Assembly (NCBI RefSeq): GCF_032854445.1
Contig: NC_088295.1
Location: forward strand, 8,436,501-8,500,500
Source of the DNA: Liolophura sinensis
Lineage: Eukaryota; Mollusca; Polyplacophora; Chitonida; Chitonidae
Reading direction: 5' to 3'
Length of the DNA: 64,000 bases
In this document: one piece after another, positions 1 to 64,000 of the stretch
How positions within the stretch are numbered: position 1 is the stretch's first letter
Layout: the number at the start of each line of letters is the position of its first letter
Made by a program: the position numbers and the translations under genes
The notes under the pieces: model-generated
What the model was told of the DNA's origin: nothing
What the model saw: only the letters and a program-made list of their open reading frames with translations
Databases searched by the model: none

Positions 1-1334
1 CTTGCTGATGTACATGTGCCCTGGATGTATGCTGTGTGTGTTCTGTGTGAGTGGGGTTTAATGTCCTAGTCTCAACACACTCCCCACCTGTAAAGGGCTT
101 TTTGGGCTCTTTGTTAACCCTAACGCTTCCTTCATTCATGGGACATCATAACAGTCTAGTTGTGGGAAGTCTATTAAAGGAGAGCAAACGCCTGCTGAAA
201 AGGTTGTAATATATGTAAATAGCACTTACCCCCACTACCCACAACAGTGTAAAGTTGTCACCCTTTCACTGAATGCTTCACACCCACATTTCCTAAATCT
301 CCTTTACAATGTATATAGAAGTAGAGTGCAGTTTGCTTGCTGTTTACCTTGTTTTGATCACAAACAAAGTTTCTGAACTTGTTAAACTCATAGACACAAA
401 TTCAGGTACCGTACAGACTGCTTTTTTTTTTTGGCATTTGGTGTTGTTAATCCATTAATGGTTAGCTGATTGCAACTTTATGGGTCGACTCGGTGAATCA
501 GTGGATGTCAATTGTCAAAAACATTCATTTAAAGGCTGTTTAACAATTCAAACAGATTATATATATTAATTCCCTCTAGTTTGAACATTTTTTTGTGTAG
601 TCAACTGAAACATTTTAGCCTTTCAACTCAAAATTTGAAGCAAAGTCACTAATAGTATTTTGGATAGATAAAGTGCAAGCAATTATTGTTCCATTGAACT
701 TGTGCACATGTGTACGTGTATAAGTTGGCTTTTTTGTGCCTTGGTACAAGAGAGAGTAAATTCTTTTTGTGGCAAAACCAAGAAAATTACATGTAGGGGT
801 TCAAAATGGCTGGCCATGAAAGTAAAATTTTGTTGGCAAGTAAGGATGCACATGGTAAGCAAGAGATTGTGATTCTACCTGGAATAAGCCAGGTTAAAAG
901 ACTACAAAATAGGCAGTCCAGGTACTCTTTCATTTAATAATGAGCATGAGGAGAGAGATGTGGTAAGTGTCAACCAGGTTGGAGGGTACCCTGATAGGGC
1001 AGGTAGGTTGACACAGTGTTGCAGTGAGGCAGCACAATATCAAATAGGTCAGCATTAAGACCAATCTGGTGCCAATGGACACATCATTGTAGGCCTAATC
1101 ATTAACATTAAGTGCCATACCAATAATCAAGGAGTTAAACTTGGTTGTGCTAGACATGGAAATACAGCTCGGCAGCCTACTTTTAAGAGTTCAGGCACCT
1201 TGCAATTCTTGTACCTTGCAAGTGTTACACACCTTTGTAGGGTCTGGGAATGTGGGAAGAAACTGCTCCAGTTACACAAAAGCATGTGAATAAAAGGATT
1301 AAGATCAGCAATCGAAGTTTAGTACATCGCAGAT
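1..1334. other. Non-coding stretch, no gene recognised
   Basis: AT-rich, CpG-poor DNA with scattered short poly-T runs. No open frame here has recognisable domains or splice-consistent neighbours. It could be upstream intron or 5' flank of the RBFOX gene, whose transcription start is not visible in the window. Confidence 0.5.
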
Positions 1335-1670
1335 TTCTGTCATGCTTTGTAGATGTACAAGTATAGGACTCTCCTTGTGCTTTGTACACATACAATTGTG
1401 GGATTCTCATGCTTTGTACACATACAAGTGTAGGACTCTCGCTGTGCTTTGTACACATACAAGTATAGGACTCCCGTTATGCTTTGTTCACATACATGTG
1501 TAGGACTATCCTTGTGCTTTATACATGTGCTAGTGTAGGACTCTCCTTGTGCTTTGTACTGGTACAAATGCAGTTCTCTACTTGTGCTTTGTACATGTAC
1601 AAGTGTAGGACTCTCCTTTTGCTTTGTACATGGACAAGTGTAGGACTCTCCTTGTGCTTTGTACGAGCCC
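1335..1670. repeat. 35-bp minisatellite, about 9 copies
   Basis: The start of the core AGGACTCTCC recurs at about 1365, 1400, 1432, 1467, 1502, 1537 and onward, giving a 35-bp period with one 32-bp unit. Each unit also carries GTGCTTTGTAC followed by a variant of ACATGTACAAG. Units differ by a few substitutions, so the array is not very young. Open frames on both strands across it are by-products of the 35-bp period and encode only Tyr/Ser/Thr-rich repeats. Confidence 0.9.
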
Positions 1671-1751
1671 ATGTCTTAAAAATACTTCATGTGTGTACTT
1701 GTTGAATTGGCAGATTCATACATGGTCGCCTTAGTCTTAGGTTTAGTTGCC

Positions 1752-1847
1752 TTTTTGTCCTTGAAGGCATGATGGGAAACAGTTGGATTGTAAATGTCGT
1801 TTTTGTCCTTGAAGGCATGATGGGAAACAGTTGGATTGTAAATGTCG
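1752..1847. repeat. 48-bp perfect tandem duplication
   Basis: Two adjacent 48-bp copies (1752-1799 and 1800-1847) begin TTTTTGTCCTTGAAGGCATG and end AAATGTCG. I see no difference between them, which suggests a recent event. Confidence 0.9.
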
Positions 1848-2796
1848 TCGGAGTACTGGAAGTTTATCTTGGGAGTACAAGTGTGTCTTATCTGTAGCAC
1901 TTCAGTTCAGGCAGATGCTGAAAGCTGAGAACCCGTCCACCCTCCACATTATTGAAATGTACTTCTGAGCAGGCTGCTCATGCATCTCAAAGTGTAAATC
2001 AGCGTTCATGTTGCATGGCTTAGCTTTAACATCCACAGATGCTATAAATTTCTCGGGTGACCATCAGAGCCATATGTTCCCTTTGGAGAGATCGATTTGA
2101 TGCATTAGTGGGGCTGGGTCTGAGTGATAGAGGATTAAACCAGCTACCTCGTTCCAAATCTGAGCGACCAGTACATTAACATGTAGATTGAGCAGGAGGG
2201 TCCCTCTGTATCCAGCCCTCTTTCTAAGCCTAGGGCCATTACATGTAAAAGGAAGGTGAACACCCAGCAATTAATTAGTGTTTTAAGTTGAGACCCTATT
2301 AATAACACTGGGAATGTTGGGACTGACTTAAGTGTGTTGAGATGTTTTGTAAGTGCTGACATGTCAAGTGCTAGGCTTTACTCCCCTCCTGTAAAAGCCT
2401 CGTTTTTCTCCCCTCCCTAAGGACTTCAGAGGGACTTCTCCATCAGCTCACCACTGTGTAAGCAGAAAAGAATAAATTCCTTTCAAATGCTGAATTTGGT
2501 TCTCTCACCATTGTGATTACATTCTAGTAATGTACTCACATACTATGATATAGATAGCACATACATGTATATCTACATGGTATGGTATTGTGAAACGTTT
2601 TCTCTACAAACAATTCACCGAAATATGTTGCCAGACTTACTTGTCAAGTCAATGCTTTGTTACACCCATAATACTTTCAAACTTGTATTCTGTTTAGTTA
2701 TTTTCTTTACTTTTCACTTGATAATCAAATTGGACAAGTTGGCCAACTGTGATCCTCAGTTTTGATGAAAGTTTCGAGAAAGGAAGCAAGGCTGGT

Positions 2797-2968
2797 TGGC
2801 CCGGTGTCAGACTGGGTGGTTTCGACATGATACTTCAGTGGCAGCAGCAGTTTGGCAGCATGGACTTGCCCTGCCACAAGGAGACAGTATGTGGACATAC
2901 ACCTGATGACTCCTCCTCATCATATGACTGAAAATTCGTATTCATAAGTATGACATAAAACCCCAAGC
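2797..2968 (+). repeat. Dispersed repeat family A, copy 1
   Basis: Shares CATGATACTTCA near its start and a tail of the form CATATGACTGAAAATT...GACATAAAACCCC with copies near 23.7, 25.5, 61.4 and 63.2 kb. It is probably a SINE or the 3' end of a non-autonomous element. The small open frame at 2749-2931 lies inside it and is not a gene. Confidence 0.6.
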
Positions 2969-4429
2969 TTACATACACACACACAGTAAACACAGTGAAA
3001 TGAAATAACATCTATTTTTTGCACCTTGAACCAATATGATTGCAATGAGGAACTGTTGCCTTGTAGGAAATTTCTGAAGATTTCCCAGTAATGTTTGTCT
3101 TGTTTTGCAACCATTGCTTTCTCAATGCTCTAAATAGATATGTCAATGTTGGTAGTGAATAAGAAAGCTTTCAGTTTGCTGTAAAGAAGGTTTGTCAGAT
3201 CTGATGTCAGGTGTTATCACATATTTTCACAGTGTACATGCATCTTATACATGTATATCTCCGAAGTCTTGATGATGGATATATTCAAATACATGAAAAT
3301 ACTTACATGTGCACACAAATACCTTTTGTGCAGACAGATGTGTTCACTTTATGGGGTATTGCAGTACTTTCATGGGTTGACTAGGAACTGTAATCACGTT
3401 GTATGGGTTGTACTGGATGCTACCGATACCAAATAAATTTTTGCGGGATCCTTTGGAAAAATTCTACAGAAAATCCTATTTTGCAGAACTTTAACAGTCC
3501 AGCCTGGTTCTGTGAGGGCAAATTTCCAGTACATGTAGTTGCAGTAGTCTTAGCAGATTTTGACATGTGCGACCAGAGACAACTGAGTTAACTGCAGTTA
3601 TTTTCAGCTGTCAGTTTCGCAGTATTCTGGCAGTGTATGTCTGAGACTTAATTGTGGCTTTCGCAATATTCATGCTTCATGAGGATAGGGGAAAAAAGAA
3701 AGAAGGACATTGAAAAATTAATGTATCCATGAGAAATGCAGTACACATACATGGTAAAGCATGTTAAAAGATGCACAGAGCATACAGATACAGTGAAATG
3801 TATAGTGGATAGTTCTATGTGTGTAAAGTGTATATAATTTACACAAGGTGCTTGTACAGGCACCAGTTCATCCTGAACATGCAGTGTTCCCTCTCAGAAA
3901 CCTGCCCTGTTGTTTAGGCCAGACTCTGTCCATAGGGTTCCTCAGGCATGGTCCACATGGGTCCTGCACAGCTTAGGGGTGGGGACTGTGCATGCTTGTT
4001 GTCAGGATGTCATTGTTTCCTGCTTCTCGCTTATCAGGGGGTCACAGTTGTAAGTCCCAGCGACCTTGGCAGGAAATTCAGGTTACACTGAGTAATTATT
4101 GTCTCAGCTCAACCACAGTGTTTGTGCTATGAGTGACTGGTTGGGTTTATCCAGCAGGTTCCTCAAAACCTGAAATAATACAGCTGACTTATGTCCCAGT
4201 ACGACAGAGGTCTTCTCATGGCCATCTTACCCCACTACTTTGTACTGGAGATATTAGTTTATCTTTTAAAAATTAAACAAAATATTAAATTTTTTCACAA
4301 ACAGCAGTGAATGTTCTTTTGTTTCATAATCCTCTGGTTGGAATAGATTCATTGTCATAATTGTGACTGCACCACTGATGTTGACAGAATCAGACTCGTG
4401 TCAATACTGCATACAAGGGAACGTAGGAA

Positions 4430-4548
4430 GCTCTTGCAGCAACCAGCAGATGGTGGTGGGTTCCCCACGGGCTTTACCTGGTTTCCTCCTACCAAAAAGC
4501 TGGCGGCTTTGTCTAAGTGAAATGTTCTTTAGTACGGCATAAATTATT
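4430..4548 (+). mobile_element. Worn fragment of tRNA-derived SINE (family B)
   Basis: Contains recognisable pieces of the family B body in order: the GGTGGGTT region, CCTGGTTTCCTCCTACCA, a degraded CTGGCGGC, AAGTGAAATGTTCTT and AGTACGGCATAAA. It lacks the tRNA-like head and is much more diverged than the copies beyond 50 kb. Confidence 0.65.
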
Positions 4549-6206
4549 GCTTTTTGAAATCAAGCTTTATTGAGTCTTATTCCCAAGTTTAAATCCCCAC
4601 CTGTTATGGCATTCACAAGCAATCAAATAAAAATAAAATAGAATACATCCTTACCTCATTTAGTCAATAAGATGTTGGTTAATGAAAATTCTTGCAGTCT
4701 GATGGCCGATTGCTCATTGTATATCTCTGTATATGTTTATATAGAGTTAGTTATTAACATACCTGGATTGTCTATTTACCCTTATGCATGTGTGTGTTGC
4801 CAACACAGTACTGAGTTCCATTGATGGAGAGTGACTGTTGTCTCTGGCTTTTTCTGTGGTCTGAGATTGCTTTATATCAGTTTGTGCAGTGCTGTGGGAG
4901 CAGTGTAAATATTTAATTGTGGGTATTGATGCGAGTGTGGCCTGTTGTGTAAGTTTTACTTCTGTGTAACCCAGTGAGATGTAGTGTGAGTGACCAACAA
5001 GTTTGCTAACACAAGCAGATTTCTGCCTACTCTCCCTGCATATGTACGTGTTGATCTCCCCCTGATATGCGGCCATTAGGAGGAATATTGGCAACTTATC
5101 TCCCCTGGGTGGCCAGAAATGACCGATCGGCCAGAGAGAACAGACATGTTAAAAGCTGTCAGCCCCCAAGAGGGTCTTGATTTCTATAAAACATGCTTGT
5201 ATCGGAAACTCCAACTGTTTCAATTATTCATTACAGATAGGGTTGAATACAAGGACTCTATGATGAAACGTGCCTGTGCATTTTCATGCCTCACAAGCAG
5301 AGACAATTTATACGGCATACGTGTACTTTCAGCTCCAAGTGCTTCACGGCAGACTGCGCCTAAATGCAAATATGGCAATCCTCTTCTTTTTCCTTACTCA
5401 TTGCCAACAAAAGTCCAAATAAACAAAACACACGTATGCCACTCAATCTAAAATATGATTAAAACAGTCAATGAATGAAATACTCTTGGACATGGTGACT
5501 TTCAGTACAAGAAATCAAATGATCCTCCTCGATCTTTGCGGGTCATCCAGTTACACGTGACTCAAGGAGAATTTAATCAAACTGATATACAATTTCATTT
5601 TCATCTAAATGTATAGCTGCTAGTAAAAGCCATATTTTTAGATGATTATTTCTAGATGATTACTGGTCGTAACTGCAAAGTTAAATGTTGATAGATCACA
5701 GGCCAGTCTGACCACAGCTTTTTAAACTCAGCTGGCCCATCAAAATCGCAGTAGCCTTTGACCAGCAGACTAGTGTTAATTTCTAGCCCCAATGTACTTG
5801 TTTGATGTTCATTGTTATGAATGAGCAGTGGCAGTTGTAATTCTGCTGATGTTGTATCCAAGCCATCCCGGTACTGGACAAAGCCTCACGGCTTTACTGT
5901 TGTCAAATGTCAATAGGGAATATCCTGTTTATAACAGTACCAACAACAATTTCCTCATGAAGCACTCTGGGCCTGGGTAACCTCTTTTGTTGTCAGCTTG
6001 TCATCTGCCAGCATTGTGCACCACGGTGCAGGTTCATGCATCGCCGACACATCAATTATAAATTGGTAAAGGTTGTTAGATGAACAAAGATTGTCTATGC
6101 TTACTGTATGTGTATCTAAGGTACACTTTATGATGTACATGTACAATATGTGTGTCATGACTTACAACGTACATGGAAATCAGTGGAAGTAATCACTCTC
6201 ATCATT

Positions 6207-6250
<44 letters not shown>
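6207..6250. repeat. (TG)n(TA)n microsatellite
   Basis: A TG run passes directly into an uninterrupted TA run of about 30 bp. Confidence 0.95.
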
Positions 6251-6252
<2 letters not shown>

Positions 6253-6645
6253 TGCATTTCCATATTTACAGCATTTTAAAATGACATTAAACCATGATCA
6301 ATCAGTCTGTGAATCAGTCAAGGAATTGTTCTGGTGTACATGCAACATGATTTTGTGGCATTGGTTGCCCGATGATGACCAGACCATAGCATGTTGTAAA
6401 CGGCATGTGCCTCATTAAAGGGAGACTACTCTATCTGGATAAGTGAAGATGGAGTGTGGCATCTTTTCTCATATGATCTGTACTGGTAACTGTATGCATG
6501 TAGATTGCATGCATCCATCTCACTATAGAAAACAAATAATTTTTAGAAAAAATTGAAATTGTTTACAGAAATATGGATGACTTGTTTACAAAAAATATGG
6601 AGGACTTGTTTTATGTATGCATATGTGCTTGTAAACTTGCTCTTG

Positions 6646-6782
6646 TAACTTACTTACTTACTTACTTGATTGGTGTTTTACGCCTTACTCACAGATATTT
6701 CACTTATACGACGGCGGCCAGCATTATGATGGGAGGAAACCAGGCAGAGCCCAGGGGAAAACCACGCCCGTCTGCAGGTTAT
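6646..6782 (-). mobile_element. Truncated family B SINE
   Basis: In minus orientation. It starts with an ACTT-type tail, then TTGATTGGTGTTTTACGCC, ATTTCACTTATACGACGGCG and GGCCAGCATTATGATGGGAG, and ends after CTGCAGGTT. The tRNA-derived head is missing (5' truncated). Confidence 0.85.
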
Positions 6783-9700
6783 GTGCTTGTTGTACAATCG
6801 CACCACGGAAGTAGTTGGGAAGGTGGAGAGGGGCATTGTTTGACAACTCCTTATTCTACCCAGACAATAGTTCGAAGAAAGTGATGCCATAATTTACCTG
6901 AAATAGATAACAAAATGCCAAAGGAATCTCTGATTACTTTCTTTTTTTTCTCTCATGGCAAACTGATTCGACTGTTAGCTGGAGATTTGTGGCAGATTGA
7001 TTGTTTTGCCATAGTGGGATGTATAGTTGGATAAAGGTGTGGCTAGACTGTGCACAGGTAATGGTATATTACCTGCAGTGAGGGGAGATGAAGGTCAGTA
7101 TCAGTCATTTACCATCAGGCCTTCTGGTGAGGGATCACTAATACCCCCTGCCGAGGAGAACACCAGGAGCATAGGGCTGAGGTAAGGTTGTAAACTTGTC
7201 ACAAATCCTTTTTCCCCTTAGGTAAACATTGGCTAGGCTTGGCATGCACAAATATAGAAACTCTGTGTTGGAGGCTGCCAAGTAGAGGGCTATTTTCTGT
7301 GTCACGTCTCTGTCAATATCTGGCTTATGTGACACTGAATCTGCAGCCCTGAGTCAGGTCTGAGGAATGACCCTTCTTCCCAGCTGCTGGCAGGGTCTGT
7401 GTGCTGGAATTCTCTTGGTGCAGTGGGTCTGCATGCAATAGGCTGGGTTGTCATTCAGTGTAAGACAGGTGACAAGTGAGGCCATATATAAGAGGAATTT
7501 CGCTAAATGAGGAGCCCACTGAACTGACAAGGTGCTGAGGTGTTTTCAGAATGCATAAAGAGAAGCATACAGTTTATTGTATTGGTTAACTTCTCTGTGT
7601 TGAGGGTGTAGTTGTGAGGAGGAGTGTGGGTTATAGCTGGCCAAAGTTGTGGGGACTCTACCTGTGCCAGAGCAGTTATGTGTGTGATAGACCCCAGGTA
7701 ACCTCTCACCCATCAGCCACATCAGTGGGGATATACCTGTACCTGACAGTGAGAGGGATCTTTAAGCCACATACCTATTGGATTAATACCTGGAGTGCAC
7801 TGACCATCTGTCACAGTGTGAAGACTTGAGGACAGAAGGGCTTAACCTTGACACAGAGGTAAGAAGGCATTTAATGTGGTCTGATGTTAACCTGGTGAGA
7901 ACCAGCAATTGTTCACAGTTCACAGATCACAATAGAGAGGAGATCACAACATATACCCCAGCTGTCACAGTTACACAGCTACATGTACATGTAGACACAG
8001 GTAAATGTGATTTGTCATCTGATTGTGTACTACAGGGATTGTTTTTTATGGATTTGTTAGATTTGTTTTATCCTATCTGGAAAACTCATTGGTTCATTTT
8101 AGAATAGAGAAGATGTCTGTGCAATCATTTCAAAAGAGATCCTGGAATTCTGTGGAAAAAGGATTTTTTTTTTTGCTTAAATACAAAAGACTTGGTTTTA
8201 TGCTGGCTCACTTGCCTGTATTTTGAGTCTGAAGCATGAACAAGAAAGAGGGTTTGTTTTACCCATTGGGACTGATTTTTCATTTTAATTCAGGTACATG
8301 TATGCATATGTCAGGTAGAACTCTGACCCAATCCACAGAATGAAACGAAAAGTACATGTCATTGATATACATGATACAGTGTGTTAATGTCTGTACCCAT
8401 GTGTTGTATTTCAGGAAATTAGATACACACCCAAATACTTCCTAACTGACTATCAGTTTTTTTTTTATCTGGGGAGGGGTACTAACCATATATTTAGAAA
8501 TGAAAGAATAATGTGCACCTTGGTTTTGCACACCCTTTTCTATCTTATTTAGTAATACCCTGCTTCATGTAGTAAGGGCTGACTGTTGTGACCCAGAAAT
8601 CAGCAGGAGGGGCGTTGTGAGTTGTAACAGTGGCTTTGCCATTGCTACAGATAGATGGATTATGTGATTACATGGATTCTGGGTTAGTTGTGGGACTAAA
8701 TGCAGGCAGGTCAGAAGCAATTTAAAAGTGGTACCCTCATCAGTCGACTCTCCCAGCGCAAAAAAATCGTTTTACAGGGTGTTTATTCTTCACATGGAAC
8801 CATTGTAGTTTTATGTGCTTAACAGTCCATAGTGCACACGTGTGTGTGTGTAGGAGGCTTCATTTTGTTGGCCTTCACTTAAATTGTTTAGACTTTACTT
8901 CTGATTTATTTTATTGTTTTTTTTATTTTTTTTGATGAAAAGTGGTACGGCCATGACTCCACTGGCCATACTGCTTCCAACGCCACTGAAATGCCCTGTA
9001 CACTCTGTTGAGGACTGCAGCTGTGAGTGACTGTGCCAAGTACTGATATTATGCGTAGTAGCTGGTAATCAATCTCTTCAAAAATGTGCAGTGAATGAGC
9101 CATGAATATGAGCTATTACAAACATTACATAACTTGACCTAAAATGACCTACAATTTCACCCTTCTGAAAAAATGTGTTCTGATACCTTGTAGGGAAAAA
9201 CAAATTCTCTGATTTCTGTTTATTATTTTTATGTAATAAGTTGGTAGAACTAGCGATAATTGCTATCCACCTTAGATAATGGCCATAAAATAAATTACCC
9301 AAAAGTCTATAATTTCATGAAATTTTCAGCGACTTATCACCTTGATGTATTAAAGTGGAAGATTACATAAAATTACTGTACATGTATTTCAGCCAAAGTT
9401 TCTCTTTGTTGTATCATACATGTTATAGCATAGAATACTGATAATTGGCCAAATTGCCAGGGCCATTTAAGGGTAAGAAGCATATATGTTGAAATTCTGA
9501 AGTGTCATTTTTTATTCATCTAAATTGAAAATAAAATGCACGTTTACTGACATAGAGATAACAACAACAACATAATCTTCCATGAAACGTGTGAACACTT
9601 ACCTGGTCCATTTTCTGCCAACATGTTTGCATGCTTTTTATTGTTATGACTGACCTACGGCACCTTATCATGGGCAAAAAAAATTGCAACCTGTCAAAGG

Positions 9701-10933
9701 CGTACATTTGTTTTTAAGACGGGCTAAAGTCTGCCACCTTCTGAAGTTCCATCCGGGAAACAGCCAGTTAAACAGTCTTAGAATTGTATTTATTGGAGTG
9801 GCTTCTACCTTACTTGTAGATCAATGAATGCATAATTTGTGGGCCACGGGAGAGAGCCTAGCTTTTGTCAGTTTTGTAGTTCATGTACATCTAGATCCAT
9901 GTGTCTGTTAAGGAAGTTCAGATTCCAGAGAAAGTATGTGAATATCTGCTAGGCTACAGATGGGCAGAGTGCCTCTGTGTTAGCAGATTTGTCTGTCCTG
10001 AGTTAACCTCACACCCCTACCCCTCATCCCCTGACCTTTACCTCAGCTCCTGTGCAAATAGGCTGTGTCCCTGACTTGCCTTCTATTAGCTGATTGAGTC
10101 GATGACTCCTCCAGGATGTGAATATGTGTGTATTGTACATGTAGGTAATGCTGGTTGTTTGCCAGTGTATGAACCTGTACACTGTTACATGGACCTGTGG
10201 GATATGAACTCCAGTGTGTAATCTTCTAGAACACAAAGCTTTTCAGTACGGTACACCAACCCATATGTGTGGGATGTGTACATATGGGTTGGACAGGAAT
10301 AAATGTCAGACTGACTTCACATGGCAGAAGTATATGCTTTAATGATAAACTTTGTATCAGAAAGCTGTTCTTTGGGGATGTCCTGTAAATTGTAATTTGT
10401 ATAGAATATGAAGTTTGACTCAACTAAGATATCCTGCATATTTACACGTGTTTGTTAGGATGCTATTGCTCAGGGGGCACAACTCCATGGTGGTTTGTTT
10501 AAGAATGACAGGAGTTGTCTGCTCAGTGTTATCACGAAACAACTGAATCTATATACATGTATGAACAAATACACTGATGTTAGAAAAAGAAATTGCAGTA
10601 TTTTTTACATGAACATGTAGTTAACGCAGAACACTTACCAGATGAAAATTTTAAACGTGTTTATGATTTTGTATATAGTATATCACATGAATTGCTTCTC
10701 AAGTTGATCATATTTGAACACAGTTCCCATTTCCACAGGCAATATTATGTATGTAATACATATATGTGTATATTCTGACTCAAACTGAGTGTATATGTAC
10801 CAGAAACTAACATGTAGATTTACAGGAGTAACGGCTGTCAAAATATGAATGGGAGTGTACACCCAGTAACCCAAACCAAACCACATGTACAGTAGTTTTA
10901 TGTAAAAAGCCCTCTCTAACAGAAGGTAAGAAG

Positions 10934-10998
10934 ATCTGTCAGCAACCTGCGGATGGCCATGGTTATCCCCTGGGAAAACAAATAAGTAAATAAATCAA
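10934..10998 (+). mobile_element. Short family B SINE fragment
   Basis: Has CTGTCAGCAACCTGCGGATG and then jumps to an AAATAAGTAAATAAAT tail. The middle of the element has been deleted. Confidence 0.6.
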
Positions 10999-13900
10999 GC
11001 AGTTATATTTAATCTGGCTTCTGTTACATGTAGCTGCTGGGCGTCCATCAGATGTCCAAAAAAACTCCACGTGGGATACAAACAAGATGTAATCATGACG
11101 GTGCATACGGTAGATGTAATTTCATGTTATCATTTTTCAAATAAAAAAATTTAGAGACGACCAATGGTCAAACTCTAGAAAAAACATTTTTTAGGCTGGC
11201 ATGCCACAAGTACATGTATTTGTGCATACATGAGACAGTGTTCTTCTTTACATTACATCATTGGTAAAAAAAAAGATGTGAAGGTTTGTACTGTTTTTTA
11301 TTTTGTTTTTTGTTCTTTTCTTTAGCAAAATTTAAGGAGTATTTTGCTTGATCTACGTATCGGCTTGGAGCATTCTGAACCATTACCAACAGTTACCTGA
11401 AATCGACCAGTGATAGCTTAAATGTAGCTATAGGCCTGACATCAGATCAAAGATAATCATTCTGAGAAAAAAGAAATGAGAATGATCAAGTCAATATCCC
11501 TGTAACTTTTTACATTGTACTCTGCCATGTAGCTCAGCCTGCTTCATAGTCTTTGATCGGGATCGTGTCAATTGTAGCCAGCAAGGTTTCTCCACAGTGT
11601 CTACTGAACATATACATTTCTGTGACATCTGCATGTTGTTTTATTTGCGGTACATGTCACATATTTTGCGAATTACGAGGGCTAGCTAGCTCTTATCGAC
11701 ATGGCATCTTCCTTGGCAAAAGGGAGAAGTTTTTTCCTTGTGAATAGATTGCCTGTGATGTGATGTTCTGTCTGAGTCAGAGGATTCATGTCGCCACGTC
11801 CTGCTATCATGGTAGAGAGTAGGAATAGATACACATACAGAAACTCCGGCCATCTTCTGCTAGAGTTTGGATCAATAATGTAGAGCTTGTGGATTAAGAC
11901 TTGCCAAAGTTATCCCGGAGCCGAAGCAGGGATGAAGTACGTCCCTTCAGCTTCACTAAGTAGCTCCTTTGTGCAGGATAATACGAGTCGGATTCAGACA
12001 ACAGCCTTTTACATAGGACTCTGATGATGGTCCATGGGGATCAGTTCTGACTTAATGATGACCGTAGACGCATGAATGAATTCTGTAGTTTTTGAGATGC
12101 AAACAACATAACTTGTTCCCATGTGAAGAATTGTCCATATGTATAGAACTGCATATCTGTGGTGTACATGAAAGTATAAATACAACTCTTCCATTAATAC
12201 ATGGTTAAGCCAGTATATTATAAATGCCAGTGCAAAACACATTTGACATTTCTGCCAGTTCATTTCCTGTTCTTTTCTTTTTTGCATTTTCATATCCGTT
12301 TTTGGTTAACGTCACCAGTTTTGGCAATTAAAAAATTAAATTTTGTCTGTCCAGAAGACTGGTAGACTGATCCCTGAGACTTTATGAAAAAAATACATGT
12401 TTACATGTACATGTATGTATGCAAGCATTTCAACTGTAATTTCATGTAGGTGTATTTGCCATGATTTTGTTGTAGCTGCTGTATTTGGATACAGCCAGAA
12501 AATAAGTTCTAAGAAACAGAAGCTAACAAAATGCTCACAGCTCTACATATTGTTTTCATTGTTTATTTTATCAAGCCATGAATATTTATTGAAAAAGTAA
12601 ACATTCATCTACATGTGGGTCTATCAACGATGTTTGGACAAAAACACATAGTAGCTGTGCAATAATTATTTTTTACGTAAAATGGTTTGCCGGTCTATAA
12701 TTAAATAATGAGAGATAATTCCATTGAGATATGTATATGTACACAGAATATTTATTTCATTTGTAAGACATATATACACGTGTAGACATGTATTTCTTGA
12801 ACTTACTCACATAGTAGACTTTACATACATTTAACAGCCTGTTCACATTTCCAGCATGAGCATTGTGGATGAACACCTGGCATTGATGTCAATTTCTGCC
12901 TTGTCAATCATTGGCCAAGTGTCGTCTGCTCCTTTCAGTTTGCATATTCAGTATTATAGCATTATATTGAGATTGGACATGATTATTAATTACAAATGTA
13001 CCCAGTTTTTGAAATTGGTCAGCAAGTTTTCAGAGAAGATTGGAATGTGTGGGATCATTTCAAGACATGGGTATGTTTTGCAACATGTAAATACTTGAAT
13101 GGTTATTTAAATAATAATTTAAGTGTTAATGTCACTTTCATCTCCTCCCACAGAACTATGATTAAGTACAACTTTTGCAGCTTTTGGGTTCCATCACAAA
13201 AGCCTTGTCTCGTTAAGTTTTTTTCCAAAATTAGTGTTGACTTGTAATTTGCTAAAGGCGATTATTACATATTTCCAAAATAAAGTGTTCAACCATTTTT
13301 AAGGTTAGGGAAAACTGGTACTCCTAAAATAAAGCAAGTTTGATCCCAAGTGTTCCTTTCAGGTCACTCGAATGCAGGAGATCAGTTACAAAACATTATT
13401 AGTATCATTAGTAATCTTAAGAAACGTTTTAAGTTAATCAAAGAGTTAATTAAATTATTTGGTATCAAATTTATTTTGTCAGTAAGTTGCATGTTTTGTA
13501 CCAAGTTCACAGGGGATCATGTTCTTAATTTTAAAACGCAAACTGACACTTCCATCTTTCATCTTCTTGTACATTTTCTTCTTGAGAAAAGTCCTGTTCA
13601 GTGTGATATGATGGTGTGATGTAATTCCTGAGTACAATGTAAAACACAAATCTAATAAAAAAGATGATACAGTGTGTAAATCATTACTTCATAACATTCA
13701 ACAACAGCATCAGCACCTGCTACCATTTGAATATGGCTTCCATTTTGGCGTACTTGGTGTGATGCATAAAAGTGTTCACCATGTTGCCCTTATGTTTTGG
13801 GGTGGAAGATAACAGAATCTCCCTTACAGTTGTTTTCGCTGTGTTGCAAATTGCTGATAACATGTCAGATTCATGCAATTTCTATGAAAAAAATATGAGA

Positions 13901-16900
13901 TAATTAACGTGTCCATGATTTGAATGCATGAGTGTAGGGAAAAAATATAAGTTTGCAGTCAGTGTTAATTGCTTTTTAATGCTAACTTGTAGTAAAAACA
14001 TACTTGTGCTATACATTTAAGTTCCTTTCATCATACATTTTCAAGCCACCATTAGCTATAACATACAGTAGGGATTAATTATTAAAAAATTTTCATGTAC
14101 AAGTCATTACTTGTACATGAAAAGATATAGTATGATGCACAAGAATCTAGAAAAGTGTACACACCAGAATAAGTACGTGTAGTTATTTATGCTGGAACTT
14201 TACTCTTTCCACAGATAACTACATGTACACATGTATGGATACTAAGTGAAGTACGAGATTGTGCCTGGAGTGGGAAAATGTTGCCTTCAAGTTCAGAGGC
14301 TTCTTACATGTAATGTTTAGAACAGCTGATTTTTCAGTTGGCCAAACCAATGTTTTCTCTGAACAAATGCATTATAAGTTAACTTAATGACAGCTGCGTT
14401 GAATTTATAACATTCTGTGCACATTATACCTCAAAACCTGTCACCACATCAGATAGATTATAAAATGTTTATTTTATTCGTCAATACTCCTCAGTTCACT
14501 CAAGTTTTTATGCCTGCACATGAGTAACTTCTCCCTGTGTAGTGAAGCTGTGAATGAACTGATGTTGGGATTTTGTATTTAGGAGAGCCTGGGCTATTCC
14601 CCTATTGGCTCCTATTACCAGTGTTCCTAGGGATAAGGATTTACCACATGTGTTTCTGGAAATGTGGCTGGCAAACTTGGCGGGCAAGTGTCGGGTTTCA
14701 CCTTATACCATGACCCTTATAAGACAAAGATGGTACTAATTCAGTCAAGATATCAGTTAGCTCTGCCATTGGACAAGGTTCTGCCTGTGCCATTTTGAGC
14801 CCGCAGCCCTACCCTCCCTGTATATACACCATTTGTTGAACCGGTGGAGTAACCTCCACATTTTCACTCAGTTCAACTGTTCTTACCAGTGTGGTGTTCA
14901 CCTAAAATGTGGCCAGCGATACCAGGAAAGCCTTTGGTAAAGTATATACTTCTTAAACTTTGTTAAGGTACCAGGTGCTACAGCATAGTTTTGGAGTGGC
15001 GATGCTGCTGTCTAAATGAGAAGTTTAGGAAGTTGTTGCTGTTACACATATGTATCCCAAACTTTCCCTTCAGTTAGCCAAGAGCTAATGTTGCTTCCTC
15101 CAGTGTCTTGATTGCATTGATGCATGCGTCCTGTACATGAGCAAGTCTGCATGTAATTTCTAAACATGGCCTATGGTGTGAAAAGTGAAGTTTAAGTATA
15201 CAGTGTGTAGATGCAAGGTGTATAAATAAGGTGTATTCTCTCTTTGGCCTTCAATAAGTAAGGGTGTAGTGGTACTCGGATGATGTCAAATGGTTCGTTG
15301 TGAGGGATTAGGTCCGGTTGTCAGGAGACTTGTATAAACCAGTTTTACCTGAATAATAAACACTTAGCTTCTTCTGGAATAATTATTATTGGACTCATTT
15401 AGGATCAGAACTGTGAGGAGTTTCTATATAGGTCAGTGATGTGGTTACACATCCTCTATATGCTAGTTTTCCAGTGCTGATTAATGTGAGAAAAACCAGA
15501 CTTGTCTATCCAGCCTTAAATCACCTTCCGACAAACTTGATATATGTATTTGAATATACCAGTAGATCTTATGCAAATTGCAATTTTACTGCAAAATTCT
15601 TAGGGGTTTTTATCGAGAACAAAAGTCTTTTGTTTCCGGTGATGATCTCAGCTTGGACTACACAGCTTTCTGTACAGACAAGTTGACAGGCTTTCTCATC
15701 ATTTAAATAGTTTCAGTTCACCTATTGTTTTTGCATGGCCAACCGTACACTGTTTAAGGTTGTATGCAGAATTGCACCTGGTTGTGTGACTTACCTGTAC
15801 GCTACTTGCGTTAACTACAAGTAGAACACATAGGGAAAGTTGTAATTTAGAATACTACAGGTGTTACGCCTTTTGAAGTGGATCCATGGGACTATAGCTT
15901 GAAGTCCTTGTGCCTTGTTCATCCATCCTATGGCCATATATACTGTACCATCACAGTAACTGCATGATCAAAGAGTTTGCTATATGATTTGCATGATGGG
16001 TACATGTAACACAGTTTGCTAAGTTAAAGCCTGACTGAAATTGTTCTTACTTACCTACATGTACCATCTGTTTATAGTACTTATATTCAAGTTTAGATAC
16101 AGGTAACTCTGGCATTGTCTCTGTAAGAAAGTCCCTGCATAATGGCTTCTCTACGTCTGTCACTTCATCAGCCTCCAAACCCTGCCGCGGGGCCAAGCAG
16201 GATGGTCTGGGTGCCCGTTGTGCCGCCCAATCAGGGGCAACCAAAGATCGGGGTAAATATCAACTTTCAACACCATTATTTAGCGCTTTGAGTTCCAGTA
16301 TAGTTGACTAGAACCAGGATTTTTATAGGTAATCTGTGTCCTCTTTTGATCAGCACCTTTTAAATACACATTAAATGCTTGTACCATTACAGTTGTGTGG
16401 GTAAAGTGTGTTAATGATTTACATGCATGATGTAGATTAATGTTAGATTGTAGCCTTGAATCTTCACATGGGTATATGCTCCCTAGAATGAAATTCTCGG
16501 TCTTGGAGTACGAAGGACAGACCTTATTTTAACTTTAGATACTAAACATCCTATATGTTAATGCCATTTTCATGCCATCAAGACAGTTCCATTTGTGATT
16601 TTACAGAGCATATTGGATAACAACCATTTGATCATAAATACATAGTTACATATCTCTTGTCAGTGACACTTCGTATGTATTTTGTTTTCCTTTGTATATA
16701 TCCAAATCTGTGTGTACATGCATTTGCATGTTTTGTTTCTACTTATTTGTATGTGTCCCATGTATACAAATGTAACACGTGTTTTATGTTTTCAGTAAAT
16801 TAGTAGAACTTAATTTACAATACATGTACATGTACCTTCTTACATATTATGTTGCATGGTTCCATTTCTCTAGATACATACATTAAAATGCTAAATGGAA

Positions 16901-19900
16901 GTGCTTATGTTTGTACAGGGTGCAATTGCCAGTATTATTATTATGGGGTATACATGATTAGAGCTAGCAGTACCCTACTTCTATAACCTTCTCATCTGCC
17001 TCTGCAACCGATATTTTGAAACATTCAGGGAGAACTTCGGGGGTAGAAAAATAATTTGCACACTTTTATGAAGCTTGCATGTTCAATAACATAAGCAATT
17101 CATTTTTATCTCATTTCCATAATAATTGTAAGAGGAATTCCACTGAGAAAACTGATTTAGAGGTCGAAAAGGTTGAAGATTTGCAGTAGTTACACAATGC
17201 TGCATGTTGACAGGAATTTACGCAACACTTGAGTAATGTCACGTTACTTAATAAAATTAAAAATTTAAGACTTCTTAAAATACATTTGGGGCATTTTGTA
17301 TTTTGCATGCATTGTGCACTTAGTTTTTATGAGTAATGCGCACACCTTGTGTTTTCATGCACTAAGTGGAACTACATGTACATTAAGGCATGACTCATAG
17401 CTCTATATCCTGTAATATGTTTGTCTATGGTGCTCATTAATGGACACACACACATATATATACTCATATACCATACATAGCTTATCCCTTGTGATAATTG
17501 CTGTTACTCTTCGCTTTGAAAATATTGTGAATTTAAGCTATACAGACCAGTAATGTGACGTATTAACAACTGTACACATAATTACATGTAAATGTATGTG
17601 TGAGTCATCAGTCATGTGCAGGTTGTGTTAACGAAGCTCTTTCTGGTGCTCATTATGTACAGGACAGAGTCACATGTACATGTCTACTTAACAACACACA
17701 CAGAGTACATATTAAAGGGAAATGAAACATGAGGCTATCACTGGTATTATAGCTCTACATGTACATGCGGAAGTGTTTCCTCACAGATATGTGCTTGTGA
17801 CTTATAATACTTTTATACACAAAAACCCTGAAAAGAAACAGAATTCGAAGGAACATCAACTAGATTTGTATGATACATTTTTACCTGTTTAATTACAGAA
17901 TGGTTTTTTTTTTGCGTTTTACATGATTAGAGGTATTTTTCCTTGTGTGTTACATTCCAGTGACGGATGTGTGCAGTATCATTGCTGAAGGAAGTGCCTT
18001 ACTTTCATTTGCTTATTCAAAGTACAAAGCTTTTTTTACTCTTGTTTGGGTTGGTGTCTTAGGAAATGTTGATTTTTGTCTGGATCAGATGGCTGTTATG
18101 TTTCCTGTAAAAATGTAGAACCCTAAAACTAGATTGAAACAGCATGTGTTCCTGACAGGAAAGGTTTGCCATTGTTAACAAGTATGAATGATAGATGGTG
18201 TAAGTTTATACAAAATGATCCTTGGCCCTTCTTGTGTAATAAATCTTTGTTCAGGTTTCTGCATTCTTGTTATGAAACGTTAGTGTTGCTGACAGATTAA
18301 TTTTTTTCTGGGTTTCCTGTTCATATAATGGATATGGTGTATTTCCTCTAACTGACTGACCCACCCCTCCCCCATTAATTATGGAATGTCGCATCTGGAC
18401 GAAAACCAGTGTACAAGCACATGTACTAATAATACAGTTTCCATAGTTGTTGGTTTGGTGGAGCTTATTTCAAATCTGTTTTGTATACTTGTATGACATA
18501 ATGAAGTTAGAATGTTCCCTTCAATGTCCATCTATTATGGAACTCTTTTTAGTTGCCAAGGTTTCATGACTGTAAAGGAACAGCCTCACAGGGTACAGAA
18601 TACTGGGTTTTTTCTCAAGGGGATCAGATAAGCTAGAATTTCATGTCTCCTCCAGTTAATTTGAAATCTGTCCCTGATGTCTAGAGTATGTTTACAGGGA
18701 GCTCCTGTGGTAAGCTGATCCAGATGGTGCCTGCACCCATCAAATGGTGGCAGGTTTCATGAGACCATGAACCTTTCTATATCCAGGGCAGCCGAAATGC
18801 CATGGGAGTGGGGCTGCCACATCAGCCAATGAAGTGCATGAACATATGTGCTTATGCTGAATACGATCCCCTGTAGATGCATCTCTAAATTTACCCAGAA
18901 GTATGCCTGAGACAAAACATTGACTGCTTCTGATGTTAAAACCTTATGAGAAAAAAAGTTAATGTAACCAGCTGATGGATTAAAGGGTAAAGATTGCTCA
19001 ACTTAAAGTAGCAGCTCTCAGAAAGGTTTTGTATATTTCTGTGGGTGGCCAGTAGTCTGCCCTTACATATGGCTGGATGTGATAAGCTTTTTCTAGGTTA
19101 GATGTCAACAGAAGTTCTCTAGCTGTGTTTAATTTATCTACAAGTGCTTTGATTTAATTAGCTTCTGAGGCCTAGGAATTACCTTTGTAAGTCTGGTGGA
19201 AGCAGGCCATCCATTAGCAGATGTACTGGAGACTTGAAATGAGTGAACTGGTACCATTGGAAACAGCGCAAGGTCACCACATGTTTTCCTGAACCCTTTG
19301 TGCTGACCAGCACACAGCTCTTGGGTGTGAAGAACTGCCATTTGAGCCTTAGCCAGGTCATCCCTATTTCTACTCTCACAAACATTTTGTCACACATCAC
19401 TATTCCTAGATGTTGGCATTTGAGTTGCTGTATTAACCAACATCGTCTTGGTTGTGATCAGGCGCAGCTTTGAGTGGTTACAAAAGAAAGTTTACATGAG
19501 TTAGGTAGATGTATTTGTCAAGGAGTGGTACATCCAGTTTTCTTGGTTGGCTTTGTACCAGAACCTGACTGCTGTCTTACAAGTGTAATGTCCTTAGTAC
19601 TGGTATGGTGTAGAAACGCCATTCTTATGATTACTACATTAACTTTATTTGACCAGTACATGTACTGAAAAAAGTACAGTGCTGGCATTGTTAATTACCT
19701 TTTTAATGTGGTACCAGTAAGACTTTAGCATGGGAAAAATCTACTCCACATACTTAACACATTTAAAGGAATTATTTAATTCCAGCATTTATTAACTTTT
19801 AATTATATTGAAAAAAAATGTAAAATTAGACAAGCAGGCGAATAAGTTAATATTTCTTCATGATCTGGAGGAAAATCAGGATTTTGCCTGAAACAATATA

Positions 19901-21003
19901 AATTTTCACATGTTCAGAGGGAAAGTACATGTAAAGTACATCAAACTTAAGACTTTGATATGAATTTTCAATTTTTTTTTTAGGGATGTCTATGCTATCT
20001 AATGTAAGCATAAATTAGAGACTTCTTCATGTCATAAACATAAGCAGTAACTAACACACGTGTTAGAGCTTCACATAAGTAATATTCCACTGATCTTCAG
20101 GATCATGGACATTGTGTGTACTGTACTTATATATTTATACATATATATGTTTCAAGTTAATCATATTTTTGTATCCTTGTGTCAAAGTATTTGCACATTT
20201 TGCTGACATTTTACTGCTTTATTTAGAACTTAACCACACATGCTCACTTGTTTTGGCTTTTTTTTTTTTTTTTCCCTTGAGACATTTCATGTGCATATGT
20301 ATTAAAACCTCTGATACATATCAGCTCCTGTATGCACGCACGGAAATGAATTATGCATATGTGCAAACTAGCTTTTGTCAGCTATGCTTATTCCTATTTC
20401 ACCATGCACATTTAATCGGAAGACTCATTAGATATGTGCCAAAAACCAGTCGATTAATGAGAGTATCGAAATAGATCAGGACAGTGTTAAGCTGCATATA
20501 CATTGTAGATATAGGCAAAGGATTTGAGTATTGGTCTTCAGGGGAAACAGACGTCTCAGTTATCATTGCTTCACATTGAACTCATTCAATATTACAAGGG
20601 TTCTTCAAGGAATTCACACATCCCTCTCAAAGCTAGCCCTGGGCGGTGTCTCGCCAGGGAAATCCAGTTGCCATGGAAATTTAGTATTACCCAGGGATGA
20701 GTGTTGCAAGCCCAGATGTTTCAGTAGGGAACCTCTGCACATGTATGTGTTAACTGGTCATTGAGGATTACACTGTTGCCATTTTGCTACACTTTTGGGA
20801 AGATAGTAAGTCGTCATTAAGAATTTCCATGGTAACAAAGACTAAGGAGAACGAAGAAGAAAATCATTAGAGTCCTACATGAGGGGGAAGATGGCCAGGA
20901 ATTGAGTCAGAGCACAGATTTCAATTGAATTGGTGTTGCCATGGTTACTGGGGAGTTCTGTGGGTAAGGGAGGCTGTCTGCTGTAGATCAATGTCAACTG
21001 GGT

Positions 21004-21219
21004 ATGGCAGGACTGATAAACATGTACCTGTCTCTCCTGACCCAAGCTAAAGGCCTAAACCAGCTGCATCCGCACCATCACCAGCCTGCTACTGCTCTCC
21101 CTCAAGCACTTCAGGTGAACCGAGATCTTTCTGCCCTTTCTCACCAGCAACAGACAGCCCTGGCCCATGTACAGGCCAATCTCCAGAGATCAGTGACACA
21201 TGCCAGCAAGACAGCAGCA
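21004..21219 (+). CDS. RBFOX1: RBFOX alternative first coding exon (His/Gln-rich N-terminus)
   Basis: A 72-codon open exon starts at ATG 21004 (in-frame stop upstream at 20965) and ends at a strong donor GTAAGT at 21220, in phase 0. The shared exon at 30882 starts in phase 0, so they join in frame. The peptide is His/Gln/Ala-rich (LHPHHHQPATALPQAL, a QQQ stretch) with no domain, like the disordered N-termini of RBFOX isoforms made from alternative promoters. A possible acceptor at 20985-20986 means it could instead be an internal exon. The role is inferred only from donor, phase and composition. Confidence 0.5.
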
Positions 21220-22350
21220 GTAAGTACACACAGCGCCATGTCATGTTGGGCCTCTCTCTTCTTCCAGCAACCTCTCTAGGATTCTGGCCACCAGTAACCA
21301 ATGACTCTCCATCATAATCAATCCTTTGATTTTATTGATAAATGTGTAGGTATTGTCTGTGTGCAGTGGTGGTAGGGAGTATGGTGATGTTGACATGAAA
21401 ACATGTGGGTTTGCTTCATTTAAAAATGTCTGCTGATTAGTGCTGGAGGGTTGTTCTGACATGGAGGCTGAGTTAGAGCGCATTGATTTCAGCTGCGCAG
21501 ATCGGGAACAAAGGACGGGTAGCATGGCTACTCACACTTGCTCAGCTCTGTGGCCTTTGTCAGGGTTGCGAGCTTTGCCTTTGTCTGCACACTGTACAAG
21601 CTCATCTGTCACCCCACTAGCCCATTGCCTACAGTTTGTTGTACACAGATATTCCCTGTTTTACATATAGCACATGTACATCTGATTACCATTCTGGCTT
21701 GATTATGTATGGTGACCTAGAAGTACTCCCCCACCCTTAGACCCCTCCATTGATACAAACTGGGCTAACCATGCTGGACAAAATGGCCACAGGTCTACTG
21801 TTGAAAATCCAGATTTTAACTCTAAGGATAAATTTTTCATTTACAAAACTTATGTACATGTATGTAAGGCAAGGCTTGAGAGTTGGACGTTAGTATATTT
21901 GTTGGACAGTGGGCATTAGTGCACATGTAGACTGTTGTTCCATTCTTTACCATAGGCCTGATATGCGCACATGTACTGATGCCTGACAGCACAATTATAA
22001 TGCATTATGCCTGCGATGGGTTAATGGCAGATGGCTGTGGCTGACATATTTGGCTGGATGCTTCTTCCCTCCTTTATGGAATATGCAAATGCCAGTTAGA
22101 TTAACAGTATCCTGGAGATGGATTAGAGCCAGGCCACCTGTGAGCTTGACATCCAGGCCAAGGCTGCCTGCCTGCCTGCCTGCCTCTTTGATGCTCCTTT
22201 ATTCACTAGCCTAGCTTAACTTACACTCAGCATACATACATGTTAATGCTAGTGAACCACGTGCCCAGGATACATACATATTTCACTACGTACATATACT
22301 ACTGTATATGCAAATGAATGGTTGTTGTTCCCTCCTGACTTGTCCGATCT

Positions 22351-22440
22351 GCCACCATAATGCTGGCCGCAGTAGTTTAAATGAAATATCCTTGAGTACG
22401 GCATAAAACACTGGTCTGTCAAATAAATAAATAGAATAAA
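22351..22440 (+). mobile_element. Family B SINE 3' fragment
   Basis: Matches the element's 3' half: CACCATAATGCTGGCCGC, AATGAAATATCCTTGAGTAC, GGCATAAAACAC and an AAATAAATAAATAG tail. Confidence 0.8.
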
Positions 22441-23663
22441 GACTTGTTTGAGGCACCGTTTGATTTAGATGGTACAAATTTTGGAATTCATTGCATATAT
22501 ATGTATGTTGTGTTTCATGAAAGTAGCTTAGTGTTGGTCATTAGACATGTACATGTGTGTGTGTCTGTTGCTGAGAATAAAGGATGCTACGGCCTAGCTG
22601 CATCATTTCTTGTGTACAATGACCATTACGCACATGTATATATGACACGCTTGCATCATGGCAGTGTATTCTCACTCACAGCCTATATACACATATACTT
22701 GACATGAATCATTATATGGTGCTTGAACTGTATGCACATGTTTCTCCAATATGGTATAGTTATCTGCAGAGTGGCTTTTTATTTAAGGTTTAAGGAATTT
22801 CAACCATTCTCCACTTTGCTTGAAATATGTTTTGACATGGTCAAATCATGTGGCGGAACTGGTTCAGGGTTTAACCAAACCTTCACACGTTGAGGTTGTT
22901 ATTCCCTCAATGAGGCTGTATTTTTGTTCCTGTAGAATATGTGCATTTGGCCTTCAGCACAGCTACATGTGTACAGTCACGATGTACTCTTAGGCTCTGT
23001 GCTTAAACACACAAAACAGTCCAAACACAAGGGATGTGGAAGTTAAGCTATTGTGTGCTAAATGAAAATGTTAACAAATAATTAATGGTAAATACAAGCT
23101 GAAAAATAACCATCATAAGCATTATTTTAAAGACACTTACATGAAAAATATATGTATGGAGGTAAACAAGTTTGCCATGAAAAAGTTTGGTAGCATCTGT
23201 TACTGCATGAACGCATAGGTTCTTTTGTACATAGAGCCTGTGTCCACTTTTTTGCTGATAATGACTGCCTTTCAAGGCTTGGAGCTTGCATTATATTCTT
23301 CGGTTCCTAACACTGAAATGCATGCATGTACATATGGTGAAACAGTATCTCCTCTGGAAAAGTTCCAAGCTACATTTTATTCACAAAAAAATTATATTGC
23401 TCATCAGATATTCAGATTTGATGATTAATTTACAGCTTGATTCTTCCTTGTTTGCATCTTGCAAATGTTAAGCAGTTTTTTTTTCAGAAGAAGTGCTGAT
23501 CATATTGCTACACACATGTTACTAGGACAAAATTATAGCATGTAAAGGAAATTTATCCCTAAAATGTACATCTTTTTTCCATGTGGCCATCAGCCTACAT
23601 GTATGTGAATGTATATACTTATATCTGCATATAATACAGGAACATGTATTTTCAACATTTTGT

Positions 23664-23714
23664 ATCGTCGTCACATGACTGAAAAATTGTTGAGCACAGT
23701 GTTAAACCCCAAGC
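23664..23714 (+). repeat. Dispersed repeat family A, tail fragment
   Basis: Contains TCGTCGTCACATGACTGAAA, AATTGTTGAGCAC and GTTAAACCCC, the typical 3' end of the family. Confidence 0.6.
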
Positions 23715-25051
23715 ACTCACTCAACATTTTGTAATGCACAGTTTAGTATAAAAACAGATTTTAAGCATTGAATCAAAATTGGTTGTCTTGAACATGTGTT
23801 AAATTAGTGATGTGTGTATGTTGTGGCTGTCAGAGAGAATAGCGTGGAAGATAAACATGTAACATGATCATGTATCAGGTGGATTAAACAGGTAGTGTGT
23901 TATTAGAGATATTGGTACATATACATTGTACATATAACCATTGCTTCCACAATCTTTGCTTCCTGCCTCTCGACACCTTTCTAGAAGGACAGAAGCACAA
24001 GAAAGTTAAGTAATACTTGTATTGTGTTTCTGTTACAAATAACATCTGAGATGTTTTCCATGAATAAAGGGAATATCCTGACCTAACATCCTGTGTAATC
24101 TGAGTTCTCTTTATGTTGATGAGATCATCTTGAGCACTAAGATGCAGGTACTGTAGCTGTATTATTGTTATGAGAGACAAATTAAGCAGGACATCATGCA
24201 TTCATGCACTATTTACCATTTAAAATTGTTCCTTAATTAGAGATGTCTGCCAAACACCTTTGTAAAGCTGGGTTTATTGGCAGACATGTGTTTTAAAGTA
24301 GATAAGTATGCTGTGAATGAGCTTTGGGAAGAGGAAAACAATGGCTGACTGGTGTCAGCATAGTATGGCCTGGTATTGACCCCTTGTGGAGGTGTGTGTC
24401 ATTCGCTGAGAACTGAGAAGGGCCATTGATTGGAGAGAAATCTGGTTAACCAGCCATGCATGTGGCCACTAATACCCAGTGTGACTGATTCTGAGCTAGT
24501 TTCTCACACCTGGCCTCTTCATTAACTGTAATCCACCATAAATCATGTACATGTACATGTAGTCACCAGACAGTGATCAGACCTCCTTAGGCAATGAGCT
24601 ACACATAGTCAGAGTTGACACCTTGTCTACTTCTGTATAGTATGCCTTGTAACAGTCAAGATCTGAAAGAAGGGAATTACATTTGTTGATTCCCTGCTGG
24701 TGTTATACATGTTAAAATGTCGTCATGAAGAGTGTAATGTAGTACATGTACATGTAGTTATGAAAGAATTTGTACTCGGGGATTTCTCTGCATTGAAAGT
24801 ATTATGTTGCAGACAAAATCATTATCGTTGGAAAGACCTTATTCCATTGTTCCGTGGATTTTCCATCTGCAGTCCAAACCTGCCTCCTCTTGGTCAAGAT
24901 TTTTACATCATATTATTTATACACTAAGAGTATTGGATTCCTCTGTTGTAATGAACTTCATTCTCAGGCATGGTCATCTTGTCTTTCTACTTTGCTTTCC
25001 TCCATCTCATGGAGCAGCTTGTATGTTAACACAAAATTTAAGGTATAAGGG

Positions 25052-25182
25052 AAAGGTCTGCCAGCAATCTGAGTTGTGGCTTCTCCCGAGGACACGTTTT
25101 CTCTCACCATAATGCTGGCCGGCTTCATAGAAGTGAATTCATCTTGAGCATGGCATTAAACCCTAATCAGATAAAGGAACAA
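25052..25182 (+). mobile_element. Diverged family B SINE
   Basis: Shows GGTCTGCCAGCAATCTG, CTCACCATAATGCTGGCCGG, GAAGTGAATTCATCTTGAGC and GGCATTAAACCCTAATCA in element order, with many substitutions. Confidence 0.65.
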
Positions 25183-25469
25183 AATGTAAGCATTACATGT
25201 ACAGTGTATATGATACTATTCTGACGTACATGTAAGGTTTTCCAGCAAAGAATTAGCGTTTATGTTAAGGTTATTTGATGAACACATGCGGATATATTTA
25301 GCATAGGACAGAATAATAAAATCTGCCCTTAAATCCCCAGTTATTAGGTATGTATGTGTTCCTAAAGATGGCTGCACAGTTACACTATAGACAGGGAATA
25401 TTGAATATCACACCATTTTGACTATTGTTGCTCTTGGTTAGTTATCATAGCACAATGTGTCCATTTCTC

Positions 25470-25569
25470 ACCCTGCCACAGGAGGACACGGTGTATATTA
25501 GACACCCTCTGACTCGTAATGATATGACAGATATGAAAATTGTTAAGTACGACATAAAACCCAAGCATA
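25470..25569 (+). repeat. Dispersed repeat family A, partial copy
   Basis: Contains CCACAGGAGGACACGGTGTA, ATATGAAAATTGTTAAGTAC and GACATAAAACCCAAGCAT, matching the 3' half of the copy at 2797-2968 and the one at 61.4 kb. Confidence 0.6.
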
Positions 25570-27039
25570 CAGATATACTAACTATTGAATAAAGTGTGCA
25601 CACTGCATGTATTAGCATTTACATATTAGTATATGCATATTCATTGTGAATCATGGCTGTCATGTCTCATTTAATGTACATTTGTTACAATATTTAAGTG
25701 CATCCCATCCTGTTGATATACAAGTAATGTGTTCTGCCCTCCTCCACTTTTGCTTTGTCTACACAATGCACTGTAGTGTGTAGTGAACGTGATTAGCTCT
25801 ATACCCTTGAAGCATCAGTGAAATCTTGAAATTAGCTAACATAACTGTAAACATGTGCCCTAAACCTGGAGCCTGTAGGCCTAGGATTATGCCCCTGGGG
25901 AGTTGTGTAATTACCTTGTCTTGTACTGAAAGGCAGCAATGCCCTGTGGATCACATCAGTGAGTTCATTAAGGACTGGGAAGTGGTAATACACAACAAGC
26001 GGACCTTTGGGCTTGGAGGAGCTTGGTTTGACAAAAAGGGGCAACACTAGCATGCACTGCTGGTTTCCAATCCTATAGCATGCAATGTATGATACATGTA
26101 CAAATGTACAACAGTCTTTGTGTTTGATGTTTTTACTAGGTTGTGAAAACTAAAAGTAAAATATTCATTGCCATGACCACATATCCCAAATGAAGCCAGA
26201 GAAGAAAACAGAAAGCATAAATCACTTTCACTCATGATACATGTTCACATGCACACTGCACTACCCCTCCTGTGGTTTGTGTATATAATGCTGTGGATCT
26301 AGGGTGTTGGGTAGTGTTGACATGTATGCCCAGATCATGTGTATGTTATGACCTGTCACTTTGTGATGTGGGGGAATGGACTGCCAGTGATTCATGTACT
26401 GTGGGATGGGCTAAGTACACCAGATGAGGAAGGAAGTCCTCATGTACACACAGAAGTACCAACACATGTTCACATACATACATGTATATATACACAAAGA
26501 CACTAGCTTATGAGATATGCAGATTGGGGTCATGTGGTTCCAGACGTTAAAACTGTAGACTCTCTTTTCATGTTAGTGTATTGATGACTTTGACAAGTTG
26601 TTGGCAATGACACCAGTGAACACTGTGATACACTAACTTATCAGAGTTTATCTAATGAGCCACAGGGTCTCCTTTGTGTTTGATTTAACTCTTAACAGAC
26701 TGGCATTCTTCCTTCTAAGTGGAGGCTTGTGTTTACCACTGATGTAATAGACAGTGCTGGGTTACCCTCAGCAGGGGACCGGGGCTAAGCTGGACAGTGC
26801 AACTCCCTTTGTCCACTGGTCATAGAAATAGTGAGTTGTGACCAACACAGCTGTAGTGTTCAGCAGTTTGTCAGTGAGTTGCCTGTGCTGTACATGTACA
26901 TTGTATTTCTGACCACAGCTTGGCCAACCTCCCCTCTGGCCAGTACCAGGCTATAATTTGTTCACAGGGTCCCTGTATTGATCAGTAAATTAGGCAGCTG
27001 AGGACTCAGCACAAGTTTACAGTGCTTGTCTGTGGTACT

Positions 27040-27156
27040 ATGTTCATGCTGAACTTGTTAGCTGGCCCGCACGGAGACAATAAGATGGCCTGCCTGGCAC
27101 CACCATCAGTAACCGCCCTGCCTACCAAGGGCCAGCCTTTCTCAGCACATCTGCAG
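27040..27156 (+). CDS. RBFOX1: RBFOX alternative first coding exon (short N-terminus)
   Basis: A 39-codon open exon runs from ATG 27040 to donor GTTAGT at 27157, phase 0, matching the phase-0 start of the next exon at 30882. An in-frame stop lies upstream at 26986. A second ATG at 27085 (codon 16, context AATAAGATGG) is a better initiation context and would give a 24-codon start [20 protein letters not shown] and on. Splicing 21219 to the nearest upstream acceptor (27021-27022) would hit a stop, so this exon and 21004-21219 look like mutually exclusive starts. Confidence 0.6.
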
Positions 27157-30100
27157 GTTAGTATTGGATAGAACTCTTTTTACTCTTCTATGACCTCCCT
27201 TTACTCATGATGGATTAGTTCGCAAGGCTTCAAGTCAACTGGCAAAGAAGTGATATTGATGCTTCCTAGGCTCCACCGATCGGCCTAGACACTTGATTTC
27301 TCTGCCTGTCAAAGGATTGGCCATGGATCCGCCAAACAAAATGAATAATTCATGTTTTTCGCATCCATTTTCAGAAGGCATGTGATTGCAGATAGTACAG
27401 ATATTAATAAGACTAGATATGAGCAGTCTCTTTTGGGCAGTTTAATAGCAAGTTCTGCCTAGAGCTTGGCATGATGCTTGTACAGTATCATGCACAGATG
27501 TAGTTTAATCGGTAATTGGCTCTACAAAACGGCTCTTGTAATTTAAATGTGTGAGCAAGGAGAACGGAAATGCATTGGAAGTTCGTGTGATATTTAATCA
27601 CAAGTGCTTTTTGGTGCCAACGGAAGTATTGTGTTGTGGGCTTTTGACAGCTCTCGTGACTGTGACTTGGTAGGAGACCCTGGCCTTTGGGGAGAATGCT
27701 GACTGCCTGCAATAGGGTCGTTCTTCAGGCTGTGGAGAAAGGCATCCAGACCACAACAGTGGAGCATTCAAAGGTCAGAAGAAACACAAACCTGATAGTT
27801 AAGCAAGAGAAGAATGCTCTGTGTTAGCAAGCAGTAATAGAGTAAAAGCTTTAACCTCATGAATGCTCATGAGTTCTTTGTATTAGTTATCTCGGGATGG
27901 TATTCACATGTACATGTATGTATGGAAGTTACCAGAAGTAACCATACCGGTGCAGTAGGAGCAACATCCTGTAAGCCTGGTCTGACATTATGCATGGAAC
28001 CTTGACATCTGTGATGGTAATGTGATATTGAGATAATGGCAGCAATTTTATCCTGAAAACAGGAAAGTTAGTTCTTGGTGATAAATTAGGATCAAATTGG
28101 GTACATAACATGTACAAAATGTAGGGGGTATAGAGGGGCTCCCCTCTAGCCGTAAGCAAATCATCTACATAAAGTAAGAAAAGGGGATAAGATAGTCTGG
28201 GTCATTGTGTGTCCCAGAACAACCCTAAGGGCATATTTATTTCACTCTTCTCCCATGTAGTAAAGCTCTGGTTAAAAAAAAAATCATCTCTCTCATTAAT
28301 TCTGTTTTAGTGGCTGCACCTGTGTCTTAAGGCAGTGTCCCAGTTCAGAGTTTAAAAATTCTTATTTTTGTCCCTCTTCTTTTTTCAGTTTTTGTGTGAT
28401 TTTTTTGTCTTAAGCTTTCTCGCATTGAACCTGTGGGTTAAATTTGGCTGTGTTGTAAAACAAGTGTGGAGATATGCAAATGTACACATTTTGATTCAGA
28501 GAACAGGAATAGCTATTAGAAGCTATGAACTTGTTGATCTAGTTTGAGAGCAGAAATTTGGGATAGGTACTGAAGCAGATGAGTCTGTGTATATATGTGT
28601 GTGTATACAGTGTATCCATCACTGACTCCTCAGATACAGCCTCCATTTTGTGTGGTACATACATGTACTCTGGCTAGAGGAGGGTTACATGCTGGTTCGT
28701 TAACCACAGCTTTCTCTGCTCATCACTCACTGCTGTTCTCTATACAATCGGGGGTAATTTAGAACCTCACCAGAAGGTGCGTCATGCATGCCAAGCATGT
28801 CCTAGGCTACAATGTTATAGTAAGTACACATTTACATACAAATCTAGTGAGGCATGTAAAAGGATGTGTATCTAGGCCAGTGGTTTACTGCAGTGTTACA
28901 TCCGCCATTATCATCCTTGTTATGATGAGTGCCGTATTATGTCGGGGGACCCATTTGAATGACTTCTGTCAGCCACACGGTGGATCTTCAGTGTCGATAT
29001 TGGTAACGACCATTGATTTAATGAGAGATATGTGTGCATGGATTACAAGATACAGTATAATAAAAAAGCACATCTTAGCTCACCATAATATAATGTGTGG
29101 CCAAAGATAAACCAGTTTTCATTGTGGCCATTATGTGTGCTTTGTCTGGCCCATCCTAAGCCATTACTTTGTGTGTATCATGCTCATATGTACATCTACA
29201 TGTATGATTTATAATAGTTTTATTCATAAATGCAACTACAAGGAATTCTGTTTGCTCGATCTAAACACTGATTAAGCAAATGCAAAGATTACTAGAGTTG
29301 ATTTGAAGTTGAGTGATCTGTTTTATTCCTTATATATACATGTACATGTAGGCATCAAAATTATACAAGATTTATTCCCATTTTCTATGTACGAGACCTT
29401 TGACCGCAAGTCTTTATTTTTGTCATTTATGATTTGGCGGTATTGATGAGATACATTACATGCATTTAAGTAGAAACTGAAGGGCTTTTTTTGCTCTTGA
29501 TGTTAGTCCTGTAGGCAGTAAGTGCAAAATGATGGGATAGGCCGTGGGCTAATGTCAACTAAATTCCTATTACTATGTGGTGAGGGTTGGTTTGATCATA
29601 TTTCTGCTGGCTACTTATTGTTTATCTCTACCTTGTATATGGGATCAAGACCAGCAGCTGACATTTTGGGCAATGAGAAACTGCCATTTAAACCTGTATT
29701 AAGCAGACCTTTGTATTGGTTATGACATTTGGATAATACACCATCATTATGGTTATTTACAAATTAGACTCCAAATTGTTCCCAGTCTCCACCAATACTG
29801 GTCCCCCATTCTATGGCATATCAGTAAATTGAAGCAATTACTAATGGCCCGGAGTCTTGAACACTCTACCATGTGATAAGGATACATATTAAAACATAGA
29901 TTTTTCATACTTGTGGTAGTCCTCCATGTACATTTGTCAGAAGTGGACACTTGTATATGCGCAGCTCTGTAGAGTGTAAGTGAGAGTGTACCTGTACATC
30001 CACTAAAGAGGTTCATCAGTTGCACTATCAGCGTGTGAGCTTAGGCACCCCGGTACCAGTGTATATTTAGATCTGAGGATCTCAAGTCGTCATTTCATTT

Positions 30101-33100
30101 AGTTTTATCCCTGGAGCAAAGATGCTGGTAGGTTGTATTTTTTTTATGGCATTTGTCCAATGTCATTTGAGGGGCTTTTGGCATCTAACTAGTCTAGCCA
30201 TAGGATCTTTAATTGAAGCTTTCTTTGGCTGTATACATATATATCTTTTAATCAAATAATGTGTTTTTATGGGGACACATGGAAATGGACTTGGTTTTAC
30301 ACTTGCACATGTGGTATCTACTTAGATACATGCACATGTACCCAGTAGATGAAAGTATCAATCAGCATTTTGTTTTATCAAGTGCTGATAGCCTAGGGGC
30401 AGAGTCTTTACAAGTCAGGTAAAAGTAATGCTGTGATGATCTCCACGTTAAATAAAGGGAACATTGTCCTCTATATGTTAGTCAATGTACTGGTTTGAAT
30501 AGTTGAAATTGTTGTCTCAGTGTTTGTTATAAGAGCTCACTCCATTGCTGCTTTGGTTAGATGAGCAGATTTCACTCGCATGTGGTGAACAACGGTACGT
30601 TAACACGTGGAAGGACATTTGCAGTGAGTTGATTCATTTATACATGAACATCAGCGCATACATACATGCATCATGACTGTTTCTTACACCACTGTTTGAT
30701 AAAGCACAGATATACATGTATATGTACCTACCTACTTGTACCTTGAACATCAACAACGGTATTGTGTCCGTGTTTGAGATGTATCTGTGTATGTGATCTT
30801 CTGTACAGTTCATGTATTACTTAATAGTTTGCTTAACATCCCAGTTGTTGACAAAGTGTGTTTTTTTGTGTGTCTTTGCAGCACATGGTTCAGAATCAGA
30901 TGACGCCCTCATACCAGTATGCCCAGGCGGGCCTGGAGGATTACCATCACCAGGTGGTAAGCACAGCTTCCACAGTCCCTCCGGATGGACAGTTCAAAGA
31001 CCAGCCCACCTTTAGTCCGCCTACCGCCGCTGCTGTCACTGCTAATGGGGGTGTGGAGCAGCAGACGGTAAGACGGGCCCTCCAATTACACGATGTAGGT
31101 TTTTATTGTACATTCAGCATGGACGTTGGGTTTTCCTGGTGTTTCCTTTTCTGAGTTGGCTGTAACCACTGGGCTTGGGTTTGATGCCTCCTGGATCCTG
31201 AATCCTGATTCTTGAGGGTTCACTGTTTTGTTGTGTTCACACTTACTAATTCCCAGTAGCTGACCTATTCCAAGGTGACCTTTAACTGGTAGTAGTCCTT
31301 CAGGGTGGCACTCTTAGTTACTATATACATTCTTGATGCACACTCTACACTAACACAGGTGTTTAACTGACAAAGCCTTTGTTGTTGTATTCTGCTTTAT
31401 GTTCTCTTAGAAGACTTATCCAAATCTAGTTTGGTGGTCATTTGATTTTGTCCCGTAAGCAGGGGATGTACAGTTTATCCTACATTATGATAAGTGATAT
31501 TGTAGTTTCTGATGATAATATAAAAGTAGCCTGTCACGGCATATTATGATGTTTAACACCAGGCATTTGTGGAGGAGAAAATGTTCAAATAAATGTTGCA
31601 TTTTAGTTGTATTAGAAACTGCGAAACCATGTGCAACACTGCATTCCAAATGCTGTGCATCATTAAATCACACTGGCTTTTAATGTCTGTCTGTAAATAT
31701 ACAATAGGCAATCGTGTATTAACAGTCATGCATTATGTATTCCTGGTTCAGGAAATATCTGAAATCTTAGTCTTGAGGCCTTTTGTACTCGATTATAGAG
31801 GAACACTCTCTGAAAAATGGCTGTGCAGTTAATTTTGTCAGGCTTATTGATAGTACTAAGATGAAGAATTGGTTCCACATTCATGTTCACAATATTTTAT
31901 ATTCATGTCAGTGTCTGTGAACACCTAAGTCATAGAAATAGAATGCAGTTAATTTGTATCAAAATGAGCAACCCATGCTTTGGGTTTAACAGAGTAAATT
32001 TTGTGTCTGAAATTAATCTGACACTTGGCTAATATGCCTTTGAAAATAGACAACTTACTGTAGAAACATACATTTCATTTGTATTCCTTTCTCTTAAATG
32101 TTAATTTTGTAAAGTATCAAACCCTTATGTTATACACATGGAGATGACTTCACATCTACCACAACGTGTACATGTGTAAATATGTCAAAGTGAGACAACT
32201 GACATAAATGAAAAAAAAAAAGAACGATCAAACTAAAGACATGCAGTTGTGTGTGTCTTAAGTAATGGTCCATGTTCATCTTGATCTTTGTTTGTTTGAC
32301 AGAGTTGGTATAGAGCATGGTTCAACAAAGCCTCTGTTGATTTCTCATTGTTCACGCACGTACACCATCAACCTGTGAGTTGTTTTCACAGCAGGCATCA
32401 ATTAGGAACAAAGGACACGGAAAACAAAGGCCACATTCAAATACTTTTAGTGTGAAGTAAATATTGATAACATTTCAGTCTTTTTCATAGAATTCATTAG
32501 GTTTTCAAACTAAACAGTGCATCTTTTGTGAAGAATATGTAATACTCTCATCCGAATTCAGAAACGTCTTGTATGCCTTGTCCAGATTGTCTATTTCATG
32601 TCATAGCCAAGGGACATTTTTATCTCAGTCTGGACTGTCTGGCTAGGTGGTGCAGGTGTATTTTTGACATGGATTAAGTACGTGTCTAATTAGCCTCAGA
32701 GCAGAAAAAGCATGAATGCTTAGGCAAGAAAATACTGTCTTTAGATAAATATATCTTCAGGTAAAAGAAATGACTGATTAAGGTAATCTTTTTGGTACAT
32801 ATCATCGTGCATGTTGAGAATTCGGAGTACATGTCACAGTAGTACATGTATTTTAAAGAACTTTTAGAAACATGAATAACAGAGCTGAAAGCCTGAATGA
32901 CTTCATCTTGCAGTGTTCATTAGTTAGTGGTGTGTTGTCCATAGAAAGGGTTGTTCCAGAATATATCAAACTGAAATAAGAAATAATTTTTTTCCACTAT
33001 GGTTTAGTTTAATATGTTGGGAAATATACAGATAGAGCACCCCGAATTAACAGTCTGATATTTATGTAATCCCTTTGATTTGCATGAGTATTTTACATGG

Positions 33101-36100
33101 TGCTGTTTGAAAAACTTGACTTGGTTTTGCTTGGTTTTGATATTGAATGCCAAAGATTTCTGTGTAGCATAGGGTTTAAACATGTTTCATTGAGAGCTAA
33201 ATCTTTGCATGAACAATATGAAAATTAAGAAGAATTTTTGTTAAGCATATAGGGTAATTTAACATAGATGGAAACTGCTGCTCTAAATACATAAAATATC
33301 TGATATTTTATGTATTTTTGTTGTGTGTGTGTGTGTGCATTGTTTGTGTAATATGCTAAATGCTCTAAATTCTTCATGCTCCTCTTTTTATATACTGCAG
33401 TTTTATATACAGTTATACAGCAGCCTTTCATACATGTACATTTATCTCGTTAATGAGAAGTTTTTCATAAAGAAATTCCTGATAACATGGATATAATTTG
33501 TCCTATTCCTAGCAAATTAGTTGATGTTATCGTAAGTTTTCTCTGTTTTGAACTGTTTTGATAATTTTGACCTTTCACTGTTGTCATGGCTTTTACAATT
33601 TTTACAGCTGTGCTGGTTGTATGCCGATCATATTTATGAAAGTGACACAGCAAGTTAGCTAAAAGATACATCTTTCTTCATCTGTTAATTGCTCTTTAAG
33701 TGTAAACAGAAGTTAAAGGTTTACATTCTAAAACCCTTACCGTGTGTAGTAATTACACGGTTTATTAAACACATGGACTCCCTGCCATCTTGTAATCTAT
33801 GAAGACTGACGTGACATATATGCATTAGCCATGAGAAAGAACCATATGCACTTATGTATATATCCAGCACAAGTAGCTCCTGGACATATGTTCTCATTTT
33901 GAGTTTTGCATGCATGCTATTATGGAGAAAAAAGATGGCCAAGAATTAAAATATCAGGTTGACTTCTAAATTTTGCGTTAAAGTTTTACAAGTTAAATTT
34001 TTCTTTATTTCCATTTATGGCTAATGATCCATTTCATTCTTGTCCATCTTTCTTACACTCATTCTGTTTTATTAGAATAGAATTTTTTGGTTATGGATAT
34101 TGCTGCATGCTGTACATTTAATGTTATGTTTTAATTTTTTCAAACTCTACAGTTAAATTTAAATAAATTATTCTCTTTTTAAAAGTGTATTTCATCTGTG
34201 TTGAAAGTTCATGTGCAGATTATTATTGAAAATATTAAAAACTATTATCTGTGTGTTAATATTGTTTACATACTCTATATGTAAGGAATAATGCACTTTC
34301 TGTGGTTTCTACATTAACATGATGAACCAGTGATCTGTAAAGGCACATTGTTTTTCTTTAGATGTAACTAAATGTTCATCTTTGTTTTCAACAGCAAACA
34401 GATTTAGATGGTGAAGTCCAAGCAACAACAACAACAACGGTGGCATCTCCATCTTCAAATTCAGGACCAAAGAGGTTACATGTGTCAAACATACCCTTCA
34501 GATTCAGAGAAGCAGATTTGAGACAATTATTAGCGGTGAGCATAATGTGTATATTGTGTATTGCCTTTCAGATTTCACATTGTCTTTGTCATAATATGGC
34601 TGTAACACTTTTAAGGTTGTATTAAGCAGTAATCATGTGTGGACCAACAAGTGTAATATACATATACATATATATCTGGAAAGTGTCCTACACATTCATA
34701 TTCCTTACAATGGGTGCGAAAATTTGTACAAAAATGATTGTCACCATTAAAATGATATGTTACTTTAGTTGCGCCTGACACAAAGTTAGGCACCCCCAGG
34801 GTTTATTGGAAATTCAGATTCGTGACCCTTTCATGAATTCCTTGGCTTAAAGAGTGCTTTCAAGATGTTTGATAATGGTAACTAACTACAGTGAATATGG
34901 CAGAGTAAAGATAACAATTACAGGACTATTATTCGCAGGTTTCACTTTTGTACATTTTATTTTTGTGTAGTTCGGACCAATATTAGATGTGGAAATAATC
35001 TTCAATGAGAGGGGATCAAAGGTAAGATCTGTGCATTGGCAACACCATGGTTTAATAATAATGGTGAACAAATAAAGATGTGGTTCTAAAGGTATACAGC
35101 AAAACATTTTTGTTGCAAAACTTTTCTAGTGTGAACTTCATAACACAATATTTTATAAAATGAAAAAATAATAATAAAAATAGTAAAAAACTTGATCTAT
35201 GATGATCTATGTGAAAAAAACTGTAGGCATGTTTGTCTAGACATGCAATGTACCTGTATCTTTAGCCTTTCATCATTCTGTTGTGTAAGTGACCATACTT
35301 CCGTGGAAAACCGTTCAGAGGTAAAAGTATTATTTTGCATAGTCCTTAAATGGTCAGCAAAATGAGTACTTTTGACTTAGTGTTTCACCTCTGGTGTATG
35401 CCCACATATACATACGTACACAAGTTTGGTGCATAGCTGATTGTTAAATACCCTTCTGTTCTATAGTTATATTTATAGTTGAACTTGGAGACTGATTATG
35501 AAGCACATCTTTATTTCCTGCCAGTCACTGTGACTTTAATTACATTACGACATGTAAATGAACTCTACAGTCTTTCCCACCGGTCTCCAAGATATCTAAT
35601 CATACTTTTGGGGTCATTTGTTAATATTGCTGTTAAATTATTTACAATTTCCAGTAGTAAGGACCTGGTGGCAAAGAAATGTGATGGATAGATGTTGATA
35701 AATTGTTGTTGCTGCATGTAGATGTACCATTCCCAAAGACATCACCTGTTATTACATGTATGTGAACTACAGTTTTATACTTCTGAAGGATGTCATCACG
35801 AAATACATGCACAGATGTGTTCATTATATATAGGAGGCACTACAGATCTGCCACACACACATTTCTTAGGAATGGTACAACTATTTGCACTATGTGTATA
35901 TGATTTATTATTGATGTTAAATGTATTGAGTTTACAAAATGTTTGTTCTAAACTTTTTGAAATGCTGTGATAATTGTTTTATGAGGCTACTTCTTGTAAG
36001 TTGGTCAGATGCTTTGAAATGTACTGGATAAGTGTGAGGGAAAGCAATTGATTTCTAAGTGAAAAAAAAGCCATTTGACAAAAAGCAAATAATTCAATGA

Positions 36101-39100
36101 ACAGTGAATCTGCTGTGTGTAATGAATGAAGATTTTTGGTGTTGTTTGCGACAGGATACTATGAAGCCACTTGCTTTCCAAACTGTAATAAATGCTGTCC
36201 CATTGTTTTCAATTCCATGAGGTTTAACTTTACCCTTGTAGCTTCTGAAATTCATTTCTGTTAATTCATTTTTGTCTCATAAACTGGATTGCCATAGTTT
36301 CATATTTTATTATTAACTGGTGGTTACTGTTACCCATTTTTACTAAATACCTTTTTGATGTAGCACTTCTGTTCTGTTGTCAGTGGATTTTTTTGGTGGT
36401 AAACCATTTATGCTTTTTGAATAATTTCACTAACTCCTTGTGAAATATGACAGCTAAACACAAAGCATGCAGATTTATGTTTGATAATAACAATTCTGCA
36501 AAATTCTTTACTTTTCCAATTGAACATGCACTTTTAGTCAGTTTATAGATGATTGACTTGGTAAAAAAGATAGAGAGAAAATTATTAGTAAGCATATGAC
36601 CAATGAGAATTTGTCACTTGTGGCAAACATTCATTTCTGCTGCACAATATTTTTTTGCTCTTCAATTCTATTCACACTGAAGATAACCCACTTACACAAT
36701 GGTTTGTACCAAAGTTATTATTTCAGGTAACAAAAATATTAGCACTCTCTCTTCGTACACCAGAGCATCCATATGTACTATTTTCACCCTATTGGTCTCC
36801 AGCACTCAGAATTTCTGTTACTTGTATATTTGGAACTAATGCATGCATTTTATTCTTTTGTTAAACTATGGCAATTGGTTTTTAGTAAGATGTTTTTTTA
36901 TTTAATCTTCGCCCAAACTTTTACTGTGATTGTTATCTCAGAGTTATTTGTGAGAAGGAATAATGAGATGATGTGCATGAATAATAATGAATATATTTAA
37001 TGAGTCCATTATTATGTGAATTCAGAAGCTACAAGACGACCTGTCCACCAGTAGACTGTGTGTGTGTGTGTGTGTTGCGTTTGGTTCTTACTGTGACTAA
37101 CTGTTTTACTAAATTAGAGACCATGGCACCTAGACTAACAGGCACAATTATACTACTGCAATCTGTGCATTAATCCAGCTTTAATAGATATTGTGGTGTC
37201 ATCATGTTTGTAAGACCTGTCCCCTCGTGTTGTTGTTGTTGTTATCTCGTCCCTAATTCGTCTTTGTACGAGTCTGTGTGTGGAAGTGCTGTGACCCAGT
37301 AGCATGAAAGCATGCTGCTTCCTAGTGACCAGCATGCTTTCCACCCATGCCCGCCCCACCCCCAAGACGCCCTGTTAGGCCCCTGTTATTTATTCGTATA
37401 TGTAAACCTACTGTTATAATCCATGTACATTCAGCATGACTGTTTAATATTATGATGATGATGATAATGTGATATAACGTTAAATAATTTACAATTGATT
37501 TGCACGAATTTTAATGCATGCTCCTTATTTTCCTCATGCATGCAGGGATTCGGTTTTGTAACTTTCGCAAATAGCGCGGATGCTGACCGAGCACGAGAGA
37601 AATTGAACGGCACTGTGGTTGAGGGAAGGAAAATTGAGGTGCATGAACTATTATTTACCATTTGTGGTAGCACAACACTAAATGCTAAGAGTTTATAATT
37701 TTTCCAGTGTGCAGTATTAAGAAATGCCTGTCAATGTCTGTGTCTGCTTTGTATCTAGAATCCAAAAGAAAAATTTTTATTAACTTTTCTCCCCCCCGTA
37801 AGTCCATAAGTTTGGGTGTCTGACTTTTTTGTACAGTAGGTGTCAGTCCAGTCAGTCCACACCTTCACCATTTATATATTGCATTATTTCGTATACTTTG
37901 GCCCCCAACCATGACTGGTATTTACATTTTTTTTTTTATCTTTTTGGTGTGAGATGTCAATGTACATGTTAGAGATATGGCTCCTTCGTCCTCGTAGCGT
38001 TGTAGGCTGTGTGGCAGTGGTCCAAGTATTCTTTGGGGCAGTCACCTACCCATGGTGGTGTCAGTGCATTTTGGGCAAATGGATGTGCCATGTCTGCATT
38101 GTATAAAAGCATTGCTCTAGTATGAACACCATTCTAATTCAATATTGTGGCATTTCTTCATGCTGACATACGCATTTATTTATTTTACATTGTAGTTATT
38201 CTCTAGTTAAGTGCCTCTGTGTGACCATCTAGATATGGTATAGAAATGTAACGAAGGTAAATCTTTGACATAGCTCCAAAGTACTGATAAAAAGAATGCA
38301 AAATCATGTTTGAAAAAAATATACACACTTGATAAAACAAGTGCAACAAATATGACACTATCAAATCAGTTGCCAACATAAGTGAAGTTTTGCCCATGGC
38401 TTTCATACTGCTTTGAGATGTTGACCTCATTCCTTGCAATGATAGCCAGTCTTTCCAGTACAAATGCCATTGTGCCTTGGTTGTTATCTTTCTTTCTTCA
38501 TTTCTTTCTACTTTTTTTTCTTGTCAAATTGCGTTCCATAAACTGAGACCTGAGATGCCTTGAAGGGTATAATTGATCCCTATAAAGTAGATTGTGAGAC
38601 TCGTTAGTTACCACCTGACACATGGTGTGATCAGATTTGCATACCCTTCTGCTGCTCCTCCATTTTTTGGGTGCAGAGATTTGTCAAAATTGTCCCCCAG
38701 TATTTGCTAATTGGAAGGCTAGATTTCACAGACAGGCAGACTTGGTACTGAGTTAAAAGAAAGCACATATTTGTATTTATTAAGAACTTCAAACACATGT
38801 TATTATTTCAATTTGTGGGAAATGATTATGTGGTGTCAGATTTCTACTTTGTATCAAGAACTGTCATGGGCTAACAATCTAATTGGTGAAATTTGTTTAT
38901 TCTTTCCTTGTCACAAACGTGTCAATTGGAATTGGATTAAGAAATTTAGTAAACCGCAAAATCATTTGAACGTGATACCAAGATTAGACTTTCTAAATTT
39001 CTCTGTAAACTTACTTAGGAATTCTGTATGCGGAAATCAGTTCTTGATACATTGTTTATTTGTATTTATGATAAAAAATAAGTTTCTGCTCTCTCTGTCT

Positions 39101-42100
39101 CTCATCACTGACACTGACATTATCATGACCCTACAAGCAGCATCCCACCCTTTGACATTCAGTCAAATTAGAGAAATTTTTCAGAATGATCAGTGATTAT
39201 ATTGAATTCCAAATGGAAAAAAAGTAGGAAAAATATTCCTGGTTCTATCCCAAGTTTGGCAAAATGCCAATGGCCTTCTGTCCAGTATTTTCTGCATCCT
39301 GGCTACATTTATTTTCTGTGAAGTTTGCCAATTTGGATGATAAGAAAGATTTATAGCATCGTAACTGTCAGAAGTTCCTATCTGGATTGAATTATATAAA
39401 CTAGTCAAAGTCACGGGGTAATATGCTGCTTGCTGCCTGTAACACAGACCAGACTCACCAGTTTGCCTACCCCTGCCCCAGGATTAAGCCTAAATTTAGG
39501 ATAGGACAGCCTGTCTGATAGAATCTAGATACTTCTTGGCTCCAAGCCTTCATCAAGGGCTCCCAATGGAGGCCCATTATCTGGACGGTAGGGACCATAA
39601 TTCATGATGTTTCAATCCAAATTTGGCTGTAAGAATAATAATCTGACGAGAAGGCTTCCATGAGTCATCTGCTTCCCCCTCAGACTCTTTAAAGATAACT
39701 CAGGGTGAGGCAAAGCCTAAGCCATGCATCATATTGGCCTTTTTGTGGAATGTATCTATCACCATGTGCAAACTGGTTGGTCTGCTTGTGTCTCAGATAA
39801 CTGTATATGAACTGTTTGCCTTCATATGGATATATGGATACTGTCACAATCAATAGCTCTATCTTTGCCTATCCCTATCTGCATGTCTTAATTTTGTGAT
39901 TTCATAAAAGTAAAATCATGGATTTAATAAATCTAAATTAATTTGATTTTTTCACTGTATAAAAGATAATGCCTCAATTTAATGTAATGTTAATATGTTA
40001 AATATAATGCTGAATCAGCTCTTGCTTTTCATTTAGATATATATGTAATGATTTTCAACTGTAATTGGTTAAATTATGCTAGTAACATTATTATATTGTG
40101 GAAAATGCTTTTAGTGCCTCTTTCTGTATGACTGGTTGTGACAGATTCCCTCCACATTGCTGCATTTGCCTAGAGGAAAATTCAACCAAATCTACATCCT
40201 GACTTCCTGATCTGTCCGATAAATCATAGATCTCATTTTATAATGTCAGTTATTTTTTTGTTTGTTTGTTTGAAAGAGTGAAGAGAAGATTCTTTTTCTG
40301 TATTTAGGTCAAAAATGCGTCATGAAGTCAACATATTTTTGATAAGTCTAAACCAAAAAAAAAAAACATTTATACTCAAAATCATTGTGAGCAGTGTGGA
40401 ATTATCCAAATGTAGCATGTTGGTGAAAGGTTTTGCTAGACTGAAGGAATGTGAATTAACATGTCTGCCTTTGATATTTAGGTAAATAATGCTACTGCTC
40501 GTGTCATGACAAAAAAGACGCCTGCACCCACAATTCCAAATGGTAAGCATATCACATATTTTCTGTCTGGCTAAAAATCCAGTTACTATGGCAACTTAAT
40601 GAAGGAGATTTAATGCAGAGCTGTTCCTAGTCACATTCTCATGTTCTGGTTGTTAGTATTGAAATAGGAGACCAGCTGTTTTGCTGCTGGCCATAGTTTG
40701 ACTCACTGGACTGGATTATTGTTTATGGAACTGCGGACATATGTTTATGATTCTGTGACCTACATTACATTTACTTGTTCATGATGCATGCTGGGGAAAG
40801 TTCAGTGTGTGTGATAGCTAGATGAGGAGCTGTATATGCAGGAAGCACCCACATTGTTTAATCCTGCCACTTGACCTGCCTGAAGCAATTACCAAATGGG
40901 CTGCCCATCACAAAGAGGCTCCATGGAACCCTGTAATTTTAAGCCTGTGACTTTATGCATGTACTTGTACCCCATAAAGTTGGTATCTTGCTTTGAAGAG
41001 TGATATGATATTACAGTAACACTGAACATAGTATTTAATCATTTCAGACCTGGTTGCAAACCTCAAACCTAATGTGTTTTATTAGAATTTGTGCATACAA
41101 ATTTGTGTATACATCTGCTACCTACATAAATGTTATGATTTGATCAGTTTGACTGGAATTAAATGTTTTCTGCTTTTTTCTAAAGCTGCTGCTTTACGAG
41201 GGGTAGCTTTAACGAGGGGTCGGGCTGCAGCGGCGCGAGGTGCTTACACAGCAGCTGCAGCCGCAGCTGCGGCTGCTTTCCGCCACCCTGCTCCTCTTGC
41301 CACAGCTGCCACAGCCTTGCCATACACAGCGTAAGTCAAATGTTTCCACTTCTGAACTAAAGTATAACTCATATTGTTTGAAACTCATGTGAAAACAATA
41401 AAAAGACTCTCAGAAAGACGCTCTTCAATTTGTTGTTCTTTTGAAAAAAAGGTAAGAAATTTTTTCCACATTTTTGTGTTTGATTATTGGTATTTGTTAG
41501 GTATGCTGCTATACCTCTATGATATCTGTTCACAATTTAGAACAAGCATTTCCACTGTGTATTTGATTTTATGAGCAGCTGGAAGAAAACTAACCAATGT
41601 CTTACGTGCTAATTGCTTACGGTGTTTGACCCGAATTAATCTTGTTTTATACCTTTGTAGGGGAGTTTACCAAGACCCATTTCTGGCTGCAACCGCCTAT
41701 CCAGAGCGGTACCAGGTTGGTAACGTTGTAAGTAGTTGCATGGTGTTTTTACTCACTCTACTAAAAATTAAAAATGTGACAAGGAAAGGTATGTTAATTT
41801 GAGAACACTTTATGATATAATAATGGGCCTTAAGTTTCAAATAAATGGCAGCACATCTCTGTAAGGCTCCTGCACTTTTGTGCAATTCATGGAAACGAAT
41901 GGCTAAAAAACCCTCTTAAAATGGCCTACCAAAAGCACTCTGAACCTTTCATTGTTATATTATAGCCATCCATTTTGGACTTTCAAAATAGAATGCTATT
42001 GAATTTTACTTCCATTATACAAGACTGGCCAAAATATTGGTCAGCTGAAAACAGTTTGATCTCAAGACAGAGAGAAATTGTACCTGTTCTATGAGTTGAT

Positions 42101-44212
42101 GATTAGAAATGTACTCATTGCTGTGAACAGCCAGTCTCTTGATGTCTTCCATTCCAAAGAGAAGTCAGTACCATAGGTTGAGTATTTGTTGTTCTGCTAA
42201 CACATGGATTTCTCTAGCAAAATTAGTTAGGGCTTTTGCGTTGTTCTATTATTTATGCATGCAACATAGCTTGGTGTGCTGAATTATTACTCTTTATGTG
42301 TTGTACTCTGTACGCAAGGAAAGGTTAAAAACAGCCAATTCTTGGTGTACTAGAACATTCACTTAGCTGTGGTGTTTTGGCCAATGACTTTTTATTAACT
42401 AAGTTCAGTTTTGCTGTGTGCACCCATGTACCTTGAATATTACGTGTCATTTGGGAGAAGTTCATTTTAAGCGTTCATGTACTCTCATGAAGCTGTGAGT
42501 ACATAATCCACACCATTTTTCTGAACCTAAATTTGGGTGGTTTGGAGATTAAATACCAGTTACATTGTGGAAATGTGAGTGTATGACAGTTACTGTTTGA
42601 AATTAACATGATTTGGATTAGGATTATATAGCTCTTGTATTAGTCACTAAAATTATTTTATGACTTGTGTTTATTTACCCATTATTTGAATGCCAAAATA
42701 GAAACATGTTTGATGTTATTTTGATTGAAAAAGATAATTTTTTGGGTTGAGTTTCACACTCTTGGAAGCCAGAGGTGTACAAGCTATTTTCTGTATTTAA
42801 ATTTGATGGATGATCTATCCCTGGAAATAAATGGTCTTGAGTAGAACAAGGGAGATAACTTTGGCAGGTCCATGTTAGTTGAGTATATTTTATCTTCAGC
42901 CGAAGAAAGAAAGATAACTCTTACTGTTTTAAAATTCTTCAAATATTGTGCTATTAAATATTTGAGATGGGTACGAATCAGAACAGTGCAATCATTATTA
43001 CCATTGTTGTGCTTGCAGCTTGTGACATCCCAACCCTATGCGGCAGGATACCCTGCAACGGCAGCTCGCTATGCAATCCCCACAGTAGCCTCTGCGGCAA
43101 CATATGCGGCTGCAGCAGGGTGAGTACATCTCCCATCTTATTTAATTTCAATCTCTGTGTGTACCCTTTTATTTTAAGCCTGGACAGTTTTAGCACTATG
43201 GGATAAAACATATTATGTGATTATTTATTGTAGCTGTTGTTTTCCACCTGTATGTACTGGGTGTTGTGAGTCCGTACATATTGATGTTGTGAAGCACAAG
43301 TTCAGTCCCAGCCGTGGAGGAGCAATTTGTTGATTCCCCTGCTGGTATTGTTCATGAGGCCATGGTGACAATAAGTGCAGCCTGGCCCTTTGTTGAAGAC
43401 CATTATCTTCAACCTCGTAAATCATACCTAGGGAAGTTTGTTTTTAACTTGCCAAAGGTCAGTGGTTTATCAGAGGTGCTCCAGTTTCTCCATAAACCGA
43501 ACACCAGCATATATGTGAATGAATGAATGATTATGGCTTAACTCCAGCATGTATGTGAAAAATGTATGGATATGTCAGTAAGCAGCACAGTTAAGGTGAT
43601 GTGTGGTCTTGTTTATCTCATTTTGGCTTTGTTGTTTCCCCTCAGATATGGCAGAGATTATGCTGCTGATCCTTACCTGGGACACAGTATTGGGCCTGTG
43701 GCAGGCTTTGGGGTAAGTCCTCCGCATCCTCTCTCTCATTCATACTGTACAATGGTCATCTCAATCTTCACTCATAACAGTATCGTTTTTGCCATTATTA
43801 ATGGACTGTTCTCACCAAAGTTGTGGTTGTTTTTGCTGCTCTGTGCTGGAAGTCCAGTCTCTGTATGTGCTCTATCCTCAACCCAGTGTTCCTCCTAATC
43901 CATTAGGCGTCTTACTCTCTTCACAACCTTGTCTTTTGTCTTCATTTAACTGATCTTCTACTAGGTTTGTGATGACATACAGTTGTGCTATATTTTGACA
44001 TACTGCTACACCTTGATGATCATTTGATGGGATGAGGTGCACAAACAACTCAGATACTGTATTTAGCTAGCATGTATTGTATTTTGAGCTCTTCCTCTGC
44101 TCCTTGGCTGGCTGCATGGGAAAGCCCCCATTACAATGTGGATGCCCTGCTTGTCTCATTCCAGGCCACAGTCTATGGCAGAGCCGGTTACCAAAGGTAC
44201 GCACCCTACTGA
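27040..44212 (+). CDS. RBFOX1: RBFOX (Fox-1 family) RNA-binding splicing regulator, whole gene
   Basis: RBFOX proteins bind UGCAUG in pre-mRNA through one RRM and promote or repress exons depending on site position. The model joins 27040-27156 (or 21004-21219), 30882-31067, 34395-34535, 34971-35021, 37546-37638, 40482-40542, 41186-41330, 41661-41727, 43019-43119, 43646-43712 and 44165-44212. All junctions are GT-AG and phases agree. The product is 358 aa (391 with the other first exon). Seen in order: a Gln/Thr/Pro/Ala-rich N-terminus; an RRM with RNP2 LHVSNIPF and RNP1 KGFGFVTF split by an intron, plus [19 protein letters not shown]; and an Ala/Tyr-rich C-terminus with VYQDPF and DPYLG, ending RYAPY, equivalent to the vertebrate RFAPY nuclear-import motif. 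The NIPFRFR and GFGFVTF aromatics that contact RNA are present. The family call is near certain. Which vertebrate paralogue name to use is arbitrary, since invertebrates usually have one such gene. Confidence 0.95.
27157..30881 (+). other. RBFOX intron
   Basis: 3.7 kb, AT-rich with few CpG. It holds one weak candidate start exon (28784-28819) and TACATGTACATG tracts near 27.9 and 29.34 kb. Nothing else recognised. Confidence 0.5.
28784..28819 (+). CDS. Weak candidate third alternative RBFOX start exon
   Basis: ATG 28784 opens 12 codons ([12 protein letters not shown]) ending exactly at a consensus donor GTAAGT (28820) in phase 0, with an in-frame stop upstream at 28760. The short length makes chance likely. 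Listed only because the phase and donor fit the exon at 30882. Confidence 0.15.
30882..31067 (+). CDS. RBFOX1: RBFOX exon, N-terminal low-complexity region
   Basis: Acceptor TTTGCAG ends at 30881 and donor GTAAGA starts at 31068. It is 186 nt, 62 codons, phase 0 to 0. Encodes [20 protein letters not shown] then a Ser/Thr/Pro/Ala-rich stretch ending GGVEQQT. No fold is expected. A second strong donor inside the exon (GTAAGC at 30957) is also in frame and would remove the last 37 codons. Confidence 0.85.
31068..34394 (+). other. RBFOX intron
   Basis: 3.3 kb of AT-rich, CpG-poor sequence with a short (TG)n at 33322-33338. No coding exon or mobile element recognised. Confidence 0.6.
34395..34535 (+). 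CDS. RBFOX1: RBFOX exon, start of RRM (RNP2)
   Basis: Acceptor TTCAACAG ends at 34394 and donor GTGAGC starts at 34536. 47 codons, phase 0 to 0. Contains a Thr run (ATTTTTV), then [20 protein letters not shown] and QLLA. LHVSNI is RNP2 and the Phe in NIPF is the RNA-stacking residue of the family. The end, QLLA, looks one residue shorter than the usual QMFGQ at the junction with the next exon. Confidence 0.97.
34971..35021 (+). CDS. RBFOX1: RBFOX exon, RRM beta-2 segment
   Basis: 51 nt encoding [17 protein letters not shown]. Acceptor TTTGTGTAG, donor GTAAGA. Nearly invariant across RBFOX proteins. The vertebrate exon is one codon longer at its 5' end (a Gln before FG). Phase 0 to 0. Confidence 0.97.
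37515..37520 (+). promoter_or_regulatory. TGCATG RBFOX-binding element, 25 bp upstream of exon
   Basis: A UGCAUG motif in the transcript, 25 nt before the 93-nt RRM exon. Upstream intronic sites typically mediate repression by RBFOX. Confidence 0.6.
37537..37542 (+). promoter_or_regulatory. TGCATG abutting the 3' splice site
   Basis: TGCATG is followed directly by the acceptor CAG (37543-37545). A protein bound here would cover the 3' splice site of the 93-nt exon. Confidence 0.7.
37546..37638 (+). CDS. RBFOX1: RBFOX 93-nt exon, RRM core (RNP1)
   Basis: 31 codons, phase 0 to 0, encoding [20 protein letters not shown] and [18 protein letters not shown] is RNP1, carrying the two RNA-contacting Phe. 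The donor GTGCAT is a poor consensus and contains part of a UGCAUG site. Skipping this exon would delete RNP1 and keep the frame. In vertebrates the equivalent 93-nt exon is skipped under RBFOX autoregulation to make an RNA-binding-dead, dominant-negative isoform. Confidence 0.97.
37639..40481 (+). other. RBFOX intron
   Basis: 2.8 kb, AT-rich. The 141-aa open frame at 38771-39196 has no recognisable domain and no splice context. Nothing else recognised. Confidence 0.6.
37640..37645 (+). promoter_or_regulatory. TGCATG overlapping the 5' splice site
   Basis: The motif begins at the T of the donor GT (37639-37640). U1 snRNP and RBFOX would compete for the same nucleotides. Confidence 0.7.
40482..40542 (+). 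CDS. RBFOX1: RBFOX exon, end of RRM
   Basis: 61 nt, phase 0 to 1, encoding [20 protein letters not shown] plus one base. [10 protein letters not shown] closes the RRM. Acceptor ATTTAG, donor GTAAGC. The next intron (40543-41185) is 0.6 kb and shows no exon I can identify, although vertebrate genes have extra alternative exons at this point. Confidence 0.95.
41186..41330 (+). CDS. RBFOX1: RBFOX exon, Arg/Ala-rich region with poly-Ala
   Basis: 145 nt, phase 1 to 2. Encodes [20 protein letters not shown], then nine Ala, then [18 protein letters not shown]. Corresponds to the vertebrate AAFRGAHLRGRGR region. Acceptor TTTTTTCTAAAG, donor GTAAGT. It is GC-rich compared with the flanking introns. 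The intron that follows (41331-41660) shows nothing notable. Confidence 0.93.
41661..41727 (+). CDS. RBFOX1: RBFOX exon, VYQDPF segment with tandem donors
   Basis: Begins after CCTTTGTAG. Encodes [18 protein letters not shown] then VGNV, aligning with the vertebrate PGVVYQDGFYG region. Two donors keep frame: GTTGGT at 41716 and the better GTAAGT at 41728, 12 nt apart, adding or removing VGNV. The coordinates use the stronger, distal donor. Confidence 0.9.
41728..43018 (+). other. RBFOX intron
   Basis: 1.3 kb. Contains TGCATG at 41737-41742 and the motif AAGGGAGATAACT near 42850. No exon recognised. Confidence 0.6.
41737..41742 (+). promoter_or_regulatory. TGCATG just downstream of tandem RBFOX donors
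   Basis: Lies about 10 nt into the intron after the distal donor. Downstream intronic sites usually favour use of the upstream exon or donor by RBFOX. Confidence 0.45.
43019..43119 (+). CDS. RBFOX1: RBFOX exon, Ala/Tyr-rich
   Basis: 101 nt, phase 0 to 2, encoding [20 protein letters not shown] then [14 protein letters not shown]. Acceptor TGCTTGCAG, donor GTGAGT. Matches the vertebrate YAQPATATAATAAAYSDG region in character and position. The next intron (43120-43645) holds a repeat-like segment. Confidence 0.93.
43315..43540 (+). repeat. Possible dispersed repeat (family D)
   Basis: Shares TTGCCAAAGG.TGGT.TA and a CTCC.GTTTCTCCA-type segment with about 59490-59545, and CCCTGCTGG-type starts with 24.7 kb and the window's right end. 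Boundaries uncertain. The open frames across it are not genes. Confidence 0.4.
43646..43712 (+). CDS. RBFOX1: RBFOX exon, DPYLG segment
   Basis: 67 nt, phase 2 to 0, encoding [20 protein letters not shown] then FG. Matches vertebrate GYGRVYTADPYHALAP. Acceptor CCCCTCAG, donor GTAAGT. Confidence 0.95.
44165..44212 (+). CDS. RBFOX1: RBFOX terminal coding exon
   Basis: Acceptor CATTCCAG. Encodes [15 protein letters not shown] then TGA at 44210-44212. The RYAPY end corresponds to vertebrate RFAPY, a C-terminal PY-type nuclear-import signal. A TGCATG lies at 44113-44118, 46 nt upstream of the exon. Both other frames stay open past the stop (at least 38 codons), so a frame-shifting splice would give an unrelated C-terminus. 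Confidence 0.95.
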   Translation, partial: ATVYGRAGYQRYAPY

Positions 44213-47200
44213 AGGCCAAACCAGCGCTGGCTCCAGTGCAGATAATGTCTTGCCAGATGGCATATATACTATTGGGTGTTGCTGATGGATTCTGCCCAAC
44301 TGATAAGCCATATTTGACTGCCAGACACTCCTTCAGTTTCATCCTGGCGTTTTTAGTCTCCTTCCCTGACATAGGGAAAGGAAGAGTAATGGACTCCCCC
44401 CAAAAAGCAAGTCACTGTTAAAACTTTTTAGTCATATTTGTTTTGTACATAAAAAGTACAAGATTCTGAGAAGAGATTTGACACATGGTGCTGTGTAGAT
44501 TAATGACGATTTACATGTTTTCACATGTAAGTGAATTCTTGATTTCACCATACATGATGTGGTTACCATGAACTTGCTCTCATACATTTTGGAGCCTGGA
44601 GATTCTGTGAATCCTGATTTTGAACTGTGCAGAATCCATTGATAACACTCAGCGGGCTACAGGACTGAGATGAGACGCATGAAGAGCGAATACTCAACTG
44701 GGGAGAGCTTTATGGTGAAACTGCAACCACTCACATCTAGTCATAGAATATCCCATATTAATACAATGTAAGAGCTAATTGTTATGTCTGGTATCATTTA
44801 TTGTCATGCTACATCGAGACTGCCCTGACCATTTATGAATGCTGTACTTTGACCTGTATTCTTCCATCAGACAACAGCGCGTTTTGTTCATGCAGCCTTT
44901 TATAGCCTGAAATGACTTGGTCACCCTGTAGCTACCAGGTGAATTAATGTAACAAGGATTTTTTTTTTTTTTTTTTTTTTTGAGATTTTAATATTGAAAG
45001 TGAATTAATTTGAACACAGGAAAGAAATATTATGAACGAGGTGAAAATCCTACCTCTTACCCACGTTTTTATCTAGCTGAACATTTTACTCAAGTTAAGT
45101 GAGGCTTTAGCGACGTGTTCAAATTTCAAATGAATTCTTCTGTTAGCCTTTTCAGTGTCGCGCATGGAAACATAAATCAACTTTAAAAAACTACCACATA
45201 ACTATAGCTCTGCAGTGCAGGGTGGTACAAAATCAAAATATTGTTACATACTGGTCAGAATTTCGATTTTAAGAAATCCCTTTTAACCCTTTAATTTGTT
45301 TCATCATCAGTCTATGTGTTAGATTAGAGACAGACATCTCAAACTTTCATGTACATGTTTAACCTCAACATCTTCATGTTAAACGTCTTTGTAAATACTT
45401 TAGCACTATTTAAACTTTATTGCATAAGTTATTGTCGTTGATAAAGAATGTCTTAGTGCTTATTGTGTCCTAGGTGTATAAGTAAAGAGGTTTAGAAAGT
45501 GAAGAACAACAAATTCTGGTCTTGAACACTAGTATATATGCTGGTGCATCCAGTTATCACAAGTCTTTCTGACTCACTCTCCAAAGGATTTATCTTCTTT
45601 ACAATTAAATGACATGTAGGCCTACATGATAGAGGCAGCTGAAGTCTTTATTTTGGTGATCTATGTTTCACCAGATCCTTGTTTGCCCGTCTAGTACATG
45701 TGTATTCGGTTCCCACCATTGATTTTTAGGCTAATTTCACTGAGAGGTCAAGACTCTCAGTTCACTATCTATTAAATTGCATTTACCTGTTCCCTGTGAA
45801 CCAGAGGTACTTTGGCTAGCAGTGAAGATTATAAACAAACATATGACCCATTACATCATCAGTGGTCAGAGTGCAACCAGTCTCTTTGTTGTAACAGACC
45901 AAAGTTCAACAATTTTGTGATGACAATGCATATGTTTTGTCTTTCTCCACGTTATCACCTGTGTAAATAATTGTCCAACAGCCCTATCAGCATTGTGCAG
46001 TAGAAATTAGAGCAGGACACCCTAGTCAGACTACACACTAACAACTATGTGATAAACATATCTACTCATTTCTGTTAGTCACATGAAGTATCTTTCCATT
46101 GTATGTTACTTTTTTATTATCTCTAAGTGTCGATTTCTTCCTGATCATAGACATCAGGGTTTATGAAGGTGGCTCATCCAAGGCCAGTTTATTCTTCCCT
46201 GTTGCAATCTTGTTTTTGTTTTGAAGATCTGCAATGTTTCATAAGAAAGATGTAAGGGAATGCACACTCTTGCTGAACTTCACCGTAATCTTGCCACAGT
46301 TGTAGACTTTTAATGATACAGTCAATCACTCTACCTTTTATGTGATTTGCTCGGGAATATTGGACTGCATTCATTCTGTTATGGTTTGCCGACATGTGTG
46401 CATGTCAACTTATCCCCTTTTCTTGGTTGTATTGTTTGTTCACTTCCCAGTGCTAGACTTGCATCCAGTTTTAATAGCCTTGTATAAGGATGCTATTTTC
46501 AAGAGGTGCACAGAAATGAACATGATACATGTATGTGTTTTTTGTAACTAATTTCTTACAATTGCCATGTTATAGAGTAATACAGTATATTACCTTCTGT
46601 AAATAAGTCAGTTATGTTGTAATCATAGTAGAAATTGTTTGTTTAGTACAAGCAACAGAGCACCATTATGTACCTGTGTACATGGGCTCTTAAATGATAC
46701 TGGTCACTTTATATTGTTGCTCTTAGTTAGTTTTGTGGTTCACCTCTTGGTGAATGTATTGTCTGTTCTTTTATACTTCTGGTTATTATTTATTTATTTG
46801 TATTTTGTGAATGTGTTTTTTTTTTCAAAGTGTTAAGGAACAAACTACACAGCTATACTAGTACGCAATCTCTTTATTGTATACTCAATCTACAATATGA
46901 AAGTATTCTGGGAAGATCAAAATTGTTAATTTATGTAAATGTAAAGGTGCACAAAGTTATACTACAATGGTCTGGATAGTGAACAAAATGATACATTTCT
47001 ACTAAATCAGGACACCACAAGTTAAGGTTTTTTTTTTTTTTTACATATGTAATTTTTTTTCATTCTGTTAAATTTATCAATTTTTTTTTGGTTCAAATTG
47101 AAAAACTAATCCCAGTTTGTCATTTAGTGTTTCACTTGGATTTTCCCTCATACTTTAAGATTGTTGGTGCTTTAGATCTGACTTTTGATCTGTTTTTATT

Positions 47201-48530
47201 TACTATGTTACATTTTAGTCACATCTTGTACCCGTACCTGGAATTTTAAAGCTATAAGTGGCATAAAAGATATTACACCTTATCTTATTACAATTGATAA
47301 AAGTTCATCCATGTTGTGCGTCCTCAGACATCAGATGACCTCTCTATGAAGAAATCTTCATTTCAGGACTGGAGGACAAGTTTATACATGTTTGTATAGC
47401 ATATGTCTTATTTGCTTATGTGTTTCTGCACATTTGTGTGTTATACTTGGCAGATTCGAGTCAGTTGCCACACTGGCCGAGCTGTCTGCTGATGTTCAGT
47501 AGCCTGTTTGTGTTGGTCTTGATTAACTGTAGATGATTGTCTAGCCAAGGGAGTGGAAGCAGTGTAGCATGCAACAGGTATGGTACTTCTGAGGTCTTAT
47601 GACTGACTGACCGTGGTGGTTTACAGCATGCAAGATCAAACCACAACCTATGTTTCTGTGAATGCATGGTGTAGTGTGCTGACCAAACCTTACTAGTCAC
47701 AGCCGTATTTTTTTTCTTGAGCTTGCAATCTGGGTGAACTGCATGATTGGGATCTGTTATCACAATATATATATATATCATCATAGTTTGCATCCCATAG
47801 ACAGATTTGTTATTTTGCGATGTGTAAAAAGTAGACCTGTTAAAGCTGTTAAATCTGCCTTCTTTCCCCACCCTTGCAGACCCCCAAATGCTCAACGGTT
47901 GATGCCCAGATTGTCATTGTTCATGTAGACTAGTCTGTACAAATGGCTGGATTAAATGTGAATTGTATGTCCTAAGCAGAGCGAAGTCAAAATTTCAACT
48001 GAATTGAAGGCAAAGCCATTGGACCACTTGCCCTTGTTAATTTGTTAATCTTGGGGGTTAGCCAAACCCTTTCTTATTTTATAATACAAAATCCAAAGCC
48101 TTCCACTATTCAGATGTATCATGAAAATATGACTCTGTTTATTTCTAGGTTTTGTTTTATTAGAATGTTGGCTAGCTAGTTGTAAAACATTTTAGAATCA
48201 AAGTGGATGGTCTTTGACCATGTGTCGACTTTGTTTTAGCTCTGACTGTTTATCAGGGTAGCTTGGCCTGAACTTTTTAATGACAAAGGTGAATGAATCT
48301 ATGAGATAATGAAGTACGGAGGATCTGAAAGTAGGCAAACGTGCCTATCTGCTACCCTTTTTGTTGCTCTATCTTTGAGATGTTGCTTATATGTTACAAG
48401 ATGTTTAACCGTTTTAGTTCTCCTCTTTTCACTTATACATGTATGCCTGTACTCATTCCTATGATAATAAAAGACCCTGATATTGTACGAAGTCTGCATT
48501 TATTGCAATAAAGCGTTTACTGCGTGTATA
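44213..48530 (+). other. RBFOX1: Probable long RBFOX 3' UTR
   Basis: By eye I find no AATAAA between the stop codon and 48476, where two occur 31 bp apart, followed by a GT-rich stretch (48560-48577). The region is AT-rich with a T23 tract (44959-44981) and several T runs near 47030-47090. The 144-aa antisense frame at 47461-47895 has no recognisable domain. Long 3' UTRs are usual for neuronal RNA-binding protein genes. Confidence 0.5.
48476..48512 (+). terminator. Two AATAAA polyadenylation signals
   Basis: AATAAA at 48476-48481 and 48507-48512, with a TCTGTGTGTGTCTGT element about 50 bp further on. The best candidate end for the RBFOX transcript. A later AATAAA at 49795 is an alternative. 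Confidence 0.5.
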
Positions 48531-50985
48531 CATATTCCCAGTCTTCCTTCATCTATCATATCTGTGTGTGTCTGTCAATATGAGGAAGTGGTCAAATCTC
48601 CATAATCTAAACAAAGAGCAGTTTTGTTGTCCTAATACCCAGATATTTGATCATTTCCTCATCTTTCTGGCTGCTTAGTTTGGGTGGATGGGCAGTTCTA
48701 GTGTGTGGTGTAGGCCCCAACCCATGTAATAAGGTCATGCCTGAAAATACTGCTTTTTCCAACACACCTTGCATTGTGCCTGAACAAATATCATTGCATG
48801 CTGAATGGAACGTCATGATTGAAATTTTAACCTAGCCAACTCTGTCTTTTAAGTTTGCATGAAGAGCTTAATATGGTCTGAGTTGTGTGAAAAGTTTGAC
48901 AAGCTTGTCCTTCACTTAAATTTGTTGTAACATAACACTTGTTCCACAGTGTGGTCGAATGGTGACCCATGCATGATTTTCAGCTCTCATAAAGTGTGCC
49001 GCTCTATAATAATGACAGTTATCTGCCATACATGTGTCTAGATCATGCCATACCATGTCATAAGAACAGGATCTGCTAACACAGAATGAGAAGATCCTGT
49101 CTGCTGATCAATCCTTCTTCAACATGCTGCTGTGTATGCATCTGATCAATTGTTACGTCTTGCCAAATACTTAACCAAGTCATCAAGCCTAGACAGGCTC
49201 TCATTTAATTTGTCTTCCCTCTTTTTTTTTTATACCAACAACGTGCTAAGTCTTTGTGCCAAGAGCATACCCTAAATTTTTAATGCTTACGAAAGGACTT
49301 GATGAATTTACCCACCTGAAGTATTATAAAATGTGCCAATGTACGCTGCTGGATGCAGGTTCAGACCTGGGCTTCCTCATTTTAATTGAGGATATCTTGT
49401 TGAATCAATTAAACGTTATTTGTTAATGCGTTGTCTATAAACCCGAAGCGTCAGGGAGCCTCAAAAAGCACTCGAGTCACTCTTGTTCATGTAGAAAATT
49501 TATTACCATGACATCTTTAAGATTGGAACTTATCCATTTTTTGTTGTTGTTTTCTTGTTGATATTTAGTGACTGGAACATAAATTCCATTTAATGGTTAA
49601 AATCAAAAACAATTCGATTTATTCTCATAAGTTTAAGAAATATCTTTTGAGATTATTGAACTGACTACTTCGGTATTAAATATCAAAAGTCCCAAATTTT
49701 TGGAAAGGATGATCTTTCGATTAAATTGCGAGGGTTATGAATCTCTTTGTGACAAGTGCTCAGGCAAGTTACAGCTTGATTGAAGTTTGGGAGAAATAAA
49801 ACCGTATTTCATACAAATATTTGGTCTGTTATTTGTAAGATGCACAAGTATATATATGTCTGTTATATGGAAGCAAATAGTACACTGGTTTCATAAGTGA
49901 GTGCGATTCGCTATATGGATTAATTCACTGGTTAAATGTTAAGGCAGAGGTTAGTTTGCCATCCAATGTATTGATTTGGTCTCAAATTTGAGAAAGCGTT
50001 TTAAAGCGAGCCAGAAGATCATGGAGTGTTCGAGTGGATTGCTTGCTTTGACAGAACGAGTCCTTTGAGAAGTCGTATCTACAGATTAAGAGCAATGATG
50101 GAACCGTTTATATTACAGGGCTAATGTCTTGAGGTTATGATTCTCATACTTGAACGAACAAGCCAAGTCTGAAGTGAAAAAGAAGTCTGACCCTTTCAAA
50201 TATGTGTAAAAGCGGTACAAGTAGGGTACCTAAAAGTGCTTGAATTAAATGTTTTGGTTGTAAGACTGCTATGTGGCGTACAGCCTTATACATTTATTCA
50301 TGTATAACATAAATAAGAATTAAAATGTCTAATAACTTTCGATTATAAACAAATATTGGTGTCGCCAGGCTAGCCCGACTAATTACGTGTTTTTGTCCAT
50401 AATCCGTCTTTCGTCGAAAGATAATCTCGAATACTCTGGATATTTTTACATTCTTACACTATGTGTATATAAGGTTGCAATCCCCAAGCATACATATAAG
50501 ATTGCATAAGACCAAATTTTCTTTGAATGACGTGAGAATGCTGTAAGTTTTATTATACATGATTCAATCTACGGAAAATGTTTCGAATACGTTTGATGTT
50601 AATTTGTTCGTAGTTGAAGGGGTACCTGCGCAATGCTGATTCTGGCCTTATCCTGACTGACAACTTTTGCGTTGTAATCGGCGAGTGCCACGTTACCAGT
50701 TTGCTCACAGATGGTCATCCCAAAGATAGAGATGAACAGTAGACTATATACCTTTGGTACAGATCATTTCACACGGGAAATCCCGAACTGAGGATGTAGA
50801 CACCACGACTTCTTACTGATGGCGTTTAGAACAAATTAATCCGACAGTTACGCTCTTCTCGATCTATACAGTGAACAAAACATGCTCACATTAAACTTTT
50901 TGGGCAACACGTCTAGTTTGAAACAACTGCTAAAACTAAGATTTGATTTACCTATATAGACCTGTACTCTTTAGTATAACATTTG
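48531..50985. other. Intergenic region with composition change
   Basis: No gene recognised. The left part is CpG-poor like the RBFOX locus. From about 49.3-49.5 kb CpG dinucleotides become common and remain so to the window end. An isolated AATAAA lies at 49795-49800. Confidence 0.5.
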
Positions 50986-51192
50986 TGGCCTCCGCGGTCG
51001 CTGTGAGTTCGAGTCCAGCTCATGCTGGCTTCTTCTCTGGCCGTACGTGGGAAGGCCTGGCAATAACCTGCGGATGGTCGTGGATTTCCCCCGGGCTCTG
51101 CCCGGTTTCCTCCCACCACAATGTTGGCCGCCGTCGTATATGTGAAATATTCTTGAGTACGGCGTAAAACACCAATCAAATAAATAAATAAA
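50986..51192 (+). mobile_element. Family B SINE with internal head deletion, TSD intact
   Basis: Flanked by the perfect 15-bp direct repeat TTAGTATAACATTTG (50971-50985 and 51193-51207). Reads GGCCTCCG, then directly CGGTCGCTGTGAGTTCGAGT (B box), the body with CCCGGTTTCCTCCCACCA, GAGTACGGCGTAAAACACCA and an AAATAAATAAAT tail. Compared with the copy at 51406-51673, about 58 bp including the A box is missing. Confidence 0.92.
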
Positions 51193-51207
51193 TTAGTATA
51201 ACATTTG

Positions 51208-51394
51208 AAATAAGATGTTATTAAACGAGAACAGGGCATAGCCTAGCGTTACAGCGAATTAGCTATTGAAGCGCCATGGCACCTGACATACAGTGATGTT
51301 GAAGTGCTTTGGTGCAGGCTTGTGCATAACGTAGAATGAAGAAGATATACTCGCTTCAAGTCGGTAATCATAAGTGCCCTGCCTGTCTGCAGGT
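51208..51394. other. Unannotated gap
   Basis: Short spacer between two SINEs. No feature seen. Confidence 0.5.
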
Positions 51395-51405
51395 ATCTAT
51401 GTATT

Positions 51406-51673
51406 TATTTATGTATTTATTTGATTGGTGCTTTACGCCGTGCTCAAGAATATTTCACTTATACGACGGCAGCCAGCATTATGGTGGGTGGAAACCGGGC
51501 ACAGCCGGGGGAAACCCACGACCATGCGCAGGTTGCTGACAGACCTTCCCACATACGGGCGGAGAGAAAGCCAGCATGAGCTGGACTTGAACTCACAGCG
51601 ACCGCATTGGTGAGAGACTCCTGGGTCATTACGCTGCGCTAGCGCGCTAACCAACTGAGCCACGGAGGCCCCC
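51406..51673 (-). mobile_element. Full-length tRNA-derived SINE (family B)
   Basis: Flanked by the 11-bp direct repeat ATCTATGTATT (51395-51405 and 51674-51684). Read on the minus strand: a head with A box TGGCTCAGTTGG, B box GAGTTCAAGTCC, a body of about 170 bp, GCACCAATCAAATAAATA and a long TTTA-type tail (as seen on +). This is the classic plan of a tRNA-headed, LINE-mobilised SINE. The short open frames on both strands within it are not genes. Confidence 0.93.
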
Positions 51674-51684
51674 ATCTATGTATT

Positions 51685-52019
51685 GTTCCATGTCACCGCG
51701 ACATATACACTCGTGTGAAATGACATTCGAAGTAATAATTTTAAACAGGTACGACTGACCATTGTGTATTTGAAATCGGCAAATAATGCACATAAAGTAC
51801 AAAGGGAAACATTTATAACGAAATGGATCAAATGAGCTTATATAATTCTTGCTGTGTCATAATTGCAGTTGTTTGCGGTCGTGACATGAAGCGACATGAC
51901 GGGTATCTAGGAAAATATGAAAAGGATACAACGCGGCAGAAAGTTGATGGGATCAATACACCAAAGCCCATGCAAATATTTATTTACATATATTTATTTT
52001 ATTGGTAGTACATATCCAA
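51685..52019. other. Unannotated intergenic gap
   Basis: No feature recognised. The 61-aa open frame at 51823-52008 has no domain. Confidence 0.4.
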
Positions 52020-52300
52020 TACTTACACGTAAGCGATAGAACCTGGGTTCAATCCCGAATCGACTGATGCCTTAACATCGGTAACCATTGTACCACATCG
52101 CTTGGTGCTCAGCGCAAGAGGAAGGGCCAGTGTAACTGGATGGCGAGTGTCTTCAGCATTGCTTTCTATAGTAAGGCATTACTGTAAGTACGAGTGAGTC
52201 GGCATTGGGTCCGGCCTGCTTTAAGAAGACACAATCGTGATCTGACCGAAATAATGCAGTAATTACGTTACACCCCAATCAAATAAGCAAACAAACGAAT
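52020..52300 (+). mobile_element. Second type of tRNA-derived SINE-like element (family C)
   Basis: Contains a good B box GGTTCAATCCC (52046-52056) and ends with ACACCCCAATCAAATAAGCA and AACAAACGA, a SINE-like tail similar in layout to family B but with a different body. Flanking duplications are not clear. Confidence 0.55.
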
Positions 52301-52707
52301 AGTTTCTGGGAGTTTACAGCCAATCTGACGTTCAAAAGCAAGGGCAGTTTTGGTGTTAAGAAAATAGTTAGCTGATATACGTACACCTATAACAGAACGT
52401 CGTTTTCTCCAGATATTTTATTCTATGGGAATGTCCAGAATTAACGGTTATAGACAATATTTCGACCTAAGTACGAAATGAACCGTGTGCTTGAGACATT
52501 CAATCCGCTACTGATAACTTTATCAGGTATCTAAAATGTAAAGTAGGCTACCGATGAAATTGTCGTCATCCAGTATCACAAATAACCCAGATACCTGTGA
52601 TTAGGCCTTCGAACTCCGAGATCGAACCAAACAGGATATACAGATGACATACACAGAGGCGGATGGTTCAGAAGCTAAAGGAGAAGATCCCGTGATTCAC
52701 TTCTAAA

Positions 52708-52764
52708 ATGTATTTTCTACAACTATTACTCGCCACTGCTTGTCTACTGACCGGGCAGATTGTG
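52708..52764 (+). CDS. SRCR-ZP gene exon 1, signal peptide
   Basis: ATG 52708 (context AAAATG) encodes MYFLQLLLATACLLTGQIV, a typical hydrophobic signal sequence, then donor GTAAGC at 52765, phase 0. No TATA box is evident upstream. Confidence 0.65.
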
Positions 52765-55700
52765 GTAAGCTTTTAATTAATGTTTGGCTTCTCCAAAAGC
52801 TTTGTATGTTAAATTTATAAAATGTAGGCTACTCTATCGCACATTGACATCATTTCGACAATGAAATGGAACAGTACTTTACAAAAATTATGGACAAAAT
52901 CACGTCTAAAAGCTACTAAATGCTCTCGCTGGTACACTATGGTTTCTAATGGGACTTGACACTTTCAACAGGATGTAGGTCGAGGGTTTTCTTTGCGCTC
53001 TGTCTGGTTTCCTTCAATCATAATGCTGGCCGCCGTCGTATATTTATTTATGTGATCAGAGGTTTACTCGGTTCTCATAAATATTTCACTTATACGAGGG
53101 CGGCCAGTATTATGGTTGGAGGAAGCCGAGTAGAAACCCAAGACCGTCCGCATGCTGCTCACAGACCTTCTGACGTACTTCGAAAGAGGAAGCCAGTCGC
53201 CGTCATAAAAGTGAAATATTCTTGAATACGGCGTAAACTTCCCATCAAATAAGTAAATAAATACAACAGGATGCACCGCGTAGGCAGAATTGTATCGATA
53301 CACGCCTGTCGCGACGAGGGTTTAAACCTCTGAGTAGTGTTGTATATCAGCTCGGCCAGTGCTGCTGCATGACTGAATACATATTAGCCAGTTACTGGTC
53401 CTGTAGACGTCAGCCTTTTACTGCTACATGTCGTCATCGGCCGATTACCGGCTTGTGTAGACATCGTCCTGTTACTGGAACACGTAGACATCCATCAGTC
53501 GGTTACTGGTGCATGTAGACATCATGTGGTTACTAGTACATCTAGACATCTATTGGCACGTGTGGACATCGATCGATTACTGGCACGTGTAGACATCAGC
53601 CGATTACTCGCACATGTCGACATCGGCCGATTATCGGTACTTGTAGACATCGGTCTATTACTGGGACATGTATACTTGTGTTTCGAGTTTATAGTTTTTC
53701 TATAATACACCGTAAAATAACCTGCCCAAGGATTAGAGAGGTTCCTCGTCGTTATATATCAGTTGTTCAACAGGTATTTCGTGTCAACAATAAATGTTAG
53801 TAACAAATCCCAAATCAATACCACCCCACATTAAGTTTTAAACATCAGACTCACAGTATGGTACTTTTTTCGTTGCAGGCACCATTCCTGGTTGGCGATT
53901 CCAGGTCAGGTAACGGATAACATAGGCTTATACATGTATAGTTAGTTTAAGAATATTTATGTGAATTACAAAAGAAAGTGATGCTCACTCAACACAAACG
54001 TTTTGTAACATGTAGCCTACACCTGACGACAATCATCAGAAATTATGGACGTGAAAATTAATTCATCATAGTTTGATAACAGCGGTATACAAACGAACAT
54101 GTGTCATACAACTCTTACCAGTACATAGACACGTTACTCCTCTACTCCGATCTCATCTCACGCCATCAATCGGTGCACACCATAGCGTGATCATATTATA
54201 GTTAGAGAAGCCTGCCACAATCACAGATAACAACGTCAAAATCAGTGATCACAACAGTGAGGTCATATTGCAGTCAGGGTAGTCTACCTTAATCACATAT
54301 CACACCATCTGCCGGTGGTCATGATAGTGTGGTTGTATTACAGTCAGAGTAGTCTACCCTAATCACATATCACACCATCAACCGGTGCTCACCATCGTGT
54401 GGTCATATTACAGTCAGAGTAGTCTACCCTAATCACATATCACACCATCAACCGGTGCTCACCATCGTGTGGTCATGTTACAGTGAGAGCAGTCTACCCC
54501 AGTCACATATCACACCATCAACCAATGCTCACCATAGCGTACCCATATTACAGTCAGGGTAGACTGCCCTAATCACATATCACACCATCAACCGGTGCTC
54601 ACCATTGTGTAGTCATATTACAGTGAGAGTAGTCTACCCTAATCACATATCAAACCATCAACCGGTGCTCACCATCTTGTGGTTATGTTACAGCCAGAGC
54701 AGACTACCCTAATCACATATCACACCATCAACCGGTGCTCACCATCGTGTGGTCATATTACACTCAGAGCAGTCTACCCTAATTACACATCATACCATCA
54801 ATTTTACTTGACTAACCTCCCTTGACCTTATTTCATATCATAAAGCGGTGCGCAACAACCCACGGCCTTGAGTGAATTCCTGCACCAAGTGCACGTCTTA
54901 CTGTGAACCGGTTCTCAGAAATGCACTGCTTTTATTGCACTAGTTTGCCATAATCTTATTTCACATCATGGACCGGTACGCAACAACCGATTGCCACATC
55001 ATGGACCGGTACGCAACAACCAATGACCACATCATGGACCGGTACGCAACAACCGATGGCCACATTACTTGACTGTCTTTAATATCATCATTCATTCCAT
55101 TTCATGAACCGGCACGGGTCGCCGTCGTATAAGTAAAATATTCTTGAGTACGGCGTAAAACACCAATAAATAAATAAATAAATGAACCGTTACGTATAGT
55201 ACTACACCACTGGAATAAAAGTAACCAAATCGCATTGCATTCCTTCGTTGCTCGCATGTACGGCGTTTATGCATAATAACTGGAGAAACCGGTGCATCTC
55301 TATGCCCAATGACCATTGTCTTTAATGGTTGGTGACGTAACATTGAGATGTAAAACGAAAATTTGCCTTTCTTGATGGATATTTACATATATAGTGTCGA
55401 AGAGAAAATTTTATGGCCATTAAGGTACTGACACGTATACAGGTAAGTATTTATATCATAGCGGTGTCTCCATCATGACAATTTATATAAATACAAAGTA
55501 TGGGTAAGAGAACCGTTTACCTATCACGCACTTAGCCGATAAATCTGGAAACACAAATCCTTGCTATGACAACCGAATGCCTATCTATAGACCGTTGAGG
55601 TAGGAGACATAAAGCACTAGTATGAGCACAGACGTGTTCCCAACAAGAATGTGACTATTACGACAGTCATTACATTACGGTTTTTTTCCATCCCTTGAAA

Positions 55701-58700
55701 CTTTATCATCTTTAGTCTTACGCAAATTATTTGTGATTCTGGATACATTCAACAATGTATAACATTTTCGTAGTAAAACGAGCTTCCTGATCAGTTAAGC
55801 TGCATGAGCTTCATCAAAGGCATTGGTTCATTTCACTTTCCATTTACCAGAAGCTTAACAATGAAAATGAATGAATCAGAGAAAGGATGCCTTTTAGGTC
55901 CGTACGTTTCAAGAGTAAGGCTGGTTGACGGAGAGGGGCCATGGCAGGGACGCCTGGAGGTGTACTCTCAAGGACAGTGGGGGGCAGTCTGTGACACGAA
56001 CTGGGACGATTCGGATGCTCGTGTTGTCTGTACGATGTTACGGTACAGGTAAGCCAATCACAAACATAAAAGATAGAATCTCACTTTGTGTATGTAATTT
56101 GCTGGGCTAGTGTACGTGTAGATTAGTAGACCTACTAATAAATGCCAGCAATAATCCTCATCTGCCCACTTTGAAATAATAAGAAGTAGTCAAACCAAGT
56201 GTAATATTTTCCCGTATCTATCCCAAAAGCAATTAAAGCGTCTTCCACACGCTGCATTTCGACTCAATGAGGTATTCATGTTGACAGCCCAGAGCATGCC
56301 AAGGGCCACCCGTCTTCGATGTTCGGAACCAGCCTTGGGTTGCCGTTCCTGTTGGGAGACGTGAGTTGCACTGGTAATGAACAGAGCCTGTCACAGTGCC
56401 GACTTACCTCCCCTGTCTCTGGCAACTGCAGATACAGAGATGTCGGCGTGGACTGCTTTCACCCGGGCTACATGAGTGGCTATCAAACAACAGGTCAGAG
56501 ATAGCCCCGCCTTCTCTCCTCGATATCTGTTTGCTTGTTTCTTTCTTTTTTGTTTGTTTTTTTCAAAAGCGTTTTATTACATTATTAACGGTTTCCTGAA
56601 ATTTATATGCATACACGAGATATTATGTCATTTAAAACACATTTAAATTAACCTTTTCAATTTAGGCCTATATCAAAAAATATTAGGATATGGAAAGGGA
56701 ATGATTTACCATACGGTACTGTCATATTTTCGGATGGTCTCGTGTTCAAACCCAGCTCAAGTTGGTTTATCTGGGCCATTTGGGTTTGTCTGGCAAAGGA
56801 TCTGGATCTTCCTCGGCCTATGCTGTCATGTTCCTCTCATAAACCCGAGTCATATAAGAGTCTTCAGTGTAAAACACAAGTGGGATAAATAAATAAATCA
56901 ATAAATCATGAAACTCGCGAGCTATAAAAACAAGCAAATAAATGAAATTATTTTACTCTTTCTGCACAGTGGACATGATGAAGACTACTTCAGACCCGGA
57001 AAGTAAGTCTTGTTGTGTTCTAAGTGTAATCTTTGCGCCAACTTCGGAAAGTAACGCTTGTCGTGTTCGTAGTATATCCGAAGTTCTGAGAGTAGGCTTT
57101 GTTGTATTCTATTATGTGTAGCTTATACTCCAAGTTCGGAAAGTAAGTCTTGTTGTATTCTAAGTGTAGCTTATATTTCAGGTCAGGGGAGTATGTCTTG
57201 TTGCCTTCTGAGTGTACAGGCCCACTTCAGGCCCAGAGAGTATGTGTTGTTGTGCTCTGAGTGTACAGGCCAACTCCTAGTTCATAAAGCAATGAAGTCT
57301 GGTGTTCTAAGTTCAAAAAGTAAGCCCTGTTGTGTTCCACGCGTATACTCCAAGTTCGAAAAGTACGCCTTGTTGTGTTCCACATGTACACTCCACGTTC
57401 GAATAGTAAGCCTTGTTGAGTTCCGAGTGTATACTACAAGTACAATTAGTAAGCCTTGTTGTGTTCCACGTGTATACTCCAGTTCGAAAAGTAAGCCTTG
57501 TTGTGTTCCACGCGTATATTCCAGTTCGAAAAGAAAGCCTTCTTGTGTTCCACGTGTATACTCCACTTCAAATAGTAAGCCTTGATGTGTTCCACGTGTA
57601 TACTCCAAGTTCGAAAAGTAAGCCCTGTTGTGTTCCACGTGTATATTCCAAGTTCGAAAAGTAAGCCTTGTTTCGTTCCATGTGTACACTCCAAGTTCGA
57701 AAAGTAAGCTTTGTTGTGTTCCACGTGTACATTCCAAGTTCGAAAAGTGTTGTGTTCCACGTTTATACTCCAAGTTCGAAAAGTAAGCCCTGTTGTGTTC
57801 CACGTGTATATTCCAAGTTCGAAAAGTAAGCCTTGTTTCGTTCCATGTGTACACTCCAAGTTCGAAAAGTAAGCTTTGTTGTGTTCCACATGTACATTCC
57901 AAGTTCGAAAAGTGTTGTGTTCCACGTTTATATTCCAAGTTCGAAAAGTAAGTCTTGTTGTGTTCCACGTGTATATTCCAAGTTCGAAAAGTAAGTCTTG
58001 TTGTGTTCCACGTGTATATTCCAAGTTCGAAAAGTAAGTCTTGTTGTGTGTAGGCTGTTTTGATGGATATCATGGCACCATGAACAGGCTACAGCTGTAT
58101 TCCTTACCTTTCACATTTGTACAATTGTATTTTCGAATACTGAATTGGAATACCGTGTACTACTTTAACAATATGTAACATTAAACTTAACCATACACTG
58201 TGTTTTCTCTAAATTTAATTTCTTATGCGGCATTTGCTCTCACTGCCAATCAGTAGGGCCTGTCGCATATTTGCATGTTGTAGGGAAAGGCCAAAGTATA
58301 AAAGAATGTAACACTTGATAACACATATATCTGATGTTCTCGTCATACTATCAGTACATTAAAATTATCTTGTGGATAATATATATGCCCAGCCCCTTTC
58401 ACAGCACATGATACATCGCTTCATAATTTTTATTACCACCATAATAAAGTCTCATTACTGCAGCGCCTCAGTGTTTTCTTAGCACTATAGTAGGGTAGTA
58501 TTTTTGTCATAAGCAGCATTGCAGTTGCATTACTGTATCATTTCACAGCTTCGCATAATAGAGCCATGGCCAGGTGTATGGTGCACTCGACCGTATGGTA
58601 CAATAACGGCTACACTTGAATTCCTCGTTATAATTCATCTAATTGTTCTGTCTAATTAGGACAACTCGCCAGTGCCATGTCCGTCACTTGTGATGATCGG

Positions 58701-61700
58701 GCCTTCAATGTGACAGTGGACACACGGATGTTGGATGTTGGCACCAGTAGGGCAGGTCGTTACAACCATATCACTCTGGGTACCAGTGCCTGCACTGGTC
58801 ACATGGAAGGGGATCTCCTTGTCATACATGCTTTAATCGCAAAATGTATTCCTGTGGTCCAGGTTAGTCATTGTTACCTTGTGATAATTGCCATGATGGA
58901 TAAGGGAGCGGCTGGTGACCGCGTGTTCAAGGTGCTTACTTTCAATCAGTCAGTCATGTAATTTTTAGTGGAAAAGCCACATGGGTTACACTGTCAAACA
59001 CTTTCTAATGTGTCCTAGCATAATTTGCTCCGCCTCGGGTACCTTGTCTAAAATGAACTCTTTTGCGTTGAAAAAGACTCTGGGATGAAAATAGTGTGAA
59101 AACTTTTGGGAACAATGATGTTCCGGTAATGCAAAAATGCGAGTTTTTCACAACTACCACTGACAGTTGTGGATACAGATGTTTGCTTTATGCTTCTTAT
59201 GCGACTACGACACCTTAGAAATCTTTTCACGCTGTAACTTTCGTGGCTGTTCCACTTGAATAAGAGTTACATATTTATAACTATCATTAGAAACAAGAGT
59301 TCAATCCCATTATCGGAAAGGTAATTCTCAAGATTCCCATGTTTCTGTTGCTCCCCTGAGGCTGTCGTGACATGCAGCGTTCAACGACACTCTCGTGTGT
59401 GTTCTTACCAGGGGTGCCCTAGAGACCGCTCACAGGCTTTTCACCAATTAATATGCATGATCTATATTGCACACGTGGAGCTCCTCAGTGTCTTGCCAAA
59501 GGCTGGTGGTTTACTCTGGGCACTCCTGTTTCCTCCACAGCTACATGTAGCAGAGAACGATAGCTATTGGATTCAACCATTTTATATATGTATGTTTTTT
59601 TTTATCTTGCACAAACCCCATATGTACTTTGCCTTTGGTGAATTTTACAAACAGTCCTTTTTGCTTCTTGCAGCCACCTTGATGCCTTGAATTGTTAGTT
59701 TCGTATTCTCTTTTCATTGGATTTTATTGTGACGACTTTTCCCGTAATGTTATGTACAGGAAACCTCAACAATGGTCTACTACAGTGGAAAACTCCGTAT
59801 TTATCACAAAGAGGAGAGTGGCATAACGAGAGACCACGTGACGGAAGTGGAGGTGGAATGTACCCTTCACAGAGAGCTGACCATCAATGGTAGTTACGTC
59901 ATCAAAGAAGGGATGAAACCCCGTATAATACAAGCACAAGCAGAATTCAACACCACTATGGAGTTTTACCAAGACAAGTTCTTCTACCGCCGTATCACCG
60001 GCTGGCCGCATGCTGTTGGCTTAGACCAGATCGTGTATGTACAGTTATCTATTGATTCCGCGGACCCCAACCTCAGCCTGACCGTGGAGTCCTGCGACGC
60101 CCACGACAAGACGAATACCCAGTCCTACCAACTCATCGAGGATAGGTATAATTCCTATTCATGACTTAATGGTGTGCCATTAACATACAAATCTGTTATA
60201 TGGGGATACACATATAACATACAAATCTGTTATATGGGTATATATATATATATATATAACATACAAATCTGTTATATGGGGATACATATATGCCTGGTGT
60301 TTTCATTCATTTACATACATGTAGTTGGTATCCCCGTGCATACGAATGATGACCGCAGATACACTGCCGCTGTCCTATTCACAGGTCTGCCAACTATACA
60401 TGCTACGTGTATGTATAAGCAAGGCTGTTGTCGCCCTTTGGGGTATAGTGTGAGGGATTTTCTAGTTAGATAATTACATAATTACATGATATTGGCACAG
60501 CACTAAGAACGTGTTGCTGATCAACCAGTTTCTTATCAGTCCATAACGTAAGTGTAAACTATTGATATAGGCCTATGATACATGGGTTTTTGCTTATTTA
60601 TGGTGAAAACACAAACTACCGTTGTAACAATTTATGGAATATGATTTATACCAATACGTCATACACGGGGTGTTTTTCCTTTGTATACACGTAGGTGTCC
60701 TGTCGACGAAACGACCACCATTCTCCCGTCTGGTAAAGATTTCGCACGTTTCAAGTTCTCGTCGTTTCAGTTCATCGGCGAGGCTCCTGAAGTCTACCTG
60801 GACTGTGACGTGATGGTGTGTGAGCCCCATGACCCGGCCCCAAACTGCCAGCAACGCTGGTGCAGTACTTGGGAAGGAAATGTCACCGTGGCCACCATGG
60901 CCACCATGGCCAAACGATCCAGACCTTCCTCAGAATACAAGAGACGATATTTTCACTTGACAGCAGGCCCGTTCCTCATCCCAGCTAAACATTCTGTCAA
61001 CAATACAAAGAGAGGCCATCAGAAAGGTAAACGTGCTACATCTATGTTAAATGTCAGTTCTACTTGATGTGATAGATTTGTACATGACTTACCGTTACTT
61101 TCAGTGTTATATTTCCATCACATATGATAAATAAACATTGGCTCACACGGATTCAGGATGCAAACACAACTATAATATTGCTCCGTCGCCCGAAGGTGAT
61201 GGGGCGATCATACGACTCCTAGTATTGGTCCATCGCCTTGCAGTGTCCATTCATAGGGCCTGTCGTTCCATCGCGCGACGACCCTAGCCGGCTTCCATAA
61301 GTTCGCGAAAGGCACATGATACAAGCAGGTGGGATGTAATACCATGAGGAACTGGATTCACCTGTATCAGGATGGCACAGGAAACAACAATTAGGACCTA
61401 CATCAGTGATACTTTTGTGGGTGTCACGTCAGGTGTCTTCGGCATGATACTTCACTGGCGCCCAACACATGTGTCTAATGAAGACACATTCTATGTACAA
61501 ACACGTAATGAGTCATATGAAAATTGTCAAGTTCGACGTAAAACCCCACGCACGCACGCAAGCAAGCACGCACACACGCAAACAAGCACGCACATATGGC
61601 CATTATCCATGCGCATTTATGGTTACAGGACTTCTACTAGACGTTGCTCCACCAAACAAGCCCGAAGAGAAATCCACAGAAGGGGTAAAGATCCCGCCTC

Positions 61701-61798
61701 TCCTGGTGCTGATGTGTGTCGTGCTTGCTACCCTGACCCTGGTGGGTATCGGGCTCTACCTGAGGAAGAAGGTTAGCGGCCCAGTACACGTCATCTAA
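52708..61798 (+). CDS. SRCR-ZP domain membrane protein, whole gene
   Basis: Nine coding exons: 52708-52764, 53879-53909, 55898-56048, 56288-56493, 56970-57002, 58660-58862, 59760-60145, 60695-61026 and 61629-61798. They join in consistent phase (0,1,2,1,1,0,2,1) into 1569 nt, 522 aa plus stop. Layout: signal peptide (1-19 or so), one SRCR domain (about 33-142) with six Cys, a ZP module (about 166-425) with ZP-N Cys170 onward and a Cys-rich ZP-C, basic clusters (AKRSR, YKRR), a helix at about 489-511 and an 11-residue tail. Several N-glycosylation sequons. ZP modules polymerise into extracellular filaments and SRCR domains bind ligands. The combination recalls DMBT1/hensin-type proteins, but with a single SRCR and no CUB. 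Function (epithelial matrix, gamete coat or mucosal defence) cannot be chosen from sequence. The exact start exon is the least certain part. Confidence 0.88.
52975..53262. mobile_element. Nested family B SINEs (minus copy inside plus copy)
   Basis: 52975-53039 reads as the plus-strand body up to GGCCGCCGTCGTATA. 53040-53196 is a minus-strand copy starting with its TTTA tail. 53197-53262 resumes the plus element (CGCCGTCATAAAAGTGAAAT, GGCGTAAA, tail). The repeated CGCCGTCRTA at both joins is the likely target-site duplication. Located in intron 1 of the SRCR-ZP gene. Confidence 0.75.
53389..53671. repeat. 27-bp minisatellite in intron 1
   Basis: About ten units of the form GTAGACATCGGCCGATTACT plus GGCACAT. 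A 27-bp period keeps frame, which produces a minus-strand frame of RPMSTxASN repeats that is not a gene. Units are well diverged. Confidence 0.85.
53879..53909 (+). CDS. SRCR-ZP gene exon 2 (31 nt)
   Basis: Acceptor TTCGTTGCAG, donor GTAACG at 53910. Encodes APFLVGDSRS plus one base, phase 0 to 1, bridging the signal peptide and SRCR domain. Chosen because it is the only phase-compatible link I found. Small size keeps confidence modest. Confidence 0.5.
54151..54805. repeat. 70-bp minisatellite in intron 2, about 9 units
   Basis: AATCACATAT recurs at 54291, 54361 and 54431, then every 70 bp to 54781 with small changes. Each unit contains CACACCATCAACCGGTGCTC, ACCATCGTGTGGTCATATTA and CAGTCAGAGTAGTCTACCCT. 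The inner units are about 90-95% alike and the outer ones more diverged. Confidence 0.93.
54962..55060. repeat. 33-bp tandem repeat, 3 units
   Basis: CACATCATGGACCGGTACGC starts at 54962, 54995 and 55028, each followed by AACAACC. Related single pieces (GCGGTGCGCAACAACC near 54845; ATGAACCGGCACG near 55104) flank it. Intron 2. Confidence 0.9.
55117..55184 (+). mobile_element. Family B SINE 3' tail fragment
   Basis: Contains CGCCGTCGTATAAGTAAAAT, GAGTACGGCGTAAAACACCA and AATAAATAAATAAAT. Severely 5' truncated. Intron 2. Confidence 0.85.
55898..56048 (+). CDS. SRCR-ZP gene exon 3, SRCR first half
   Basis: Acceptor TGCCTTTTAG, donor GTAAGC, phase 1 to 2. Encodes GPYVSRVRLVDGEGPWQGRL, then EVYSQGQWGAVCDTNWDDSD and ARVVCTMLRY. 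The VRLV.G....GR.EV....WG.VCD..W...DA.VVC pattern is a textbook SRCR start. The first methionine of the long open frame (55804) lies in the intron and is not used. Confidence 0.93.
56288..56493 (+). CDS. SRCR-ZP gene exon 4, SRCR second half
   Basis: Acceptor TTGACAG, donor GTCAGA, phase 2 to 1. Encodes LLGDVSCTGNEQSLSQCRLT and then C..RDVGVDC, the canonical SRCR end. Six Cys over exons 3-4 and a two-exon domain both fit group A SRCR (group B has eight Cys and one exon). The domain is followed by a Gly/Tyr/Thr linker. Confidence 0.93.
56700..56910 (+). mobile_element. Diverged tRNA-derived SINE in intron 4
   Basis: B-box-like GTGTTCAAACCC at 56742-56753, followed by a body ending CAGTGTAAAACACAAG and an ATAAATAAATCAATAAAT tail. 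Same plan as family B but low identity. Confidence 0.55.
56970..57002 (+). CDS. SRCR-ZP gene exon 5 (33 nt linker)
   Basis: Acceptor TTCTGCACAG, donor GTAAGT at 57003, phase 1 to 1. Encodes VDMMKTTSDPE, a linker between SRCR and ZP. Skipping or repeating this 33-nt exon keeps the frame. Its 3' end and donor are the founder of the 43-bp array in the next intron. Confidence 0.65.
57003..58055. repeat. 43-bp minisatellite built from the exon 5 donor
   Basis: About 23 units. The first six, to about 57290, are 41-51 bp apart and diverged. The rest have a 43-bp period (GTAAGT at 57948, 57991 and 58034). The typical unit is AAGTTCGAAAAGTAAGCCTT, GTTGTGTTCC, ACGTGTATATTCC. The 18 nt GTAAGTCTTGTTGTGTTC at the exon 5 donor (57003-57020) recurs exactly in the array. 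A 36-bp unit lacking AAGCCTT ends a four-unit block that repeats every 165 bp. The 263-aa minus-strand frame 57282-58073 is a by-product of a stop-free 43-bp unit read in three frames. Confidence 0.92.
58056..58659 (+). other. Rest of intron 5
   Basis: AT-rich, with no exon, repeat or mobile element recognised. Confidence 0.5.
58660..58862 (+). CDS. SRCR-ZP gene exon 6, ZP-N first half
   Basis: Acceptor TCTAATTAG, donor GTTAGT, phase 1 to 0. Encodes SAMSVTCDDRAFNVTVDTRM then LDVG..., ITLGTSACTGHMEG and AKCIPVVQ. V.C......V.V........ITLG...C is the start of ZP-N. The first three ZP-N Cys are here, with one sequon (NVT). Confidence 0.88.
58863..59759 (+). other. Intron 6
   Basis: 0.9 kb. Carries a family D repeat piece at about 59470-59550 (CTTGCCAAAGGCTGGTGGTT). 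The short open frames on both strands have no domains. Confidence 0.5.
59760..60145 (+). CDS. SRCR-ZP gene exon 7, ZP-N end, linker and ZP-C start
   Basis: Acceptor ATGTACAG, donor GTATAA, phase 0 to 2. 128 codons including VEVECTLHRE (fourth ZP-N Cys), ELTINGSYVIKEG, the MEFYQDKFFYRRI stretch, LDQIVYVQLSIDSADPNLSL and TVESCDAHDKTNTQSYQLIE. The VYVQLSI and ESC pieces are typical of ZP-C entry. Several sequons (NGS, NTT, NLS). Confidence 0.9.
60181..60290. repeat. Three direct repeats with (TA)n in intron 7
   Basis: TAACATACAAATCTGTTATA plus TGGG starts near 60181, 60215 and 60257, with a (TA) tract before the third. Confidence 0.9.
60695..61026 (+). CDS. SRCR-ZP gene exon 8, ZP-C end and basic linker
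   Basis: Acceptor ACACGTAG, donor GTAAAC, phase 2 to 1. Encodes RCPVDETTTILPSGKDFARF, KFSSFQFIGEAPEVYLDCDV and MVCEPHDPAPNCQQRWC, the C...F.F..F.F.....VYL.C...C.......C...C signature of ZP-C. Then come a double ATMA repeat, AKRSRPSSEYKRR and HLTAGPFL. Proteolytic release before the membrane anchor, usual in ZP proteins, could occur at the basic clusters, but no perfect RXKR is seen. Confidence 0.92.
61027..61628 (+). other. Intron 8
   Basis: Contains a family A repeat (61408-61552) and an (ACGC/AAGC)n tract at about 61553-61601. The open frames crossing into exon 9 are shadows. Confidence 0.6.
61408..61552 (+). repeat. Dispersed repeat family A, nearly full copy
   Basis: Contains GGTGTCTTCGGCATGATACT, TCACTGGCGCC, TCTAATGAAGACAC, CATATGAAAATTGTCAAGTT and CGACGTAAAACCCC in the same order as the copy at 2797. 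Confidence 0.7.
61629..61798 (+). CDS. SRCR-ZP gene exon 9, transmembrane segment and tail
   Basis: Acceptor TGGTTACAG, phase 1 start. Encodes GLLLDVAPPNKPEEKSTEGV, K, then the helix IPPLLVLMCVVLATLTLVGI GLYL, RKK stop-transfer charges and tail VSGPVHVI, with TAA at 61796-61798. A type I membrane topology is inferred. Confidence 0.9.
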
Positions 61799-62170
61799 TG
61801 GGCATCATTAAGTGACAGAGCAGTTTATATAAACAGACAGACAATGAGCGGTTGACTGTGCTGCCCATTGCTGAATCTAAACTACCTATCTAAATACTGC
61901 CTAAAAATGTCGAACAGAACGAAAACAGATATATATTGAATAGTAATCAGTACCATGTGCCGCGTAGACATAACTTGAGGGCAAACGTTCACATAAGGTG
62001 AAATGTTTGCAACATGAACGAATACATGTTGAGCTTTGATAGCACCAAATCAGCAATAACCAAAGCCTGGGCTTAACTCTGATACAAGTGAATATGCGAA
62101 TCCTGCTGAGATCAACATCCACAGGATGCAACGATTAACCACTGGCGTCGTCAGATGTAATAAACATAAT
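61799..62170 (+). other. SRCR-ZP 3' UTR (predicted)
   Basis: No coding signal. The first AATAAA is at 62159-62164 and a second at 62458-62463. Confidence 0.5.
62159..62164 (+). terminator. AATAAA polyadenylation signal
   Basis: First canonical signal after the stop codon, about 360 bp downstream. AATAAA at 62458 is an alternative. Confidence 0.45.
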
Positions 62171-62552
62171 GTGTAGTCATCTTAACAAGACGCTTTCTAA
62201 ATTATCTCCATCTTGATAATGTCGTATTCAGACTGCTTTCAAAGATCGGCCACTGGAACCAAAAGTTCCTTTCATATTTTTATAGATTCGCTATAGAATA
62301 CACAGTTCAATATTTTGCTTCAGATAGAGAATATTTTGTTGAAGAATTTGTGGATTTGTTGTTGCCCAAATATTAGTGTACCTATGTTGGCTGCTATTAA
62401 ATGAAGAAACATAAGGAATCTCCATGAACCGTTAACAGTTTACAAAGGAAATTGTGAAATAAATTTTGCTTTATCTAATCCACGTATTTGTATTCAACCA
62501 TTATCACAATAGGCTGATCTTAAATGGGTTTCAATGAACTCATTGTTTGATT

Positions 62553-62738
62553 TAGTTATTTGATTAGAGTTTTACACCGTACTCAAGAATGTTGCATTTA
62601 CACGACGGCGGTCAGTATTATGGTGGGAGGAACTACACTGGGAAACCCATCCGCAGGTTGCTGGAAGACTTTCCCACGTACGACCAAAGAGGAATCCAGC
62701 ATGAGCTGGACTTCAACTCACATCGATCGAACTGGCAG
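62553..62738 (-). mobile_element. Family B SINE, 5' truncated
   Basis: Contains ATTTGATTAGAGTTTTACAC, ACGACGGCGGTCAGTATTAT, GGTGGGAGGAA, GGTTGCTGGAAGACTTTCCC and CCAGCATGAGCTGGACTTCA. An internal gap removes most of the GGGCAGAGCCCGGGG stretch, and the tRNA head is absent. Confidence 0.85.
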
Positions 62739-63177
62739 TACAAACATTGCCGATTTAAAGATACAGGTCCGGGTAATTCTAAATACGATAAGCAAGCCAC
62801 TTTAATAAAGTATACTGAGAATGTAACAGCACAAAACAATAAGCCTAACCCATTATACCTGTGTATTTTCAGAGGAAGGACCAGTGATCTAAAATTATAT
62901 GACCACATCCACTTTGCTTTTTCATTTATGTGCCGGTTCCATGCGCTGTTCCAGGGCATGGAACAAGGCGTCGATGATTGCTTGGACACAGATTGTTAAC
63001 GTGTATTGACCTGTTTAAATAGCGATCTGTGAAGGTATTAACCCATCAGGAAGTTATGCTGATATTCGATCTTGAGTGGACAGACCACAAGTTGTTGATA
63101 ATACGCAAACATCAAACAGTTCGAATGATGAAGAATAGTCTAGAAATGGCCAAATGTATACCCTTCAGCATGGCACT
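62739..63177. other. Unannotated stretch
   Basis: No feature recognised. The open frames continue out of the SINE and are not genes. Confidence 0.4.
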
Positions 63178-63262
63178 TCTGTGGTGACAACAGGACAGGT
63201 ATATGTTCACCCACCGGATGAATCCTCGTCGTCATATGAAAAATAAAGTAAAACCCCCAGCA
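63178..63262 (+). repeat. Dispersed repeat family A, 3' part
   Basis: Contains TATATGTTCACCCACCGGAT, CTCGTCGTCATATGAAAAAT and GTAAAACCCC, the family 3' end. Confidence 0.6.
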
Positions 63263-63449
63263 TACATAGGCCTATACACACATACATAAGACTGAGGAGA
63301 GTAATTTGCAAAGACAAATGGTGTAGATCTACAAAACTACTGTACAATTTTAACAAGTATTTGTTGTGAAATTACAGTATTAACTTACCATGATTGAATT
63401 ACGTAGACTCACTTTACCCGAACGTTACATCATTATGATGAATACATTT

Positions 63450-63709
63450 CATTTATTTATTTATTTGATTGGTGTTTTATGCCGTACTCAAGAATATTTC
63501 ACTTATACGACGGAGGCCAGCATTATGGTGGGAGGAAACCGGGCAGAGCCCGGGGGAAACCCACGACCATCCGCAGGTTGCTGACAGACCTTCCCACGTA
63601 CGGCCGGAGAGGAAGCCAGCATGAGCTGGACTTGAACTCACAGCGACCGCATTGGTTCGAGACTCCAGGGTCATTGCGCTGCGCTATCGCGCTAACCGAC
63701 TGAGCCCCT
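63450..63709 (-). mobile_element. Full-length tRNA-derived SINE (family B)
   Basis: Flanked by the perfect 12-bp duplication ATGAATACATTT (63438-63449 and 63710-63721). On the minus strand: a head with an A-box-like GGCTCAGTCGGTTAGC, B box GAGTTCAAGTCC, the full body and an AAATAAATAAAT tail. Nearly identical to 51406-51673, so the family was recently active. Confidence 0.95.
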
Positions 63710-63897
63710 ATGAATACATTTGACAGCTGCTTATATACCAAATAAAATAATTCACTTATTTTAAACTAAGTTTCAAATAATATGCTTAAATATCAGACAA
63801 CCGATAGTTTTACAAAGAAATAATGTGGGCCCTACATATTCAGTTAATGAGAATGGATAGGGCAAAATACAAAAATGGTCTAATGATCGGATTGCCC

Positions 63898-64000
63898 TGC
63901 TGGCATTGTTGTTTACTTTAACACTGAGAAGCCCCTGCTGGCGTTATGGTCCACTGAAACACTGAGAAGCCCCTGCTGGCATTATCGTCTACTGTAACGC
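63898..64000. repeat. 38-bp tandem repeat running off the window
   Basis: CTGCTGGC recurs at 63898, 63935 and 63973 with ACACTGAGAAGCCC between. About 2.7 units are visible and the array continues past the end. Confidence 0.85.

Follow-up and report, generated by a model that had tools for sequence, protein, structure and literature searches.

The minisatellite of the human gene IFI6 (6-16/G1P3), reportedly described by Turri et al. in 1995, is said to supply several splice donors. In lancelets, minisatellite-like tandem repeats called mirages have units that reach across an exon-intron boundary, at the 5' or the 3' ends of exons, and have reportedly been found in Adh3, the globins BflGb6 and BflGb9, PGBD5 and troponin C (PMC3087553; PMC3902484). 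In Adh3 and the globins the units reportedly measure 10-160 bp, with the authentic boundary beside the cluster, and mirages are described as unstable in length (PMC3087553; PMC3902484). RT-PCR reportedly suggested normal splicing (PMC3087553). Tandem duplication of segments containing AGGT has moreover been reported as a route of intron gain in ATP2A1 and a potato RdRp (PMC4974935).

Here, we compare these systems with a tandem array in intron 5 of a gene of the chiton Liolophura sinensis. The window, i.e., the whole stretch of DNA analysed, comprises 64,000 nucleotides (C1:8436501-8500500); positions below refer to it unless a locus is named (Table 1). According to a Pfam search, the host gene product contains a Zona_pellucida (ZP; 8.4e-24) and an SRCR domain (1.1e-23), in the order signal peptide, SRCR, ZP and transmembrane segment, the first and last being assigned by inspection. 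The modelled exon 5 lies between the SRCR and ZP parts, and the frame is kept by its inclusion or skipping alike. We consider it probable that the array is a mirage seeded by duplication of the exon 5 junction and grown by minisatellite turnover, and that the ladder of donor sites in it is a passive by-product.

Table 1. Host gene and array features, with positions in the window.
Feature	Position	Strand	Basis
Host gene, 9 modelled exons, 522 aa	52708..61798	+	GT/AG borders, frame open throughout
Exon 4, end of SRCR domain, phase 1 at its end	56288..56493	+	exon model, Pfam
Exon 5 (modelled), 33 nt, VDMMKTTSDPE, in-frame cassette	56970..57002	+	exon model
Exonic part of first repeat unit, last 16 nt of exon 5	56987..57002	+	13/16 in register with 57240
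Exon 5's own donor GTAAGT, first in donor ladder	57003..57008	+	sequence, unit dissection
Tandem array, 24 donor-anchored units including exon 5's own, 63% of intron 5	57003..58050	+	TRF, dissection
Early diverged units at spacings of 41-51 bp; long, exon-like heads at 57191 and 57240	57051..57319	+	donor-anchored dissection
More homogeneous units, mostly 43 bp	57320..58050	+	TRF, dissection
Two adjacent 165-bp blocks, 164/165 identical	57603..57932	+	block comparison
Exon 6, start of ZP region	58660..58862	+	exon model, Pfam

Exon 5 ends in CCCGGAAA and is followed by the donor sequence GTAAGTCTTGTTGTGTTC (57003-57020). As the first-pass annotation had stated, this 18-mer recurs exactly, namely at 57948 and again at 57991; when three mismatches are allowed, the window contains 21 matches, which all lie on the + strand between 57003 and 58051, against an expectation of 0.10. 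The 43-bp array said to fill the next kilobase is likewise recovered by TRF, with a 43-bp core (57309-58049, period 43, 17.6 copies), 48-bp early units (57073-57216, period 48) and an end near 58050. Dissection anchored at the donors gives GTAAGC in 11 and GTAAGT in five of the 24 units, exon 5's own counted, which agrees with the earlier estimate of about sixteen; the minus strand of the array holds no GTAAG. An open frame of 268 aa runs across the array on the minus strand (57282-58088), which the 43-bp unit permits because it has no stops in that direction; it is probably meaningless.

Six diverged units, including exon 5's own, are followed by one degenerate unit and then by the more homogeneous ones. 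The early units end with a single spacing of 80 bp, inside which the degenerate unit (57284) is located. By inspection, the unit heads are longer and exon-like at 57003, 57191 and 57240 and have the shorter form AAGTTCGRAAA in most others. The pair of 165-bp blocks is a recent duplication within the array, in which a 7-bp deletion was copied as well; by this deletion the units at 57747 and 57912 have lost their donor. Identity between the exon-5 unit and the other units amounts to 46-77%, compared with the near-identity of these inner blocks; the authentic boundary forms the outermost unit and has been spared homogenisation, as in a mirage.

The repeat begins inside exon 5. When anchored at the donor, the last 16 nt of the exon match the 57240 unit at 13 positions, a value reached in any of the 23 units by 2 of 20,000 shuffles; the match is 11/16 at 57143 and 10/16 at six other units, and the maximum across the 4,330 GT sites of the rest of the window is 10. 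The first 17 nt of the exon are unlike the array (7/17; 13,082 of 20,000 shuffles as good), and so is the part of intron 4 beside exon 5 (980 of 1,000 shuffles as good). Unanchored similarity is slight, being equalled in 20 of 1,000 shuffles for the last 16 nt and in 63 of 1,000 for the whole 33 nt. Averaged ungapped over 21 copies, exonic identity is patchy (0.72 at -1 to -5, 0.24 at -6 to -10, 0.66 at -11 to -15 and 0.41 at -16 to -20) and lies below that of the carboxypeptidase and C12 myosin loci described below; the profile leaves out the P450 locus L123, whose motif matched only once. Provided that exon 5 is an exon, the units would thus span an exon end and an intron start, as mirage units do. 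The stretch at 57220-57239 has the sequence that the first-pass annotation gave for it (ACTTCAGGCCCAGAGA, with TGTACAG before and GTATGT after). The acceptor-like site before 57220 has a matrix score of 4.2, compared with 4.7 for the acceptor of exon 5, and is not copied from the latter, because the part of intron 4 that adjoins exon 5 has no similarity to the array.

Since the repeat begins within the exon, the donor register is kept and the same architecture recurs at other exons, which Pfam homology identifies clearly, the proposal that the exon 5/intron 5 junction was amplified is supported, and the array probably originated from such an amplified exon/5' splice-site junction. The seed would have been a tandem duplication of about 48 bp over this junction (16 nt of exon and about 32 nt of intron), followed by growth and partial homogenisation through ordinary minisatellite turnover. 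The outermost copy would still connect the intact exon to a donor, and the other donors would merely accompany the growth of the array; expansion might be tolerated because exon-proximal splicing would leave the mRNA unchanged. Like lancelet mirages, the chiton array has boundary-spanning units and the authentic boundary at its edge, here known from sequence alone, and it differs from the BflGb6 haplotypes with 3 and 6 units in having 24 units and a mollusc host. Hence, it probably represents a mirage, a kind of array already known, and its recurrence in a mollusc would be the newer point: among the matches listed in a search of the open-access literature (titles and abstract openings), no report of mollusc mirages appeared.

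Intron gain by AGGT duplication (PMC4974935) likewise reportedly duplicates a segment with splice signals in tandem. The chiton case differs in that an existing intron grows and in that the unit lacks AGGT, which occurs only once in 57003-58055. A transposon-borne or dispersed satellite was discarded as well, the array and its flanks being confined to a single locus as far as the searches reach: in the 609-Mb genome (609,464,459 bases, 632 contigs), 15 of 15 matches of a pattern search and 6 of 6 of a DNA search fall at this locus and none elsewhere, although a search without a match does not prove rarity. A dispersed repeat, possibly a SINE, with a tail ending in CTTGAGTACGGCGTAAAACACCAATCAAATAAATAAA occurs elsewhere in the window (50990-51190, 51410-51660, 55120-55190 and 63460-63700).

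The mirage interpretation depends on exon 5, which on its splice signals and phase is plausible as modelled. Its acceptor ranks second among the eight of the gene by matrix score, and it is in phase with both neighbouring exons. The 64 kb of the + strand contain three acceptor-donor pairs of 18-200 nt, exon 5 included, that are open, frame-keeping and as strong as exon 5, so that such a pair inside this 2.2-kb gap is uncommon. Both the rarity of these pairs and the fitting phases argue against a reading in which exon 5 is not an exon and an ordinary intronic minisatellite carries a donor-like GTAAG in its unit by chance. This reading draws on the junction of exon 4 to exon 6, which is in frame without exon 5, and on the abundance of minisatellites in the genome, and we judge it rather improbable. 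In a background sample of 130 kb, taken in pieces of 10 kb from thirteen round coordinates, minisatellites with periods of 12-200 account for 13.5% (39 arrays), compared with 4.2% of the window and 22.2% of the host gene. A strong donor-like site is present in at least 40% of the units, on one strand, in 6 of the 13 arrays of this sample that have at least 4 copies, three of the six belonging to the carboxypeptidase locus L014; by a stricter criterion, GTAAG (either strand) is part of the consensus in 3 of 16 sampled arrays with at least 3 copies. We infer that exon 5 is in use and that its first donor is the one used.

Two side observations concern minisatellites at other sites. Introns 1 and 2 of the host gene contain more of them, with units of 27, 70 and 33 bp (53456-55065). 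In random arrays at L008 (4335-6801) and L013 (3757-6056 and 9545-9998), strong donor-like sites occur on one strand at a rate of roughly one for each unit.

Other arrays of exon end plus 5' splice site were found in the same genome, namely two in one carboxypeptidase gene, two in myosins and one in a P450 gene. The carboxypeptidase locus L014 (G000:C10:12000001-12010000) has arrays at 351-1208, 2982-4447 and 8791-9944; 3 of 5 scanned reading frames match Peptidase_M14 (60.5, 42.6 and 22.0 bits; cut-off 21.6), a fourth matches a regulatory domain with 23.6 bits, below the Pfam cut-off of 32.3, and one has no match. An exon ending in LHGGIELVNYPLDYYVG, whose Pfam match reaches within a few residues of the exon end, is followed by a 64-bp x18 array of the exon end and GTGAGTGGAACA (GTGAGT). 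A second exon, ending in GHYKLQ and with a weaker match, is followed by an array on CTATAAACTACAG/GTAAGTTC, and the middle array has the unit type CTACAG/GTGAGTTC in common with the first. The myosin arrays are located at C12:686729 (66 bp x6.6) and C11:2675303 (32 bp x7.5), and that of the P450 gene (L123) has 57 bp x8.8, of which about 45 nt are exonic by inspection. As a 3' counterpart, a myosin at C2:5378501 (L075, G000:C2:5378051-5379103) has copies of the acceptor TTTGTAG/GTTTGAGCG preceding the exon; this array is a ladder of 3' splice sites.

In these other cases the exon next to the array codes for a piece of a conserved domain, which makes an exon that preceded its array the simpler reading there. 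By analogy, we infer that the exon would also have come before the array in the host gene. The opposite order appears unlikely. In it, a minisatellite would have formed in the intron beside an acceptor-like site, and its outermost unit would later have become exon 5 (exonisation). Against this order, the conserved-domain exons are more simply the source of their arrays, and the repeat includes neither the acceptor nor the first 17 nt of exon 5. In favour of this order, exon 5 is short and phase-symmetric and could be gained or lost without damage to the frame, and half of it lies inside the repeat. It would also resemble an intron-gain model reportedly given for the inner units of lancelet mirages (PMC3087553). 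Moreover, an equivalent of exon 5 was not identified in the SRCR-ZP paralog on C13 (L003). The SRCR-ZP intron of this paralog contains a 48-bp array that starts about 26 nt past the likely donor, which itself lies outside the array. The 48-bp unit bears an acceptor-like TGCATGTCAG, and in the same locus arrays at 3101-3575 and 5697-6290 are close to the exons for the second SRCR domain of this paralog, which is a minus-strand gene. A ZP gene on C9 (L004) had no match to SRCR and provides no information on the linker.

Decoy, splicing-delay and U1-sequestration functions of the donor ladder had been proposed in the first-pass annotation. Selection on the array donors was sought via column conservation and not found: the donor hexamer columns match the majority in 0.833 of units and the other columns in 0.824, and the hexamer is 25th in rank among 38 six-column windows, GTAAG 16th among 39 five-column windows. 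The 7-bp donor deletion was, as noted, copied within the array. Pairing with the U1 5' end, as computed, is weak for most copies. The usual GTAAGC copies (11 of 24 units) reach -4.5 kcal/mol, compared with -5.6 to -11.0 for the eight donors of the gene; the five AAA/GTAAGT units, including exon 5's own, reach -5.6, the 57092 unit -5.0 and the remaining seven -4.7 to -0.5. Exon 5's own donor ties for the weakest of the eight, because -5.6 is the limit of their range.

By a frequency matrix, AAA/GTAAGC scores 6.9 and AAA/GTAAGT 7.9, on par with several of the gene's eight donors (1.3 to 11.8), which would favour a functional ladder whose donors control inclusion, slow splicing down or retain U1 snRNP. 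The retention of GTAAGC or GTAAGT in two-thirds of the units would also favour it, as would the density of donor-like sites (score at least 6), which is about five times that of the rest of the window (13 sites, 12.3 per kb, compared with 2.54 per kb). Such a density is not unique within the window: the densest other stretch of 1,053 nt has 12 sites of this score, but only 3 GTAAG. If the second copy (57051) served as donor, exon 5 would gain 16 aa in frame, and besides exon 5's own donor only this copy keeps the frame without a stop; use of any copy from 57092 on would lead to a premature stop, i.e., at 22 of 24 positions. The human IFI6 minisatellite is related in that it also offers multiple donors, and two of its downstream units are reportedly used (PMC4526556), a use that would truncate the protein at nearly all chiton positions. 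Lancelet mirages, in turn, reportedly splice normally (PMC3087553; PMC3902484). Unexceptional donor columns, weak U1 pairing and these stops argue against the proposed roles. Thus, nothing points to a maintained function of the ladder, and we regard one as very improbable.

The frequency of junction arrays was surveyed in three families: M14, as L014 had shown M14 arrays, and myosin and P450, for their many exons. A junction was scored when its 20-mer occurred in at least 3 copies at 80% identity. The first survey covered 81 exons of M14 and myosin genes together with flanks of 450 nt. From M14, 40 of 51 rows were used (dropped were 9 with internal stops, 1 with an open frame >400 aa and 1 already in L014); from myosin, 45 of 81 rows were eligible and 41 used, leaving out C1:88562317, C1:67511740, C10:725635 and C8:33921014. 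P450 formed a second set, chosen afterwards (57 of 99 rows; no stops, open frame <400, match end before profile position 440). PF00501 was unusable, having mostly long uninterrupted frames. Exon ends were placed by matrix score near the end of the Pfam match, and some are not true splice sites; an acceptable donor was present at 70 of 81 and 51 of 57 exon ends and an acceptable acceptor at 79 of 81 starts.

TRF arrays are present in 31 of the 81 M14 and myosin exon regions. The 5' junction was repeated at 2 of 70 exon ends in the first survey (the two myosins above) and at 1 of 51 P450 ends (L123), which gives 3/121 or 2.5% (95% interval 0.5-7.1%) on the base of three gene families. Among the 40 M14 exons, including C10:11997973 and C10:11996014 of the L014 gene, no 5' junction reached 3 copies and one had 2. 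The 3' junction was repeated at 1 of 79 starts (myosin C2:5378501). The exon 5 locus itself has 1 copy under this rule, because its units have decayed, and decayed cases are therefore under-counted. Intron windows at +30, +60 and +100 were repeated in 4, 5 and 6 of 70 cases in the first survey, compared with 2 of 70 junctions, and in 1, 1 and 1 of 51 in the second, compared with 1 of 51 junctions, all four being L123. Exon interiors on the 5'-junction side had at least 3 copies in 0 of 121. Since intron windows repeat as often as junctions or oftener, junctions are no hotspot of array birth; where arrays end up seems to depend on tolerance.

On balance, we lean towards the view that minisatellites at exon boundaries occur throughout the chiton genome, with arrays of their own tandem copies at a few per cent of the 5' splice sites and also at some of the 3' ones. 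If so, the chiton spliceosome must routinely single out the exon-proximal site from many nearly identical copies, and gene predictors in such genomes face many near-perfect false splice sites. A single array would be a curiosity, whereas several in one genome provide natural series of tandem splice sites, with about 6 to 24 nearly identical ones each, that could test the exon-proximal choice of the spliceosome and the lengthening of introns. In that case, mirages would not be peculiar to lancelets; they would arise repeatedly in minisatellite-rich animal genomes and be a route of intron growth.
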